Part shown: one piece after another, positions 1-64,000 of the stretch
Layout: each line of letters opens with the position of its first letter
Numbering within the stretch: the stretch's first letter is position 1
DNA from: Bradymonas sediminis
GTDB lineage: Bacteria > Myxococcota_A > Bradymonadia > Bradymonadales > Bradymonadaceae
Assembly (NCBI RefSeq): GCF_003258315.1
Contig: NZ_CP030032.1
Span: 534,001 to 598,000, forward strand
Direction: 5' to 3'
DNA: 64,000 nt
Position numbers and translations under genes: made by a program
Notes under the pieces: generated by a model
Databases searched by the model: none
Told to the model about the DNA's origin: nothing
Seen by the model: the letters and a program-made list of their open reading frames with translations, nothing else

Positions 1-183
1 CCCCTCGATGTCTCGCTGATGGGCGCCGACGCGTCGGTGAGGAGCATCCCGCTCGGCGAGAGTGGGTTTTTGTACTCGGGGGCAAGCGGGGCGTGCACAA
101 ATGGCGCGGTGCGTATTTCTCCGAGCGTGTTGACGGGCGTTGAGGCTGTTGAGATGCGCTATTGCGTCGATAAGGGCGACTAA
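1..183 (+). CDS. 3' end of an unidentified protein (partial)
   Basis: An open frame enters from the left edge and stops at TAA 181-183, leaving the last 60 residues. The fragment contains two Cys and many Gly/Ser/Val residues, as in a secreted or lipoprotein beta-domain. It ends MRYCVDKGD. There is no recognisable motif and the start is outside the window, so no function is assigned. Confidence 0.6.
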   Translation, partial: PLDVSLMGADASVRSIPLGESGFLYSGASGACTNGAVRISPSVLTGVEAVEMRYCVDKGD

Positions 184-297
184 GTGGTGACGGTCGCGTG
201 GTCGCGCGTCGCCCCGCGCAATAGCGATGCCCGCGCGCTTATGCTACCCAGATACGCCAAGAAGTAGGGAGTCGATTTCGACGGCTGTGGAGAATAG

Positions 298-1383
298 ATG
301 GTCGAGCATCCTCATAAATTAGGCCGAGTCATTCGGCGCCTGGCTGCGCTGAGCGTGGTCGGCGTTTTCGCGTCCGGGGCGCTGGCGTGCGCGCCCGAGA
401 AGCCCTCAAAGGCGAAGCTCGAGGGCAATGAGACCTCCGCGCGCGCCTCGGAGTCGGCGCAGGATAAGGCGACTATCGAGGCGTCGCCGGTGGCCGTGGT
501 CAACGGCGAAGAGATCTCATTGGCTGAGTTCAATCGTCGTGTCCGCGAGTTGCCCGAGTTCGCGCGGGTGCGCTACGCGACCGTTGCTCAGCAGCAGGAG
601 TGGCTCGACAGCGTCGCTCAATTCGAGGTGATGGCCGACGTCGCCGAGAAGAAGGGCATGGGCGAGCACCCGGAGGTCTATTTTGCCCTCAAGCAGGCGA
701 TGGCCGACCAACTTATCGAAGACATCGTGCGCGAAAAGCTCTCGATGGATGATATCGACGAAGACGCCATCGCGGCCTATTATCAGGCGCATAAGGCCGA
801 TTTTGAGCGCCCTGAAGCGCGGCGAGTCGTGTTGATCGAGGTGGGCACGCGTGAGGAAGCCGCCCGGATTCGCGAGCGCGTGCTCGTTGAGATGGAGCGG
901 GCCGAGGACAGCGCGGTCAACGCGTTTCGCCGCGCCGCGGCGTCTTATTCGACGGATCGCGCGGTGGGAATCAAAGGCGGCGATATCGGGTTTATATCGC
1001 CCGGTGAGGCCCTCGCTGAGGCGGACGAGGCCCAGCAAAAGCGGGCGCGCATCGCCGAAGCCATCGCGCCGCTTGAGCAAATCGGCGAGCTGACGCCCGT
1101 CTTTGCGCTCGACCCGGGTTGGGGGCTGGCTACCTTTATCGAGGAGCGCGCCGCCGAGGTGACTTCCATGGACGAAGCCGCCAGTGAGATTCGCCAAAGT
1201 TTATATCAAGAGCGGCGCGAGAAGATCGTGGCGGAGTTTATCGCCTCGCTTCGAAAAGACGCAGAAATTAAGACCTTCCCGGAGGTCATCGACGCCCTGG
1301 CGCCGCCGCCGAAGCCGGCCGCGCGCGATATTTCGGAGATCACACTTCGCAAGCAGGCCGCGTTCGGAGTACAGAAGCCCTGA
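298..1383 (+). CDS. PpiC/parvulin-type peptidyl-prolyl isomerase lipoprotein
   Basis: Predicted periplasmic foldase that catalyses Xaa-Pro cis/trans isomerisation in envelope proteins (361 aa). The N-terminus has an Arg-rich start, a hydrophobic stretch and a lipobox (GALAC), so it is probably lipid-anchored. Residues about 60-150 resemble the SurA N-terminal chaperone segment (PVAVVNGEEISLAEFNRR). Residues about 165-290 form a parvulin rotamase domain with the typical GGDIGFISPGE segment. A GGAG ribosome site lies 5 nt before ATG 298. The next gene is a second PpiC/SurA-like protein 73 bp downstream, suggesting a foldase pair. Which substrates it serves cannot be told from sequence. Confidence 0.85.
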   Translation: MVEHPHKLGRVIRRLAALSVVGVFASGALACAPEKPSKAKLEGNETSARASESAQDKATIEASPVAVVNGEEISLAEFNRRVRELPEFARVRYATVAQQQEWLDSVAQFEVMADVAEKKGMGEHPEVYFALKQAMADQLIEDIVREKLSMDDIDEDAIAAYYQAHKADFERPEARRVVLIEVGTREEAARIRERVLVEMERAEDSAVNAFRRAAASYSTDRAVGIKGGDIGFISPGEALAEADEAQQKRARIAEAIAPLEQIGELTPVFALDPGWGLATFIEERAAEVTSMDEAASEIRQSLYQERREKIVAEFIASLRKDAEIKTFPEVIDALAPPPKPAARDISEITLRKQAAFGVQKP

Positions 1384-1456
1384 GCGCCGCGCCTCCCCTA
1401 TATTCTCAAATTTAAAGCGACGCATTTGCCAGCATCTTTCAGATAGATAGAAGGCC

Positions 1457-2506
1457 ATGATGAATAGAGAGTCCAAAATTTCGACCTGTCCCGTCCCCGC
1501 GCAATCGCGCGCGAAGCTGGCCTGGCTCAAGCGTGCGCTGCTCGTCGGGCTGTGCGCAGGCGCCCCCATGCTCGCGACCCTCAGCGCGCCATCGCCAGCC
1601 CAGGCCGAGGTGATCGACCGGATCGTCGCGCAGGTTAACGACGAAGTGGTGACCTTTTATGAGGTCAAGAAAGCCGCGATTCCCTATATGCTTCAGCAGG
1701 GTATCAACCCCGCGATCCTCGATAATCCGGAGGGGCGCGACGCGATCTATCGCGACGTGCTTCAAGACCAGGTCGACCGATTCTTGCTGGCCCAGGAGGC
1801 GTCCACCCTGGGCATGGACGTCAGTAAAGCCGAGGTCGACGAGTGGCTCGCCCGCACGCGCCAGCAACAAAACCTCAGCGAGGCCCAATTTCGCGAAATG
1901 GTCTCGGGTTATGGCATGGACTACGAGACCTATCGCGGGATGATCCGCGATAACCTGCTTAAGATGCGCGTGGTGAAGGTCAAGATCGGCAGCCAGATCA
2001 GCATCAGCGAAACCGACGTGGACCGCGCCTATAAGGAGCGCTTCGGCGACGATGGCGGGAAGACCAAATATATCGAAGTCGCAAACATCTTGGTTAAGCC
2101 CGCGGATTCGACCCCCGAGGCGATTGAAGCCGCCCAAAAGAAGGCCGAAGCCGCCCGTCAGGCGATCCGTGATGGCGCTGATTTCGCCGAGGCCGCCGCG
2201 ATGTTTAGCGAAGGTCCGGCCGCCGCCAATGGCGGCTATCTCGGGCGTTTCGCCGACGGTGAGCTCGACGCCTCTTTCGGCGATGTCGCGTTCGCGATGG
2301 AGGCCGGTGAGATCTCCGAGGTTGTGCGAACCGCCTTTGGTTTCCAGATTATTCAGGTGCGCGAGGTCGAGTACGAAGCCTCCGGTAACATCGAAGCGCG
2401 CAAAAACGAGCTTCGCGCCGAGCTTCAGCAAAAGGCGATCGACCGCCAACTGCAGGCGTATCTGCAACGGCTGCGCGCGCAAGCTTTCGTCGAGACATCT
2501 CTCTAA
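1457..2506 (+). CDS. surA: SurA-like periplasmic chaperone/peptidyl-prolyl isomerase
   Basis: Periplasmic chaperone/PPIase, 349 aa, probably helping outer-membrane proteins fold. A signal peptide covers about residues 1-51, ending in AQA before EVIDRIVAQVNDEVV, the classic SurA_N opening. SurA_N spans about 52-185 and one parvulin domain spans about 205-310 (YIEVANILVKP, then GGYLGRFADGEL). E. coli SurA has two parvulin domains and 428 aa, so this is a one-domain form. pdxA follows 67 bp later, matching the surA-pdxA order of enterobacteria. The start could also be the second ATG (1460); AAGG lies just upstream. Confidence 0.82.
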   Translation: MMNRESKISTCPVPAQSRAKLAWLKRALLVGLCAGAPMLATLSAPSPAQAEVIDRIVAQVNDEVVTFYEVKKAAIPYMLQQGINPAILDNPEGRDAIYRDVLQDQVDRFLLAQEASTLGMDVSKAEVDEWLARTRQQQNLSEAQFREMVSGYGMDYETYRGMIRDNLLKMRVVKVKIGSQISISETDVDRAYKERFGDDGGKTKYIEVANILVKPADSTPEAIEAAQKKAEAARQAIRDGADFAEAAAMFSEGPAAANGGYLGRFADGELDASFGDVAFAMEAGEISEVVRTAFGFQIIQVREVEYEASGNIEARKNELRAELQQKAIDRQLQAYLQRLRAQAFVETSL

Positions 2507-2573
2507 GGCGCGGTCGGCTTGGCGCGATGTCTTTGGCCGCGCGCGCTTCTAAAGTTAGGGCTCAGGAGTTGAA

Positions 2574-3617
2574 ATGAAGATCGGCATCAGTATGGGCGAT
2601 CCCTCCGGCATTGGCCCGGAGGTTATTCTAAAGGCGCTCGGGGCGCCGCTTGAAGACGGCGTGTCGCCGATCGTCTTCGGCAGTCACGCCGTCCTGGCGC
2701 GCGTCGACGAAATGTTGGTCAAGGGCAAGACCGAGTACCAATCACTTGTGGAGCGACTCGAGCCCATCGACAGCCTGAACGCCAAGATTACCCCGGGAAA
2801 TATCGGCGTGCTTGATGTTTTGCCGGGCTCGCATGACGAGAAGATTCCGTTCGGGGAGCGAAACGAGCGCTCCGCCCAATTGCAATTGGCCGCGTTTCAC
2901 CGGGCGGTGACGGCGAGCCAGAGCGGCGAGATCGACGCGATCGTGACGGCGCCCTGGACCAAGGAGTTATTTCGCATCATCGATATGCCCGCGGTCGGCC
3001 ATACCGAGATCCTCGCCGAGGCGTTTGACGCGCCCGACCACGTGATGATGCTTGCCGGCGCGCGTCTTCGCGTCGCGTTGGTGACCACGCACCTGCCGCT
3101 CAAAGACGTGAGCCGGGCGTTGGAGGCCGAGCGTATTAAGTCGGTGATTCGCACCACGGCGGCCGACCTGACACGCCTCTACGGCGTCGAGAATCCAAAT
3201 ATCGCGGTCTGCGGGCTGAACCCTCACGCCGGCGAGTCGCGGGTGATGGGCGATGAGGAAGAAGACATCATCACGCCAGCGCTCAAGGAGCTCGCCGTCG
3301 AATTTGGCGACGCCGTCGAGTTGTCGGGCCCGCACCCGGCCGACACCCTATTTGCCCGCTTTCGCGACGGGCGCCAGCCCTTCGATGCCGTCATCTGCAT
3401 GTACCACGATCAAGGGCTTATCCCCTTGAAATTGCTGCACTTTGGCGAGTCCGCGAATATCACGCTGGGGCTGCCGGTGGTGCGCACCTCGGTGGACCAC
3501 GGCACGGCGTATGACATCGCCGGCTGGGGCGTCGCAGACCCCGGTTCGATGCGCTACGCGATCGAGCTCGCCGTCGAGATGGTTGGCCGAATTCAGAAGC
3601 GCGCCGCCGCCCGCTAA
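2574..3617 (+). CDS. pdxA: 4-hydroxythreonine-4-phosphate dehydrogenase PdxA
   Basis: Cytosolic, metal-dependent NAD enzyme of pyridoxal-phosphate synthesis that oxidises 4-phosphohydroxy-L-threonine. The 347 aa length is close to the family norm. Recognisable family blocks are the start IGISMGDPSGIGPEV, the metal-site region AVGHTEILAE, CGLNPHAGE around residue 214, and MYHDQGLIPLK near residue 280. An AGGAG ribosome site precedes ATG 2574. It follows the SurA-like gene in the same direction, so cotranscription is likely. All core motifs look intact. Confidence 0.95.
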   Translation: MKIGISMGDPSGIGPEVILKALGAPLEDGVSPIVFGSHAVLARVDEMLVKGKTEYQSLVERLEPIDSLNAKITPGNIGVLDVLPGSHDEKIPFGERNERSAQLQLAAFHRAVTASQSGEIDAIVTAPWTKELFRIIDMPAVGHTEILAEAFDAPDHVMMLAGARLRVALVTTHLPLKDVSRALEAERIKSVIRTTAADLTRLYGVENPNIAVCGLNPHAGESRVMGDEEEDIITPALKELAVEFGDAVELSGPHPADTLFARFRDGRQPFDAVICMYHDQGLIPLKLLHFGESANITLGLPVVRTSVDHGTAYDIAGWGVADPGSMRYAIELAVEMVGRIQKRAAAR

Positions 3618-3720
3618 GGCGCGGGTTGCCACCGGTAATCTGCGTCGAATTTGAATGATTGCTCCTGCGTATTTGTTAGCCAGATCGACGCGCGAACTCC
3701 CGAACAACTGAGAAGTCTTT

Positions 3721-5250
3721 ATGGCCGATGACCCCAATAAACTTGAGCTGACCCACAACGTGGAGTCGCGGATTCTAAAGAGTCTGCGCAAACGCAAAGG
3801 TGTGGCGACGGCCGGCGATGTCGCCGCCGACACCGGCCTGGGTTATGAGCAGGTGGATTGGGCGCTTCAGCAGATGCTCGACCTGTATAAGAGCCACCTC
3901 GACGTCGACGACGAGGGGAATCTTCGCTACCGTTTCGACCCGGCGCTCACGCGCCGAGGCGCCGATCCGGGGCGGACCTGGCGCAAGGTTAAACGCGTCG
4001 CCTGGCGCACATTTGTGGTGGTCTTTAAGGTTTGGACCATGGCGATGCTGGTCGGCTATACCATCGCCTTTATCTTGCTGATTTTGGCTGCCAGCCTCGC
4101 CGCCATCGGCGCGAGCGCGAGCAGCGACGAGGGCGGTGATATCGGCGACGCGGTGATGCTGCCGTTTATGCTCGTGGCGCGTTTTCTCGAGTATATGTTC
4201 TGGTGGAATCTCTTCTCCAGTCCGAACCAGGGCTATTATGGGAATCGCCGCCGACGCTCACGCGGCGGGATGTTTGGCGGAATGGGGCGAAAGCCGTATC
4301 AAAAACCGAGCAAGGCGTTTTATCAGAAGATCTTCGACTATCTCTTCGGCCCGGAGCTGCCGAAGGCCGACCCGCTGGCACCTGCGCGGGCCTTCGCGGA
4401 ATTTGCGCGCAGCCGAAATGGTCGGATCACCGCCGCCGATTGGGCCTCTCGCACCGGGCAGAGCCTGGATGAAGCCCATAACGCGCTGGGGGCGAGCCTG
4501 GGGCGTTTTCGCGGCGACGTCGACGTGACTGATGATGGCACGTTGGTCTATCGCTTCGATGATCTTATGGTCACCGCCGACGAGGCGGATATGCGCCCGC
4601 GAAGCGCGCTGGCGCCGGTCTGGGAGCGCAAGGTCACGGTGCCCTCTTTTACCGGCAACGATAAGAAATCGAATACGAGGATCTCGCTGCTCAACGGCTT
4701 TAACCTCTTTATGGCCCTCGCGGTGCTCCTTGTCGTTCAAGGGCTCCCGCTGGCCGCGGTGATCGGTTTGGGGTGGATTCCGCTGATCTTTAGCGCCATG
4801 TTTTTCGCGATCCCCTTATTGCGAAAAAGAGCGCATAATAAGCGCGCGAAGCAGGCTGAGGTCGAGAACGAGCGGCGCCAGGCGCTGCAGGTGGTCTTCG
4901 AGTCGGCTGAGCACGGAGGCATCGCGCGCCCGGTGCCCGAAGCTGCGATTCCCCCGACTTTTCAGAATAGCTTTTTGTTGGACTACGAGGGTGATATTCA
5001 GGTCACCAACGCCAGTCAGAACGTCTATACCTTCGAGCGCCTGGCCACTGACTTCGAGGATGGCCGGCGTGCGCGCGAGCAGGCAAACGAAGTCGTCTTT
5101 GGAAAGACCGTCTTTTCTTCGGATAAAGAAGAGAAGGACCTGGATGAAGAGGCGATGGAAGAATTTGACCGACGCCTGGCCATGGAATTGGGCGGGGATG
5201 TCTTCGAGGTCGAGCAGGCCCAGGCGGCCTACGCTCAGGTCGGACGATAA
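3721..5250 (+). CDS. membrane protein with two winged-helix-like modules
   Basis: Unrecognised 509-aa protein. Two similar segments of about 60 residues (about 16-75 and 218-280) read as winged-helix-like modules: a helical part (GVATAGDVAADTGL; GRITAADWASRTGQ) ending in a beta-wing with a DDEGNLRYRFD / DDGTLVYRFDD signature. Hydrophobic stretches at about 97-130, 142-165 and 325-368 predict membrane segments, so both modules would face the same aqueous compartment. The C-terminal 120 residues are charged. A protein at 35891-36532 has one comparable module next to membrane helices. pssA follows 51 bp later on the same strand. Function unknown. DNA binding is not implied, as such modules also bind proteins. 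Confidence 0.7.
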   Translation: MADDPNKLELTHNVESRILKSLRKRKGVATAGDVAADTGLGYEQVDWALQQMLDLYKSHLDVDDEGNLRYRFDPALTRRGADPGRTWRKVKRVAWRTFVVVFKVWTMAMLVGYTIAFILLILAASLAAIGASASSDEGGDIGDAVMLPFMLVARFLEYMFWWNLFSSPNQGYYGNRRRRSRGGMFGGMGRKPYQKPSKAFYQKIFDYLFGPELPKADPLAPARAFAEFARSRNGRITAADWASRTGQSLDEAHNALGASLGRFRGDVDVTDDGTLVYRFDDLMVTADEADMRPRSALAPVWERKVTVPSFTGNDKKSNTRISLLNGFNLFMALAVLLVVQGLPLAAVIGLGWIPLIFSAMFFAIPLLRKRAHNKRAKQAEVENERRQALQVVFESAEHGGIARPVPEAAIPPTFQNSFLLDYEGDIQVTNASQNVYTFERLATDFEDGRRAREQANEVVFGKTVFSSDKEEKDLDEEAMEEFDRRLAMELGGDVFEVEQAQAAYAQVGR

Positions 5251-5301
5251 GCCGCAGCGTCGGTTCGCAGTCGCGTATTATATTGAGTTCAGGATGATTA
5301 T

Positions 5302-6021
5302 ATGACCCAAGATGCCCGCTCAGAAATTGCCGAACACTCGGACACTACGGGGGCGGATTCCGCCGCCGAGATGGCTGCAATTCAGGCGCAGAAGGCCGAG
5401 AAGAAGAAGCATTTCTCGATGCTTCGCGAGTTCGCGCTCGCCGATCTTATCACGTTGGGGAACGCCAGTTGCGGGACCGCGTCGATCTTTTTGGCGCTGA
5501 ATTATGCGGTGGAGCCCGAGACTCCGGCCTATATCTGGGTGGCGTTCGCGCTACTGCCGATCGCGCTCATCCTGGACTTCTTGGACGGGTATGTGGCGCG
5601 GTGGCGTAAGAAGAAGTCGATGCTCGGCGCCGATCTGGACTCCCTGTCGGACATCGTGTCGTTTGGCGTGGCGCCGGCGGTGCTTGCCTGGGCGCTGGGG
5701 ATGCGCGGCGGGTTGGATATGGCGGTGCTGATCTTCTTCGTGGCCTGCGGAATCAGCCGCCTCGCCCGCTATAACGCGACCGCCGGGTTGCTCACCGACC
5801 ACAGCTCCGGGAAGGTCAAATATTATGAGGGGACCCCGATCCCGACCAGCATTCTTCTGGTCGTTGTCTTGATGATCGCCTTCACCCAGGGCGCGGTCGG
5901 CCAGAACTTTTGGTTCGGTCAAACCGAGATATTGGGCATGGGCTTTCATCCGCTCTCGCTGATGTATCTGCTCAGCGGATGCGCGATGATCAGCGGCACC
6001 CTGCGTATCCCCAAACCCTAA
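5302..6021 (+). CDS. pssA: CDP-diacylglycerol-serine O-phosphatidyltransferase (copy 1)
   Basis: Integral membrane CDP-alcohol phosphatidyltransferase that would make phosphatidylserine from CDP-diacylglycerol and serine (239 aa). The full signature DGxxAR-x8-GxxxDxxxD is present as DGYVAR ... GADLDSLSD at about residues 94-116. About six to seven hydrophobic segments follow a soluble N-terminal region of about 40 residues. An AGGA site precedes ATG 5302. A paralog is encoded at 58488-59282. The substrate assignment is from the family, since related enzymes use glycerol phosphate or inositol, but DSLSD and its length fit PssA best. Transcription probably ends at the hairpin 6051-6082. Confidence 0.88.
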   Translation: MTQDARSEIAEHSDTTGADSAAEMAAIQAQKAEKKKHFSMLREFALADLITLGNASCGTASIFLALNYAVEPETPAYIWVAFALLPIALILDFLDGYVARWRKKKSMLGADLDSLSDIVSFGVAPAVLAWALGMRGGLDMAVLIFFVACGISRLARYNATAGLLTDHSSGKVKYYEGTPIPTSILLVVVLMIAFTQGAVGQNFWFGQTEILGMGFHPLSLMYLLSGCAMISGTLRIPKP

Positions 6022-6050
6022 GCGCAAAACCCACTCGCCCCTTACACGCG

Positions 6051-6082
6051 AAAACCCTGAGTCCGTGAGGACTCAGGGTTTT
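6051..6082. terminator. bidirectional intrinsic terminator
   Basis: A perfect 14-bp inverted repeat (6051-6064 with 6069-6082) and a GTGA loop, with A-tract on the left and T-tract on the right. It lies between the convergent pssA copy 1 and the small membrane gene, so it can stop transcription from both sides. Confidence 0.9.
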
Positions 6083-6117
6083 GCAGGATGCTTGAGTTGA
6101 CGCCGACGCGCGGCGTC

Positions 6118-6372
6118 TTATTCGTCGGAGTCGATCGCGCCGACCAATTTGTTGGCGCCGTAGACCATCGCGCCGAACATCACCAAAAACCCACCGATGA
6201 TCGCGGCTTGAACGCCGAATACTTTGAAGAATTCGGTGGCGTTCACGGAATCAGCGGCCCACTTCGCGCCCATCACCAGCACCAAAAATGCGTAGCAAGC
6301 AAAGAGGGTGAGTGGGAAAACCCAGAAAGCCTGGTGGACTGGACCGTCGTGTTCTTCGTGGTTATCGGACAT
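6118..6372 (-). CDS. small two-helix membrane protein
   Basis: 84-aa protein of unknown function. The charged N-terminus (MSDNHEEHDG) is followed by a first hydrophobic helix (about residues 16-35) and a second (about 51-73), ending in acidic AIDSDE. An AAGG ribosome site lies upstream of the ATG at 6372 on the minus strand. It ends beside the shared terminator 6051-6082. It resembles small inner-membrane proteins of unknown role and I do not assign a family. Confidence 0.65.
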   Translation of the reverse strand: MSDNHEEHDGPVHQAFWVFPLTLFACYAFLVLVMGAKWAADSVNATEFFKVFGVQAAIIGGFLVMFGAMVYGANKLVGAIDSDE

Positions 6373-6791
6373 ATGAGCGACCTTTTTTAACTACAATTGC
6401 TGAAATATTAAATTATCGCCGAATATTCTTCGGCACCCATAACGGCGCAATACTGCGCAATATTTTGGTTTTTGTAAACCCTTATGAGCCGAAATGACAG
6501 AATTCTGGGATCTTTTTGCGCCATTCAGTTTCTGGCGCGAATACTGGGGCGCGTCAACTTGTTGATCAAGGTGAGGGGGAGGCGCATGGAGCGATCGCCG
6601 GGCGTGACTTGCTCCCCCCGCTACAGGGATTTGTTGTATTTCGAGCCCTCGCCGGTTAGGCTGTGAGCAGGGACTTTCCGGACATTTTGCTATGAGCATC
6701 GAGCATGATGGCGACGGTCGATCCACCTCCTTTTCAATAAGATCCCGCCTCGCCTTATTTCCCGCTAAATCGCGCATTTTGGAAAAAATAG
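6373..6791. other. 419-bp divergent intergenic region
   Basis: The start region shared by the small membrane gene (minus) and the HEAT-Clp gene (plus). It holds two short hairpins close together (6418-6434, arms GCCGAA/TTCGGC, and one just downstream with arms GCGCA/TGCGC) and a G-rich/C-rich pair of arms at about 6573-6616. A 60-codon frame at 6484-6666 has no supporting feature. No convincing promoter hexamers were seen. Confidence 0.4.
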
Positions 6792-9551
6792 ATGGACGAC
6801 AAACATATTCAGCTAGCGCAGAGCCTCCTTGAGCGAATTGAGGAGACCGAAGATGAGGAGCGCTATCGAAGTTATCGCGACCAACTCTACGGAATTGGGC
6901 TGCATGTGCTTCCGCTGTTGCGCGAAGAATTGGGGCATCATCATTATCGGCGGCGCATGGCTGCGGCGACCAACCTGGGGCGCCTGGGCGATGTGGCCTC
7001 GGCCAAGGCGCTGGTGAAGTTGCTCAGCGACCCGCAGGCCAGCGTGCGCGAAATGGCGCTCTTTGCGCTCGGGATCCTCGGCGACACAAGCGTCACCGAC
7101 TCGATCCTGAACTCCCTCAATGATTATGACGCCGACGTGCGCTACCGCGCGTTGGTGGCGCTCAGTGACCTCGGCTACGCCGAGCTCGAAGACGTGCTGA
7201 TTCGCTCGATGGCCGACGAGGCCTACGGAGTGCGCGAGCAGGCGCTGGGGCAGTTGCGCACGCTCGGCAGCGTGCGCGCGGTTCCGGTGGTGTTGCGCGC
7301 GCTGCTCGAGCGCGAATCCGAGATGCAGCAGATGGCCGAGGAGGCCCTCGACCGCCTCGTGCCGAAGATGACCCGCGAGCAATATCGCCAGCTCTCCGAA
7401 CAGCTCAAGCCGCGTGAGCGCCGGCTGATCCTGAATTATCTGGAGGCGCGCAATCTTCAGGAGGTTTACGCGACGCTGTGGAGGCATCTGCAGCTTGTGT
7501 CGAAGACCGCGACGCCCAAGCGAAATCTCGATAAATACGGGCGCATTCTCAACACCCCCGAAGAGCTTGAATTTCTCGGGCGCGCCTATGGGCGCGACGA
7601 AGAAGTGCAGCTTCTGGTCGACCATTTTAGCCAGGAAGACGCGCAGCGCAGTATTCTTCTGGTCGGGGAGACCGGCGTCGGTAAGAGCGCGATCATTCAG
7701 GAGTTCGTCCACCAACTCGCCGGGGACGACGGGGATTGGAAGATCCTTGAGACCAATACCAGTGAGCTGATCAGCGGGACGCGTTACCTGGGCGATTGGG
7801 AGACCAAGCTCAAGGAGATGACCGAGGCGATTCTGAAAGAAGACGCGCGGGTGATCCTCTATATGACCAACCCGAACGACCTGCTCGGGGCGGGCGCGCA
7901 TTCGAAGAGTGACGAGAACTTCGCCGACTTCTTCAAGCCCTATCTGCAGCGCGGTCAGCTGCATATGATCGCGGAGTGCACCGAAGACGCGATTAAGGGC
8001 GGTTTGAGCCGCGACCCGGGCTTTTTGAGGCTCTTCCGCCAGGTCAAAGTGCGCCCGATGAACGACGCCGAGACCCTCGATGTGCTTGAAAAACGCATCG
8101 GCACCATCAAAGGGCGCGAGGTCAACGCCGAGCCGCAGACCCTGGAGCAAGTCGTCGACTTCGCCCGTAGCTTTTATACCCGCGCCTACGCGCCGGGCAG
8201 GGCCTGCGATTTGCTCGACGCGCTGGTCGATTTTGCCGGGCGCCAGGACGCGCTGATCGGCGAGGCGCCCGGGGCTGAGTCGATCAAGTTGCCGAAAACA
8301 GATGTGGAGCATAAGCGAACCTCCGAGGCGACCAAGGCGCCTTCGGAGGCCGTCGCGGAGGCGTCTTCGAGTTCCGAGGAGAGCGCGGACTTGAGGGCGA
8401 CTACCGAGTTGAAGAAGGTAAAGCGGGCGCCGTTGACCCTTAGGGTCGAGCAGATCCCGGCGTGTTTATCCGAGTTGACGGGCATGAGCCTCGACCTGCT
8501 CGACGATAGCGTGCCGCTGGATCTCGACGCCGCCGAGGCCTGGTTTAAGAGTCGCTTGATCGACCAGGACCACGCCGTCGACAGCCTGATCGACCGCCTC
8601 GCCATGGTCAAAGCTGGGCTGGGCGACCCGAATCGACCGCTGGGCGTCTATTTTCTGGTCGGGCCGACCGGCGTCGGCAAGACCTATTTTAGCAAGCTGA
8701 TGGCCGAGCGGCTCTTCGGCACCGATGAGCGCATGATTCGCTTTGATTTGAGCGAGTATCAGGGCCGCTTTGCCGTGGAGAAGTTGATCGGCTCGCCTCA
8801 CGACAAAGATCGCGAGGGTCTGTTGACCGAAGCGGTTAAAAATCAACCGTTTAGCGTGCTCCTCTTCGATGAATTCGAGAAGGCCGACGCCGAGATCTAT
8901 AACCTGTTTTTGCAGATCCTCGACGAAGGCCGCTTGACCGACGCCGGCGGCAATACCACTGATTTCCGCCAATGCTTGATCTTTTTGACGAGTAACCTGG
9001 GGGCCTCGAAGACCTCGATTTCGCCTGTTGGATTTGGCGTGGGTCGTGGTAGTGGAGCCGGCGATGAGGACGCGCCGCGCACGCCCGAGAGTCAGCGAAA
9101 CTCGCGCTCGCGCAGCCACTATTCCTCGCGGATTCACGAGAAGCTCGACGAGTTCTTCGCGCCCGAGTTTTTGAATCGTCTCGACGAGGTCGTCACCTTC
9201 GACCCGCTGACCCCGCGGGCGATGGGGCGTCTGGTGAGCATTGAGATCGAGAAGGCTCTGGGTCGACGCGGGTTTAAGCGCCGAAAATTGCAGGTGCGCA
9301 CGACCCCCGATGCGACGAAGTGGCTGGAAGAGAACGGCTTCTCGTCGCGCTTCGGCGCCCGTGAGCTCAAGCGTGTTATCGAGCGCCATGTGCTCTCGCC
9401 GATTAGCCGACTCATCGTGCGCGAACCCGAGATGCTTCGCGGGCGCACGATCATCGTCGATGAGGCGGACGGTGCGTTGACCGTGGATTTTGCGGCGCCC
9501 GAGATTCCCGTGATTCCGCGGCCTCCGCGCGTGCCATCTCGCGTTGATTGA
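6792..9551 (+). CDS. HEAT-repeat/Clp (Hsp100) AAA+ ATPase fusion
   Basis: 919-aa two-domain AAA+ unfoldase-like protein with HEAT/PBS-lyase-type helical repeats (about residues 40-215) in place of the Clp N-domain. AAA domain 1 has Walker A GETGVGKS (292-299), the pore-region GTRYLGDWE and an Arg finger region (RDPGFLRLF), but the Walker B acids D-E are replaced by T359-N360 (VILYMTNPNDLLGAG). AAA domain 2 is intact: GPTGVGKT (624-631), LLFDEFEKA (D693, E694), sensor 1 LTSNLG and sensor 2 FGARELKR. No ClpB-type middle coiled coil is evident. A VGF tripeptide at 746-748 lies where ClpC/ClpA/ClpX carry the ClpP-docking loop. A low-complexity charged insert (about 500-545) separates the AAA domains. 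Family membership is certain; the client system is not known. Confidence 0.88.
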   Translation: MDDKHIQLAQSLLERIEETEDEERYRSYRDQLYGIGLHVLPLLREELGHHHYRRRMAAATNLGRLGDVASAKALVKLLSDPQASVREMALFALGILGDTSVTDSILNSLNDYDADVRYRALVALSDLGYAELEDVLIRSMADEAYGVREQALGQLRTLGSVRAVPVVLRALLERESEMQQMAEEALDRLVPKMTREQYRQLSEQLKPRERRLILNYLEARNLQEVYATLWRHLQLVSKTATPKRNLDKYGRILNTPEELEFLGRAYGRDEEVQLLVDHFSQEDAQRSILLVGETGVGKSAIIQEFVHQLAGDDGDWKILETNTSELISGTRYLGDWETKLKEMTEAILKEDARVILYMTNPNDLLGAGAHSKSDENFADFFKPYLQRGQLHMIAECTEDAIKGGLSRDPGFLRLFRQVKVRPMNDAETLDVLEKRIGTIKGREVNAEPQTLEQVVDFARSFYTRAYAPGRACDLLDALVDFAGRQDALIGEAPGAESIKLPKTDVEHKRTSEATKAPSEAVAEASSSSEESADLRATTELKKVKRAPLTLRVEQIPACLSELTGMSLDLLDDSVPLDLDAAEAWFKSRLIDQDHAVDSLIDRLAMVKAGLGDPNRPLGVYFLVGPTGVGKTYFSKLMAERLFGTDERMIRFDLSEYQGRFAVEKLIGSPHDKDREGLLTEAVKNQPFSVLLFDEFEKADAEIYNLFLQILDEGRLTDAGGNTTDFRQCLIFLTSNLGASKTSISPVGFGVGRGSGAGDEDAPRTPESQRNSRSRSHYSSRIHEKLDEFFAPEFLNRLDEVVTFDPLTPRAMGRLVSIEIEKALGRRGFKRRKLQVRTTPDATKWLEENGFSSRFGARELKRVIERHVLSPISRLIVREPEMLRGRTIIVDEADGALTVDFAAPEIPVIPRPPRVPSRVD

Positions 9552-9634
9552 TATGCGATAAGTTCCCGAATAATAACGATTTTCCTCGCCAGTGCGCCCC
9601 CGCTGGCGAGGCTCTCTCTAGATGATGATGTCGA

Positions 9635-10324
9635 ATGGCGAAGCCGACTTTAAGCCCAATTGATCGATTGGCGAAATTTTGCGTGCAGAACAACCTTCCC
9701 TGGGACGATAAGACCGCGGAGCGATTCGAGGGTTATCTCGGGTTGCTGGAGCATTTCAATCGGGCGATGAATTTGATCGGCCCGATGGAAGGCGACCAGA
9801 TCGTCGACCAATTGCTCCTCGACAGCGCGACCGCCGCGGCCGTCGCGGCGCCGCGCGTCTCGGTCGAGGAGTCCGGCGAGCAACCGGCCGGGATTCTCGA
9901 CGTCGGCAGCGGCGCGGGCTTGCCCGGGATTCCGCTGAAAATCCTGTTCCCAGAAGTGCCGCTCACGATGGTCGAGCCGCGCAAAAAACGCACGACATTT
10001 TTGAAGATCGTGGTCGAGCGGCTCGCGCTCCCGGACGTTGAGATTGCCCGATGCCGCCTCGAAGACTTCGAGGAAGGGCGCTACGATTATGTGATCTCGA
10101 AGGCATTTCGCGCTCCGGTCACCTGGTTGGAGCTCGCCGCCGAGCGCGTCGCCGCCGACGGCACGATCATCTGCATGACCCGCCCCGGCGAGCGCGCAGA
10201 GTTGTCTGAGCGCGCCCAGGCCCTGGGCCTCGAGCTCGTCAAAGGCTGCGATAACTCGACCGAATTGGGCGCGCCCTCGCTCGGTGAGGCCCGCGCGATT
10301 TACGCGTTCAACGTTCTTTCTTAA
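9635..10324 (+). CDS. rsmG: 16S rRNA (guanine-527-N7) methyltransferase RsmG
   Basis: SAM-dependent methyltransferase that modifies G527 of 16S rRNA (229 aa, normal length). The N-terminal helix region ends in LEHFNRAMNLIGP. The SAM motif is ILDVGSGAGLPGIPLK (about residues 87-102), followed by MVEPRKKRTTFLK and the motif YVISKAFRAP. rsmG is often close to mnmE and parAB near the origin. Here it stands about 31 kb from mnmE, between the Clp fusion and the pentapeptide gene. The ribosome site is weak and the start could move by a few codons. Confidence 0.94.
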   Translation: MAKPTLSPIDRLAKFCVQNNLPWDDKTAERFEGYLGLLEHFNRAMNLIGPMEGDQIVDQLLLDSATAAAVAAPRVSVEESGEQPAGILDVGSGAGLPGIPLKILFPEVPLTMVEPRKKRTTFLKIVVERLALPDVEIARCRLEDFEEGRYDYVISKAFRAPVTWLELAAERVAADGTIICMTRPGERAELSERAQALGLELVKGCDNSTELGAPSLGEARAIYAFNVLS

Positions 10325-10390
10325 GCGAGCATTGAGCCTCGTTCCCTCCCACTTTAAAGCCTCGCTCGGGGCTTTCTCTAGGTGATCATC

Positions 10391-10981
10391 ATGGATTTAC
10401 CCGTCTTCGAAGGCGAAGTATACGAACGCCAGGACTTTAGCAACGGCCAGAGCATTGGCGGCGAGCCGTATTTTCGCGGCGAGTTCTATACCTGCACATT
10501 TCGCGACTGTGATTTTAACGCCGCCGACCTCTCCGGCGTGAGCTTTTCGGATTGCACCTTTGAGGGCTGCAATCTGAGCGTCGCGAAGCTCGACGGGACG
10601 CGCCTGCAGGACGTGTATTTCAAAAATTGTAAGCTCGTTGGCGTTGATTTTAGCATCTGCGGGGATTTTGCGTTTTCGGTGAAATTCGAGCAAAGTAACC
10701 TGCACCTGGCGTCGTTTTGGTCCAAAGTGATGAAGCGAACGCAGTTTATTGACTGCGAGCTTATCGAAACGAACTTCACCGAGTCCGACCTATCGCGCTC
10801 CACGTTTAAGGATTGCGACCTGAGCCAGGCGATCTTTGCCAGCACCAACCTTGAGCGCGCTGATTTTCGAAGCGCGCGTAATTTTGCGATCGACCCGGCG
10901 AGTAATCGCGTCAAAAAGGCGAAATTCAGCAGCACTGAATTGGCCGGGTTGCTCTATCAATTTGACCTTGAGATCGAGTGA
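10391..10981 (+). CDS. pentapeptide-repeat protein (McbG/Qnr-like fold)
   Basis: 196-aa protein built almost wholly of A(D/N)Lxx-type pentapeptide repeats (for example CTFRDCDFNAADLSGVSF and FKDCDLSQAIF), predicting a right-handed quadrilateral beta-helix. The end NFAIDPASNRVKKAKFS ... LLYQFDLEIE resembles McbG-like relatives. Some of these mimic DNA and protect gyrase, but most are uncharacterised. I prefer ATG 10391 over GTG 10382 because AGGTGA (10379-10384) is then correctly spaced as the ribosome site. The radical-SAM gene starts 39 bp downstream on the same strand, so the two are probably cotranscribed. Gyrase protection is only a possibility. Confidence 0.82.
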   Translation: MDLPVFEGEVYERQDFSNGQSIGGEPYFRGEFYTCTFRDCDFNAADLSGVSFSDCTFEGCNLSVAKLDGTRLQDVYFKNCKLVGVDFSICGDFAFSVKFEQSNLHLASFWSKVMKRTQFIDCELIETNFTESDLSRSTFKDCDLSQAIFASTNLERADFRSARNFAIDPASNRVKKAKFSSTELAGLLYQFDLEIE

Positions 10982-11020
10982 GCAACGCTTGAGATTGAGA
11001 AACCCTGAGCGAAATATTTA

Positions 11021-11965
11021 ATGAAATTAGACCTCGAGTATCTAAAGTCTCACGCCGCAGAGCGCGCCGAGTTGGCGCCGCCTGTGATTGAATTGTCGAA
11101 CCTGGACACCCTGTGGCTGCAGGTGACCGGGACGCTGTGTAACCTCGCGTGTTTGCACTGTTTTATCTCCTGTGGCCCCAAAAATAACAGCCACGAATAT
11201 ATGACCTTGGAGAAGGTCGAGGAGTCGGTGGAAACCGGGGCGAAGAACGGCGTAAAGGCGTTTTATTTCACCGGCGGCGAGCCGTTTTTGCACCCCGAGA
11301 TTCGCGAGATGATCGAGGTGACCCTGGCGCATGGGCCGCTGACGATCCTGACCAACGGCACCCTGATCGACGAGGAGATGGCTGGCTGGTTGGCCGCGAA
11401 ATTTCGCGACTCGGCTCATAAATTGGATTTGCGCGTGTCGCTCGACGGCATCACCAAAGACGAAAACGATGCCCTGCGCGGGCGCGGGACCTTCGAGAAG
11501 ATCCTCGCCGCGATTGGCCGGCTCACCGACGCCGGGCTTAACCCGGTCATCACCGCGACCACCTGCCACGCCGCGGACGCGGCCGGCCCGGAAGACCCCG
11601 ATAAGGTGCTCGGCAGTGAGCAGGCGCGCCAGGCGTTCTATGATTTCGTGCGCTCGCGCGGCATCGACGCGCCGCGGGTGAAGTTTTTGGCGCCCTTTAA
11701 GATCGGGCGCGAGGAGCGGCGCGGCGGTGGCTATCAGGAGTGGGAGCGCCTGGCCGAAGGCGACCTCACCGCCTGCGACAAGGTCGCCTTGCAATGCTCA
11801 AGCTGTCGCATGGTGACGTCCAAGGGCGTGTTCCCCTGCCCGATCCTCGTGGAGCACGAAGACGCGAATATGGGCGATGACCTCGAGGCATCGCTGGTCC
11901 CCATCGAGCTGCGCCACCAGGCCTGTTATACCTGTCATATGCAGGGTATTTCCTGCGCGACCTGA
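11021..11965 (+). CDS. radical SAM protein with SPASM-like Cys-rich C-terminus
   Basis: 314-aa radical SAM enzyme. The 4Fe-4S motif is CNLACLHC (about residues 42-49) and the SAM-binding glycines are FYFTGGEPFLHPE. The C-terminal quarter has further Cys (CSSC, FPCPIL, CYTCHMQGISC), suggesting an auxiliary Fe-S cluster as in SPASM/twitch enzymes that modify peptides. No short Cys-rich or repeat precursor peptide is evident nearby; the only neighbour is the pentapeptide-repeat protein. The reaction is unknown. It ends just before a strong terminator at 11988. Confidence 0.87.
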   Translation: MKLDLEYLKSHAAERAELAPPVIELSNLDTLWLQVTGTLCNLACLHCFISCGPKNNSHEYMTLEKVEESVETGAKNGVKAFYFTGGEPFLHPEIREMIEVTLAHGPLTILTNGTLIDEEMAGWLAAKFRDSAHKLDLRVSLDGITKDENDALRGRGTFEKILAAIGRLTDAGLNPVITATTCHAADAAGPEDPDKVLGSEQARQAFYDFVRSRGIDAPRVKFLAPFKIGREERRGGGYQEWERLAEGDLTACDKVALQCSSCRMVTSKGVFPCPILVEHEDANMGDDLEASLVPIELRHQACYTCHMQGISCAT

Positions 11966-11987
11966 GTGATTTTCTATCGCTCTATTT

Positions 11988-12031
11988 AGACCCTTCCCGC
12001 GGCATCAGAAGCCGCCGGAAGGGTCTTTTTT
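11988..12031 (+). terminator. intrinsic terminator after the radical SAM gene
   Basis: Arms of 16 bases (11988-12003 and 12011-12026) with one mismatch, a 7-nt loop and a T-run immediately after. It closes the pentapeptide/radical SAM unit. Confidence 0.9.
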
Positions 12032-12124
12032 ATTCTCTGAGGGCATCGCTCCAAATTAGACTTCGCGGGTGGGCTCGGCTGACATGGCGGACGCGGCGCA
12101 TAGGATTAGAAGACGCCTCGGGAG

Positions 12125-12148
12125 GGCGCAATCTATAGATATTGCGCC
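12125..12148. promoter_or_regulatory. inverted repeat upstream of rdgB
   Basis: A perfect 8-bp inverted repeat (GGCGCAAT / ATTGCGCC) around an 8-nt centre containing CTATAG, about 70 bp before rdgB. It could be a protein-binding operator or a hairpin in the leader. Seen in sequence only. Confidence 0.35.
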
Positions 12149-12217
12149 TCAAGCGTGCTACCAAGCGGGCGTATTGGCGCAGAATTTCAACCGTCCCTTT
12201 GAAGGAGTATCGCGATC

Positions 12218-12937
12218 ATGAAGAATACCGACACCAGCCTGCTCGTTGCGACCCGAAACGCGAATAAAACCCGCGAGTTTCAGGGGCTCCTGGGCGATTT
12301 GCTCGACCCCGCCTGGGGTGTCTTTGATATCGCCTCCTGGGGCTCTGCGATCCCCGAGGTCGTCGAGGACGCCGAGACCTTTTATGAGAACGCGATCAAG
12401 AAGGCCCTGGAGGTCTCGCTGAGCACCGGGAGCGTGGCGATGTCGGATGATTCCGGCCTCGAGGTCGACGCGCTGGGCGGGCGTCCGGGGGTGTGGAGCG
12501 CGCGCTATTCGGGCGAGGGGGCCACGGACGCGAAGAATAACCAGAAGTTGGTCGCCGACCTGGCCGGCACGCCTGAGGCCGAGCGCGGCGCGCGTTTTGT
12601 ATGCGTCGCGGCGCTCGCGATTCCGGACACGACGGTCGGGCGCGCGCTGCTCGCCCGGGCCGGTCGCTCCTTCGCCGAGATCGGCGAGGCGAAGCCCGAC
12701 CGACAGGGGCAATTGGCGCGGGTGGGCACGCGCATCGTGGTGTGGTTTCGGGGCGAAGTCGAGGGGCGCATCGTCGACGCGCCGCGCGGCGAGCACGGGT
12801 TTGGCTACGACCCGCATTTTTACCTGCCCGAGCTCTCCAAGACGATGGCCGAGCTCCCGGCGGCCGAGAAGAACGCCCTGAGTCACCGGGCAAACGCCTT
12901 GCAGAAGATGTCTGCGTTTTTTCAGGGGAAATCGTAA
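12218..12937 (+). CDS. rdgB: dITP/XTP pyrophosphatase (RdgB/HAM1)
   Basis: Housecleaning nucleotidase that hydrolyses dITP, ITP and XTP to monophosphates, keeping deaminated purines out of DNA (239 aa, slightly longer than the usual 200 or so). Motifs are the start LLVATRNANKTREF, ETFYENAIKKA, the metal-binding SDDSGLEVDALGGRPGVWSARY, GEHGFGYDPHF and the C-terminal LSHRANAL. An AAGGAG site lies 11 nt before ATG 12218. All key motifs are intact. The extra length lies in a loop around residues 145-175. Confidence 0.94.
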   Translation: MKNTDTSLLVATRNANKTREFQGLLGDLLDPAWGVFDIASWGSAIPEVVEDAETFYENAIKKALEVSLSTGSVAMSDDSGLEVDALGGRPGVWSARYSGEGATDAKNNQKLVADLAGTPEAERGARFVCVAALAIPDTTVGRALLARAGRSFAEIGEAKPDRQGQLARVGTRIVVWFRGEVEGRIVDAPRGEHGFGYDPHFYLPELSKTMAELPAAEKNALSHRANALQKMSAFFQGKS

Positions 12938-13019
12938 TTTGCTGGCGAGTGGGCGATATTGCGTCTATCCTAGAGGCGCAGAATAATTGGAATTTTCCCA
13001 ATCTTACGCAGTAAAATAA

Positions 13020-15389
13020 ATGGCAGATACACTTGTGAATACTCCGCAGCCCGAGCCCGCTGAAGCATCGTCTTCGGCGTCCGCTTCGATCGAGTTGACG
13101 ACCGAGGAGCAGGATTTTCTGGAGTCTCTCGAAGGAGAAAACGGCGAGAAATCCGGCGGTCTGGGAACCTTCAACGGGGTGTATCGCCCCACGGCGCTCA
13201 CGATTCTCGGGGTCATGTTATACCTGCGTGAAGGCTGGGTCGTTGGCCACGCGGGGTTGGGCGGGGCGGTGCTGTTGATCCTGGCGATTTTTACGATTTC
13301 AGGCACCACGGCGCTGTCACTGTCGACGATCACGACCAATATTCGCCTGGGCGCGGGCGGGGCGTTCGCGATCATTAGTCAGTCGCTGGGCCTGGAGACC
13401 GGCGGGGCGATCGGGATTCCGCTGTATCTGGCGCAGGCGCTCTCCGGCGCGCTCTATGTCTACGGTTTTGCCGAGACCTGGAAGACGGTCTTTCCCACCC
13501 ATCCGATGTGGGCGGTCGTCTTAAGCATGTTCTCGGTGGCGTTTTTGACCGCGCTCGCCTCCACAAAGCTCGCGTTTAAGCTGCAGGGCATCGTCATGAT
13601 CGCGGTGATCGTGTCGTTATTCTCGATCGTGCTGGGGCTCAGTGATTTTGCCGACCCGACCTATCATAACCCGCAGGTCTGGGGTGATTTCGAGACCATC
13701 GGGTTCTGGGGGCTCTTCGCGGTCTTCTTCCCCGCGGGTACCGGCATTATGGTCGGCGCGAGTATGTCCGGGGCGCTCAAAAAACCGCGGCGAAGCATCC
13801 CCGTGGGCACGATCGCGGCGGTGCTCACCTCGCTGGTGGTCCTCATCTTTATGGCCGTTTGGTATAGCGTCCTGGCCGAGCCGGAGGCGCTGCGCAGCAA
13901 TAACCTCATCGTCATCGAACGCGCCGCCTGGGGCCCGCTGGTCATCGTGGGCATCCTGGCCTCGACCTTCACGGCGACCTTGAGCTGCTTTGTCGCCGCG
14001 CCCAATGTGCTTCAAGCGCTGGGGCAATATGGGATCATGCCCAAAGGCGAGCTCTTCGCGAAGTTATCGTCGCGCGGTGAGCCCCGAAACGCCATGCTCT
14101 TCACCGGCGCGCTGGTGCTGCTCGCCCTGTCGCTGGGCGGGTTGAACGCGGTCGCAGAGCTCATCACGATGTTCTTTTTGCTGACCTATTTTACCATCAA
14201 CGTGGTCGTTCTGGTGGAGCAGCGCCTGGGGATGGTCTCCTTCCGCCCGACCTTCGCGATCCCGCTGGCGGTGCCGGTGGTCGGGACGGTGTCCTGCGCG
14301 GTGGCGGTCTTTATCATCAACCCGGCCTTCGCGCTGGTCGCCCTGAGCCTGGTCGCCGCGCTCTATGTCTATCTGGTCCGAAAGCAGCTTGAGCAGCCGT
14401 GGGAAACCGTACGAAGTGGTGCGTTCGTCGCGCTGGCGGACTGGGCGGCCAAGCATATCGTGGGCACCCAGGAGGCGAACGAGCGCTCCTGGAAGCCGAA
14501 CCTGCTGGTCCCGGTGGAGTCGCGCACCGAGCTCGAGGGCAACTTCCGATTCCTGCTCGCGCTCACCCAGCCCAAGGGTTCGTTGCAGATCGTCGGCATC
14601 AAGCACCTCGAAGACATCGACTGCGCGCTGGGCGGTCCCGACGACATCGATAAGAGCGAATTCCACAAAGACACGCTGACCGGGGCGCCCAATACCGCGA
14701 TGATGCGCGCGGTGAACTCGCGTTTTCACGGGTTTGACAACGTCGCCGCCGACTTCCAGCAGGCCGGCCTCTTCGCCACCTCGGTGATGGTCGAGGCGGA
14801 TACGCTGCAAAAGGGGGTTCAGATGAGCGCCGCGGTCATGCGCGGCAACTTCTTTCGCCCCAATATTCTCTTCGGCTCGGTGCATAATTACGACCAGGAG
14901 ACCACGCAGGCGCTCTATGATATCGCGCGCCAGAATAATATGGGCGTGACGTATTTCTACCGCCACCCCGAGGCCGGCCTCGGCCATGAGCGCACCATCA
15001 ATGTGTGGGTGCGCGATCAGAGCCCGAATTGGCATCTTGGGCTGCGCCTAGCCAACCTCGACCTCTCGCTTTTGATGGCTTACCAGATCTGTAAGACGTG
15101 GAACGGCAAGATTCGGCTGCTTTGCGCCTGCGATAAAGAAGAGAACGTCGCCGCGGCCGAGGCCTACCTCAACCAGCTCATCGAGGACGCGCGTCTGGTC
15201 CCGTATTGCACCACCTGGGTGCAACCCGGCGACTTTATGGAGCAGATCAAGGTCGCCCCGAGCGCCGACCTCAACGTCTTTGGGCTGCCCAACGAGATTA
15301 ATAACGAATACCTGGTGAAGCTGGTGCGCAAGACCGAGCATTCCTGCCTCTTCGTGCGGGACTCGGGCTATGAGAGCGCGTTGGCTTAA
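13020..15389 (+). CDS. SLC12-like (cation-chloride cotransporter type) APC transporter
   Basis: 789-aa membrane transporter. After a 45-residue acidic N-terminus, LGTFNGVYRPTALTILGVMLYLREGWVVGHAG closely follows the first helix of Na-K-Cl/K-Cl cotransporters. About 12 hydrophobic helices run to about residue 460, with GTGIMVGASMSGALKKPRRSIPVGT as the family's helix-6 region. The last 320 residues are soluble, as in SLC12 proteins. Amino-acid permeases of the same superfamily lack this long tail. The ions carried cannot be read from sequence. A strong terminator follows at 15405. Confidence 0.85.
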   Translation: MADTLVNTPQPEPAEASSSASASIELTTEEQDFLESLEGENGEKSGGLGTFNGVYRPTALTILGVMLYLREGWVVGHAGLGGAVLLILAIFTISGTTALSLSTITTNIRLGAGGAFAIISQSLGLETGGAIGIPLYLAQALSGALYVYGFAETWKTVFPTHPMWAVVLSMFSVAFLTALASTKLAFKLQGIVMIAVIVSLFSIVLGLSDFADPTYHNPQVWGDFETIGFWGLFAVFFPAGTGIMVGASMSGALKKPRRSIPVGTIAAVLTSLVVLIFMAVWYSVLAEPEALRSNNLIVIERAAWGPLVIVGILASTFTATLSCFVAAPNVLQALGQYGIMPKGELFAKLSSRGEPRNAMLFTGALVLLALSLGGLNAVAELITMFFLLTYFTINVVVLVEQRLGMVSFRPTFAIPLAVPVVGTVSCAVAVFIINPAFALVALSLVAALYVYLVRKQLEQPWETVRSGAFVALADWAAKHIVGTQEANERSWKPNLLVPVESRTELEGNFRFLLALTQPKGSLQIVGIKHLEDIDCALGGPDDIDKSEFHKDTLTGAPNTAMMRAVNSRFHGFDNVAADFQQAGLFATSVMVEADTLQKGVQMSAAVMRGNFFRPNILFGSVHNYDQETTQALYDIARQNNMGVTYFYRHPEAGLGHERTINVWVRDQSPNWHLGLRLANLDLSLLMAYQICKTWNGKIRLLCACDKEENVAAAEAYLNQLIEDARLVPYCTTWVQPGDFMEQIKVAPSADLNVFGLPNEINNEYLVKLVRKTEHSCLFVRDSGYESALA

Positions 15390-15404
15390 GTCGTCGTTCG
15401 TGCG

Positions 15405-15447
15405 AAAAAAGCCCCGCATCTATCCAGGATAGATGCGGGGCTTTTTT
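15405..15447. terminator. bidirectional intrinsic terminator
   Basis: A near-perfect palindrome with 21-nt arms (15405-15425 and 15427-15447), beginning with A6 and ending with T6. It sits between the convergent transporter and acylase genes and can stop both. Confidence 0.93.
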
Positions 15448-15465
15448 AACGCGTCAAATGCTCAA

Positions 15466-18255
15466 TCAGGGCGTGGGGTTGACCATGATGGTCTCGACCG
15501 CGGCCTGGTCGACCTCGGCTCGCTCGAAGAGCAAGGGGTTATTCTTGTTCAACAGCCAATCGTCGAGCAGGCTGTTATAGAACGGCGAGTCCTGGTGGTG
15601 ATCCTGGCCGCCGGGCAATTGGAAGACGCCCTTGATGCCGTCTTCGGTGACTTCGTAAATGGCGCGCAAGGAGGCGCCGTGCGGGTGGCGAAAGGAGCCG
15701 TTGAAGTCGCCGCCGCGGCCCATCGGGTTGGCGACGTCGACCGAATAGAGGCCACCGTCATTGATGAAGGGGCCGACCTCGGCGATGGTGAATCCACCCA
15801 TCGAGACCAGGCTGACCAGCTTGACGGTGTGGATGCGGCCCCAGCGCCAATCGTCCGGAACGACCTGCCCGGCGGGCTTGTCGACCAGGGTCGAGAAGAG
15901 CGCGTTGAGCCGGTCGGCGGTGTTTGCGAGGTTCTCCAGCACGATATCTTCGCGCGTTTCGACGACGCCAGTGGTCTTGACGTTATCAAAATAGTCCTCG
16001 CCTTTGTTGAGCTGGCTGGGGTCGTCGAAGACATAGAGCAGCGCGGATTGCAGCTGTGACCAGTTGGCCAGGACGTCGAAGTTGGAGTCCTGTCCACCGG
16101 GGACGTTCTCGTTGACTTCGTCGTCGAAGATGGCCGCGGTCAGGTAGGGGAGCATGACGTGGAAAGCCGCGCAGCCCATCGACTCTTTGGTCTCAAAGGG
16201 GTCGGTCGAGTTCGTCGCGGTTTTCGGGCCTTTTCCTTCGAGCCCTTCGCCGACCAGGCCGGTGGGGCAGGTATATTCCCAATTGGCGAGCGCGTCGACC
16301 ACGCTCTGGGACTTGGCGTCCAGCGGCGCTGCGTTGTTCGCGATATCCAAAAAGTGCGGCACCAGGACCTCGCCGTGGATGATATAGGTGTCGGCCTGAA
16401 TCTCGGTCATGGTCTCGACGGTATGCTCGTTGCCGCCCTCGACGATCAGATCGACGATGCGCTTGTGGCGGTGGCCGGCGGCCGGTGTGGTCTGCCAGGG
16501 GCTGTGGCCGTCGTTGGTCGAGTCGCCGTCGGTATAGCTGCCGTCCATATCGTTATTGGCGGTGGCGATGAATTTGGAGGCCGGGTTGTAGAGCGAGGGG
16601 GAGTCGGCCGCAGCGAGATAGCCGTCCCACTCCGCGCTGCCATCGCCCGGCAGCGGCAGCCAGTTGGGCATCGCGCTGCTGGCCCAGGGGCGGTTGGGGA
16701 TGGCGACCTTGGGGTTCCAGCCGATATTGCCTTCCAGGTCCATGATCACCCAATTCTGGTTGATCGCGCGCACCGGGGCCAGGCTGTCCATGGCGCCCTG
16801 GGTGGTGGTGGAGGTCATCAATTGCTCGATAAAGTCGAGGTCATTGCCCGGCTCCTGGAGCACCCAGCGGATCGACACGGCGACGTTATTGTCGTCGTCG
16901 CGCTCGATGATGGGGCCGTGGTGGGGCACATATTCGAAGGTGTGGGTTTCGTCGGCTGCGCCCTTGACCTTGAAGGTGAAGTCTTTCTCGATGATCTCGA
17001 CCTCATTGCCATTAAAGATGACGGATTTGCCGTCGGCGCTGAGTGTTTCGATATAGGCGTCGGCAAGGTCCATGCGCGCGGTGGTCACGCCCCAGGCGAT
17101 CTCTTCGTTATGCCCGACGATGACGCCCGGGACCGCCGGGATCGACGCGCCCACGACGTGTAGGTTGCCGTTTCCGTTGGTCTTGGAGTCCAGCTCGACA
17201 TAGTACCAGATGGCCGGGGTGTTCAGCGAAAGATGCGGGTCGTTGGCCAGCAGGGCCCCGCCATTTTTGGTGAGCGCGGGGGCCAGCACCCAGTTATTGG
17301 AGCCGTCTTCGCCGTTTTTGGGGCCGAAGACAAAGGAGTGATGCTCGGCCAGGCGCTCGCGCGCCTTGGCCATCACGGAGGCCGCGGGCGCAAGGCGCGC
17401 CTGGGCCTGGCGCATCGCCTCAAGGTTCTGAGGCTTGCTCAGGTCGGTCTTGAGCAGGTTGGACGGGGTCTCAGAAGCCTGGATGATATCGCTTGCGACG
17501 CCCGGCTTCACCGTGAAGATATCGGCGGCGACCTCCGGGCTCAGCAGCGTCGCCATCTCGCCGCGGAACAGGTCGTCACTGGCGGTTTCGCTGAGTTGAT
17601 AGGCGAGTTGAAGGTAGAGCGCGATGGTGTCCTGGGGCTCCCAATCGCGAATCTCAACGCCAGTGAGCAGCGGATGGTCGTATTCGGCGGTGAGCGTGGC
17701 GTCGTTCTTTTTGGCCCGCATATCGGCCAACCATGCGTTGACGCCGGCAGCGTAGGCGTTGAGCATCTCTTTGGCCGAATCTCCGGTCGCGTCATAATAG
17801 GCCTGCTCGAGCGGCACGCCCTCGGCGGTGGTGTTGAGCTGGCGGAATTGCTTGTCCATCGACACCCCGAGCCCGCCGATCAATTCGCTGATCTGACCGC
17901 GGGTCTGGCGGCGAATGAGGTCCATCTCGAAGAAGCGCGCGCCGGCGTGGAAATAACCTTGGGCCGCGTAGCAATCCTGGTCGGTCATGCAGTCGATATG
18001 CAGCACGCCCTGGGCATCGAATTGCACCTTCACCGGCGCCGACAGGCCCGGAATCTGAACGCCCGTGATTTCGGTCACGTCACCGGCGTCATCCGAGATG
18101 CCGTCGTCGTGTCCTGCGTCGGTTTGGACTTGATTATTGTCGGCTTTTTTGTCGTCATCGTCGCTGCAACCGACGAAGAGACCCATCGAAAGCACCGCCG
18201 CGAGCGCCGCGTTCCATCGCCAACTCTTGCGCAGTTTCCGTTGATAATCCGCCAT
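15466..18255 (-). CDS. penicillin-acylase-family N-terminal nucleophile hydrolase, lipoprotein
   Basis: 929-aa Ntn-hydrolase of the penicillin amidase/acyl-homoserine-lactone acylase family. Members self-cleave and cut amide bonds of acylated small molecules. The N-terminus has a signal with lipobox FVGC (C30) and an acidic SDDDD linker. The alpha chain carries YFHAGARFFEMDLIRRQTRGQ. The autocleavage site is G318-S319, with S319 the predicted nucleophile (GSNNW). Then come NDPHLSLNTPAIWYY and VPGVIVGHNEEIAWGVT, as expected for the beta chain. A GGAG site lies before the ATG. Substrate (beta-lactam, AHL or other amide) is undetermined. Lipid anchoring in the cell envelope is inferred. Confidence 0.9.
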   Translation of the reverse strand: MADYQRKLRKSWRWNAALAAVLSMGLFVGCSDDDDKKADNNQVQTDAGHDDGISDDAGDVTEITGVQIPGLSAPVKVQFDAQGVLHIDCMTDQDCYAAQGYFHAGARFFEMDLIRRQTRGQISELIGGLGVSMDKQFRQLNTTAEGVPLEQAYYDATGDSAKEMLNAYAAGVNAWLADMRAKKNDATLTAEYDHPLLTGVEIRDWEPQDTIALYLQLAYQLSETASDDLFRGEMATLLSPEVAADIFTVKPGVASDIIQASETPSNLLKTDLSKPQNLEAMRQAQARLAPAASVMAKARERLAEHHSFVFGPKNGEDGSNNWVLAPALTKNGGALLANDPHLSLNTPAIWYYVELDSKTNGNGNLHVVGASIPAVPGVIVGHNEEIAWGVTTARMDLADAYIETLSADGKSVIFNGNEVEIIEKDFTFKVKGAADETHTFEYVPHHGPIIERDDDNNVAVSIRWVLQEPGNDLDFIEQLMTSTTTQGAMDSLAPVRAINQNWVIMDLEGNIGWNPKVAIPNRPWASSAMPNWLPLPGDGSAEWDGYLAAADSPSLYNPASKFIATANNDMDGSYTDGDSTNDGHSPWQTTPAAGHRHKRIVDLIVEGGNEHTVETMTEIQADTYIIHGEVLVPHFLDIANNAAPLDAKSQSVVDALANWEYTCPTGLVGEGLEGKGPKTATNSTDPFETKESMGCAAFHVMLPYLTAAIFDDEVNENVPGGQDSNFDVLANWSQLQSALLYVFDDPSQLNKGEDYFDNVKTTGVVETREDIVLENLANTADRLNALFSTLVDKPAGQVVPDDWRWGRIHTVKLVSLVSMGGFTIAEVGPFINDGGLYSVDVANPMGRGGDFNGSFRHPHGASLRAIYEVTEDGIKGVFQLPGGQDHHQDSPFYNSLLDDWLLNKNNPLLFERAEVDQAAVETIMVNPTP

Positions 18256-18443
18256 TCAATTTGCTCCGAATATAGTAAAGAGAAATAAATGCGTCATTCT
18301 ACCAGATCATTGCTTGTAGCGAGCTATTTCTACCACTAACGCGACTGAATATCGAATCATTTTGCGGCGGGGGCGCGAACATCACGTGGCAACGCCCGCG
18401 CAACAGGGCGCGGGCGTTGAGATATTCGGCGATGCCTGGCGAA

Positions 18444-19409
18444 TCAGGGGCTGTCGGGCTGCTTGGGGGCGTCCTGGGCTGCGTCCGCGTCGGGGTGGGC
18501 CTGGTAGTCGGGCCCCACGATAACCTCGAGCGCGGCGGGCAAGATGTCGACCTGAATCGCCGGCGCGTCGAAGGGCTCGCCGTCGACGCTAAAGGTCATC
18601 GGCGGGACCGACTCGATATGCAGTGAGTGGACGGCGCGGGCGACGACATGCTCGCTCTCGGCGAGTTTTCCGACCAGGGTCATGGCGACCATTTCGGCCA
18701 GCTCGACCAGGGAGCCCGAGCGCATCACGAGCACCTCGAAGAGCCCGTCTTCCATGCTCGCCAGCGGCGCGATGCGAAAGCCGCCCGCGATGGTGCGCCC
18801 GTTGACCACGAAGATATTAACGGCGTCTATCTCCTCGAAGTCCGTGCCGTTGCAGCGAATCTTGGTGCGGTATTCCTCGCGGTCCCACACCTGGGCTGCC
18901 GCCGAGGTCATATAGGCGAAGGGGCCCCATTTTTGCTTCTTTTCGCTGTCGACTTCGCTCGAGATGAGGTTGCCGTAGCCCGCGTTGATATGGTTGAGCG
19001 CGATGCGCGAGTTGTCCCCGTGCGAGACCCGCAGGACATCGAGTCGCCGGGTCTGTCGCCCCTCGGCGGGCTCCTCTCCGAGCAGATAGGGCAGGGCCTC
19101 CATCGCGGTATCGGGCAGCCCCAGTGAGCGCGATAGGTCGTTGCCGGTGCCCAGCGGCAAGACGCCGAGGGTGACCTGGTCGAGGTGCTCGCTCAGGCCG
19201 TTGAGCACCTCGTTTGCGGTGCCGTCGCCGCCGGCGGCGATGACCCGCGTTACGCCAGCCTCCGCCGCCTCGCGGGCCAGGCGCTCGGCGTCGCCGGGGC
19301 ATTCGGTGAGGCAGACCTCGACGTCGTCGAGTTGCTCCAGGGCCTCGATGAGTTCCTCGTTCTTGGGGGCGCTGCCGGCGTTGGGATTGATGATCAGTCG
19401 TGTACTCAT
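18444..19409 (-). CDS. diacylglycerol kinase-family lipid kinase (YegS/DgkB-like)
   Basis: 321-aa DAGK-catalytic-domain protein that would phosphorylate a lipid alcohol such as diacylglycerol using ATP. It shows LIINPNAGSAPKNEE at the start, the nucleotide motif AAGGDGTANEVLNGL, LGVLPLGTGNDLSRSLG and a C-terminal FSVDGEPFDAP. I chose the internal ATG at 19409, which directly precedes the conserved strand and has a GGAG site 8 nt upstream. A longer in-frame start at 19460 adds 17 unconserved residues. The Pro/Asp-rich tail is unusual. Its role could be lipid recycling or teichoic-type chemistry. Confidence 0.88.
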   Translation of the reverse strand: MSTRLIINPNAGSAPKNEELIEALEQLDDVEVCLTECPGDAERLAREAAEAGVTRVIAAGGDGTANEVLNGLSEHLDQVTLGVLPLGTGNDLSRSLGLPDTAMEALPYLLGEEPAEGRQTRRLDVLRVSHGDNSRIALNHINAGYGNLISSEVDSEKKQKWGPFAYMTSAAAQVWDREEYRTKIRCNGTDFEEIDAVNIFVVNGRTIAGGFRIAPLASMEDGLFEVLVMRSGSLVELAEMVAMTLVGKLAESEHVVARAVHSLHIESVPPMTFSVDGEPFDAPAIQVDILPAALEVIVGPDYQAHPDADAAQDAPKQPDSP

Positions 19410-19610
19410 TGGGCGCTCCGCGGGGCGTGAATTCAGGGGCAGTCGAGAGGTCTTAGCCAACCCGAATCGAAGATAGGGGAGGGCGGGCGATCAGGGAAGC
19501 GACTCGCGACACCTTTGTGCAACGCAAGACAAGTGCTAGATATTCTGTCAAACGACGCGCCCGGATACCGCATCGCGGGGCGGGCTTTCATCAACGAGGT
19601 ATGCTCCATC

Positions 19611-20042
19611 ATGACCGCTAGACCCTATAAATTGGCGCTGGGCGCCGCGCTCCTGCTCCTGGCTTTGTCCGGCTGCACCGCGGTGCAGCGCATCTCAGAG
19701 CCCCGCCGCGCGTCCAGCGGATATCTGCGGCTCGAGGTCGAGCCGGCCGACACGCTCATCTATATCGACGCCGATTATCAGGGGCGCGTCGACGGGTGGG
19801 CGGCGAACACCGTCTTAGTTAAGCCGGGGCTGCGCCAGGTCGAGCTGCGCGCGGATGGGTATATCACGCGCCGCTTTGACATCGAGGTCGCCGCCGGGGA
19901 GCAGAGCTTCCTGAAGGTGTCGATGGAGGCCGAGTTGGAGCGGCTCGACGGTGATTTGCCCGATGAGAGCGCGGCTGCGGCCCCGTCCCCCCCGGGCAGG
20001 GGCGACGCCGCGCGAAGCGGCGCGTTGCGAATCCGGCCATGA
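19611..20042 (+). CDS. PEGA-domain lipoprotein
   Basis: 143-aa predicted lipoprotein: signal peptide with lipobox LALSGC, then a PEGA-type beta-sandwich (GYLRLEVEPADTLIYIDADYQG ... KPGLRQVELRADGY) covering about residues 45-115, and a Pro/Ala-rich tail. PEGA domains are common in surface and envelope proteins with no assigned enzymatic role. The ATG at 19611 is chosen because the signal peptide begins there. An upstream in-frame ATG (19515) would bury the signal. Two adjacent inverted repeats separate it from the next lipoprotein gene. Confidence 0.8.
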   Translation: MTARPYKLALGAALLLLALSGCTAVQRISEPRRASSGYLRLEVEPADTLIYIDADYQGRVDGWAANTVLVKPGLRQVELRADGYITRRFDIEVAAGEQSFLKVSMEAELERLDGDLPDESAAAAPSPPGRGDAARSGALRIRP

Positions 20043-20158
20043 CGCGCCGTTGTGCCTGTGGAGAGCTGCCTGCAAAGCGCGCCTGGCGCCCGCGCTGAGG
20101 GGCTAACCTCGACAAGTCGCTCCAGCTGCGCTATGAGTAAGCGCATCATTTAGTACGA

Positions 20159-20194
20159 GCACTATTGTAGTGCATGCGGGCGGAGGGGCCCGCA
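20159..20194. other. two adjacent inverted repeats
   Basis: GCACTA-TTG-TAGTGC (20159-20173) is followed at once by a 7-bp stem, TGCGGGC/GCCCGCA, with a 6-nt loop (20175-20194). There is no T-run, so this may be an operator pair or RNA hairpins between the PEGA and DUF4398 genes rather than a classic terminator. Confidence 0.4.
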
Positions 20195-20255
20195 GGAGTT
20201 CGAACGATTCCGTTTGATCGTGTCTGTGATTTAATTCTTAAGCAAAGGCGCTTCG

Positions 20256-20648
20256 ATGAAAAAAGATTCGTGTAGAATGCTTGTTTTGTTATGCCTTCTT
20301 ACCTTTGGCGGGAGTGTTTTTTCCGGCTGTGCGTCGGTGAAAATTCCCTCGGACCAATACGGCCAGCCGCGTGAGACGATTCGCGTGGTCGATGAGATGG
20401 GCGTCGAGAATAATCCGCAGGCCAAGCTGCACCTCAAGCTCGCCAACGACGAGTTGGAGAACGCGGATAAGTTGATCAAACAAGACAAAAAAGAGGAAGC
20501 CAAATTGTCGCTGACGCGCGCCGAAGCCGACGCCGCCCTGGCGCTCGCGCTGCTCAAGCGTGACGAGATGAAAAAAGAGGTCGATGAGGTTCAGGAGAAG
20601 CTAGAACGCCTGAAAAAACAGACTCAAGAACTTGAAGGGAATAGCTGA
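20256..20648 (+). CDS. DUF4398-type lipoprotein
   Basis: 130-aa lipoprotein: signal ending in lipobox VFSGC, then a helical domain NPQAKLHLKLANDELENA ... KLSLTRAEADAALALALLKRDE typical of DUF4398, ending in a short coiled coil rich in Lys/Glu. An AAGG ribosome site lies upstream of ATG 20256. It is followed 75 bp later by an OmpA-type protein that itself has a similar helical domain, so the two are probably partners in tethering envelope layers. The biochemical role of DUF4398 is unknown. Confidence 0.8.
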   Translation: MKKDSCRMLVLLCLLTFGGSVFSGCASVKIPSDQYGQPRETIRVVDEMGVENNPQAKLHLKLANDELENADKLIKQDKKEEAKLSLTRAEADAALALALLKRDEMKKEVDEVQEKLERLKKQTQELEGNS

Positions 20649-20723
20649 AATAGTGTCGCTCGACCGCTTCATTCGAATGGTTGATTGATATTATACGCTT
20701 ATTTCCATGACCGAGGTTTTTCG

Positions 20724-21779
20724 ATGAATTTTCGTCCGTATATCATGCGTAGTTGTCTCGTCTTTGGCGCGCTTAGTCTGGTCGCCTGTGCCAGCGCCCC
20801 GCGCGAATTGGTTGAAGCCCGCACCGCCTATCAAGAGGCGGCCGAGAGCGACGCCGCCACCTATGCCCCCGCCGAGCTAAAGACCGCCGAGCAGACCCTG
20901 CAGCTCGCCGAGAGCTCCTTTGACGATGATGGTGACTCCTATCAAACCCGCGCGCTGGCCTATACCGCCGAGCGACGCGTCCAGTCCGCCCGCGTCGCGG
21001 CCGATACCTACAAGTTGAAGCAGGAGAAGGCGGCGCTTGAGAAGGAGTATTTTGCCTATAGTGAGCAGGCGCGCGACACCGCGATGAAGAAGCTCGCGAG
21101 CACCCAGAATAAACTCGCGGAGTCCCAGCGCTATGCTGAGAGCACGGCCGCCGAGCTAAAAAAGCAGCAGGACGCCTTGGATGCGCAGGAGAAGGAGCTC
21201 GCCGACAAGGCCGCCAAGCTCGAAGCCGCCCGCAAGGCCGGCGAGCTCAGCGAGGCCCAGCTTCGCGAGCAAAACGAAGCGATTAAAGCCCAGCAGATGC
21301 AGCTCGCCAAGAAGACCGAAGAGCTCGACGCCGAGAAAAAGGCGCGCGCCGAGGCCGAGAAACGCCTGGCCGACGCGATGAATCGCCTCTCCGAAATCGC
21401 CAAGATCGACACCAGCGCCAAGGAGACCATCATCACCCTGGGCGGCGAGGTTGTGTTTAAGACCGGACAATCCGACCTTCGCCCCTCGGCGCGCGAGAAG
21501 CTCAACCAGGTCGCCGACGTGCTGCTCGAGAATAAGGGTAAGTCCATCCAGGTCGTCGGGCATACCGACTCCCAGGGCAAAGCGGCGTTCAACCAGAAGC
21601 TCTCCGAGGACCGCGCCAATTCGGTGCGCACCTATCTGGTCGAGCGCGGCGTGGCCGCCGATCGCATCACGGCCATCGGCAAAGGCCAGGACTCGCCGGT
21701 CGCCAGCAATGATGACGCCACCGGGCGCACCGAAAACCGCCGGGTCGAGATCATTATCCAGAACGATAATAATTCCTGA
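20724..21779 (+). CDS. OmpA-family peptidoglycan-binding protein with DUF4398-like region
   Basis: 351-aa protein. A signal with lipobox-like LVACAS at about residues 14-24 suggests lipid anchoring. Then comes a DUF4398-like helical region (ELVEARTAYQEAAESDAATYAPAELKTAEQTL) and a long coiled coil (about 95-225). The C-terminal OmpA domain runs from about residue 235: LGGEVVFKTGQSDLRPSAREKL, VVGHTDSQGKAAFN, LSEDRANSVRTYLVERGV and TENRRVEI. The Asp and Arg that hold diaminopimelate in this fold are in place (TDSQG; NRRVEI). Start at ATG 20724, with GAGG upstream. It should link the outer membrane to peptidoglycan. Confidence 0.92.
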   Translation: MNFRPYIMRSCLVFGALSLVACASAPRELVEARTAYQEAAESDAATYAPAELKTAEQTLQLAESSFDDDGDSYQTRALAYTAERRVQSARVAADTYKLKQEKAALEKEYFAYSEQARDTAMKKLASTQNKLAESQRYAESTAAELKKQQDALDAQEKELADKAAKLEAARKAGELSEAQLREQNEAIKAQQMQLAKKTEELDAEKKARAEAEKRLADAMNRLSEIAKIDTSAKETIITLGGEVVFKTGQSDLRPSAREKLNQVADVLLENKGKSIQVVGHTDSQGKAAFNQKLSEDRANSVRTYLVERGVAADRITAIGKGQDSPVASNDDATGRTENRRVEIIIQNDNNS

Positions 21780-21803
21780 TTTCGGTGTTTAATCGCGAAA
21801 GAG

Positions 21804-21840
21804 AACGCCCGCCCAACGTCGAGTTGGGCGGGCGTTTTTG
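21804..21840. terminator. intrinsic terminator between convergent genes
   Basis: A 14-bp perfect stem (21804-21817 with 21823-21836), 5-nt loop and a T-run to the right. It ends the OmpA transcript. The A-poor left side makes it weaker for the opposite strand. Confidence 0.88.
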
Positions 21841-21865
21841 GTCGGAGGGCGCAAAGGGTTGTGAC

Positions 21866-23671
21866 TTATTCAGCCAGCGCTGCCTCGGCGTACATCGCGG
21901 CGATTTGCTCAGCGTATTTGGTGTCGATGACCCGTCGCTTCACCTTCAGGCTGGGGGTCAGCTCGTCGCCCTCGATGGAGAAGTCTTGGGCGAGGACGGT
22001 CCATTTTTTGACGGAGGACACGCGCGCCAGGCTCGCGTTCACCGTCTCGATCTCCTCGGCCAGATACTTTTTAAAACCCTCGTCCATCACCAGCGCGTCC
22101 AGCTCGCTGGGCCAGCCGCGCTCAAGTGCGAGCGCCGGGGCGCGCTCGGCGTCGAGGGTGAGCAGCGCGGTGAGGTATTTTTTGCCGTCGCCGATCAGCA
22201 CCGATTGGCCGATGCCGTCGATCTTTTTGAGCATCGCTTCGATCTTGGCAGGCGCGATATTCTTGCCTCCCGCGGTGATGATGATCTCTTTTTTGCGCCC
22301 GATGATCGTCAAAAAACCGTCCTTATCGAATTGGCCCAGGTCCCCGGAGTGCAGCCAGCCGTCGACCAGCGCGTCGGCGGTGGCGGCCTCGTCCTTATAA
22401 TAACCCTTAAAGATATTGCGCCCCTTGGCCAGCACCTCGCCGTCTTCGGCGATCTTGACCTGCACATCCGGCAGCGGCAGGCCGACGCTTCCCAGGCGGG
22501 CCTGGCCGGCGCGCGGGCGGTTGGCGGTGGTGGGGCCGCTGCCCTCGGATTGCCCGTAGATCTCAAGAATCGGCATATCCAGGGAGAGGAAGAATTCGAG
22601 GACCTCGGGGCCGATGGGCGCCGCCGAGCTCAGGCCGATGCGCAGCCGGTCAAAGCCCAGGGCGGCCTTGATCTTTTTGAAGACCAGGCGGTCGGCCATG
22701 CTATATTTGAAGCGCAGGGAGCCGCTGAGATTCTCGTTGGCGAAGCGCTCATAGCCGGCCTCGACGCCGATGGCGCGCGCCCAATGGAGCATCTTCGCCT
22801 TGCCCCCGGTGGCCTCGCTCATGCGGTTCTCGAGGGCGGCTTTGAACTTCTCCCACACCCGCGGCACGCCGAAGAATACGGTCGGACGGGCGACCGCGAT
22901 GGTGTCGCGAAGCTTGGCGATATCGTGGCAATACCAGACCGGATAGCCAAAGGTCGCGGCCAGGTGAATGGTGAACATCTGCTCGGCGATATGCGACAGG
23001 GGCAGGTAGCTGACCATGCAGTCCTCGCCGAGCAGCCCGCCGACGACCTTGACCGCCGCACCCGTGGTGAAGGCGAGGTTGTCGTGGGTGAGCATCACGC
23101 CTTTGGGGTTCGAGGTGGTGCCGCTGGTGTAGATCAGCGTGGCGACGTCGTCGATCTTGATGGCGTCGATGCGCGCGTTGACCGCGTCGAGGTGCGCGCG
23201 CCCGCTCTCCAAAAAGTCGTCGAAGGAGACCACCAGGGCGTCGTCGACGCGCTCAGAATCCTTGATCATGACGACGGCTTTGACGCTGCTCAGCTCGTCG
23301 CGCACCGCGTCGAATTTCTCCCATTGAGCGCGGTTCTCGACCACCAAGACCGCGGCGTCGCAATGGTTGACGATATAGGCGACTTCGCTGGGGGAGTTGG
23401 TGGCGTAGATCCCGGTGGGGATGCACTGGCCCATCATGGCGCCGATATCCGCGATGACCCATTGCGGCGAGTTCGCCCCGAGGATGGCGACGTGGCTGGT
23501 GGGGTCGACCTCGCGCGCGATGAGCCCGCCGGCGAAGAGGCGGCACTTCTGGGCGTAATTCGACCAGTTGATATATTTCCAAACCCCGTCGTGATTCGCC
23601 CAGGCAGCGGGTTTGCTGCTGTATTTTTCGCTGCTAGCCAAAAATCGATCGATAATTGAGTCTCGAGACAT
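21866..23671 (-). CDS. long-chain acyl-CoA synthetase (FadD15-like)
   Basis: 601-aa AMP-forming acyl-CoA ligase that activates long-chain fatty acids for degradation or lipid synthesis. Motifs are the AMP-binding P-loop LIYTSGTTSNPKGVMLTH (about residues 185-202), YLPLSHIAEQM, the A5-like YGQSEGSG and, in the C-terminal subdomain, DGWLHSGDLGQFDKDGFLTIIGRKKEIIITAGGKNIAPAKIE. Length and motif set fit the bacterial long-chain ACSL group. A GAGGAG ribosome site lies upstream. It is convergent with the OmpA gene. Confidence 0.93.
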   Translation of the reverse strand: MSRDSIIDRFLASSEKYSSKPAAWANHDGVWKYINWSNYAQKCRLFAGGLIAREVDPTSHVAILGANSPQWVIADIGAMMGQCIPTGIYATNSPSEVAYIVNHCDAAVLVVENRAQWEKFDAVRDELSSVKAVVMIKDSERVDDALVVSFDDFLESGRAHLDAVNARIDAIKIDDVATLIYTSGTTSNPKGVMLTHDNLAFTTGAAVKVVGGLLGEDCMVSYLPLSHIAEQMFTIHLAATFGYPVWYCHDIAKLRDTIAVARPTVFFGVPRVWEKFKAALENRMSEATGGKAKMLHWARAIGVEAGYERFANENLSGSLRFKYSMADRLVFKKIKAALGFDRLRIGLSSAAPIGPEVLEFFLSLDMPILEIYGQSEGSGPTTANRPRAGQARLGSVGLPLPDVQVKIAEDGEVLAKGRNIFKGYYKDEAATADALVDGWLHSGDLGQFDKDGFLTIIGRKKEIIITAGGKNIAPAKIEAMLKKIDGIGQSVLIGDGKKYLTALLTLDAERAPALALERGWPSELDALVMDEGFKKYLAEEIETVNASLARVSSVKKWTVLAQDFSIEGDELTPSLKVKRRVIDTKYAEQIAAMYAEAALAE

Positions 23672-23747
23672 AAAATTCTCCTCTATATTATAGCCGCACC
23701 AAAATCAGCGCGTGTCACCGTAGCTTGCCTTGTATTGGGGGTATAAT

Positions 23748-23981
23748 CGCATAGCTCGGCGCGCTTGCCTACTGAGCCCGCGGGGAAATGATAAAGATGA
23801 AGTGATTTAGGGGTTCGATACGAGGAGGATGCTGGGCTACGAGCGCCAATCCGACTGCTGCGCCACGTTGCAATACGCTGCGTATCTGCAAAGCGTTGTG
23901 AGGCGCAGTTAAGGGCAATGCGCGCGGTGCTGAGTCGCCCTCCAGTCGGTTCTACCTACCGGGAAGTCCGGTCGGTTTTTT
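23748..23981 (+). ncRNA. candidate multibranched structured RNA with terminator
   Basis: The 5' end is set only by a TATAAT hexamer (23742-23747) with no clear -35. A closing helix of 7 bp (23851-23857 with 23943-23949) encloses a helix of 7 bp (23858-23864 with 23902-23908), whose inside folds into a nested hairpin (ACG-TTGCA-ATACG / CGTAT-TGCAA-CGT, loop CTG at 23878-23880), and a 5-bp helix (23912-23916 with 23937-23941). Immediately 3' is a 5-bp hairpin (23958-23972) and a T6 tract (23976-23981), as for an RNA terminator. All stems are exact apart from a 1-nt and a 2-nt bulge. No known RNA family was recognised. It could be a small RNA or a leader element. Confidence 0.45.
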
Positions 23982-24005
23982 GTAGATATTTGTTATGTGT
24001 TATTG

Positions 24006-24035
24006 TTGACCGTGTGAAATAAAGCGTGACAAAAT
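24006..24035 (+). promoter_or_regulatory. possible sigma70-type promoter for the 1394-aa lipoprotein
   Basis: TTGACC and CAAAAT with an 18-nt spacer, in an AT-rich patch 110 bp before the gene. It matches five and four of six consensus bases. Confidence 0.3.
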
Positions 24036-24144
24036 TCAAAAATGCTAAAAGACTTTGATTGCCCTATCCGCGTTGTTTGAAGTCTTGTGATCACGCCCTT
24101 CATTATTATCCCTCGATTTTGAGGAAATTCGGAGTCAACCACGC

Positions 24145-27100
24145 ATGACACGCTACGCCGCGCTCGCCGCGCTGACCCTCTTCGCTCTCGGCTGTCCAGG
24201 AATCGACCGTGGCTCTGACGCCGACGCCGGCGCGGCGTACGAGCGCGTCTCGATGCCCGTTCACTGCTGGTCGACGCTTCCCGCCGCCGGGCTTTTCCCG
24301 CTCGCCGGCGACGATCTGGTCGCGTCCTACGCGAACTTGACGTTTATCTCCCACGACGAGGGCCGCACTTTCGAGCGCACCGTCGGCACGATGGTTCGCC
24401 CCGACGTCACCTACCGCTCCGGTCTGGCTGCCTCGTTGGGGGTCTTCCCCATCGGAGTTGACGGCGACTTCGTCAGCCTCTCGGGTCTGTACGGCGCCTC
24501 GCGACTGGCCGGCCCGGAGGACACGTTCAGGGGCGACGAATGGCTCGTTGTGTCGCACGAGGGTGTGACCCGGGATCTGCTCGGTAAAGAGGCGTCGTTC
24601 ACGCTTGCAAACGGAACCAAGGCCGGGTTTGTGTGGGAAGTGTCCGATGCGCTGCGCATCGCCGGCGAAGGCGTCTTTTTGTACGCATCGCACGACCAGG
24701 GCCAAAGCTGGGAGGTCATCGGTTGGCGCGTGGAGCGCAACGGCTATCCGACGATCCGGGAGGACGTCGGCGTCGCCGTGCTCGCGTTTCGCGACGATCT
24801 TGCCATCGTCAGCGACCACCGACTCTCGAACCGCCACTACGCCGTTCGACCCGGCGAGAAGCCGGTGGATCTCGGCATCGGCGCGTCCATCGGGCGCGAC
24901 ATCGACTTCCTGACCACCGACGTCGGCTTCTACGAAGACGGCATCATCTTCGTTACCAGCCCAGAAGGCGGCCGTCAGATCGTCGCGCAAAATATCGACG
25001 GCAGCGACCGGCGCACCTGGGCTTATCCCGCCGGTGCCGCGGCCAACGTCGACTTCGTCGAGGACACCGAAGGCACCCTGTGGATGCTGCCTCGCTATAT
25101 CTCGTTCACGGGCGAAAAGCCTGTCATCGTTCGCTTTCGAGCCGGCGCCGAGGGGCCCGAGATCGTCGACCTGGACTTCGGTCCCGCAGGGTTCGCCGGG
25201 GTCGAAGCGGCGGTCGCGCGCGCCGACGGGCGGCTTCTTTTTAGCGTTCGCCCCGATGCAAAATCCCGCCACTTCTCAAGCACGATGCTCTGCGAAGTCG
25301 GCCCCGGCGTGACCCAAGGTATTGAGCCCCTGGTGGTCGAGCCGCTCTCGGCGGCGCTTGAAAATCCGGGACAGGTCGTTCGGGTCGCCCGGGTCGCAGA
25401 CGGGACCACGGTCAGCGACCGTTTCCACCGAACGCCCGCTGGCAAGGTGTACGCAACCAACGGCAACGCGCTGCGCGTCGGTCCGCCCGATATGCCGCTG
25501 TTGTTCTCGTCGGCGGCCGCGGACTCGCTCCCCGCAGACGGCTCGTTGCCGGCAACGGAAGGCTACCGGCCGGACACGATTCTCTCGGCGTCGGACACGA
25601 TGGTGGAGACCTCGTTCTGGTTTCCCTCCCAGCTCAACGACGCCCAGGCGCCGAGGACTCAATTCGCCTCATGGGACCTGACCACCGGCGAAACGTTGTC
25701 GCGCGGCGAGTTTCCCTTCGGCAACGACCAGGTGTTCAGCGTGCAGGAGGTCTTTGAAAAGCGGCTTTTGACGACCCGATACGGCACCTGGCACAGCGGC
25801 GAGCTGTACAGCATCGGCGACCGCCAGCAGCGCACTAAGCTTCCGCGCGAGCTCATCGTTGGGCAGGGCCACGGCGTGCGCTTCAACAATAGCTACGCCT
25901 ATGAAAGAGCCCTGCAGGCGCAAGATCGGCCCGCCGTCGCCATCCGCTTCAACCCGGCTGCCGAACGGGTGCCCGAGATCAATGATTGTCTGGTGGAGCC
26001 GCCCCTTCCCTCGTACTGCCTGACGCTTGAAGATGCCGACATTGTCGCCGCGCGCTTCGACGCAAACGGCGACCTCTACGTCCTCGACTTTCGCCACGGT
26101 CGGGTGATGCTGCATCCCAAGGGTGCGGGCGCCGACGAGTGGATAAAGGTCGCCGAGGGCTTCGCGTCGCCAAGCGACCTGCGCATCGAATCACGCGATG
26201 GAAAGACCGTCGTTTTGGTCTACGACGCCGACGTCTTCGCGTTTGTCCCGTCGCCCGATCGGGTCGCCGTCGCCTGGCAGCCGCCCGAGGTGCCGGTCTT
26301 TTCGGACGCCGAGCTGGCCGCCGACACCGGCGAGCGTGACCTCTTTGGCTGCATGCTCAGTGGGGGCCCCTGCGTCGACTTTAAGGCGTCGGGCGGCGTG
26401 CTGTCCGGAGACGGCACCCTCTGCATTGGCGGCACCGGTTTCGGCGAGGCAGGGCGGCTTGAGTTCGATGGCGAGGAGGTGCCCACGCTTGGGTGGAGTG
26501 ACTCCGAGGTCTGCTTCTCCGGCACTTCGCTCCCCGCGACTTCCGACGGCCTCCTCACCCTCGTTGCTGCATCGGGGGCCCGCAGCGCGCCCGTTGCGTG
26601 GCACGCGCCAAGCGCGTTCGGTGATTGGCAAATCCCGGCGGTCGTCACCGCCTCGACGCCCATCGTCATCACCGGCAGCAACCTGAAAAACGGCACGGGC
26701 CTGGCGGTTGCGGGCGGCATCTTCGCCAGCGCCACCGACACCCGGGTCGAGCTCTTTGTGCCTGAAACAGGCGAGGTGACCGTATCGATCGGGCAGGCCT
26801 CCACGTCGCGTCGCGTCGAGGTCGTACCCGAGGTTGTAAAGCCATGCCGAGGCGGACCGGCTCAGGGGTGCGAGCTCGTCGCGACCGGACTGGGCAGCGC
26901 AGAGGGCACGGTTAAAATCGCCGGACTTGACGCCGAGGTTCTGGATTGGAGCCCGTCGAGGGTCTCGCTCAATTGGCCTGCGGGGCTTTCTGCCGGCGAC
27001 CAGGCGCTTGAAGTCACCACCGCTTCTGGGCAGTCGGGGCAGTCAACGGCGACTCTTCTGGACAACGACATTCATATCCTCATCGACGGCGCGGGGCTCG

Positions 27101-28329
27101 GCGGCCTGTTGAGCTACGCGCAGGCGCGCCCCGCCCTCACGCCCTTCGGGCTTCTAATGGGCACGAAGTCCTACTCGCAATACACGCCCTACTCGATGCT
27201 CGTGGGCGTGACAGCCGCCGACGAGCCCTGGCGCATGTCGCTTGGCGCGGTGCTTGGCGGCACTGCCGTCCATGTCCTCGAATACGAGGGGGACACGCTG
27301 TTGTTCGGACGCACCAATGGCGGGCTCGTTGCCTATCGGGTCACGGCGCCCGTTGCGCCCGATGTGACGCCAACGCTGACAGAAATCGGAACGGCGAATA
27401 TCGGCTTCACGACCAGCATGGGGCTGGTCGATGGGCGTGTCGTGGCGACGGTCATCGAGGGGGCGCAAACCCGCATCGTCGAACTCCAGATGGACAGCAT
27501 CACCAACCTTGTCATCGGGGTGCGCGACATCGTGCGGCATCCGGCGATGTACGGACAGACGGGCAACGCGCCGGCGGGCCCGGGTGCGTGGGTTGTTTCC
27601 GACGGTGTCTACCTGGGCGAGTGCCGCAACATAATCAAACGTGGCGAGATGCTCTTCGTCCCCATCGCAGACGAGGCGGGCCTGCTGAAAGCGTCCGACG
27701 CGCTCAACGCCGGCGTCGCGCAGCCTGAGTCGCGCGTTCTGGCCTGCTCGACGCTCGCCGACGGTTCGATGGCCTGGGTGCAGCGTGAAGGCTCAGGCGT
27801 CGAGCGCGTGTTGACGTGGAAGCCACAGGACTTGCAAGCGCCTGCCGAGGTTCTGGTGCTGCCGCCGACGCTTCTGGGCGTGGGGCAAACGAGCGACACC
27901 GAGCTTCCCGGCGTGTTGGACCTTCAGCCGGGTGATGGGGGCGACTGGATCTTCCTCTTGGCCAATCGACAGCCGTCGGCCGGTGCGCTCGACCACGGGC
28001 TGACGGTGGCGCGCTGGCAAAGCAGCGACGACACCTGGCACCTGGGAGACGCGTTCGGCATTTCAACGGCGCTCGAGTTTGGCGAGCTGTGTCTCGGCCC
28101 CATGACCACCTGCGCGGACGGGTTCGGCACCCACGGCTGCGGCCCGGCCGCGTGCCCGGTGAGCTCGTCGCGCCAGGAGCAACGCGCGTCGGTCCGCCCG
28201 CAGGCGGGCTACCTGGTTCGCGAGGGCGGGGACGTCCACGTGTTCTACGAGGTCAAGAACACCGAGCGCACGCCGGGGGTGTTGTTTGCGGGGTTCGAAC
28301 TGCAGCACGTTCGGGTGCCGGCGCCATAA
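24145..28329 (+). CDS. large lipoprotein with Asp-box beta-propeller and IPT/TIG-like modules
   Basis: 1394-aa secreted protein of unknown function. Signal peptide with lipobox FALGC, then an Asp-rich linker. Two Asp-box (BNR) motifs are visible: SHDEGRTF at residue 69 and SHDQGQSW at about 182, pointing to a beta-propeller. Residues about 745-975 read as IPT/TIG-like beta sandwiches (LCIGGTGFGEAG; PIVITGSNLKNGTG; ELVATGLGSAEG). A second propeller-like region follows, and the C-terminus has clustered Cys (CLGPMTTCADGFGTHGCGPAACP). Tyr and Asn are coded mostly by TAC and AAC, unlike flanking genes that favour TAT/AAT, suggesting separate ancestry. The true start is supported by the signal peptide. 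Confidence 0.82.
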   Translation: MTRYAALAALTLFALGCPGIDRGSDADAGAAYERVSMPVHCWSTLPAAGLFPLAGDDLVASYANLTFISHDEGRTFERTVGTMVRPDVTYRSGLAASLGVFPIGVDGDFVSLSGLYGASRLAGPEDTFRGDEWLVVSHEGVTRDLLGKEASFTLANGTKAGFVWEVSDALRIAGEGVFLYASHDQGQSWEVIGWRVERNGYPTIREDVGVAVLAFRDDLAIVSDHRLSNRHYAVRPGEKPVDLGIGASIGRDIDFLTTDVGFYEDGIIFVTSPEGGRQIVAQNIDGSDRRTWAYPAGAAANVDFVEDTEGTLWMLPRYISFTGEKPVIVRFRAGAEGPEIVDLDFGPAGFAGVEAAVARADGRLLFSVRPDAKSRHFSSTMLCEVGPGVTQGIEPLVVEPLSAALENPGQVVRVARVADGTTVSDRFHRTPAGKVYATNGNALRVGPPDMPLLFSSAAADSLPADGSLPATEGYRPDTILSASDTMVETSFWFPSQLNDAQAPRTQFASWDLTTGETLSRGEFPFGNDQVFSVQEVFEKRLLTTRYGTWHSGELYSIGDRQQRTKLPRELIVGQGHGVRFNNSYAYERALQAQDRPAVAIRFNPAAERVPEINDCLVEPPLPSYCLTLEDADIVAARFDANGDLYVLDFRHGRVMLHPKGAGADEWIKVAEGFASPSDLRIESRDGKTVVLVYDADVFAFVPSPDRVAVAWQPPEVPVFSDAELAADTGERDLFGCMLSGGPCVDFKASGGVLSGDGTLCIGGTGFGEAGRLEFDGEEVPTLGWSDSEVCFSGTSLPATSDGLLTLVAASGARSAPVAWHAPSAFGDWQIPAVVTASTPIVITGSNLKNGTGLAVAGGIFASATDTRVELFVPETGEVTVSIGQASTSRRVEVVPEVVKPCRGGPAQGCELVATGLGSAEGTVKIAGLDAEVLDWSPSRVSLNWPAGLSAGDQALEVTTASGQSGQSTATLLDNDIHILIDGAGLGGLLSYAQARPALTPFGLLMGTKSYSQYTPYSMLVGVTAADEPWRMSLGAVLGGTAVHVLEYEGDTLLFGRTNGGLVAYRVTAPVAPDVTPTLTEIGTANIGFTTSMGLVDGRVVATVIEGAQTRIVELQMDSITNLVIGVRDIVRHPAMYGQTGNAPAGPGAWVVSDGVYLGECRNIIKRGEMLFVPIADEAGLLKASDALNAGVAQPESRVLACSTLADGSMAWVQREGSGVERVLTWKPQDLQAPAEVLVLPPTLLGVGQTSDTELPGVLDLQPGDGGDWIFLLANRQPSAGALDHGLTVARWQSSDDTWHLGDAFGISTALEFGELCLGPMTTCADGFGTHGCGPAACPVSSSRQEQRASVRPQAGYLVREGGDVHVFYEVKNTERTPGVLFAGFELQHVRVPAP

Positions 28330-28464
28330 AAAAAGCCCGGCCCGCTGTGAGCCACAGGGCATCGATGCGCCCAGGTGGGCATGGGCCTGCTCCGCGACGC
28401 AGCGGTGTCTACCTTCCTAATTATGAACGTAATAATTTAGTCATAACTAAGTGAGGATGGTGCG

Positions 28465-29340
28465 ATGCGACGACATCATGGGGGGCTGTCAGGTGGATTT
28501 TTGGGCATCGTCACAGGCGTGCTCTGCGCGGGCGCGACGCTGGCGGGGCTGGGGTGTCAGTCCGAGGTCCAGGTGCGCGAAGAGCCGATCGCGTTGCGTC
28601 CGCCGGCCGAGCTGGTCGAGCGGGTCAACGGGGCGCAGGCCGATTTTATCGGCGCGATGAGCAGCGTCGCTACCGATTACGACCGCGTTATTTGCGCAGA
28701 TGCGCGTGCAGAGAGCGCGCGGGGGTTCGGGCGCCAGGCCCTCGCCGAGGCCACGCTTGAGGTCGCGCGGGCCCGGGGCGAGGCCAGGCGCGCCACGAGC
28801 GCGCGAGGCGGTGGTCCGGCCGGGCAGGGCGACGGCATCACGATGATCGAGGAGCCCGCCGAAGAGGCGCGCTCCGGGCTTCATTGGCAATGCGTGCAGG
28901 CCGACGCGCAGCCCGAGTGCGTCAAGGCGACCGCGAATATCGTCGCGCGGCGGGTGTATCTGGAGCGGGTGGATGGCTATGACCTCGACCCCCTGGTCGT
29001 CAGCGATATCCTGGAGGCCTTCGCGGCCGATCTTCGCTGGGCGGGTGACTTTATGAGTCAGGCGGACACCGCGCCGGATGCTCTTGACGCGATCCGCAAG
29101 GGCTGTGAGGCCGGCGATAGCCCGCTGGCGGGCTATTTGGAAGGGGCCCTTGAGACCAATAATGTCGCGCGTCGCGCCGGGCTCACTCAGCTGCAAAGCG
29201 ATCTGGTGGGCGAGGAGGCCGACCTCTGCAGCGCGCTGCCTGCGTTCTATAGCCGCACGATTCAGGACCTCGGCACAAGCCTCGCCCAGCACAGCCGCAC
29301 CCGCTATTGCGTGAATCGACCGTGGGCGATTTTGGAATAG
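28465..29340 (+). CDS. uncharacterised lipoprotein
   Basis: 291-aa predicted lipoprotein: signal with lipobox LAGLGC (about residue 31) and a mature region rich in Ala/Arg/Glu with six Cys (for example HWQCVQADAQPECV, RKGCEAG, ADLCSAL, TRYCVNR), probably paired as disulfides in the envelope. No domain recognised. A GAGGA site lies 9 nt before ATG 28465. The upstream 135 bp hold an AT-rich stretch but no clear promoter. Confidence 0.65.
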   Translation: MRRHHGGLSGGFLGIVTGVLCAGATLAGLGCQSEVQVREEPIALRPPAELVERVNGAQADFIGAMSSVATDYDRVICADARAESARGFGRQALAEATLEVARARGEARRATSARGGGPAGQGDGITMIEEPAEEARSGLHWQCVQADAQPECVKATANIVARRVYLERVDGYDLDPLVVSDILEAFAADLRWAGDFMSQADTAPDALDAIRKGCEAGDSPLAGYLEGALETNNVARRAGLTQLQSDLVGEEADLCSALPAFYSRTIQDLGTSLAQHSRTRYCVNRPWAILE

Positions 29341-29455
29341 GTCGGCCGATTTGGGATATGCTGCGGCGCGCTTTGGGGAATCGCGTGATTTAATGCTATA
29401 GAAAGCGAGCGCGATGAGGATAAGCCGATCGCCATAACCGCAGCGAATTTCGATC

Positions 29456-30190
29456 TTGAACGACCTCCCGACTTCAAATTCTGGTTGCCTCCGGGGCTTG
29501 CTCCTGATGGGCCTGGTCGGCCTATGCCTGGGGTGGGGCGCTAATCAGTTGATGGTCTGGGCGCTGGAGAAGCAGTCCGAGCAGTGGACGGGCTCCTCGG
29601 CGCTGGCGAAGTTCCTGCCGAGCCCCGCCACGCCTCAACCCGAAGCGTCCGTCGAATTTGCGCCCGGGATTGTTCAGGAGCAGGAATTCCCGGCCGAGGA
29701 GTGGGTGGACGATAGTGCCCTCAGGGCGGACGAGCGGGCGGATGCCCCGGCGCCCGCCGCCGCGCCGGCTTCCCGCGAGGCTTCGCCCAAAGCTGCGCGC
29801 GCGCCCAACGGCGCTGCCAAGAAATCCTCCAAAGACCCGGCTGCGCCGGCTTCCAAGCCCTCCGTTCCAACTCGGGGCTTTACGGCGAATCGAGAAGCCC
29901 TTAGAACTCAGTTCAAGAAGGCCTCGGACCTCTACGCTCACGGGCACTATCTGCCCAATGAGGAGAATGGGGTGCGGCGCGGCCTGCGTTTTGCCAGGGT
30001 TGCGCCCGGCGGAGTCTTCGCCAGCCTCGGCTTTCGCGAGGGCGATATCGTCCTGTCCGTCAACGGCGCGCCGCTTAATAGTCAGGGCGATGTCTTGGCT
30101 AATTTTGAAAAAATGCGCAAAATGGATGTCCTGAATTTCCGTCTCGAGCGAGACGGCAAACCACTTAAGCATCGTTATATTTTGAAATAA
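29456..30190 (+). CDS. PDZ-domain membrane protein, GspC-like
   Basis: 244-aa protein with a single N-terminal helix (about residues 11-31), a Pro/Ala-rich linker (about 45-145) and a C-terminal PDZ/HR-like domain (GLRFARVAPGGVFASLGFREGDIVLSVNGAPLNSQGDVLANFEKMRK). This layout matches the inner-membrane GspC subunit of type II secretion, but no other gsp gene is nearby, so the assignment stays at the architecture level. The start is a TTG (29456) with no clear ribosome site, so the exact N-terminus is uncertain. Confidence 0.7.
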   Translation: MNDLPTSNSGCLRGLLLMGLVGLCLGWGANQLMVWALEKQSEQWTGSSALAKFLPSPATPQPEASVEFAPGIVQEQEFPAEEWVDDSALRADERADAPAPAAAPASREASPKAARAPNGAAKKSSKDPAAPASKPSVPTRGFTANREALRTQFKKASDLYAHGHYLPNEENGVRRGLRFARVAPGGVFASLGFREGDIVLSVNGAPLNSQGDVLANFEKMRKMDVLNFRLERDGKPLKHRYILK

Positions 30191-30235
30191 CACCTACTTC
30201 AGTCCCAAACCCAAACCCAAACCAGAGAGAATCTT

Positions 30236-30559
30236 ATGAAGCATGTCATCCCCCACGGACTCAGCATCGGACTCGCCGAAAAAGCCACCCACAAAGCGCT
30301 GGAGACCTATGCCGAGAAATTCGCGCAATATAACGCGAAGGTCGATTGGCAGGGCGAGCGCAAGGCGACGGTTTCTTTTTCGGTCAAAGGCGTCTCGCTG
30401 AGCGGCGACGTCGAAGTCGACGAGAATAATATCGCCCTCGATATGAGCGTTCCCTTCTTGCTTAAGCCCTTCCAGAAGAAGGCTGTCGCGGTGGTCGATG
30501 AGCAGGTGAAGGATTGGATCGGTCGGGCCAAAGCCGGCGAGTTGGATGACGAAGCCTGA
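30236..30559 (+). CDS. polyhydroxyalkanoic-acid-system-type small protein
   Basis: 107-aa protein matching the PHA-granule-associated family (conserved HGLSIGLAEKATHKALETYAEKF opening, and the block FLLKPFQKKAVAVVDEQVKDWI). Members occur in species with and without polyhydroxyalkanoate; the function is unproven. It is short, lacks a signal peptide and is probably cytosolic. No PHA synthase is in the window. It lies 49 bp before hisS, in the same direction. Confidence 0.8.
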   Translation: MKHVIPHGLSIGLAEKATHKALETYAEKFAQYNAKVDWQGERKATVSFSVKGVSLSGDVEVDENNIALDMSVPFLLKPFQKKAVAVVDEQVKDWIGRAKAGELDDEA

Positions 30560-30608
30560 TTTAGTGCGCAGCGAATTTCCTTTAGTTATTGCCGAGTTAT
30601 CTTAGAAA

Positions 30609-32009
30609 ATGGCCCAAATATCTACAAAACCCGCCAGCGGGATGCGCGATTTTCTTCCCGCGCAGGCGCGTCGTCGTAATCATGTCTTCGGGATTATCCG
30701 CGAGGTCTATGAGTCCTATGGTTTCGAGCCGCTCGAGACCCCGTCGATGGAGCGGCTGAGCACGCTGCTTGGGAAATATGGAGACGAGGGGGACCAGCTT
30801 GTCTTCAAGGTCATGAAGCGCGGCAATAAATTTGAGAAAGCCCGCAACCGCTGCCAGGGCGGCGAGGACCTCAGCGAGGTCGACTTCGCCGATATGGGAT
30901 TGCGCTACGATTTGACCGTGCCGCTGGCGCGGATCGTGGCGCAATACCAAAACGATCTGCCCGCGATCTTTAAGCGCTATCAAATGGCGCCGGTCTGGCG
31001 GGCGGATCGGCCGCAGCGCGGGCGGTTTCGGGAGTTTTATCAATGTGACGTCGACGTCATCGGGTCGACCTCGATGACCGTCGAGGCCGAAGTCGCCGGG
31101 GCGCTGAGCGAAGTCCTGGGGCGGCTGGGCTTTGAGAAATTTCGGATTCATATCAACCATCGCCAGCTGCTCGACGCGATGCTCGACAACGCGGGCGTGC
31201 CGGCGAAGCTTCGCCAGGATGCGCTGGTCGCCATCGATAAGATGGATAAGATCGGGGTCGAAGGCGTGGTCAAAGAGCTCAATGAGCGCGGGCTCTCACA
31301 GTCCGCGATCGACGGCTTGATGCCGCTATTGGAGCAGGCCGCCGAGCCGGCTGCCCAGGTCGGAGAGTTCGATAATGAGGCGACGCTGGCGGCGCTCGAG
31401 GCCCAGGTCGGGCATCTCGAATCCGGGCAGACGGCGCTGCGGGAGTTGAGAAATGTGCTGGCGTTCGCCTCGGCGGGGCCGGCCGCAGACCACCTCTATT
31501 TGGACCCGTCGCTGGCGCGCGGGCTCTCGTATTATACGGGGCCGATCTTCGAGATTCGCAGCGATGACTTCGCCGGAAGCCTCGGCGGCGGCGGTCGCTA
31601 CGACGACCTCATCGGCATGTTTAGCAAGCGCAGCATGCCGGCGTGTGGGTTCTCGCTGGGGATCGAGCGTATCCTGGTGTTGCTTGAGGAGCGCGGGTTT
31701 ATGGCGGAGCAGAGCGCCGGCGCAGACGTGCTGGTGACCCTGTGGAATGACGACTTTACGCCCAATAGCTTCCGCCTGCTCAATGAGTTTCGCCAGGCGG
31801 GGCTTCGCGCGGATCTCTACCCAGATAACGACCGCATGGGCAAGCAATTCGGCTACGCCGACGAGCGCAGCATCCCATTCGTCGCGATCCTCGCCCCCGA
31901 TGAATTGGAGCAGGGCGTGGTGGCGATCAAAGATATGAAGTCCGGCGAGCAGGAAAAGGTCGCTCGCGCGGACGTATCGGAGTGGATTCGGGCGCGGCTG
32001 GCCGAATAA
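30609..32009 (+). CDS. hisS: histidyl-tRNA synthetase
   Basis: Class II aminoacyl-tRNA synthetase that charges tRNA-His (466 aa, slightly long). Motifs: GMRDFLP at the start, RYDLTVPLAR (class II motif 2 region), WRADRPQRGRFREFYQCDVDVIG, ARGLSYYTGPIFEI and GGGRYDDLIG (motif 3 region), then the anticodon-binding domain from about residue 375. The stop lies only 4 bp from the stop of the convergent gene 32014-33750. No clear terminator is seen between them. Confidence 0.96.
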   Translation: MAQISTKPASGMRDFLPAQARRRNHVFGIIREVYESYGFEPLETPSMERLSTLLGKYGDEGDQLVFKVMKRGNKFEKARNRCQGGEDLSEVDFADMGLRYDLTVPLARIVAQYQNDLPAIFKRYQMAPVWRADRPQRGRFREFYQCDVDVIGSTSMTVEAEVAGALSEVLGRLGFEKFRIHINHRQLLDAMLDNAGVPAKLRQDALVAIDKMDKIGVEGVVKELNERGLSQSAIDGLMPLLEQAAEPAAQVGEFDNEATLAALEAQVGHLESGQTALRELRNVLAFASAGPAADHLYLDPSLARGLSYYTGPIFEIRSDDFAGSLGGGGRYDDLIGMFSKRSMPACGFSLGIERILVLLEERGFMAEQSAGADVLVTLWNDDFTPNSFRLLNEFRQAGLRADLYPDNDRMGKQFGYADERSIPFVAILAPDELEQGVVAIKDMKSGEQEKVARADVSEWIRARLAE

Positions 32010-32013
32010 TCAA

Positions 32014-33750
32014 TCAGCCGAAGAGATCGCCCAGCTCGTCGAGCCCATCGGCGAGCTGCTCGCCGGCCTGCTGGGCGTTGGCGGCGCGGGTGTCTAGGGC
32101 GCGCGGCCAGGCGAGCAACTCCTCCAGCAGCAACTCCTCAATCGTGTCGACGGTGCTCGGGCCAATGCCCCGCGCGTTTTGCAGCGTGGTCCGCGACATC
32201 GGCAAATCCCCGAGCGTGAACACCTCTTTTTCTTCCCCCTCATTCCACTCAATCATCGCCTGCTCGAGCTTTTTTAGGCGGCCTTTAAGCGGCGCCAAAA
32301 AGTCGCGAACGGGGCGCGCCTCGATCGTGTCTGCGAAGAGGTCGCGGGCGACCTTGCGCGCCTCCGAGTAGTCGGGCAGGCGCAGATTATACCCTTTTAA
32401 ATGATGGGCGGCGCGCGGCTTTTTGGCGGCCGGGTTCTTTGGGGCGTCGGTGTCTTCGCGAAGCGCGCGCTGGGCTTTGATCAGGCTGACCCAGCGCATG
32501 CGGGCGAGGTGGCGGGTGACGCTATCCTCGAACTCTTGTTGCAGTTGTTTGTGGCGATCCTCGAGTGATTTTCGCGCGCGAGAGATCGGGATATGCGGCT
32601 TAAGTTGCGTCTTCTCAAGCCACTCGTCGCCCAGGTCGAGTAACTCGATCGGCTGGCTGGGCAGCGGGGGGAATTCGCTCAGATCTATCTCCAGATCGTG
32701 GTCGACGTTCAACCAATCCAGGAGGTCTTCGTCACTGGCGATGCGCCGAAGCGACTCAAGCTCGACGGAGTCGCTGCTATAATAATTGACGCGCTGCTCG
32801 ACGGAGTAGCGCATAAAGTCAAACCACTCCAATAGCTCGGCGCGCTCCGCCTCGCCGCAGGCCTGCGCGATCTTAATGTGCCAGAGATGCTTGTCCGGCC
32901 CGGAGGCCAGCGCGATGCGCCGGGTTAGCTCCGTGAAAAAGCGCTCGGGGAAGGTCTGGCGAAGGCGGACCGGTAAGAAATAGAATTTATCGAGGCCGCA
33001 GAGCCCGTAGTCTGGCGAGGTCAATTGCGTGAGGATATCGCGCTCATAATCATCGCGCATGAATTCGAATTTCCGGGGGCTGACCTCGCCGTGCCACCCG
33101 CGGCGCGCCTCGACGCGCTTGAGGCGCGCGCCTGCTTGAGGGGGCATCTCCATCGAGAAGATCAGGGCCGCGCACCCGGCTAAATTCTCTTGAAGGCTGG
33201 CGGAGTTAGCGATCTGCAGGCGGTCGAGATCGACCAGCCATCCGGCGCGGATATCGCCGAGCTTGGCGCTGACGGGAATGCCGTCGGTGTCGGTGATGAC
33301 GCGCACGCGGGAGGGCGAATAGGTCGGGGCGTCATTCGCGTTCTCATCGCGGTCGGGCAGGCCGATCGCTCGCCATGAGAAGCCGTCGCGCCCGTCGGAG
33401 TCATCGCCCACGCATTCCCAGGCGGCGAAGGGCGAGGCCATGATTTGCTCGCGCATCGCGCGCATATCCTGGCGCACCAGATAGTGAAATTGGCGCACGA
33501 AGACGCGGCGTTTTCCGAGCACGCTGTCGGCGGCGAAGAACGCGTAATTGCTCAAGAAATGATGCGCCACCGAGTTCGAACGCAGGTGCGGCGCGACCCG
33601 CAGGGTCGCCACCACGCGCCGAAGCGTGTCAATGCCGAGCTCCTGCGCGGCGGTGTTATAGGCGTTCACGCAATGGCGGCGCAGCACGCCGGTCATTTGA
33701 ATCGTGGTGTTAAGCGCGACGTTTTTTGATGTGTTTTTCCAGCGACTCAT
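32014..33750 (-). CDS. uncharacterised protein coupled to the malate synthase gene
   Basis: 578-aa cytosolic protein with no known family recognised. It lacks a signal peptide and strong membrane segments. Residues about 520-560 (LGDLPMSRTTLQNARGIGPSTVDTIEELLLEELL) look like a helix-hairpin-helix or RNA-polymerase alpha-CTD-type fold, which may bind DNA or protein. The rest is helical and charged. The gene starts inside the stop of the upstream malate synthase gene (ATGA, 33747-33750), so translation should be coupled and the products probably act together. It has no counterpart elsewhere in the window. Confidence 0.7.
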   Translation of the reverse strand: MSRWKNTSKNVALNTTIQMTGVLRRHCVNAYNTAAQELGIDTLRRVVATLRVAPHLRSNSVAHHFLSNYAFFAADSVLGKRRVFVRQFHYLVRQDMRAMREQIMASPFAAWECVGDDSDGRDGFSWRAIGLPDRDENANDAPTYSPSRVRVITDTDGIPVSAKLGDIRAGWLVDLDRLQIANSASLQENLAGCAALIFSMEMPPQAGARLKRVEARRGWHGEVSPRKFEFMRDDYERDILTQLTSPDYGLCGLDKFYFLPVRLRQTFPERFFTELTRRIALASGPDKHLWHIKIAQACGEAERAELLEWFDFMRYSVEQRVNYYSSDSVELESLRRIASDEDLLDWLNVDHDLEIDLSEFPPLPSQPIELLDLGDEWLEKTQLKPHIPISRARKSLEDRHKQLQQEFEDSVTRHLARMRWVSLIKAQRALREDTDAPKNPAAKKPRAAHHLKGYNLRLPDYSEARKVARDLFADTIEARPVRDFLAPLKGRLKKLEQAMIEWNEGEEKEVFTLGDLPMSRTTLQNARGIGPSTVDTIEELLLEELLAWPRALDTRAANAQQAGEQLADGLDELGDLFG

Positions 33751-35831
33751 CGCGAAAAGATCTCGTGTTCGGGGCAGATTTCGCGCAGTGTTTCCCAGGG
33801 ATTCTCGGCATCGCGCACATAATCAAGGGTGAATGGGAGCATCCATTCGGTGACGAATTCGGGCGGGTTCGCGCTGAGCACCAGCTTGCGCAGCAGGCGC
33901 TCGGCGGTCGGATACCAGCGCGCCGCCTCGCCATCCCAGCGCACCTCGACGCGGCGGGTCTCGGTGTCTTCGCCGTTGCGGATAAACTCCAACTCCTCGG
34001 CCAATATTTGCTCGAAGATCTCTTCGGAGACCCGGCCATGCGCGGCCTCGGCCCACAGCTCCCAGCGCGAGCGCTCGGTGGTGGCCAGGTCGTCCATAAT
34101 GCGCACGAAGACGTCTTTGCCGCGCGCGTTTTTCTTGGTCGCCGGCAGCGCCACGCAGCCGTTCCCGCGCAGCCAATCCGCCAGGTATTGGACCGCCTGG
34201 AAGATATTATAGCGGACCTCGCGCGGGTCGTGATTCTCCATGACGTCGGACTTCTCGATGGAGGCGGCCAGGACCGCGCGCAGATAATTCGGGTCATCCT
34301 CGCGCAGGCCGTCGACATCGTCACCGAAGACAAATTCGAGCAGGGCGCTGCGCTCGACGGCGTCCGGGACCAGCTCGGCGATAAGGCGCTCAAGGACATC
34401 CGCGTCGCCTTCGCTATCCCAGCGGCGAAACGCCTCGACCAGCGCGATGCCGGTGCGCACAAAGTCGGGATGGGCGACCCAGAAGCCGTCCAGCCCGCGT
34501 TTGAGCTGAGTGACCACGTCCTTGATATAGCCGACCATGCTGACCTCGAAGGAGGCCGGGTTGCCGGATTCGTAGAGCACCCCGTACATCCCGCCGATGG
34601 CGATCGCGTTGATGGGCGCCAGCGCGCTGACCAGGATCTCGTGGGACTCCTTAATATGGTTGATGACGATATCGGGGTCGGCCTTGATCGGGATGCGGTA
34701 GCGCGGGTCGTTGCGCAACAGGCGCGCGGTCGATGCCAAAAAGTCGTGCCAGCCGAGGCTTCCGCCCAGGAAATAGGGTTGCAGGGCCTCGGCCATCTCG
34801 CGGATGCGAAAGATCGCGCGCGGGTTCTCGAAGACCACGAAGAGGCGGATATTGCCGGGGCGGTATTCGGGGTGCAGCTCGACGAGCATCCGCTCGGCCT
34901 CGGCGATCATCGTCTTAATATAGGCGGCCTCTTCTTCGTTCTCGAGCTTCGGCAGATAGAAGACCAGGGCTTCTTCGAGGCGCCAATTGAAATAGAGGTG
35001 CAGGGCGAAGTCGAAGAGGTGCAGCGGCAGCGGGTTGCCGTCGAGCAGGTGGTTTCCGTCGGGCAGGGCGAGGCCGGGGATGCGCTTGATGGGGTTGGAA
35101 AGATGCTCTTTTTGAAGGGAGTAAGTTTTTGTTTTTGCGGGGTTTTTCGCGTCTTCTTGGGTGAAGGAGAGGGTCTTCTCGAAGCAGGCGCTCAGGTTAT
35201 TCGTGGCGCGCAAAAAGTCGCGCATGATCGGCGTTTTGGAGTCCTCGTTATCGGCGCCCCAGCGCGGGTTTGCCCCCGATGCCTCGACCAATTCGGCCAC
35301 CAACGCCGACTCGCCGGGCAGGCGGCGGTGCCAGGCGTTCATCGCGTTGATCGACATCTTCTCGGTGTCGGGCGGGCCGAAGAGCGTGACCTGCATGCCC
35401 TTTAGAAAGTCGGGGGTCTCTACTTTGGTGCGCGGCGTTGAGGCAGAACCCGGGAGCGGTCCGATCACGATGCGGCCGCTGGCGTCCACATGCCCAAGCG
35501 GCGTCTTATACTCGGGCGATAAATAATCGAGCGCGGCGTTGGTTTCGACCGCGGCGGCCACGATCTTGTCGATGAAGTCGCGATCCGCGCGGCGTTGCTC
35601 GAGCACCCGGCGAAGCTCGGCGCGGGTGCGTCGGTATAATTCGCAGACGAAATTAAGCGCCTCGGCTGACTCCAATTTCGGGAACGACTCCACCAATCCC
35701 GGCGCGACTTTGAGGCCGGGGACCCCGTCCACCGACTCGCCATTGTCTTCGAGTTTTTGGAGGAGCGCGGCGGGCAGATAGTCTAAATAATAGGGGATAT
35801 CATATGCGTTCATGCTGGAGTCGTCCGTCAT
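33747..35831 (-). CDS. divergent malate synthase (MSA-type)
   Basis: 694-aa protein, longer than the usual 530-residue malate synthase A, which condenses glyoxylate and acetyl-CoA to malate. Landmarks: GMQVTLFGPPDTEKMSINAMN (145-165), NPRWGADNEDSKTP (188-201), LLDGNPLPLHLFDFALHLYFN (262-282), FYLPKLEN (291-298), predicted Mg ligands E335 (FVVFENPRA) and D363 (LGWHDFL), GLDGFWVAHP (446-455), YLADWLRGNGCVALP and catalytic Asp D581 (IMDDLATTERSRWELW). The conserved RPRGWHL segment is altered (PIKRIPGLALPDGNHL, with R250), so activity needs testing. It is coupled to 32014-33750, and pta lies upstream on the same strand. No isocitrate lyase is in the window. Confidence 0.85.
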   Translation of the reverse strand: MTDDSSMNAYDIPYYLDYLPAALLQKLEDNGESVDGVPGLKVAPGLVESFPKLESAEALNFVCELYRRTRAELRRVLEQRRADRDFIDKIVAAAVETNAALDYLSPEYKTPLGHVDASGRIVIGPLPGSASTPRTKVETPDFLKGMQVTLFGPPDTEKMSINAMNAWHRRLPGESALVAELVEASGANPRWGADNEDSKTPIMRDFLRATNNLSACFEKTLSFTQEDAKNPAKTKTYSLQKEHLSNPIKRIPGLALPDGNHLLDGNPLPLHLFDFALHLYFNWRLEEALVFYLPKLENEEEAAYIKTMIAEAERMLVELHPEYRPGNIRLFVVFENPRAIFRIREMAEALQPYFLGGSLGWHDFLASTARLLRNDPRYRIPIKADPDIVINHIKESHEILVSALAPINAIAIGGMYGVLYESGNPASFEVSMVGYIKDVVTQLKRGLDGFWVAHPDFVRTGIALVEAFRRWDSEGDADVLERLIAELVPDAVERSALLEFVFGDDVDGLREDDPNYLRAVLAASIEKSDVMENHDPREVRYNIFQAVQYLADWLRGNGCVALPATKKNARGKDVFVRIMDDLATTERSRWELWAEAAHGRVSEEIFEQILAEELEFIRNGEDTETRRVEVRWDGEAARWYPTAERLLRKLVLSANPPEFVTEWMLPFTLDYVRDAENPWETLREICPEHEIFSR

Positions 35832-35890
35832 AAGAGCTCGTAATTATTGCGAATTTTTGGCGCTGAATATTTTAGTCGTTAGGGCTTGCT

Positions 35891-36532
35891 TTAGGGTTGC
35901 TTGCGTTGGGCGACCTGGCGCGCGGCCTCGTCGACCGACAACAGGTCTTCGTTAAGCAATTCATCATCGAATTGGGCGGCGTCGAGCTGGGCCTCGTCCA
36001 AGAGGGCGTCGAATTCGGCGGCGACCTCGTCTTCATCGTTCAACAGGTCCTCGCCGTCGGCCTGGGGAGAGTCGGCGAAGTCCGCGAAGAGATAGACCTC
36101 TTGCCCTGCCGAGGTCATCTTTTGCTCGCAGACGCCTTCGACATAAAACGCGTCGAGGATGTCGCGGGCCGCCTCGGTGCTCAGGCGGCATTCGAGCGCC
36201 GCCTCGCTCACCGTGATTTGGCCGGCGCGGGCCTGCGCGACGCGCAGGATGCCGCGCGCGCCGGGGCTGGCGAGCAGGTCGGCGCGCGATACGGTGAACT
36301 CCGGTCTGCGCAGGGCGCTGCGCACCATCAAGCCGGCCAGGAAGAAACCCACCAGGCTCATGGCGGCGCCCAAAATGCTCACCAGGCTCAGGCCGGCGCT
36401 CATCCATTGGGAGATCGCCGCGCCGATGATGGTGAGGCTGACCATCGTGATGAGCAAAGCGATAAACGCCAGCCCGAGCCGTCGCATGGCTTCGGTCGGG
36501 TCTGGCTCGTTTTGAGAACTGCGTGGTGACAT
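35891..36532 (-). CDS. membrane protein with winged-helix-like module
   Basis: 213-aa protein, two predicted membrane helices near the N-terminus (about residues 20-70), then a winged-helix-like module (FTVSRADLLASPGARGILRVAQARAGQITVSEAALECRL ... EQKMTSAGQEVYLF) and an acidic tail rich in Asp, Glu and Leu. The module resembles those in the protein at 3721-5250. I chose the ATG at 36532, right before the charged N-terminus, over one at 36580. Neither has a strong ribosome site. Function unknown. It lies between pta and the malate synthase gene on the same strand. Confidence 0.6.
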   Translation of the reverse strand: MSPRSSQNEPDPTEAMRRLGLAFIALLITMVSLTIIGAAISQWMSAGLSLVSILGAAMSLVGFFLAGLMVRSALRRPEFTVSRADLLASPGARGILRVAQARAGQITVSEAALECRLSTEAARDILDAFYVEGVCEQKMTSAGQEVYLFADFADSPQADGEDLLNDEDEVAAEFDALLDEAQLDAAQFDDELLNEDLLSVDEAARQVAQRKQP

Positions 36533-36636
36533 GATGATCGTGGCAATGTTTGGGAGCAATGGACCCGGCCACCATAGCATAACTTCGCGTCATCGCATCC
36601 AGCGCATTTTTGGGCGCGGGGTCGCGCCGTATTGGC

Positions 36637-37737
36637 TCAGGCGAAGACGCCGGGGGATGCGTCGGGGCCGCCGAGGGTGAACTCGAAGCCCATGGGGTGA
36701 AGCATCGGCGGGGCGAGCTGAAGGTGTGCGCGGGCGTAGGCTGCGGTGAGGGCGATGGTGCCGAGGATATCGCGGGTTTGGGCGGCGCGTGAGACAAGTC
36801 CGATCGGGAATTTAAAGCCGTGGAGCACCGGTCCGCACACGGTGGCCGACGACAATTGTTGGGCGACCTTGATGGCGATATCGCTGGCGTTGAGGTTTGG
36901 AAACACGAGAATATTGGCCTGGCCGGCGACGCGATCTTCCATCAGCTTCTGGGGGGAGAGCTTGCAGCGCGCCGCACGCGAGCTCAGGGCGGCGTCGAGC
37001 TGCAATTCGCCGCCGACGTTGAGGTCCGGGGCGCGTCGGCGGACCTCGTCGAGCGCGCGGGCAACATGCTGGCAATGGGGCTCGAGCGGGTGCGGGTAGG
37101 TGGAGTGCGAGAGCATCGCCACGCAGGGGTCCCAGCCGAGGATCGCCTCGGCCAACTCGGCGGTGTTTAGCGCGATCTCGGCTAACTCGCAGGCGGTCGG
37201 GGATGGGTTGATGAGGCAGTCGGAGAGCATCAAGACGCGCGGCTTTTGGCTTGCGCTGCCGGGGATCTCCAGCAGGGAAAAGCTGCTGGGCATCCGGGTG
37301 TCGGCGCGGGTGCCGATGGCCAGATCGATGGCCATCAACATCTCCTGGTTTGAGCAGGTCGAGCCGGCGACCATCGCGTCGGCCATGCCCTGATCGAGCA
37401 TCATCGCCGCGAAATAGAAGGGGATGCTGCTCATCGCCCGGGCGGAATGCGCCGGGATATCGCGCGTCTCGGCGAAGTCCTGAGCAAACGCATCGAAGAG
37501 CTCGGAGGTCTCGGGATCGAGCACTTCAATGCCCTCGAGCCCAAAGCCCATGGCGTCGCTTATCTGGGAGATCTCGTCGACGGGGCCAAGGAGGATGGGC
37601 TGGATCAAGCCGATGCGTTCGGCGCGCCGCGCGGCCTCGATCACGCGAGGGTCATGGCCATCCGGAAAGACGACGCGGCACATCGGCGCTTCGAAGTTCA
37701 AGAAAAGATCGAATAAACTGTGGTTTCTTATGGTCAT
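36637..37737 (-). CDS. pta: phosphate acetyltransferase
   Basis: 366-aa PTA/PTB-domain enzyme that interconverts acetyl-CoA plus phosphate and acetyl phosphate plus CoA. Motifs: VFPDGHDPRVIEAARRAERIGLIQPILLG, the block DAMVAGS, SDCLINPSPTACELAEIA, MLSHSTY (phosphotransacetylase SxSTxG-like region), NVGGELQLDAAL and the C-terminal VFPNLNASDIAIKVAQQL. Length matches the short catalytic form without the DRTGG N-terminal region. No ackA was found here. The adjacent malate synthase also uses acetyl-CoA, so linked control of acetate use is plausible. Confidence 0.88.
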   Translation of the reverse strand: MTIRNHSLFDLFLNFEAPMCRVVFPDGHDPRVIEAARRAERIGLIQPILLGPVDEISQISDAMGFGLEGIEVLDPETSELFDAFAQDFAETRDIPAHSARAMSSIPFYFAAMMLDQGMADAMVAGSTCSNQEMLMAIDLAIGTRADTRMPSSFSLLEIPGSASQKPRVLMLSDCLINPSPTACELAEIALNTAELAEAILGWDPCVAMLSHSTYPHPLEPHCQHVARALDEVRRRAPDLNVGGELQLDAALSSRAARCKLSPQKLMEDRVAGQANILVFPNLNASDIAIKVAQQLSSATVCGPVLHGFKFPIGLVSRAAQTRDILGTIALTAAYARAHLQLAPPMLHPMGFEFTLGGPDASPGVFA

Positions 37738-38350
37738 GAAAGTCCCGGTAGGTTCGGTGTTATGCGATGGGGCGCGTCGAGCGCGACGCCATCATGCTTG
37801 AGACTGCACCACAAACTCCCACATAGGTCGCTCGCCGCGACTCTGGCCCACGCGAGGTGAGCGCGATGAGGCCATTGCGCTTCCCAGAAGGAAGCAATGA
37901 CGGCGAGGAAACCGAGAGACAAAGGGTTCCCTAATACTTACTGCTTGAGTGTGATTATTAAGGCCAGATTTCTGCGCAAAGATCAAGCCTGATCTCGGAG
38001 GGCGGGTGAGCGAAATTTTGTTCGAGGATGATGATGAAAAAACAAAATGACGCAAAAAGGGGGCGATTTTGAAGGGATTGGTTGACGAAGCCGCGTCGTT
38101 CGTGTTTAGGTGCCGCGCTTGGTAACGATGGGGCCTAATGCTGCCCATTCGAAATCGTTGCCAAAGGCTCGTCGATGAATATGTGACGAGTTTTGAAATA
38201 GGCAGCGTTAGACTGTTGTTTCCTTCGTGTGAAAGCACACGGAGTCGACATAAGTTTTGACGAGAGTCAGAGCAACGTACAGAAATTGTGCCGATATTAA
38301 TAAAGTAAAGCGCTCATCCATAACGCGATGAGGGTAAGGAAGAGGAAATT
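37738..38350. other. 613-bp gene-poor region upstream of rpmH
   Basis: Between pta (minus) and rpmH (plus). It holds a 10-bp stem with a 2-nt bulge and loop CAGAA (37873-37899), a hairpin CGTGTG-AAAG-CACACG (38226-38241) and TTGACG at 38257 with no good -10 at 17 nt. The rpmH promoter must lie here. A 148-codon frame on the minus strand (37792-38238) has no protein-like features. No DnaA boxes (TTATCCACA) were seen. Confidence 0.5.
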
Positions 38351-38518
38351 ATGCCAAAAAGAACATATCAACCAAGTCGTCGTAAGCGTCGTAATACCCA
38401 TGGTTTTCGTGCGCGCATGAGCTCCGTTGGTGGGCGCAAAACCCTCAAGCGTCGTCGCAACAAAGGACGCAAACTTCTCTCGGTGAAGAAATTCAGCAAG
38501 AAGTCACGGCGTCGATAA
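38351..38518 (+). CDS. rpmH: 50S ribosomal protein L34
   Basis: 55-aa basic protein of the large ribosomal subunit. [19 protein letters not shown] ... [16 protein letters not shown] is the unmistakable L34 pattern, with a C-terminal extension of about 10 residues ([10 protein letters not shown]) beyond the usual 44-46. A GAGGAAA ribosome site precedes ATG 38351. It opens the rpmH-rnpA-yidD-yidC-mnmE block. Confidence 0.97.
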
Positions 38519-38548
38519 ACGGCGAATAGCCGCGGAGTACGCGTACTA

Positions 38549-38971
38549 ATGAGTATGCCTGAGCGCCACAGTGATTCTCCCACGATGGGTGTGTTTCAGG
38601 AAGACGCGCGCTTGCGAAAGGTCGAAAGGCTGCGCAAGCGCCCGGAATTCCTGGCCACCCAACGCAAGGGGAAGCGGCGCTCGGGCGCTCATTTTATTGT
38701 TTACGGGCGTCCCACTCGACGTGACTTCTCTCGCCTCGGCGTGACGGCAAGTCGCAAGGTCGGTGGGGCGACGGTACGCAATTGGTGGAAGCGGCGGGTG
38801 CGCGAGATCTTTCGGCTCCACAAAGTCCAGATCCCTGTGGGGATGGACTTTGTTGTGATCGTGAAGGCCTCCGGAACGCGCGCAAAATATGATGTTCTGC
38901 AGGCCGAACTGCTTAGATTATTAGAACAGGCTGCGCCCTCGAAGCGCTCGCGTCCGGTGAATCCGGGGTGA
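38549..38971 (+). CDS. rnpA: ribonuclease P protein component
   Basis: 140-aa protein subunit that helps RNase P RNA mature tRNA 5' ends. The core FIVYGRPTRRDFSRLGVTASRKVGGATVRNWWKRRVREIFR fits RnpA. In the usual RNR motif the second Arg is replaced (VRNWWKRR rather than VRNRxKR). The protein has an N-terminal extension of about 25 residues. It is conserved in order with rpmH and yidD. Confidence 0.9.
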   Translation: MSMPERHSDSPTMGVFQEDARLRKVERLRKRPEFLATQRKGKRRSGAHFIVYGRPTRRDFSRLGVTASRKVGGATVRNWWKRRVREIFRLHKVQIPVGMDFVVIVKASGTRAKYDVLQAELLRLLEQAAPSKRSRPVNPG

Positions 38972-39052
38972 GCGGGCTCGGCGGCCAGGCAAATGCGTTC
39001 TGGCCTGTGTCAAACACGCCCATGGCGTGATTTTTCAACCAGGGAAGCGACC

Positions 39053-39373
39053 GTGGCTTTGCCCGCGACAAAAACGCTCCAGGATGATCCCGACTCCGAA
39101 GGCACAAAGCCCAAGGAAGCCGGGGACTTAGTCGCTGCGACGGACGCCCAGCGCCTTAGCGTCGCCGCGCGCGGTGGTGTGAAATTAATACGATTTTATC
39201 AAACTGCCATCTCCCCGCTCACCCCGCCCGCGTGTCGTTTTCAACCGACTTGCTCGCAATACACTCTGGTCGCGATACGACGCCACGGATTCGTGCGTGG
39301 TACCTGGCTGGGGACGCTGCGAATTTTGAAATGCCATCCTTTTCACCCCGGCGGTCACGACCCTGTGCCCTGA
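39053..39373 (+). CDS. yidD: membrane protein insertion efficiency factor YidD
   Basis: 106-aa small basic protein that assists YidC. The core [41 protein letters not shown] ... [13 protein letters not shown] is canonical, with three conserved Cys. The N-terminal 45 residues are an extra, non-conserved region. The GTG at 39053 is chosen because AGGGA (39041-39045) is spaced correctly. An in-frame ATG at 38993 would overlap less plausible sequence. Confidence 0.9.
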
Positions 39374-39426
39374 TGGTGGACCGGCCGTGCTGAGGCACGG
39401 ACGTACTCGAAAAAAGCAGATTCAAC

Positions 39427-41151
39427 ATGCAAAATACAGTGGATAGAAAGCGCTTCTTCCTTGCGATGATGATCAGCGGCGCGATTTTGCTGCTCTGGCA
39501 GATCTTCCTGGCGCCGGAACCCCCGGTTTCCAAGAATAAGCAGACTGCCGAGAATCAAGTCGAGGCAGGGCAGGAAGGCGCCGCGATTAAATCTGCGGAC
39601 CCCGCCGATAAGGCAGCCCCCAAGAAGGTCGCCGCGGCGGATAGCGAAGTCGTCGACGACCAGGCGCCCGTGCAGGCCCGCGATATCCCCACCCGTGAGG
39701 ATGTCCTGGGCGGCGAGCATCTGAAGGTCGGCGTGACCAATAAGGAAGCGGTCGTGACCAGCGTGCGCATCCTGAAGCCGAGCCAATATGCCGGCACCGG
39801 CCCCGAAGATAAGCCCGGCGATCTCGTCGGCTTCCCCGAGGGCGCGCCCCAATATCCCTTCGGCATCTCCTTTTTGGGCAAAGGCGTTGAGCTTCCCGAT
39901 TCGACCGTTTTTGAGGTCGTCGAGAGCGCCAGCGAAAAATCCACCGAGGGTGTCTACAGTAAAATTGTATACCGCCACGAGGACCCGCGCGGCCGTTTTA
40001 CGATCGACAAGAGCTACACGGTCGATTCAAAACTCCCCTATATCGTCAATATGGACGTCGCGATCACCAATACCTCCTCGCAAGGGCGGCTGGATGACAC
40101 GATGGCCCTGGATATCCTGCGTTGGAATGACCCGGACGCTGAGTCGAGCTTCCTCGACTTCCAGCCCATCCAGACCGAGGGCGTCTGCAAGACGACCGAC
40201 GATATTGAGCGCGAGACCTATAGCACCTTGAACAAAGATGGCCCGGTGGCCTTCGGTGAGTTCCAGACCATCTGGGGTGGCGTCGACACGCGCTATTTTA
40301 TGCTCGCCGCGATCCCCGGCGAGATGGTCGACAATTGCGAATTTAGCGTCGTCCACAAAGATTATGTGCGCACCCGCCTCACCGGCGCTCCTTTCTCGGT
40401 CGAGCCCGGCAAGACGGTCACCTTCTCGAACCAGCTCTTCATGGGCCCCAAGGACGTGGACGTCCTCGGCGAAGTTCGCCCCGACCTCACCGAGAGCGTC
40501 GACTACGGCATCTTCGCCTTCGTCGCGCGCCCGATGCGCTGGTCGCTCAATCAGCTCTTTGGCCTGGTCGGAAACTGGGGCCTGGCGATCATCTTGTTGA
40601 CCTTCATCATCCGCGCGCTGCTGTGGCCCGTGAATATGAAAGCCTACTCGAGCATGGAGCGCATGAAGGCCGTTCAGCCGCTTCTCGCCGAGATCAAAGA
40701 GAAGTATAAGGACGACAAGCAGCGTCAGACCGAAGAGACGATGAAGGCGTTCAAGAAGCATAACGTCAGCCCGGCCGGCGGTTGTTTGCCGATGATCTTG
40801 CAGATGCCGGTGCTCTACGGGCTCTATGTCTGCATTTATAACTCGGTCGATCTTTATAACGCCAACTTCGTGCTGTGGTACACCGACCTTGCGTCGCCGG
40901 ATCCCTACTACGCGCTGCCGATCTTGATGGGCGTGGCGATGTTCTTCCAGCAGCGTTTGAGCTCGGTGGATACGTCGAATAAACAGGCCGCCATGATGAT
41001 GAAGATCATGCCGGTGATGTTCACCGCCTTCATGCTCTTCCTGCCGTCCGGCCTGGTTCTGTACTACGCCTTGAGCCTGCTTATCGGCGTCGCGCAGCAG
41101 TATTTCATCCGCAAAAAGTTCGAAGGCGAGCCTGAGCTGACTTTGGACTGA
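39427..41151 (+). CDS. yidC: membrane protein insertase YidC
   Basis: 574-aa inner-membrane insertase. The N-terminal helix (KRFFLAMMISGAILLLWQIFLA) is followed by a periplasmic domain (about residues 55-350) and the conserved hydrophobic core from about residue 375: NWGLAIILLTFIIRALLWPVNMKAYSSMERMKAVQPLLAEIKEKYKDDKQRQTEETMKAFKKHNVSPAGGCLPMILQMPVLYGLY. This is the Gram-negative type with a large P1 domain. mnmE starts 5 bp after its stop, so the two genes are almost certainly cotranscribed. Confidence 0.96.
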   Translation: MQNTVDRKRFFLAMMISGAILLLWQIFLAPEPPVSKNKQTAENQVEAGQEGAAIKSADPADKAAPKKVAAADSEVVDDQAPVQARDIPTREDVLGGEHLKVGVTNKEAVVTSVRILKPSQYAGTGPEDKPGDLVGFPEGAPQYPFGISFLGKGVELPDSTVFEVVESASEKSTEGVYSKIVYRHEDPRGRFTIDKSYTVDSKLPYIVNMDVAITNTSSQGRLDDTMALDILRWNDPDAESSFLDFQPIQTEGVCKTTDDIERETYSTLNKDGPVAFGEFQTIWGGVDTRYFMLAAIPGEMVDNCEFSVVHKDYVRTRLTGAPFSVEPGKTVTFSNQLFMGPKDVDVLGEVRPDLTESVDYGIFAFVARPMRWSLNQLFGLVGNWGLAIILLTFIIRALLWPVNMKAYSSMERMKAVQPLLAEIKEKYKDDKQRQTEETMKAFKKHNVSPAGGCLPMILQMPVLYGLYVCIYNSVDLYNANFVLWYTDLASPDPYYALPILMGVAMFFQQRLSSVDTSNKQAAMMMKIMPVMFTAFMLFLPSGLVLYYALSLLIGVAQQYFIRKKFEGEPELTLD

Positions 41152-41156
41152 GCACG

Positions 41157-42539
41157 ATGAAAGACACCAACACCATCGCCGCCATCGCCACGCCCGCCGG
41201 GCGTGGCGGGGTGGGCATCATCCGCGTGAGCGGCCAGGCGACCGTCGAGATCCTCAACGCGCTGGTCCCCGACTGGCCGGCCGCTCAAGCATCCCACCAC
41301 CTGCGACTCTCCAAAATTTACGACGAAGACGGCGCCCTCGTGGACGAGGCGCTGGTCGTGCTGATGCGCGGGCCGAACACCTACACGGGTGAGGATGTCT
41401 GCGAATTTCAATGCCACGGCGGGCCGATTATCCTGCGGCGCGTCCTCGACGCCGCGCTCGCCACGGGCGCGCGCATCGCGGGGCCAGGCGAGTTTACGCA
41501 ACGCGCGTTTTTGAACGGGCGGTTGGATTTGACGCAGGCCGAGGCGGTCGCAGACCTCATCGAGGCGACCAGCCTCAGCGCCCACAAGCTCGCCATGGAG
41601 CATCTGCAGGGGAGCCTCGGCGAGGCGATCCGCGGGCACCAGGAGCGCGTCGCGCAGGCGATGGTGCTGGTGGAGTCGGCGATCGATTTTTCCCACGAAG
41701 AACATGTCTATCAGATCGAGCGAGACGAGATCCTCGCGCGCGTCGACGAGACGCTCGCCGGGCTGCGCAAGCTGCGCCGGCAATTCGACCAGGGGCGTCG
41801 CCAGCGCGAAGGTATTCGGGTCGTAATCCTGGGGCCGCCGAACGCCGGCAAGTCGACGCTCTTTAACGCGCTGCACGGCAGTGAGCGCGCCATCGTGACC
41901 TCGGTGGCCGGGACGACGCGCGACTTTATCGAAGAGGAGATTCACCTGGGCGGCATCGCGCTGCGGATCATCGACACCGCCGGGCTTCGGGACACCCCCG
42001 ATGAGGTCGAGGCGATCGGCATCGAGCGCAGTCGTGAGCTGCAAAAGAGCGCCGATCTGGTGGTGTGGCTCGTCGACAGCAGCCAGCCGTTGCCCGCCGA
42101 CCAACGCGTCGATCTTGAGCAGACGCTCGCCACCCAGGTGCGCTGCGTTGTGGTGCGAAATAAGAGTGATTTGCCGTCGGGGCTAAGCGCCGAAGATGTC
42201 GCGCTCCTTGACCAATTTCCAACCTCGGTGAGCACGACTTTCGCGGGAGAGTCGAGCGATGAGAGCCTCGAGCGGCTCATCGCTGAGTTGGTCGAGATTG
42301 GGCGGGAGCTTAGCGACGGTGAGGGCGTGCTATTGAGCCGCGCGCGTCATCTTGAGGGCGTGGTCGGCGCGATCGAGGCGCTGGAGCGCGCCGGCGAGGC
42401 CGTGCGGGCGAAGTTGGACCATGAATTCGTGGCGCTCGATCTTCGCGAAGCGCTCGATTCACTCGGTGAGATCGTCGGGCACGTGTCGGCCGACGATATT
42501 TTGAACCGAATTTTTTCGGAGTTCTGCGTCGGAAAATAA
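41157..42539 (+). CDS. mnmE: tRNA modification GTPase MnmE
   Basis: 460-aa GTPase that with MnmG installs carboxymethylaminomethyl groups on U34 of tRNA. It begins TIAAIATPAGRGGVGIIRVSG and has G1 GPPNAGKS (226-233), G3 DTAG (273-276), G4 NKSD and the C-terminal FCVGK that binds formyl-tetrahydrofolate chemistry partners. All motifs are intact. It closes the rpmH block. mnmG and parAB are not in the window. Confidence 0.97.
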   Translation: MKDTNTIAAIATPAGRGGVGIIRVSGQATVEILNALVPDWPAAQASHHLRLSKIYDEDGALVDEALVVLMRGPNTYTGEDVCEFQCHGGPIILRRVLDAALATGARIAGPGEFTQRAFLNGRLDLTQAEAVADLIEATSLSAHKLAMEHLQGSLGEAIRGHQERVAQAMVLVESAIDFSHEEHVYQIERDEILARVDETLAGLRKLRRQFDQGRRQREGIRVVILGPPNAGKSTLFNALHGSERAIVTSVAGTTRDFIEEEIHLGGIALRIIDTAGLRDTPDEVEAIGIERSRELQKSADLVVWLVDSSQPLPADQRVDLEQTLATQVRCVVVRNKSDLPSGLSAEDVALLDQFPTSVSTTFAGESSDESLERLIAELVEIGRELSDGEGVLLSRARHLEGVVGAIEALERAGEAVRAKLDHEFVALDLREALDSLGEIVGHVSADDILNRIFSEFCVGK

Positions 42540-42576
42540 GAGCGTGCATCGCGCGCTCACTCTCCTAAATCTCTTC

Positions 42577-43503
42577 TCAATCCAACGCGTGGCGAAGCGC
42601 CGCCTCGAGCTGCGGGTAGGCGAAGCTAAAGCCGGCCTCTTCCAGCGCCGTCGGCACCGAGCGCTGCCCGTGCAACAGCATCTCCTCGCCCATTTGCCCC
42701 GCGCCAAGTTTGATAAGCGGTCCCGGTAGCGGGAAGGGCGTGGGACGATTGAGCACCCCGCCCAGCACCTTCGTAAACTCTTTATTGGACACCGGCTCGG
42801 GCGAGGTCACGTTGACCGGACCGTTGAGCTCCGGGGTGGCGACGATATATTGCAGCGCGCGCACCACATCATCGAGCGTAATCCAACTCATATATTGGGA
42901 GCCGTCGCTGATGCGCCCGCCCAGGCCGAATTTAAAGGGCGTTAGCATCATTTTGAGCGCGCCGCCTTTGTTGGTCAGGACAACGCCCAGGCGCGGGTTT
43001 ACGGTGCGGATTCCGGCCTCGCGCGCCGGCTCGCTTGCCGCCTCCCATTCCCTGCACACCTCGGCCAAAAACGTGTCGCCCGCGGGGGAGTCCTCGTCGA
43101 CGATTTGCGCGTGGGTATTGCCATAAAAGCCCACCGCAGAGGTCGACACGAAGACCTCCGGCGGATTCTTCAGGGCCGCAAGGGACTTCGCCAAAAGAGT
43201 CGTTCCCTGCCGGCGACTCTCCATGATCGCGGTCTTTTTCTTATCGCTCCAGCGCCCAAAGAGGTTCTCGCCGGCGAGGTGAATGACGACGTCGACGCCC
43301 TCCAGCGCGTCGGCGTCGATCTCATTGCCCATCGGCTGCCAGAAGATGTCGGTGTCCTTTGTAGGTTGGCTGCGCGACACCCGGTGGATGATATGCCCGT
43401 CGGCGGCGAAAGCCTCGCTGAGCGCGGTGCCGATAAGCCCGGTGGCCCCGGTGATGGCGATGCGTTTGGGCGTGGTTGTGTTCGTCGTGTCTTTAGGCTG
43501 CAT
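42577..43503 (-). CDS. TIGR01777-type NAD(P)-dependent epimerase (YfcH-like)
   Basis: 308-aa extended-SDR protein. N-terminal Rossmann motif ITGATGLIGTALSEAF (about residues 16-31), the segment VSTSAVGFYGNTHA (active site YxxxK variant), NPRLGVVLTNKGGALKMM and a C-terminal EVVLxxxRx-like region. Members such as YfcH/SulA-type proteins have no firm substrate. Convergent with mnmE, with 37 bp between them and no clear terminator. Confidence 0.88.
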   Translation of the reverse strand: MQPKDTTNTTTPKRIAITGATGLIGTALSEAFAADGHIIHRVSRSQPTKDTDIFWQPMGNEIDADALEGVDVVIHLAGENLFGRWSDKKKTAIMESRRQGTTLLAKSLAALKNPPEVFVSTSAVGFYGNTHAQIVDEDSPAGDTFLAEVCREWEAASEPAREAGIRTVNPRLGVVLTNKGGALKMMLTPFKFGLGGRISDGSQYMSWITLDDVVRALQYIVATPELNGPVNVTSPEPVSNKEFTKVLGGVLNRPTPFPLPGPLIKLGAGQMGEEMLLHGQRSVPTALEEAGFSFAYPQLEAALRHALD

Positions 43504-43636
43504 GGGAGGCTCTCGGGTGGTGTGAGGGAAAACTAGTGCTGGGCAAATGTCCTATTACTGGACCCAATCCGTCGCCTTGAACATAGCGCGTCTGCCTGCG
43601 AATTCCATCTGCAACTGAATTAGGTGGGACGCACGC

Positions 43637-43665
43637 TTGACGGAAGCGTTTCGTTTGTTTAGAAA
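43637..43665 (+). promoter_or_regulatory. candidate sigma70 promoter
   Basis: TTGACG and TAGAAA separated by 17 nt match five and four of six consensus bases. It lies 135 bp upstream of the serine-hydrolase start in an AT-rich stretch. The rest of this 296-bp gap shows no genes. Confidence 0.5.
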
Positions 43666-43799
43666 TTGCTTGTCGTTAAAATAAATTTTATCGGTGGGTT
43701 TGATTTGAGCGGTGGTGCGAACTGCCCGCGTCGCTGGCGAAGACGTGACCCGATAAAGAGTTTATTGAACTTGTTTATAGCCAAATGGGAGAACTAAAG

Positions 43800-45296
43800 A
43801 TGATGCGTAAAATAGTGAAATTAGAACAAGCCACGATAATCTACTCACTCGCGCGGCGCTCAGTCGTTTTAGCCGTGGTGCTGGCGCTTGGTGGGTGTGG
43901 GACGGTGGACGAGTCGACTCGATCGGATGTTGACCTCGGCGACGCAACTTCGGAAACGGATGCTTCCCGAGATGCGGGCGAGGCGGATGTTTCGCCCGAT
44001 ATGGTCGAAGAAGAAAACGTGGAGTTGCTTACTGAAGCGCAGGTTGAGCGGTTTGAGCGCCTGGTGGCGAATGAGGGACACCCAACGATCGTGGTCGGGG
44101 TCATTGAGGGCGACGCTACGCGTGTGTACGGGTTCGGGACGCGGGAGACGGGGGAGGCGCCCGATGGAGCGACGCTCTATGAGATCGGCTCAGTCACCAA
44201 GACGTTCACGGGGCTTCTGCTGGCGCAGGCGGTCGAATCGGCGGAGTTCTCGCTTAACGCGCCGGTTCAGGACCTGCTCCCCGACTTTCAGATTCCCACG
44301 CGCAATGGCAAAGAAATCACGCTCGAAATGCTCGCCACTCATCATTCGGGGTTGCCGCGGATGCCCAGCGGCGTGAGCGCGGCCGACCCCTCGGGTTATG
44401 ATAGCGTGAAGCTCAATGGTTTTCTGGAAAATCACACCCTGACGCGCGATCCCGGGGCGAGTTATGAATATAGCAATTTAGGCTTTGGACTTTTGGGGTA
44501 CGCGCTTGGGGCGCACGCGGGGGTTGGTTATAAGGCCGCAGTAGAGCGCGAAATTATCGAACCGTTGGGGCTGACATCGACCTATACCAGCGGTGTTGAT
44601 GCCCCAAGCGAGCGTTTAGAGCCGGGCTATACTGGGGCGGGCGTTTTAGCGTCGAATCTTGAGTTCCAGGCGCTCGCCGGGGCTGGTTCGATCGTGTCAG
44701 GAGCCGACGATTTGTTGACCTATCTTCGGGCCAATATGGGAATGACCGACAGCTCGCTGAATCCGGCGATGCAGCTTGCGCTTCAGGCGCGCGTCGATAT
44801 TACCGGGCCAAACGACCGGATCGGATTGGCGTGGAAGACCAATTCAGTTCAGGGCCATGACATGATGTGGCATAGTGGCGTGACCAACGGCTATACGACG
44901 TTCGTGGGCTTTTTGTCGGACGGCAGCTATGGGCTCGTCATCTTGACCAATATCGCCAAACCGCTTGATACGATGGGGATAACAATGCTGCTCGAGGGCG
45001 TGGCTGGAGATGACGACACGATTGAACTGAGTGTCGAAGAACTCGATGAATACGTTGGTAAATATAGCCTGAGCGCGCAGATGAAGATTACGATTTTTCG
45101 CGAGGGCAGCGACTTGATGGCGCAGGCGACCGGGCAGGGTGCTTTTCCGATCTATGCTAGCGCGAAAGATAAGTTTTTCGCGCGCATTGCGCCCATTGAG
45201 ATCACCTTCGAGCGAGATGCTGAAGAAAGGGTTGATGGGTTGATCTTGCATCAAAACGGCGAAAACCATCCGGCGCCGCGTATGCCCGAAGAATAA
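43800..45296 (+). CDS. beta-lactamase-family serine hydrolase lipoprotein
   Basis: 498-aa class C beta-lactamase/DD-peptidase/esterase-fold protein. The signal ends in lipobox ALGGC, followed by an Asp-rich linker. Motif 1 SVTK gives S131 and K134, motif 2 is YSN in SYEYSNLGFGLLGY, and motif 3 is HSG in MWHSGVTNGY (replacing KTG). Antibiotic hydrolysis is not implied; many relatives are esterases or peptidases. I place the start at ATG 43800, after GGGAG (43787-43791), instead of 43785. A C-terminal beta domain of about 110 residues (ELDEYVGKYSLS) follows the hydrolase part. Confidence 0.88.
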   Translation: MMRKIVKLEQATIIYSLARRSVVLAVVLALGGCGTVDESTRSDVDLGDATSETDASRDAGEADVSPDMVEEENVELLTEAQVERFERLVANEGHPTIVVGVIEGDATRVYGFGTRETGEAPDGATLYEIGSVTKTFTGLLLAQAVESAEFSLNAPVQDLLPDFQIPTRNGKEITLEMLATHHSGLPRMPSGVSAADPSGYDSVKLNGFLENHTLTRDPGASYEYSNLGFGLLGYALGAHAGVGYKAAVEREIIEPLGLTSTYTSGVDAPSERLEPGYTGAGVLASNLEFQALAGAGSIVSGADDLLTYLRANMGMTDSSLNPAMQLALQARVDITGPNDRIGLAWKTNSVQGHDMMWHSGVTNGYTTFVGFLSDGSYGLVILTNIAKPLDTMGITMLLEGVAGDDDTIELSVEELDEYVGKYSLSAQMKITIFREGSDLMAQATGQGAFPIYASAKDKFFARIAPIEITFERDAEERVDGLILHQNGENHPAPRMPEE

Positions 45297-45358
45297 GAGT
45301 GTATAATTCGTGGCGTTCAGATTGATTATTACTTTTAGCGAAGCGGAGGGATTCAACA

Positions 45359-45919
45359 GTGCAAGATACGTTTAAAATTGAAACCCCCGAGCAGCTCAAG
45401 GCGATGTCGGATTCGCGACGCCTTGAGCTGGTAAAGCAACTCGTCGAGCAAAAGATGACCGTCGCTCAGCTAGCCGAGGCGGTCGGCGAGGATAAGAGCA
45501 AGCTTTATTATCACCTCAAAGAGCTGGAGACCCACGGCCTTATCGAGGTGGTGGAGACGCGCCAAAAAGGCAATTTGCTCGAGAAGCTCTACGGGGCGAG
45601 TGCGCGCCACTATACCGTCGACCGCAGCCTATTTCGCCATGAGCACGGCATGGAGATGGTGTCGGCGTCGGTGAATTCGCTCTTGGATTCGGCCGCCGCG
45701 GAGGTCAATCGGCTGGCGGTGGCCGGGGTGGACCCGGCGGAGGTCGACGCGAAGTTACTTCAATTTCACCACCTTGTGCGCATCTCGCCGAGCCGCCGCG
45801 AGGAATTTGGCGAGCGCATCCGCGCATTGCTCGAGGAATTTCGTGTCGAGGAGCTTGACGACCCGCAGGACCTATATACCTGGACGATGGTATTATGCCC
45901 GCGGCCGGACGCCGATTGA
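45359..45919 (+). CDS. ArsR-like winged-helix transcriptional regulator
   Basis: 186-aa HTH protein. The opening FKIETPEQLKAMSDSRRLELVKQLVEQKMTVAQLAEAVGEDKSKLYYHLKELETHGLIEVV is a winged-helix fold of the HTH_20/ArsR type. The rest is a helical dimerisation or effector region. The start is GTG 45359, with GGAGGG 8 nt upstream. It lies 62 bp after the serine-hydrolase gene, so it may regulate that gene, but no operator has been identified. Confidence 0.86.
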   Translation: MQDTFKIETPEQLKAMSDSRRLELVKQLVEQKMTVAQLAEAVGEDKSKLYYHLKELETHGLIEVVETRQKGNLLEKLYGASARHYTVDRSLFRHEHGMEMVSASVNSLLDSAAAEVNRLAVAGVDPAEVDAKLLQFHHLVRISPSRREEFGERIRALLEEFRVEELDDPQDLYTWTMVLCPRPDAD

Positions 45920-46094
45920 GCAGGGCGCAGCCTCACCCCGCCCACCTGCCGACCAAGTGTTGATGGCCCCTCGGCGCTTGGTCGGCCCGCGTTTTGAATC
46001 CATCGTTGATCCGGGCGTATAATACTCGAAGGCCAGTATCTTGGGGCGGTGTCTGTTCATATGCCCTAACTATTCGTGATGATTGGAGTTTGTT

Positions 46095-48842
46095 TTGGCG
46101 CGATTGCAACGGTTTTTGATGATTGGCTCGCTCCTTGTCTGCGCGGCTTGTAGCGGGCCTGATATTCGACCGGACTCAATCAATCGGGCCGCGCAAGATT
46201 CGGCGCCACGGCGCGATCTCACCGCCGAATGCATCTTTGACACGAGCCTCGGGGAATACGGAACGCTGGTCTGCGAAGACGGCACGCGCGCGGCGCACGC
46301 GGTGGCGCCGCGCGCCATCTTTGACCCAAAGGTTGGCGGGATGTTTCCCTGCGAGTTCAGCGATGACGAAGACGGCTCGGTCCGCATGAGCTGTCGCGAC
46401 GCCCAGGTGCGCCTCGACGGCAGTTGCGAGTCTTTCGACGGGGACCTGATGGCCTATTCTCCGGCGATCGGCGAGGCCCTCTTTCGCGCGGGTTGCACCG
46501 AGATCAGCGGCGCGCTGGTCGTGACCCTGGCCGATGATCTCGAGCAATATTCAAGGCTTGAGGCGATCGGTGGTGGGCTCTATCTGATCGGCAATCCGGC
46601 TCTTAAAAATGTCAGCGGGCTCAGCGGGTTGCGCGCGATCGGGGGTGACCTGACGATCGAGCTTAACCCGGCGCTCTCCGAATTGGGCGCGCTCGCCGGG
46701 CTTCGCAGTGTCTCTAAGACGCTTCGTATCGCCGGAAATACGGCGCTTGGCTCGCTCGATGGGCTCGCCAATCTCAAGCATATCGGCGAGGCGCTGGTCG
46801 TGGTCGGTCAGCCGCGATTGGGCAATGAGCGCGCGCACGCGCTGCTGAAGTTGGCCCAGGACAAGGCCGGCTCAATGATCTGGGGCAACCAGGCGTCGAC
46901 GGCTGTATTGGGGGGCGCGTCGTGTGGGGTCGAAGACCAATCTGGCGGGCGCGTTCTTGTCTGTGAGGACCAATTATATATGCCACTGGCCGACGCGCAG
47001 GAGGCGAGTGGTCGAGCCAGCGCGGCGCGGAGTTTTTGCAGGCCATCGGTGGATAAAGCACAGGGCTTTCGTTGCGCCGAAACGCCGCTGCCCGCGAATG
47101 GCAGCTGCGAGGTCTTTGCGGGCGACTTTAAGATCGCGCATCCCCTTGATCTCATTGCGTTATCGCGCGCCGGCTGTGCGACCATTGACGGCAACCTCAG
47201 CATTGAATCGCCTCACGCGCTGGCCGAGCTCGCGGGGCTTAGTCAGCTCAAGGAGATCACGGGGACGCTAAAGATCGCGAACAACGCCCGGCTGGGCGGC
47301 TTAAGGGGGCTCGGCGCGCTCGAGACCATTGGCCGTGACCTGACGGTTAGGGATAACGCCTCGCTGCGCAGCCTGGCCGGGCTCACCTCGCTTAAGTCAA
47401 AAATTAGGAGCCTCTCGATCACCCGAAATATGGGCTTGGTGACCCTCGATGGGCTCGCCGATATTAAGTCAATCGAGCGCTTTTTTTATGTGGATTATAA
47501 TCCAAACCTGCGAAGCCTTCAGGGACTCTCTGGCGTCGATATGGGGGGACTTCAAAGTGTCAGCGTTGAGCATAATCTCCAGCTCAAAGACCTACGAGGC
47601 CTCGAAGGCTTAGCCTCCACGCTCACCCCCGCGCTGAGCCGCCTGCGTATCGCCGGCAATAACTCGCTTGGCAGCATGAAAGGGCTTGAGCGACTGGAGA
47701 GCGTCGGCAAGCTCGACATCGAGGATAACGCGGCGCTGCTTAGCCTCGACGGCCTTGAGGGGCTGCGCAGCGTGCGTGAGCGCCTGGTGATTCGGCAGAA
47801 CCCGGCGTTGCGGGATATCGACGCGCTGTCGGGACTCGAAGGCCTGGAGAGCGTGATGATTCACGCGAATCGCTCATTGCCCACCGAGGATATCCAGCGA
47901 TGGGTGGCCACGTTTAAGCCCGAGCGCGTGACCCTGACGCCGACGATTACGCACAACGCGGGGGCCGACACGACGGTGTGTCGATTGGAAGGTGACGGCC
48001 GCACGCTTCGGTTGATCTGTGACGGCGAGACCCACACGGAGCTGAGCATCCCCGACGGCTACGCGCAGGTTGACCCGAACTTCGACCTCGACACCTGTGA
48101 GGTTTCTGAGGCGCAGGGCGCCGTGCGACAGGTGAGTTGTGGGGGCGAAGCCTGGGGGACGTTGCCCGCGCGTTGTGATCTGTGGGTGGGGAGTGCGCGC
48201 AATAAGAAGGTGATCTGGGTCGCCGCCCAGGCGGGGTGTGCCGTCATCGATGGCAGTGTTCGGGTCGACTTTCCGACCCCGGAAGCGCACTTCGCGGGGC
48301 TTCAAAAGATCCGCTCCATCTCGGGTAATCTGGGCACCGACCCCTTCGAGAGCGACGAATACTCACGCAAGGAGCCGCTGTCGACCGGCGCTGATTTCGC
48401 GCAATTCTCAGGCCTCCAGGAGCTCAATGGCTATCTTCTGCTCATCGCGACCGAGATGCGCGACCTCAGCGCGTTCTCGCAGCTACGTATCCTCCATGGG
48501 AAGCTATTTCTTGATAGAAACGAGCGTCTTATCAGCACAAAGGGGCTGAATAATGTGCGGCTTATTGGTAAAGGGCTGCTCGTTATTCACAACCCGAAGC
48601 TTAAAGCCCTGGATGGGTTCGAGTCGCTCGAGAGTGTCGGTGGGCTTTTAATCGCGGTGAATCCGTTGCTTAAAGAGTTGGGGGCGCTCGAAAACCTGCG
48701 ATCGATCCGCGGCGACGTGTCGTTCTCGGGTAGCCCTCGGCTCTCCGAGTGCGCCACGCGCAAATGGCTTGAAGGGCGAACCGGCGACCACGGCGTTCGC
48801 CTGCTCGGTCTGAATAAAACGCTGCGGTGTCCGAAGCGTTGA
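46095..48842 (+). CDS. L-domain-like (receptor L) repeat lipoprotein
   Basis: 915-aa lipoprotein: signal with lipobox CAAC, then leucine-rich beta-helix repeats of the receptor-L-domain type (LRIAGNTALGSLDGLANLKHIGEAL and similar, about every 24 residues). Three Cys-rich cassettes occur at about residues 110 (GSCESFDGDLM), 336 (GSCEVFAGDFK) and 693 (ARCDLWVGSAR), each preceded by a Cys-containing beta segment and followed by a GC(T/A)xIxG stretch, so the protein is built of three repeated units. The TTG start at 46095 follows GGAG by 6 nt. Ligand unknown; cell-surface recognition is plausible. Confidence 0.8.
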   Translation: MARLQRFLMIGSLLVCAACSGPDIRPDSINRAAQDSAPRRDLTAECIFDTSLGEYGTLVCEDGTRAAHAVAPRAIFDPKVGGMFPCEFSDDEDGSVRMSCRDAQVRLDGSCESFDGDLMAYSPAIGEALFRAGCTEISGALVVTLADDLEQYSRLEAIGGGLYLIGNPALKNVSGLSGLRAIGGDLTIELNPALSELGALAGLRSVSKTLRIAGNTALGSLDGLANLKHIGEALVVVGQPRLGNERAHALLKLAQDKAGSMIWGNQASTAVLGGASCGVEDQSGGRVLVCEDQLYMPLADAQEASGRASAARSFCRPSVDKAQGFRCAETPLPANGSCEVFAGDFKIAHPLDLIALSRAGCATIDGNLSIESPHALAELAGLSQLKEITGTLKIANNARLGGLRGLGALETIGRDLTVRDNASLRSLAGLTSLKSKIRSLSITRNMGLVTLDGLADIKSIERFFYVDYNPNLRSLQGLSGVDMGGLQSVSVEHNLQLKDLRGLEGLASTLTPALSRLRIAGNNSLGSMKGLERLESVGKLDIEDNAALLSLDGLEGLRSVRERLVIRQNPALRDIDALSGLEGLESVMIHANRSLPTEDIQRWVATFKPERVTLTPTITHNAGADTTVCRLEGDGRTLRLICDGETHTELSIPDGYAQVDPNFDLDTCEVSEAQGAVRQVSCGGEAWGTLPARCDLWVGSARNKKVIWVAAQAGCAVIDGSVRVDFPTPEAHFAGLQKIRSISGNLGTDPFESDEYSRKEPLSTGADFAQFSGLQELNGYLLLIATEMRDLSAFSQLRILHGKLFLDRNERLISTKGLNNVRLIGKGLLVIHNPKLKALDGFESLESVGGLLIAVNPLLKELGALENLRSIRGDVSFSGSPRLSECATRKWLEGRTGDHGVRLLGLNKTLRCPKR

Positions 48843-48868
48843 GGCGTCGAAAGCCTGCACTTTGACGC

Positions 48869-48896
48869 GGCGACCGACCCAAAATTGTCGGTCGCC
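48869..48896. terminator. possible terminator hairpin
   Basis: A 10-bp stem (GGCGACCGAC/GTCGGTCGCC) with an 8-nt A/T-rich loop between convergent genes. There is no T-run right after it, so its role is unsure. Confidence 0.4.
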
Positions 48897-48906
48897 GTGT
48901 CACTCA

Positions 48907-49542
48907 TCATTGATTATTCAGGGTGGCCTCGCTGACTTCGAGCTCGAGTCGGTAGGCGCCGTCTCCGCCTTCTTCGGTCGGGCCGCTAAACGCGTCGACG
49001 CTCGAGTCGAAGCGGAAGGTCGCGCTCAAATTTACCAGCTCGTCGGCGCTGCCGGGGGTGCACTCAAGGGCGCACTCCTGGCCGACGCACCCGAAGGAGG
49101 TGCTCGAGTTGGTGATCAATTCTTCGCGCTCCGTCCCGGCGGCGTAGTCCACGCGGCCCTGGGCGACCGGGAAGTTCGCGCCCGGCGCGGCGACCAGGAC
49201 GAGCGCGTCTTCGCCGCAGGGGATGGTGAAGGTCATCCAGACCGCGTTGCCACAGCAGCCATCTTGCATGCCCTCGGTGCAGCCGGCGGTGGTCGAGACC
49301 GACACCTCTTCGATCATGCTGCCGGCGAAGGTGACCGCCCGGCCGTCGTATTGGGCCGGGTCGGCGCAGAGGTCGTCGAGGTTGGCCTGGACTCCCAGGT
49401 CCAGCGTTCCCTCGGTCTGCGATGCTTCCTTATTATTGCTGGTGTCTTCCTCGGTATCCGAGCAACCCACCGCTGTGATTAGCAGCGCTGCGGTCATGAG
49501 GGCGATGGCGCTGCGGCGAAATCTTTTAGTCGAAATAAGCAT
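48907..49542 (-). CDS. uncharacterised lipoprotein
   Basis: 211-aa predicted lipoprotein: lipobox ITAVGC in the signal, then an acidic linker (SDTEEDTSNNKE). The mature part is beta-rich with Cys (TAGCTEGMQDGCCGNAVW, TSFGCVGQECALECTPG), suggesting disulfide bonds. No family recognised. The ATG at 49542 is chosen over 49629 because AGGGAA precedes it and the signal starts there. Confidence 0.65.
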   Translation of the reverse strand: MLISTKRFRRSAIALMTAALLITAVGCSDTEEDTSNNKEASQTEGTLDLGVQANLDDLCADPAQYDGRAVTFAGSMIEEVSVSTTAGCTEGMQDGCCGNAVWMTFTIPCGEDALVLVAAPGANFPVAQGRVDYAAGTEREELITNSSTSFGCVGQECALECTPGSADELVNLSATFRFDSSVDAFSGPTEEGGDGAYRLELEVSEATLNNQ

Positions 49543-49763
49543 GTGTGTTCCCTGGTTTGTAAGGCGTGTTATTCGAATTTGAATATCCCATCCAATCTGC
49601 AACGGTAAGCCCAGCCTAACAGGCCCCAAATCCCAAATCCAATACTGAATTCAATTGACTTGAAGCCCGTTGGGACTTCCGGCTTTACCTTGGCGTTTTG
49701 CGTGTTATATTCGCGCCGAGCAGAGTGTTTGAATTTTCCCTCCTACTCTAAAAGAGTGTTATT

Positions 49764-51017
49764 ATGAGCGAATCGAAGAAGCCGTGGAACCAGTCGATGC
49801 CGGACGAGCAATTCAACCTCATGCGCGACATCATCGCCGCGCCGAGTCCGGTCGGCCTTGAAGCTGCGATGACCTACGGCGTGCTGAAGCCCTATTTCGA
49901 GAAAATCGCCAAAGACGGCTGGAAGGTTCAGCAATTCAAAGGCAGCGCGGGAATCGTGCTGGATACCCACCCGGGCCGCGACGATATGTTCTCGGTGATG
50001 ATTATCGGCCACGCCGATAAGATTCGCATGCAGGTGCGTAGCATCGGCGAAGACGGAAAGATCTGGATCAACACCGACTCCTTCCTTCCGACCACGCTGA
50101 TCGGCCACGAGGTCAAGCTCTTTAGCGAAGACCCCGAAAAGCCCGGCAGCTACCGCGTCATCGAAGGCGGCACCGTCGAGGCCCTGGGCGCGATTCACTT
50201 CGCCGACGCCGGGCTTCGCAGCGGCGATAAGGGCATCAAAAAAGAGCAGATCTATCTGGAGCTGCAGATCCACGGCGAGAATAAAAAAGAGCAGGTCGAG
50301 AAGCTGGGCATCCGCTCGGGCGACTCGATCATCTTGAACCGCCCGATCAAACGCGGCTTCAGCCCCGACACCTTCTACGGCGCCTACCTCGACAACGGTC
50401 TGGGCTGCTTCGTGACCGCCGAGACCGCGCGCCTGGTCGCCGAAGCCGGCGGCACCGACAATATCCGTCTTCTCTTCGCCATCGCGAGCTACGAGGAGAT
50501 CGGTCGCTTCGGCAGCCGCGTGATGGTCGGCGAGATGAAGCCCGACGCGATCATCGCCGTGGACGTGAACCACGACTATGTGGCCGCCCCGGGAATCGGC
50601 GACAAGCGCTTCACCCCGCTTGAGATGGGCAAGGGCTTCACGATGTCGGTGGGCTCGATCGCCAGCGAGCGCTTGAACCGCTTCATCGAGACGGCCGCGC
50701 TTGAGAACGACATCCCGCTTCAGCGCGACGTGTGTGGCCGCGACACCGGCACCGACGGCATGGCCGGCGTGCTCGCCTCGGTCGACGCCGCCGCGACCTC
50801 GATCGGATTCCCGACCCGCAATATGCACACCATCTCGGAGGTCGGAAATACCTCGGACGTGCTCGCCTCGATCCACGTGATCACCCTGGCGCTGCAGGCG
50901 ATGGACGCCGCCGACGACGGCAAAGGAAGCCTGCGCGCGGAGTTCGAGAATAACCACCCGCGCCTGGACGAAGCGGTCTCGCTTGGTCACCAGGGCGGCG
51001 ACAAAAAAGAAGACTAA
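49764..51017 (+). CDS. M42-family aminopeptidase/glutamyl aminopeptidase-like
   Basis: 417-aa cytosolic dimetal peptidase (PepA/FrvX-like family). Metal-site landmarks: GHADKIRM (His ligand), GAYLDNGLG (bridging Asp), ASYEEIGRFGSR (catalytic Glu-Glu), DVNHDYV (Asp) and MHTISEVGN (C-terminal His). Length is a little above the usual 350-380. A role in peptide or cellulose-oligomer turnover cannot be chosen from sequence. It is followed by a terminator at 51092. Confidence 0.9.
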   Translation: MSESKKPWNQSMPDEQFNLMRDIIAAPSPVGLEAAMTYGVLKPYFEKIAKDGWKVQQFKGSAGIVLDTHPGRDDMFSVMIIGHADKIRMQVRSIGEDGKIWINTDSFLPTTLIGHEVKLFSEDPEKPGSYRVIEGGTVEALGAIHFADAGLRSGDKGIKKEQIYLELQIHGENKKEQVEKLGIRSGDSIILNRPIKRGFSPDTFYGAYLDNGLGCFVTAETARLVAEAGGTDNIRLLFAIASYEEIGRFGSRVMVGEMKPDAIIAVDVNHDYVAAPGIGDKRFTPLEMGKGFTMSVGSIASERLNRFIETAALENDIPLQRDVCGRDTGTDGMAGVLASVDAAATSIGFPTRNMHTISEVGNTSDVLASIHVITLALQAMDAADDGKGSLRAEFENNHPRLDEAVSLGHQGGDKKED

Positions 51018-51091
51018 AAGCTCGCGCCGCCGCGCATCTTTTTAGCGAAGATATAGGGCGGCCTTGCCGAGTAGGTCTTCGATGATGCATC

Positions 51092-51126
51092 AAAGAGGAC
51101 GCGACCTGCGGGTCGCGTCCTCTTTT
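51092..51126. terminator. intrinsic terminator
   Basis: A 15-bp perfect stem (51092-51106 with 51111-51125) with loop TGCG and a short T-tract. It lies between the aminopeptidase and KamB-like genes. Confidence 0.88.
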
Positions 51127-51152
51127 CGTTTCTGTCTCGAAGTCGATTGATT

Positions 51153-52208
51153 ATGCGTCCATCTCATAGCGATATTTTGCGGGGGCTTGAGCCGCTGGCC
51201 ACGGTCGCGCGGCTGGCGTTCATTGGCGTGGCGAAGAATTGCGGCAAGACCACGACGCTCAACTTCCTGCTGGCCTCGGGCGCGTGCGCGGGGCGCACGG
51301 TGGGGCTGGTGTCGGTGGGGATCGACGGGGAGGTCGCTGATCTTTTGCTGGGCACGCGCAAGCCGCCGATCGCGGTGCGCGCAGGCGATTGGGTGGTGAC
51401 GGCGCGCGACGCGCTGCTGAAGTCCTCGGCGCGCGTCGAATACGTCGCGTCGATGGGCTTTTCGACGCCGCTCGGCGAGGTCGTGTGCGCGCGGGTGATG
51501 GAGGCGGGGACGGTGGTCTTGGCGGGGCTTCGCCATCGCGAAGATCTGCGCCAGGCCATCGCGACTCTGGAGTCCCACGGGGTCGATCTTGTGCTCGTCG
51601 ACGGAGCTTATGGGCGCACCATTGGGGCGAGCTCGGGCATCGCCGATGGGGTGATTATATCGACCGGAGCGGTGATCTCGGAGAAGATCGACGTCATTTG
51701 CGACCGCACCGCCGCGCTGATCGAGCGCCTGGGGCTGGACCCGATTGAGGTCGATTGGCAGCGCGCGTTGATGGCGCGGGCCGTGGCCGAAGATCGGTTT
51801 TTGCTGGGCGGCGCGGATTGCGACGCGGTCGCCACGCCGGCGAGCAGCGCGTTGCTCGGGCTGGGCGAGGCGGCGAAGCGCTGGTCCCAGGAGATGAGCG
51901 CGGTGGCCATCCCGGGGTTGGTGAGCGACCGGGTGGTCGAGCACCTTATTGATTTGCCGATCGCCCGGGGGGCGGCGACGCATACGCTGCTCGTGCCCGA
52001 TGGGACCGTGCTGCAGGCGAGCGCGCGGCTGATGCGTCGACTGCGCCGCGATTGGGAGATTCGTTCGCTCTCGGCGCCGCGGATTCTGGCGATCACGGTC
52101 AACCCGTCGAGCATTGCCGGGCACGCGGTCGACGCGTTGGCGCTCGGTGAGGCGCTGCAGGCGCGCTGGCCCGAGGCGCTTATTTTCGACCCCCAAGCGG
52201 TCTTCTGA
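51153..52208 (+). CDS. KamB-like P-loop protein (aminomutase reactivase-type)
   Basis: 351-aa protein with Walker A GVAKNCGKTT (about residues 25-34). The sequence FIGVAKNCGKTTTLN, then GLVSVGIDGEVADLLLGTRKP, STPLGEVVCARV and LVLVDGAYGRT resembles the KamB family linked to reactivation of B12-dependent lysine 5,6-aminomutase in clostridial relatives. No aminomutase genes are near. The start is ATG 51153; a TTG two codons earlier is less likely. The similarity is recalled, not computed, so the function is an inference. Confidence 0.55.
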   Translation: MRPSHSDILRGLEPLATVARLAFIGVAKNCGKTTTLNFLLASGACAGRTVGLVSVGIDGEVADLLLGTRKPPIAVRAGDWVVTARDALLKSSARVEYVASMGFSTPLGEVVCARVMEAGTVVLAGLRHREDLRQAIATLESHGVDLVLVDGAYGRTIGASSGIADGVIISTGAVISEKIDVICDRTAALIERLGLDPIEVDWQRALMARAVAEDRFLLGGADCDAVATPASSALLGLGEAAKRWSQEMSAVAIPGLVSDRVVEHLIDLPIARGAATHTLLVPDGTVLQASARLMRRLRRDWEIRSLSAPRILAITVNPSSIAGHAVDALALGEALQARWPEALIFDPQAVF

Positions 52209-52226
52209 GTAGATCCTGTTTCCCAC

Positions 52227-52255
52227 TTCACTAGCTCGGTAAAGATGCGTAGTAT
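52227..52255 (+). promoter_or_regulatory. candidate sigma70 promoter
   Basis: TTCACT and TAGTAT with a 17-nt spacer (four of six matches each) lie 75 bp before the 52330 gene. Confidence 0.35.
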
Positions 52256-52329
52256 GGGGGCAGAAAATATTAACAGGCGTCGTTTTGTGACGGGGCGCTT
52301 CAATTACTGATGGTGAAAGGAGCATTGTT

Positions 52330-54165
52330 TTGGGTGAAATGACTGCTCGTCTCGCGCGCGCCTCCGTGGCGACCGAGGACGTAGTTGGTGCGACCAGGCA
52401 TCGGATTTCGCAGCTGCTCCGAGAATTGCTCGCCACGCATAGTGAGGCGTTGCTCGCGTTGCTCGCCGAGAACGCGATTGAACCTGAGGCGCAAATCGAG
52501 CGGATGAACGCGCTGGTAAGCGCGCTCGTCGGCGTCGAGTTCGAGGAAGACCTCCGGGTCAATGGGCGGTCGATCCCGTTATTCGTGGATCAAACCTGCA
52601 CGCCGCCGAAGATCAGATTGCACCGAAAGTTGATCGAGGGGATTGAGGACGCGGAGGTGCTGCGGGCGTTTCACGCGCCGGTGGCCGGCATCCTGGGCGT
52701 CTCGCCGGTGGGCGTAGGGCTGATGCTGAGTTGCGACGACGCGCGCCAGGTGAAGTCCCTGGTGGCCCAGGTCGCGCGCCGCGCCGGAGCCGACCGGGTG
52801 CACATTACCCAGGTCGAGGCCATCGTCGCGCAGCGGTTGCAACTCTTTAACGCGCGCCTCGAAGCGGTCGCCGAGAATTTCGGCGAGAGCATGTTTTGGC
52901 TGCGCGTGGGCGAAGATGACTTCAAGGCACAGCTCGGGGACTCGCATATTGGCTGGCCGGATTGGGATGCGGTGCAGTCGAGCGCGTTTATTCAGGGGCT
53001 GATCGGCGAACTTCGGGACTGCATTGACCAGCGAGAAGATATGCCGGCGGCGCAGATGTTGGTTGAGTTGTGTTGGGAGAGCCTGGAGCTGTCGCCGCAC
53101 GCGTTTTTGCGCCACGCCGCCCAGACCCTGCGCGCGCGCGAGGGCGATTATGACCTCGCCCAGACGATTCGAAAGCTCGCTGACGCCAATGATATTGAAT
53201 ATTGCGAGGCGTTCTACGCCGTCGACGCGTGGCCGATTTTTCGTGATCTAAGTGACGCCTGGCAGGCGCTTTTTCAGGCGGAGCAGGCGATGCTGCCGGG
53301 GGGGGCGCCGCGTCGGCGGACGCCGAGCATTTCAGTGCTGGATTGCCCGCTTGATAGCCTGGGGATTTGCGAGCCCTGCACGCTGCCCTGGGACGCGCCG
53401 CTGGTGGCCTGGTCGATTCGCGAGCACCACGGGCTGCGCGATCTGTTGGTCGGGCTGAGGGTCGCGTTGGAAGAACAAGCGAGCGGCCCGGGCGAGATCG
53501 AAGTTGCCGTGAGTGGCGACGCGGCGGAGGCGCCGCTGGGAATCAGCGAGGCGCCCCAGGAGTTGCATTTGCAGGTGGTTCAGCGCGGCTTCGCGTTGCC
53601 CGAGGACTACGAGGCGCTGTTAAACCGCGCGATGAACGCGTGTCACGCCGCGATGGCCGCGCGGTTTAAGGAGCTCGACGCCGCCGGCAAGACGCGCGCG
53701 TTGCGGGTACTTCGCTCCGCTTATGATGGCTATTTCGGCCAGTTGAAAGCGCTGTGGGGGCGGCGGTTTCAGGCGTGGGAGAAGTGGTCGCCCGAGCAGG
53801 CGTTTCGGGTGTTGAGCACCGAGATTCGGCATATCGCCGGGCCAGCGATGCTCTTTGACCCATTTGCCGGCCCCGAGAGCGCGGCGTTTGCGCCGGCGCC
53901 TCAGTTTATTTTGGTGGCGCCGCGCCCCGAGCAATTCGAGCGGGTGCTCGTGCATATGCCGCTTGCTGCGCTGAAGAAGTCGATCCATGGCGCCGCGATT
54001 CAGGTGCGCGTGGTCGACGTGCGCGACGGCCAGGATTGCCGCTGGGTTGGCGACGCGCCGGTGTCACTGAGCCTCGTCGAGCAGAGTCCTACCGGCACCG
54101 TGCTGGAGTCCATCGACCGCGACTCGGTCCGCCTGCTTATTCAGGCGGGCAATCCGCATTTTTAG
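52330..54165 (+). CDS. uncharacterised 611-residue protein
   Basis: No family recognised. TTG start with AAAGGAG (52316-52322) 7 nt upstream. It has no signal peptide or membrane helices. It is mostly helical in its first half, with acidic and Ala/Leu-rich runs, and contains four Cys (ELCWESLEL, YCEAFY, DCPLDSLGICEPC). A beta-rich C-terminal region begins at about residue 500. It follows the KamB-like gene and precedes a globin gene, all in one direction. Confidence 0.6.
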   Translation: MGEMTARLARASVATEDVVGATRHRISQLLRELLATHSEALLALLAENAIEPEAQIERMNALVSALVGVEFEEDLRVNGRSIPLFVDQTCTPPKIRLHRKLIEGIEDAEVLRAFHAPVAGILGVSPVGVGLMLSCDDARQVKSLVAQVARRAGADRVHITQVEAIVAQRLQLFNARLEAVAENFGESMFWLRVGEDDFKAQLGDSHIGWPDWDAVQSSAFIQGLIGELRDCIDQREDMPAAQMLVELCWESLELSPHAFLRHAAQTLRAREGDYDLAQTIRKLADANDIEYCEAFYAVDAWPIFRDLSDAWQALFQAEQAMLPGGAPRRRTPSISVLDCPLDSLGICEPCTLPWDAPLVAWSIREHHGLRDLLVGLRVALEEQASGPGEIEVAVSGDAAEAPLGISEAPQELHLQVVQRGFALPEDYEALLNRAMNACHAAMAARFKELDAAGKTRALRVLRSAYDGYFGQLKALWGRRFQAWEKWSPEQAFRVLSTEIRHIAGPAMLFDPFAGPESAAFAPAPQFILVAPRPEQFERVLVHMPLAALKKSIHGAAIQVRVVDVRDGQDCRWVGDAPVSLSLVEQSPTGTVLESIDRDSVRLLIQAGNPHF

Positions 54166-54206
54166 ACCGCCACCGCGCGTCTTTTCCCCTACCGTGTTTC
54201 GAGAAT

Positions 54207-54638
54207 ATGGCCGCAAAAACACAGCAAGATTGGAGCCTCTGTGAGGAGCTCGGCGGGTTCGAGCGACTCCAGGAGATGATGTACGTCTTTTATCGGCGTG
54301 TCTTCGCCGACATCATGATCGGCTTTATGTTCGTCAATATCGACCTCGACCAGATCGTCGCCAGCCAGGTGCAATATATGCGGGCGCGCCTGGGCAACGA
54401 GAAGCTGGCCTATACGGGCAAACCCATTCGAGCAGGGCACCAGAAATTTCCGATCTTGGTCGGCCATTTTGACCGGCGCCATCAGATCCTCAAAGATGTG
54501 CTGCGCGAGTTCGAGGTGCCCGCGCATGTCTTCGACGCCTGGGTCGAATTGGAGCTGAGCTTGCGCGACCTGGTCATCCGCACCGGCGCCGAAGCGCGCG
54601 ACAAGATATTGAACCCCACCGAAGACGACCAGCGTTGA
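54207..54638 (+). CDS. truncated hemoglobin
   Basis: 143-aa globin of the truncated group. LCEELGGFERLQEMMYVFYRRVFAD matches the A-B helices, MFVNIDLDQIVASQVQYMRARLG the C-E helices, YTGKPIRAGHQKFPI carries the likely proximal His (GHQKF), and HFDRRHQILKDVLREFEVPAHVFDAWVEL the G-H helices. It would bind heme and oxygen or nitric oxide. The ATG at 54207 is chosen because the globin begins there, but no strong ribosome site is visible. It starts 41 bp after the previous stop. Confidence 0.85.
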   Translation: MAAKTQQDWSLCEELGGFERLQEMMYVFYRRVFADIMIGFMFVNIDLDQIVASQVQYMRARLGNEKLAYTGKPIRAGHQKFPILVGHFDRRHQILKDVLREFEVPAHVFDAWVELELSLRDLVIRTGAEARDKILNPTEDDQR

Positions 54639-54708
54639 CGCCCGATTGCACTCGTGCAACTTTAGCGGCAGTTAAGGCACCAAATTTCTAGCAAATGAGA
54701 GATAATAT

Positions 54709-55992
54709 ATGTCAGAGCAAGATGCAGGTCAGACGATGAGCCTTGAGCAAGCCGTAGAGGCCATCGAGGCGTTGATTGACGAGGGCGAGCTCGAGGAGGC
54801 TTCGGCGAAGGTAGAGGCCGGGATCGCTCAATTTGGCGAGAAGGCTGCGTTGTTGGTGTTGAAGGCCGATCTCGCGCTGGACTCCGAGGATTATGAGGCA
54901 TGCATCGAGGTCGCCGACGCGGCGATCGCCAAGCTCGAAGCGGGCGGCGATGAGCCCGACGCCGAGCAGCTCGCCCACGCGCTGGCCTGCAAGGGTTACG
55001 CGCTCTTCTATAGCGACCAGATCCACGAAGCCCGCCAGACCTTCAACGCCTCGGTGGCCGCGGACGGTGGAAGCTGGACCGCGATCCTTGGCCGCGCGAG
55101 CGTGCACGATTATCTCAACTATATCACCGCCGCGATGACCGACCTTGAGCGCGCGATCGAGATGGACGACGAAGACGGCCAGCCCTACGCGATTCGTGGG
55201 ATGATTCATCTTCGCTTCGGCCGCCTCGAAGACGCCGAGAAAGACCTGCGGGTTGCCCTCGACGCCGACGCCGATGACGAAGAGTCGCGCCTAAACCTGG
55301 CCCGCATTCAGGCGCTCAAAGATGACTCGGCCGGCGCCCGCGAGACCCTTGAGCACTTGATCAACGAGGGCGAAGACGCCGAGTATGTCGCCCCGGGCGC
55401 GCTGCTTCGCAGCCAGCTCGCGCTTGGACTTGGCAGCGCCGAGGCGGCCGCTCAGGATGCGCAGCGCGCCATCGACCTCTATCCCGAGCTTCCCTGGGGT
55501 TATCTGGCGTTGGCCGCTGCCCGCATCACGGGCGGCCAGGCTGGCGACGCCATCTCGACGCTCAAAGAGGTTGAGGACCTGGTCGGCAACCCGCTGGACT
55601 TCCCCGATATCTTCGCCCTTCGCGCCGCCGCTTATGACCAGCTCGGCAAAGAAGACAAGGCCAAGGAAGAGCAGGATAAAGCCGAGGGCGCCGCGCGTCT
55701 GCCGGAGTTCGTCTACGGCCCGAACCTCAACCCCTCGCAAAACGTCCCGTTGAACCCGAATAAGCCGATCGATATTCGCGGCATTATGCGCCAGATCTTC
55801 GGCGACCCCGACAGCGCACCGGCCGGTTACGAGGACGCGATTCGCAAGGTGATCGCCCAGATCCCGCAATATATCGAGCAGCATCAGAATGTCGGGCGCA
55901 TCGAGGTCGAATTGCCGCCGATCCCGGGGCGCGAGAAAGGGCCGGGTAACCTGGTGATTCAGCTTAATCGCAACCAGCAGCCCGCGAATTAA
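54709..55992 (+). CDS. TPR-repeat protein
   Basis: 427-aa protein with multiple tetratricopeptide-like units (ALVVLKADLALDSEDYEACIEVADAAIAKLE; GYALFYSDQIHEARQTFNASV; AIRGMIHLRFGRLEDAEKDLRVALDADADDEESRLNLARI), so it likely scaffolds a complex. The N-terminus is acidic and no signal is present. The C-terminal 60 residues (about 345-427, FGDPDSAPAGYEDAIRKVIAQI) are non-TPR. A GAGA site precedes ATG 54709. A partner has not been identified. Confidence 0.82.
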   Translation: MSEQDAGQTMSLEQAVEAIEALIDEGELEEASAKVEAGIAQFGEKAALLVLKADLALDSEDYEACIEVADAAIAKLEAGGDEPDAEQLAHALACKGYALFYSDQIHEARQTFNASVAADGGSWTAILGRASVHDYLNYITAAMTDLERAIEMDDEDGQPYAIRGMIHLRFGRLEDAEKDLRVALDADADDEESRLNLARIQALKDDSAGARETLEHLINEGEDAEYVAPGALLRSQLALGLGSAEAAAQDAQRAIDLYPELPWGYLALAAARITGGQAGDAISTLKEVEDLVGNPLDFPDIFALRAAAYDQLGKEDKAKEEQDKAEGAARLPEFVYGPNLNPSQNVPLNPNKPIDIRGIMRQIFGDPDSAPAGYEDAIRKVIAQIPQYIEQHQNVGRIEVELPPIPGREKGPGNLVIQLNRNQQPAN

Positions 55993-56017
55993 GTCCCTGC
56001 CTCGCCGTAGAAAACAA

Positions 56018-56045
56018 TCGGCCCGTGACGCACGTCACGGGCCGA
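56018..56045. terminator. hairpin after the TPR gene
   Basis: Arms of 13 bases (TCGGCCCGTGACG and its complement) with a 2-nt centre, and an A-tract on the right. For the plus strand there is no T-run, so termination is uncertain. Confidence 0.45.
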
Positions 56046-56112
56046 AAATATGCGCTCACCCACCGTGTTGGCCTCGCCAGCAATCCAACGACTTTTAAAA
56101 AGTGAATTAATT

Positions 56113-56406
56113 ATGCACGAACAGCTTCACGCAGACGAGAATTTAGCCGTATTTTTGACCATCGAAGACGACGGTATTTTGCGCCTAGAGATGGTCGCGA
56201 CCTCGGACACCTATGACCTTTCGGTGCCCGACGAAGTCGTGGTGGCCGTCGAGGGTGAAGCGGTTGAGGTCGTCGTCGAGGACGCCGCCCATGCCATGGC
56301 CGAGTTGGGTGACGCCAGCAAATTCGACGAGGAGACCTTCACGGTGATGCTGCGGGTCCACGAGTTTTTTGAGGGTTGGGATTTCGGCCCCGAAGACGAG
56401 GGATGA
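56113..56406 (+). CDS. small acidic hypothetical protein
   Basis: 97-aa protein with many Glu/Asp/Val residues (EVVVAVEGEAVEVVVEDAAHAMAELG), no signal and no recognised family. The ATG at 56113 is used. An in-frame ATG at 56050 overlaps the hairpin 56018-56045 and is less likely. The stop overlaps the next start by one base (TGATG at 56404-56408), so the two are translationally coupled. Confidence 0.55.
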   Translation: MHEQLHADENLAVFLTIEDDGILRLEMVATSDTYDLSVPDEVVVAVEGEAVEVVVEDAAHAMAELGDASKFDEETFTVMLRVHEFFEGWDFGPEDEG

Positions 56407-57212
56407 TGTCTGAGCAGCCGACTTCATGGGCTGCTCCTGCGCGCGCCGGCGAGCTGCGCGCGGGCGAAGTCGAGGTCTGGCGCCTGGAGCTGCGCCAGCC
56501 TCGCCGCCTGATTGACCTTTTATTTGAACAACTTAGCGGGGATGAGCAGGCGCGGGCGCGGCGCTTTCGGCGCCCCCGCGACTTCGACGCCTATGTGGTG
56601 ACGCGTGGCGTGTTGCGCCAATTGCTGAGCGCATATCTTGGGCGCGCAGGTGTCTCGGTGGCGGCGCAGGCGGTCGGGCTTGGGCGCGGTCGGCACGGAA
56701 AACCGCAGCTTTTGGCGGACCCGGTCGTCGGCGCAGACGCCGCCCTGGAGTTCAGCGTGTCGCACTCCGGCGACTTCGCGCTGCTCGCCTTTGGGCGAAG
56801 CGGGGCGCTCGGCGTGGACGTCGAGCGCTTGAACACAGGTCGAGATATCGACCTGATCGTGGCGCATCATTTTGCCCCGGCCGAGGCGGCGGCTTTGAGA
56901 GAGCAGGGCGCGCGCTCAGAGGATGCGCGCTGCCGGCTTTTTTATCGCTATTGGACGCGAAAAGAAGCCTATCTAAAGGCGTTGGGCGTGGGGATGACGG
57001 TGGACTTGCGCTCCTTCGCGGTCGGGCTTGAGCCGGGCGCACTGCTTGCCGAAAGTGCGCGCGACGACGCGGCGCAGTGGCGCTTCTATGAGCTAAATCC
57101 CGACGGGCGACACTTCGGGGCGATTTGTGTCTACGGCGGCGAGGGGACGACTTATTTGCGCACGATGACCGCCACGGTCTCGAACTCGGCGTCGGTCCAG
57201 CTCGACTTATAA
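56406..57212 (+). CDS. Sfp-type 4'-phosphopantetheinyl transferase
   Basis: 268-aa enzyme that transfers phosphopantetheine from CoA to carrier-protein serines. Motifs: FSVSHSGDFALLAFGRSGALGVDVER (the Mg-binding GVDVE) and YWTRKEAYLKALG (WxxKEA). It probably activates acyl or peptidyl carrier proteins; no PKS/NRPS genes are in the window. The ATG at 56406 overlaps the previous stop, and GAGGG precedes it. Its last 61 bp overlap the tail of the opposite gene. Confidence 0.92.
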   Translation: MSEQPTSWAAPARAGELRAGEVEVWRLELRQPRRLIDLLFEQLSGDEQARARRFRRPRDFDAYVVTRGVLRQLLSAYLGRAGVSVAAQAVGLGRGRHGKPQLLADPVVGADAALEFSVSHSGDFALLAFGRSGALGVDVERLNTGRDIDLIVAHHFAPAEAAALREQGARSEDARCRLFYRYWTRKEAYLKALGVGMTVDLRSFAVGLEPGALLAESARDDAAQWRFYELNPDGRHFGAICVYGGEGTTYLRTMTATVSNSASVQLDL

Positions 57213-58138
57213 TCCATCGATTGGCCCATATCGTAGATCTCGACGCCGTCGCGGGCGAGGCATTGAATCATCTCGATCTGGGCGAGGTTGCCCGGCGAGA
57301 TGTCGTGGTAGTCCTGGTCGAAGCTCATCTGCAGGCCGCGGTAGGTGTTTTGGAAGATGCCGCCGAATCCGTAGGCGATGTCGACCCCGTCGACGGTCCC
57401 AAAGAGCACGCGCAGCGCTCCTTTTTCGGCCAATCGCGGCAGCATGCTGCGGTAGAATTCGTACATGCGCCCGTGGGTAATCCCCGCCCCCTCGCGCCCC
57501 TTCCAGCTGCGGTGCTCGATGCGGATGATGCGCTCGAAGACCTCCAGGCACTCCTGGGCATCCTTGAAATTATTCAGGTATTCGAATTGGACGCCCATCT
57601 GGTTGGCGCGGCGCATCTCGCGGCGGATATTGGCGCGAAACTTCGACGAGCGCCGTGACAAATAGCCCTCCAGCCCGTCCTCGATGCTCGCAAATTGGCG
57701 GCCCATCGACGGGCCAATTCCCATAAAGTGGTCGACCTGGAACCCGCGGACCAACGCTTCGAATTGCGGAGAGGTTTCGCTGATGCCGGTCAAGAAGAGG
57801 ATGTCCCAGGAGTGCGAGATCTCGCGGGCCTGGGCGATGAACTCGTCGGTGACCGCGGCCACATTCTTTCCGACGATGGGGCTCGCCAGGCCCCACGACG
57901 CCTCAAGCGGCTGCAGATAGCGCCCGACCCGCGGGTGTGAGCCCTTGCACAGCGCGACATAGCCGTCGGTCTGGGTCGCCTTCCATGCCCACAACTGGTG
58001 CTCGCTGCTCAGCGTCTCAAAGGCCGGCAGTATCCAGCAGGAGGCCGAGCAAAAGCGGTCGATATCCGGCGTCTGGGCGACCTGCGCGTCGAAGGCGTCG
58101 ATGGTCTCTTTGAATTGCTGTGTGTCGAGTCGGAGCAT
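57152..58138 (-). CDS. GNAT/BioF2-type (FemAB-like) acyltransferase
   Basis: 328-aa protein of the BioF2-like GNAT family (peptidoglycan/cellulose-type acyltransferases). Landmarks: [90 protein letters not shown]. The acceptor is unknown. Its 3' end overlaps the phosphopantetheinyl transferase gene by 61 bp, tail to tail. No promoter is clear upstream. Confidence 0.82.
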
Positions 58139-58487
58139 GACGGCCGCAGGTAATTGGGGTTCTCAGGGCATCCTCGGTCGCGCCCGCTCATCGCGGTGGG
58201 TGGGCGCGCCGACAGGATGCAATCATGGCGTCTGTTTCAAAGCATGACAAGGTCCTTCCAAACAATAGGAACAAGATCACGGCGGGGCAAATAAACATAG
58301 GAAATTCGGCAATTTATCGGCCTGATTTATGCTGTTTGAATTGTCCGGCGGAGTTCGCCAGAGTGGCCGAGAACTTGACTTTTTGGCCTTTCACTCCTAG
58401 TGGTAGGCAGACGAATACGCGTTAGGGAGGGCAATCGATGCATGGGTTGCTTCTCCGTGGAGTTTCTTTGTGGAATCAGGGAGCGTT
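58139..58487. other. 349-bp intergenic region
   Basis: Between the divergently oriented acyltransferase and second pssA genes. It holds TTGACT at about 58375 without a good -10, and a weak stem GGCG/CGCC near 58351. No gene, tRNA or clear promoter found. Confidence 0.4.
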
Positions 58488-59282
58488 ATGGACCTGCGCA
58501 ATCTTAAATATATACTGCCCAATATGCTCACTCTTTCGAGCGTTTATTGTGGTATTTCAAGCATTTATATCTCTTCGACGGCCGAGTCGGTCACCGAGCT
58601 TAAGATCGCCGCCTGGTTAATCGTGGTGGGCATGCTCTGCGACCTCTTCGACGGGCGGGTGGCGCGCATGACCAACGCGCAGAGCGCGTTTGGCGTGCAG
58701 CTCGACAGCCTCGCCGATGCCGTGAGTTTCGGCGTCGCGCCGGCGCTCCTTCTCTTCAATTGGGGCATGCGCCCGCTGGGGATGGGCGGGATTTTTATCG
58801 CCTTCGTCTTCGCCGCCTGCGCCATCATGCGCCTGGCGCGCTTCAACGTGAAGGCCGCCGAAGACGGCGGGGCGAGCAAATATTTCGAGGGCCTGCCCAC
58901 GCCGCTTGCCGCCGGCGCGGTGGTCTCGATGGTGATGGCGCACCTGTCGGTCACCGGCCACTCGAGCACCAACGCGACCTGGAACGTCGCCGCGATGTCG
59001 GTTTTGCTCGGCGGCTTGATGATCAGCAATGTGCGCTACCGCACGTTTAAGGACTTCCACTTTGGCGGGCGCAGCGGGGCGACGCTCATCGCGCTTTGTC
59101 TGCTGGTCGCCGGCGTGAGCTTCGTGGCGCGCCCGAGCGTGGCCTTCGTGATGATTATGGTCCTGTATATCATCATCGGCATGGGCGGCGGTCTGATGCA
59201 CCTGGGCCGCACCCTGCTCGGGCATCCCGACGAGCATGAGGAGCCGGAATTCCTGAGCGAGTCGATCGAAGAAGACGCCTGA
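58488..59282 (+). CDS. pssA: CDP-diacylglycerol-serine O-phosphatidyltransferase (copy 2)
   Basis: 264-aa paralog of the 5302 enzyme. It has the same DGxxAR-x8-GxxxDxxxD signature (DGRVARMTNAQSAFGVQLDSLAD) and a DSLADAVSFGVAPALLL segment, with about eight hydrophobic helices. It differs by lacking the 40-residue polar N-terminus and by having a longer tail. AGGGAG precedes the ATG at 58488. Substrate is assigned by family. It may be functionally distinct from copy 1. Confidence 0.88.
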   Translation: MDLRNLKYILPNMLTLSSVYCGISSIYISSTAESVTELKIAAWLIVVGMLCDLFDGRVARMTNAQSAFGVQLDSLADAVSFGVAPALLLFNWGMRPLGMGGIFIAFVFAACAIMRLARFNVKAAEDGGASKYFEGLPTPLAAGAVVSMVMAHLSVTGHSSTNATWNVAAMSVLLGGLMISNVRYRTFKDFHFGGRSGATLIALCLLVAGVSFVARPSVAFVMIMVLYIIIGMGGGLMHLGRTLLGHPDEHEEPEFLSESIEEDA

Positions 59283-59386
59283 TCGCCAGGCCTCTCGGCT
59301 AATATCAGCGCGCTGTGGCCTTGGTCGCAGCGCGCTTTTGATATAGAATAAATGAAATTTAGTGACTTGTTTTCCTTCCTTAATTG

Positions 59387-62068
59387 ATGCGTGCCATGCC
59401 CACTCAAAATCGTCGTACTCGAAGCCTGATCTTAAGCCGTCTCACTCTTATTTGCGCGCTTTCGATGGCGTTGGGGGCATGCAGCGATGACTCCAAAAAA
59501 ACCAAGGATGCGCCCGATGTCATCTCGGACGTGACCGATGACAAGGACGGGAAGGACGCCGGCGATGATGCCGACGCGACCGAGCCGTTGGACCCCTATG
59601 AGCGCACGCCTGCGCAGCCGGGTGTGTCAGAGGACGGGGCGGCCGATGTGGAGGCTTCGCTGCAGGCCGGTGAGGCGCGGGTGGGTCGAATCACCGGCGA
59701 GCAGACCGACTTTACCGGCGTCTGGGCGCAATGCCGCGCGGGTGATTTTAAGCTCTATAACTCCAAAATCGTCGTGTGCGTGCAGGCGGAGACGACCAAC
59801 CGCTTTGAGTTTTATACTGGCGGCATGATCGTCGACGCGCGCCGGGTGGACGGCCCGCGCGAAGATGTCCTGGGTCAGGTGCTCCCGCTGCTTGCGTTAG
59901 GCACGACCAATACCAGCAAGGTCGAGGTGGTTCGCGACGGCAGCGACGGCGGCGCGGCCGTGGTGCGCGCGACCGCGACCGATGTTGGCATCGCCCATAT
60001 TTACGGGCTTTTGGGCCAGCACCTGGGCGCCTCGCTCAAGGTCAATGTGGTCACCGAATATCGCCTGGAGCCCGACAGCGACACCGTCGAAATCGTGAGT
60101 TGGTACCAGCATCCGGGCACGGGAAAACGCTCGTTCCCGGCCGGCGATTGGTTCGGGTACGGGGATCGCGCGAAGCTATTCGTGGCGGAGAAGGGCGAAG
60201 AGCCGCCGACCGGGGAGTTCTCCTGGCTGGCGTCCCTGGCGCCCGAGCGCTCCTACGGCTGGGTGGCCGACGCGGGCACCCAGGCAAAGGGGCTGGCGCT
60301 GGGAGCGGTGGATATCCCCTGGGTCGGCGCGCACGGCACGACGATGAAGTTGGACCCGGGCCAGGAGAAGCCGCTGCGCCGCTGGTTCGTGGTGGGCGAC
60401 GGGACGCTGGCCGACATTCGCGAGCGCGCCGCGGAGTTGCGCGGCGAGGAGATCGCCGGCGATCGGCGAACCATCCACATTGAGACCGAAGCGGGCGAGC
60501 CGCTGGTGGGGCATTGGGTCCGCGTTTTTGAGGGCGAGACGCCCGTTGGGCTCGGGCAAACAGACGCCAGTGGCGACGTGATTTTTCGCCTCGAAGACGG
60601 CGATTATAACTTCAAGATCGACAGCTTCGCCGCCGGAACTGCGTTCGAGCGGCCGCTGAGCATCAGCGGCGCGGACGCGTCTCTCACGGTCGAGACCCCT
60701 GGTTCGCTGCGCCTGGATATCAGCGAGGCTGGCAGCGCCAAGAAGCCGACCTCGCGTGTCGTCATCAGTGGCGGGAGCGGCTGGGCGGGCGTCGCGCTTC
60801 ACGGCGAGCTCGATTTGCAATTGGCGCCTGGGACCTATCAGGTCTCGGTTTCGCGCGGCCCGGAGTTCGACGCCGAGAGCTTCTCGGTCGAGATCGTCGC
60901 CGGCGAGGAAGTTCAAAAGAGCGCCGAGATTAGCCGCGCATTTGACACCGATGGCTGGCTGTCGGGCGACTTCCACCAGCATATGGAGGGCAGCATCGAC
61001 AGCACGGTGCGCGTCGACGACCGCCTGCTTGAGAACGCCTCGGTGGGCGTCGAGATCGTGGTCTCCACCGATCATGAGGTGATCACCGACCTGGCTCCCC
61101 TGGTGAGCAAATACGGCCTCGAAGACGACCTGCGCACCTTTAAGGGCGTTGAGGCCTCGCCGATTGACACCCATGTGTGCATGTATCCGATGGACCAGGA
61201 CGTGACGCAGCGCGGCAACGGGAGCATCCCGCTGGCCGAGCTGGATGATGAAGGCAATGAGGTGCGTCGCCTGATCCCCGGGGTGGTCGAGATCGCCCGG
61301 ACGCTGCCGAGTGACCCGGTGCTGCAGCTTAACCACGCGCGAAATAGCTCCTCCGGCATGTTGAACCAGGTTGGCTTCGACCCGGAGCTTGGCCCCGAGG
61401 CGGTCGATGATGCGCGCTTCACCACCGACTTCGACGTCATCGAGGTCGTGAACCGCTATGACGATACCTGCCAATTGCTGGCCGATTGGAGCGGATTGCT
61501 CAACTACGGCGTGCGCCTGACCGGTGTCGGCAACTCCGATACCCATGATCTTTCGGGCGAGAGCGGGCTGCCGAGAAACTTCCTTCGCATTGAGAAGGAG
61601 CCCAAGGACGTGACCCGCGATGACCTGCGCACGGCGATGCGCTCGGGGCGGGTCACGGTGGGCTCGCACGCGTTTATCGACTTCTCCGACGGCAAGCTCC
61701 CGGGCGATCTGCTCGAGGTCAACGCCGGTGAGCCCGTCGACTTCGGCGTGCGCGTGCAGACGCCGGCGTGGGCCCAGTCAAACCACCTCTTCGCGATCGT
61801 GAACGGCGAGGTGGTCGAGGTGATGCAGCGCGGCCAAGGGGCCACCGAGCATCTCGACTTCGCCGAGACGGTCTCGTTGACCTTTAGCGAGGATAGCTGG
61901 GTCGTGTTCTTCAGCTACGGCGGCTCACCGAGCGGCCCGGTGCACTCGGGCAAGCCGGTCATCGCGTTCACCAACCCGGTCTTCGTCGACACCGATGGAA
62001 ACGGCGTCTTCGACGCCCCCGGATTGCGGGCGCTTGAGCTGTCGGCGATTGCGCCGCTCTGTGATTAA
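59387..62068 (+). CDS. CehA/McbA-like metallohydrolase lipoprotein
   Basis: 893-aa lipoprotein (signal with lipobox ALGAC, Asp-rich linker) with a C-terminal PHP-like metallohydrolase domain: GDFHQHMEGSIDST (His-x-His metal motif), VSTDHEVITDL, LQLNHARNS and GNSDTHDLSGESG. This set is typical of CehA/McbA-type hydrolases, some of which cleave carbamates. The N-terminal 550 residues are beta-rich, with carbohydrate- or carboxypeptidase-regulatory-like segments (LVGHWVRVFEGETPVGLGQTD). Substrate unknown. The start codon is uncertain (ATG 59387 or 59396); no ribosome site is evident. Confidence 0.82.
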   Translation: MRAMPTQNRRTRSLILSRLTLICALSMALGACSDDSKKTKDAPDVISDVTDDKDGKDAGDDADATEPLDPYERTPAQPGVSEDGAADVEASLQAGEARVGRITGEQTDFTGVWAQCRAGDFKLYNSKIVVCVQAETTNRFEFYTGGMIVDARRVDGPREDVLGQVLPLLALGTTNTSKVEVVRDGSDGGAAVVRATATDVGIAHIYGLLGQHLGASLKVNVVTEYRLEPDSDTVEIVSWYQHPGTGKRSFPAGDWFGYGDRAKLFVAEKGEEPPTGEFSWLASLAPERSYGWVADAGTQAKGLALGAVDIPWVGAHGTTMKLDPGQEKPLRRWFVVGDGTLADIRERAAELRGEEIAGDRRTIHIETEAGEPLVGHWVRVFEGETPVGLGQTDASGDVIFRLEDGDYNFKIDSFAAGTAFERPLSISGADASLTVETPGSLRLDISEAGSAKKPTSRVVISGGSGWAGVALHGELDLQLAPGTYQVSVSRGPEFDAESFSVEIVAGEEVQKSAEISRAFDTDGWLSGDFHQHMEGSIDSTVRVDDRLLENASVGVEIVVSTDHEVITDLAPLVSKYGLEDDLRTFKGVEASPIDTHVCMYPMDQDVTQRGNGSIPLAELDDEGNEVRRLIPGVVEIARTLPSDPVLQLNHARNSSSGMLNQVGFDPELGPEAVDDARFTTDFDVIEVVNRYDDTCQLLADWSGLLNYGVRLTGVGNSDTHDLSGESGLPRNFLRIEKEPKDVTRDDLRTAMRSGRVTVGSHAFIDFSDGKLPGDLLEVNAGEPVDFGVRVQTPAWAQSNHLFAIVNGEVVEVMQRGQGATEHLDFAETVSLTFSEDSWVVFFSYGGSPSGPVHSGKPVIAFTNPVFVDTDGNGVFDAPGLRALELSAIAPLCD

Positions 62069-62094
62069 TTGACGTTAATTTTGTTGGAATCAAA

Positions 62095-62814
62095 ATGATC
62101 TCTAAGTTGAATAATGCCCATTCACTCCTGGTGTCTGTGGCGCGTTTGGGGCTCGGGCTCACGGTCACTGAGTATTGTCGCGAGAACCCGCCGCGCCCCG
62201 AAATGCCGCTTGAGCTGTACCAATACGAGGGCTGCCCCTTTTGCCGAAAAGTGCGGGAGGCGATGAGCCGGCTGGACCTGGCCTATATTTCGCGAAGCAG
62301 CGCGAAGGGGGCGGGGGCCAATCGCTATTTCGTGAGCGCCCGCGCCGGAAAGACGCAGTTTCCGTTTCTGGTCGACCCGAATACCGGCGCCGAGCTCTAC
62401 GAGTCGGAGGCCATCATTGACTATCTGGCCGAGACTTATGGGGGCGGGCGCAGCGCCCTGGCCAAGGCCGTGGCGCCGCTGAGCACGCTGAACTCGGCCC
62501 TGGCCGGCGGGCTGCGCCCGCGCGGGCTGAGCAGCCGGCTCAAGAAGCCGCGCGACGCCCAGCCCGAGCAGCTCCTGGAGCTCTATAATTTTGAGGCATC
62601 GCCGTTTTGTCGCAAGGTGCGCGAGGTGCTCGATGAGTTGGAGCTCGACGCGCTGATTCAGAACGTTGCCAAGGGCAGCAAGCGCCGCCCTGAGCTCGTG
62701 AAGCGCGGTGGCCAGATGATGGTGCCATTCCTGGTGGACCCGAATACCGGGCGGCAATTATACGAGTCCGACGACATCGTCGCGTACCTTCGGGCGACCT
62801 ATAAGGGCGGCTGA
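62095..62814 (+). CDS. tandem glutaredoxin/GST-N domain protein
   Basis: 239-aa protein with two thioredoxin-fold repeats. The first (about residues 37-120) has CPFC (YEGCPFCRKVREAM) and PFLVDPNTGAELYESEAI. The second (about 160-239) repeats the pattern with FEASPFC, so the first Cys is lost. The halves are clearly a tandem duplication. The first CxxC-like pair may be redox active and the second half may be only structural. It likely acts in thiol redox or glutathione-type chemistry. GGAA precedes ATG 62095. Confidence 0.85.
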   Translation: MISKLNNAHSLLVSVARLGLGLTVTEYCRENPPRPEMPLELYQYEGCPFCRKVREAMSRLDLAYISRSSAKGAGANRYFVSARAGKTQFPFLVDPNTGAELYESEAIIDYLAETYGGGRSALAKAVAPLSTLNSALAGGLRPRGLSSRLKKPRDAQPEQLLELYNFEASPFCRKVREVLDELELDALIQNVAKGSKRRPELVKRGGQMMVPFLVDPNTGRQLYESDDIVAYLRATYKGG

Positions 62815-62899
62815 CATCGGCGAGCGCTGAAGAGACCCCAAACATGGTGGCTGAGGCCATGTAAACGACCCCTGAGCGCCCTCAAAGGGCAACGATATT

Positions 62900-63793
62900 A
62901 TGAGCGATACGGATTCAAGCGTGTTCGAATCGATTCGCTGGTTGCGCCGTCGCCTGGACGACGCGCTGGTGGGCGGGTTGGACCCGAAGGTCTGGGACAA
63001 TATTTCCTCGATGCGCGCGGGGCAAAATGAGTATGGCTACGACCCGTTCGGGTTTGAGCCGGAGTTCCTCAAATATATCTACCCGGTGGCCGAGCGCCTG
63101 TATCGCCATTATTTTCGGGTCGAGACATTTAATATCGACAATATTCCGGACGACGGCCCGGTGCTTCTGATTGCCAATCACACCGGTCAGATCCCCATCG
63201 ACGGGTTTTTGATCGGCTGCGCGCTGCTCTTTGACCGCCAGCCGGCGCGTATGGTGCGCAGTATGGTGGAGCATTGGGTGGCGACGCTGCCGTTCGCCTC
63301 CTGGTTTATGGCGCGCGCCGGGCAGGTGGTGGGCACGCGGCAGAACGCGCGGATTTTGCTGGGGCGTGGCGGGTGTATTCTGGTGTTTCCGGAGGGCACG
63401 CGCGGGGTCAATAAGACCTACGACCGGGCGTATGAATTGGCGCGATTTGGCAACGGGTTTATGCGCCTGGCGCTGGAGACCAACACGCCGATCATCCCGG
63501 TCGGGGTGGTCGGCGGCGAGGAGCAGTTGCCGACGATCTGGAATTTCGAGTCCTTCGCGCGCCTGCTGGGGCTTCCGGCGTTCCCGATTACGCCGACCTG
63601 GCCGCTGCTGGGACCGCTCGGGGCGCTGCCGCTGCCGGTGAAATACCGCATTCATTTCGGGGAGCTCATGCATTTTGAAGGGGCGAGCGATGATGAAGAC
63701 CGCGTCATCGAGGAGAAGGTCGACCAGGTAAAAGCGGCGATCCGCGGGTTGGTTCAGACAGGGTTGCGCGAGCGCAAAGGGGTGTTCTTTTGA
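62900..63793 (+). CDS. PlsC-like lysophospholipid acyltransferase
   Basis: 297-aa membrane-bound acyltransferase. The acceptor block is NHTGQIPIDGF (H and D in the HX-type motif, with six residues between), followed by FPEGTRG (donor/phosphate motif) and VVGGEEQLPTIWNFES. It would transfer an acyl chain to a glycerol- or lysophospholipid, fitting phospholipid synthesis with the nearby pssA. It is coupled to the next gene through TTGA overlap (63790-63793). Confidence 0.88.
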   Translation: MSDTDSSVFESIRWLRRRLDDALVGGLDPKVWDNISSMRAGQNEYGYDPFGFEPEFLKYIYPVAERLYRHYFRVETFNIDNIPDDGPVLLIANHTGQIPIDGFLIGCALLFDRQPARMVRSMVEHWVATLPFASWFMARAGQVVGTRQNARILLGRGGCILVFPEGTRGVNKTYDRAYELARFGNGFMRLALETNTPIIPVGVVGGEEQLPTIWNFESFARLLGLPAFPITPTWPLLGPLGALPLPVKYRIHFGELMHFEGASDDEDRVIEEKVDQVKAAIRGLVQTGLRERKGVFF

Positions 63794-64000
63794 GTCGTTC
63801 CAAACGAAGGAGAAAGCAGCGCGTTCTGATCACCGGCATCGCCGGAAATCTGGGACGCGCGGTCGCCCGAAGGCTGCACCGAAGCTATGAGATCGTGGGC
63901 ATCGACCGGCGCCCGGTGCGCTATATGCCCAAGGATATCGAGATTGAGAATGTGGATATCCGCCGGCGGCGTGCCGAGGATGTCTTCCGGCGCGAGCACC
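63790..64000 (+). CDS. NAD-dependent epimerase/dehydratase (5' part only)
   Basis: Starts at TTG 63790, overlapping the previous stop (TTGA), with AAAGGGG 7 nt upstream. The first 70 residues hold a Rossmann motif RVLITGIAGNLGRAVARRLH, then VGIDRRPVRYMP. The frame runs off the right edge, so the substrate cannot be called. Confidence 0.75.
   Translation, partial: MSRSKRRRKQRVLITGIAGNLGRAVARRLHRSYEIVGIDRRPVRYMPKDIEIENVDIRRRRAEDVFRREH

Follow-up and report, generated by a model that had tools for sequence, protein, structure and literature searches.

A long-form malate synthase of Bradymonas sediminis belongs to a family associated with urate and ureide catabolism

What is the role of a malate synthase that is longer than its canonical counterparts, has no isocitrate lyase nearby, and overlaps a gene of no recognized family? 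The locus that raises this question is in the Bradymonas sediminis genome (one contig, 5.05 Mb), within a window that denotes here the whole 64,000-nucleotide stretch analyzed, and codes for a 694-aa protein that, together with its long-form malate synthase relatives, is given the working name MSX. The original prediction, made from the sequence of the window, described a divergent malate synthase coupled to a 578-aa partner protein and, with a pta gene upstream, hinting at an acetyl-CoA/glyoxylate module that could serve a different 2-oxoacid.

The two open reading frames have the coordinates originally given (Table 1), and the ATGA overlap of the 578-aa start with the MSX stop is seen at their junction, which reads ...gcgATGAgtcgc, such that the second ATG overlaps the first stop. 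The pta-like gene is upstream of MSX and on the same strand, as described, but a 229-aa ORF sits between the two in the ORF list of the window. The reported lack of isocitrate lyase is correct for the window only, and at 4.826-4.829 Mb of the same genome aceA adjoins a canonical aceB; its 537-aa product is 157 aa shorter than MSX, compared with the 160 residues of extra length originally stated.

Table 1. Positions in the window of MSX, its predicted active-site codons, and nearby genes
Feature	Position	Strand	Basis or remark
MSX, 694-aa long malate synthase	33747..35831	(-)	PF01274 and PF20659, predicted model, urate-operon context of relatives
R250 codon, catalytic Arg (first Arg of canonical RPRGWHL)	35082..35084	(-)	Invariant in MSX and 31 canonical enzymes
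E335 codon, Mg ligand	34827..34829	(-)	Invariant in MSX and canonical enzymes
W361-H362-D363 codons, Mg ligand D363 and two preceding switched residues	34743..34751	(-)	GWHD versus canonical GRWD
D581 codon, catalytic base	34089..34091	(-)	Invariant in MSX and canonical enzymes
578-aa ORF, ATGA overlap with MSX stop	32014..33750	(-)	No family; judged functionally unrelated
pta-like gene upstream of MSX	36637..37737	(-)	PF01515, 259 bits; judged not part of the unit

Fold and active site of MSX

By its Pfam matches and predicted fold, MSX is a genuine, divergent malate synthase, as had been proposed. A Pfam scan matches it to PF01274 (MS_TIM-barrel; 71.1 bits, cut-off 26.4) and to PF20659 (MS_C; 40.7 bits, cut-off 23.1), and its divergence is evident from the score to the malate synthase A equivalog TIGR01344, which at 127.4 bits is far under the cut-off of 594.5; these assignments place MSX in the malate synthase superfamily, outside malate synthase A. 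An AlphaFold2 model built from a 40-sequence alignment (mean pLDDT 92.8, pTM 0.92) matches E. coli malate synthase A (3cv2) with a Z score of 36.9 and 2.3 A over 502 residues at 28% identity, and the next PDB matches are B. anthracis malate synthase A and then the G isoforms. In alignment with canonical enzymes, the extra length of MSX consists of an N-terminal extension and ~12 scattered insertions. A single added domain (such as one related to ureidoglycolate lyase [UGL]) is ruled out as the source of the 157 extra residues, with the insertions being scattered and PF04115, the UGL family, giving no match to MSX in the Pfam scan up to an E value of 10; nor does MSX match PF22484 (DUF6986) in the Pfam scan.

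Alignment of the MSX relatives with 31 canonical enzymes shows that R250, E335, D363, W451, C559, and D581 are all kept, and from the E. coli enzymes we take these to be the catalytic arginine (R250), the Mg ligands (E335 and D363), a pocket tryptophan (W451), a conserved cysteine (C559), and the catalytic aspartate (D581). The three landmarks named in the original prediction (E335, D363, and D581) are real, being invariant in 40 relatives and accompanied by the malate synthase domain matches. The RPRGWHL segment is indeed changed and reads RIPGLAL, but its catalytic first arginine, R250, is invariant. Approximately 40 positions that are invariant in canonical enzymes are occupied in MSX by a different, likewise invariant residue. 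Canonical R290 and W291 correspond to W361 and H362, directly preceding Mg ligand D363, such that 40 MSX proteins have an invariant GWHD where canonical enzymes have GRWD, and canonical V179 corresponds to K249, directly preceding the catalytic arginine. MSX is probably an active malate synthase, and the switched positions fit an active enzyme with an altered substrate site, whichever substrate that may be for.

Genomic context of MSX and its relatives

The 578-aa protein has no family match in Pfam or NCBIfam, as the original prediction stated, and a profile search gave no convincing PDB relative of its family. Homologues are present in six other genomes (the four good ones are ~30% identical), and in the four of these six genomes that also carry MSX, the homologues are on other contigs or, in genome G146, ~0.9 Mb away. 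Neither the 578-aa ORF, the 229-aa ORF, nor pta is beside MSX in the loci of relatives, for which flanks of at most 7 kb were covered, and the ATGA overlap is thus local to the B. sediminis lineage. With the 578-aa ORF unlinked to MSX elsewhere and pta adjoining it in none of the relatives' loci, neither the proposed coupling nor the acetyl-CoA/glyoxylate module holds, and we reject both. A pair that relatives do not keep together is also what the original prediction had named as refuting the partnership.

A family-wide scan identifies 65 named MSX loci, mostly in Myxococcota/deltaproteobacterial MAGs, with others in Verrucomicrobia (Roseibacillus persicicus and Akkermansiaceae) and Bdellovibrionota, and a distant copy in Margulisbacteria. 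Clustering of the neighboring ORFs at these 65 loci yields only three families present at 10 loci or more, allantoinase (17 loci), HIUase (14), and PuuD (12), the last of which is the membrane urate oxidase. Uricase, allantoicase, and OHCU decarboxylase are identified by Pfam in the same gene runs, often with overlapping genes, and no recurrent linkage to aceA is seen among the neighbor families. Two fusions physically tie MSX to the urate pathway. One, at a verrucomicrobial locus (L053), joins OHCU decarboxylase to MSX, and the locus also codes for urate oxidase, (S)-ureidoglycine aminohydrolase, allantoinase, and allantoate amidohydrolase; the other, in a proteobacterial MAG (L098), is organized as MSX, OHCU decarboxylase, a beta-lactamase-like domain, and allantoicase.

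The B. sediminis genome contains a complete urate cluster at 4.538-4.543 Mb, with genes for an allantoinase (TIGR03178; 573 bits, cut-off 358), an allantoicase-OHCU decarboxylase fusion (TIGR02961; 420 bits, cut-off 278), HIUase (TIGR02962; 144 bits, cut-off 87), and PuuD (PF06181; 429 bits). Neither UGL nor DUF6986 is detected in this genome, and MSX is the sole candidate seen in it for the step following allantoicase. The cluster is ~1 Mb from MSX, assuming that the contig is circular, and the ureide context is therefore invisible from the window. The lack of linkage between MSX and the urate cluster in B. sediminis itself is an observation that counts against a ureide role.

Co-occurrence of MSX with ureide pathway genes

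Among 284 genomes of the phylum, allantoicase is present in 78, MSX in 46, and full-length UGL in 17. Allantoicase accompanies MSX in 41 of 46 genomes, compared with 37 of the 238 others (raw P = 2.7e-22, kinship ignored), and it is present in all 17 UGL genomes; two of the five MSX genomes without a detected allantoicase are >90% complete. The association of MSX with the urate/ureide pathway is solid. MSX and UGL are never found in one genome, and the 78 allantoicase genomes include 41 with MSX and 17 with UGL (raw P = 2.5e-7 for MSX versus UGL within this set, kinship again ignored). The other 20 have neither, and 15 of these carry DUF6986, which adjoins HIUase or allantoicase in the loci inspected. 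The remaining five group near MSX carriers in the tree of allantoicases, with three of them <82% complete, so missing contigs are a likely cause of these absences. MSX and DUF6986 occur together in four genomes; these four, like the five MSX genomes without a detected allantoicase, weigh against a ureide role that replaces UGL.

The named loci led to 37 MSX genomes, several of them already in the phylum set, with the same pattern: none has a UGL over the cut-off, and 29 have allantoicase. Eight lack it, and four of these, all outside the phylum of the 284 genomes, have (S)-ureidoglycine aminohydrolase, an alternative known source of (S)-ureidoglycolate; they are Roseibacillus and three MAGs, one each from Verrucomicrobia and Akkermansiaceae and one labeled Planctomycetaceae. 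Ureidoglycolate amidohydrolase is rejected as a hidden replacement, since proteins of the hydantoinase/ureidoglycolate amidohydrolase family (TIGR01879) exceed the cut-off in just 6 phylum MSX genomes out of 46, and B. sediminis is not among them; Verrucomicrobia do have members of this family, which is to be expected because their allantoate amidohydrolase belongs to it. Two UGL clusters instead include a separate glyoxylate consumer adjoining UGL, which is a canonical AceB in genome G106 and a class-V aminotransferase in genome G153.

On the allantoicase tree, at least 12 changes of the MSX label fall on branches with support, indicating that MSX has often been gained and lost. In independent pairs, MSX and UGL change in opposite ways ~2 times and in the same way 0 times (median P = 0.5, the pairs being too few to decide), and MSX and UGL-or-DUF6986 do so ~6 and 0 times, respectively (median P = 0.03), with DUF6986 scored regardless of whether MSX is present. 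The exclusion of UGL by MSX is consistent but only modestly independent of phylogeny, and a purely phylogenetic cause is possible.

Proposed role and comparison with known systems

Because MSX is present in urate clusters where UGL is missing, it probably ends the pathway, with the C2 product passing into malate. That it acts at the end of the ureide pathway is very likely, and we assign a probability of roughly 0.6 to our main reading, that MSX both has this role and makes UGL unnecessary, whichever chemistry it uses. In the proposed scheme, PuuD or uricase, HIUase, OHCU decarboxylase, and allantoinase would open urate, and (S)-ureidoglycolate would be formed either by allantoicase or by allantoate amidohydrolase with (S)-ureidoglycine aminohydrolase. 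MSX would then join the C2 unit of ureidoglycolate to acetyl-CoA, giving malate and CoA and freeing urea, and a separate UGL (AllA/Dal3) would thereby be dispensable. Sequence or genome context directly shows the fold, the conserved catalytic residues, the operon setting, the fusions, and the lack of UGL; both malate as the product and the loss of urea on MSX are what we infer from these.

Malate synthase binds glyoxylate on Mg, and an aspartate deprotonates acetyl-CoA with the assistance of an arginine. Ureidoglycolate is an adduct of glyoxylate and urea, so loss of urea at the Mg site, giving bound glyoxylate, is conceivable. MSX may use ureidoglycolate directly, a tentative suggestion from sequence and context that we rate at somewhat below even odds, and we hold with equal reserve that MSX could be a bifunctional UGL/malate synthase, converting (S)-ureidoglycolate, acetyl-CoA, and water to malate, urea, and CoA in a single active site. 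One Mg-containing site would most likely perform both steps, with the metal (on E335 and D363) holding the carboxylate and hydroxyl of ureidoglycolate and urea departing to leave glyoxylate bound in MSX. D581, assisted by R250, would form the acetyl-CoA enolate, which would attack the bound glyoxylate.

MSX could instead be an ordinary glyoxylate-using malate synthase of the ureide pathway, similar to yeast Dal7, which disposes of glyoxylate derived from allantoin (PMC3646786), with ureidoglycolate decaying spontaneously or through an unrecognized lyase encoded elsewhere. Ureidoglycolate does decay spontaneously to glyoxylate and urea (PMC3793230), so the absence of UGL need not imply a replacement enzyme, and MSX retains all of the residues for glyoxylate condensation. 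We nonetheless consider this explanation rather unlikely; alone, it accounts neither for the absence of UGL from every MSX genome nor for the loop before the Mg ligand, which has been switched and is then invariant, and yeast has both Dal3 (UGL) and Dal7 (PMC3646786).

Two further explanations place MSX outside ureide metabolism, and we regard both as highly improbable. The malate synthase fold and catalytic residues would suit a second, general enzyme of this kind for the glyoxylate shunt, but aceA is not a recurrent neighbor of MSX, and the genes to which MSX is linked or fused are those for urate breakdown. The shunt role with isocitrate lyase that marks a malate synthase A is not what the context of MSX indicates, and as the shunt enzyme of B. 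sediminis MSX is discounted, since there aceA adjoins the canonical aceB. A non-ureide 2-oxoacid synthase (for example, of the citramalate or alkylmalate type) acting with the 578-aa protein and pta would be in keeping with the same-strand ATGA overlap in B. sediminis and with the altered substrate loop of MSX, but the 578-aa ORF, the 229-aa ORF, and pta adjoin MSX in no other locus examined, and the recurrent context is ureide catabolism. The originally suggested use of a different 2-oxoacid thus survives in part: MSX may well take something besides free glyoxylate, but a 2-oxoacid synthase unrelated to ureides is scarcely credible.

MSX is an uncharacterized long family of Myxococcota/Bradymonadales, Verrucomicrobia, and Bdellovibrionota with a new pathway assignment; a literature search that covered few subscription papers found nothing on the MSX family, on a malate synthase using ureidoglycolate, or on DUF6986. 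Annotation would name the family merely "malate synthase" and place it in the glyoxylate shunt, and as MSX is the only malate synthase detected in 26 of the 46 phylum carriers, automatic annotation implies a shunt that is possibly absent. To our knowledge, allantoicase is present in many genomes in which no known enzyme would act on ureidoglycolate. Two enzymes are known to convert this compound to glyoxylate, UGL and ureidoglycolate amidohydrolase (PMC6320678), and MSX would, if the proposed role is correct, be a third answer for this compound. If MSX is bifunctional, purine-ring catabolism would have a third way of completing its last step, and the direct reaction would add a new activity to a textbook fold, through which a nitrogen-rich waste product would enter central carbon metabolism with no free glyoxylate released.

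MSX resembles malate synthase A (AceB; E. coli 3CUZ/3CV2; TIGR01344) in its fold, catalytic arginine, Mg ligands, and aspartate, but it is ~157 aa longer, is 28% identical over the aligned structure, differs at the ~40 switched invariant positions, and is in urate operons rather than acetate operons. The likeness to yeast Dal7, a malate synthase that likewise works in the breakdown of allantoin (PMC3646786), is one of role, and unlike Dal7, whose host also has Dal3, MSX is found where UGL is absent. Weak Pfam matches mark DUF6986 (PF22484) as a distant relative of malate synthase/HpcH, and, like MSX, it adjoins allantoicase or HIUase, in clusters lacking both UGL and MSX; it differs in being ~470 aa, in having no MS_C match, and in sometimes sharing a genome with UGL or MSX, and a profile comparison was unconvincing as to MSX being its relative. 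UGL (AllA/Dal3; PF04115; EC 4.3.2.3) is an unrelated small protein of ~160 aa, but MSX, like UGL, is placed directly after allantoicase in the pathway.

DUF6986 in urate clusters

Some urate clusters (loci L117 to L125, from other genomes) have neither ureidoglycolate lyase (UGL) nor MSX, the long, divergent malate synthase. In these, the gene adjoining that for HIUase or allantoicase encodes DUF6986 (PF22484), which is distantly related to malate synthase/HpcH. DUF6986 is present in 15 of the 20 allantoicase-carrying genomes lacking both UGL and MSX, and may be a further replacement at the ureidoglycolate step.

Open reading frames near MSX

The family of the 578-aa ORF has an invariant, hairpin-like GIG motif and a C terminus of the form GLDELxxLFG; no known family or convincing PDB relative was found. 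A hydrophobic stretch is predicted in the 229-aa ORF, which also matches EutK_C (winged-helix type) weakly, below the cut-off, and is not a conserved neighbour of MSX among the MSX loci compared.

Coordinates of features (L loci are numbered locally)
Feature	Locus	Coordinates	Strand	Remark
578-aa ORF	window	32014-33750	-	small Bradymonadales family
229-aa ORF	window	35891-36580	-	just upstream of MSX
DUF6986	L119	8474-9922		example
DUF6986	L120	8404-9813		example
DUF6986	L122	11412-12854		example
PF00144-allantoicase fusion	L098	7004-11677		
PF00144-allantoicase fusion	L097	10975-13263		
Glyoxylate consumer	L116	4086-5669		UGL-type cluster
Region with glyoxylate consumer	L131	7453-9473		UGL-type cluster

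Other urate loci

Allantoicase is fused with a serine beta-lactamase-like domain in two proteobacterial/Bdellovibrionota loci. Two UGL-type urate clusters code for a separate glyoxylate consumer, which is a canonical malate synthase A (AceB) in one and a class-V aminotransferase, immediately following UGL, in the other.
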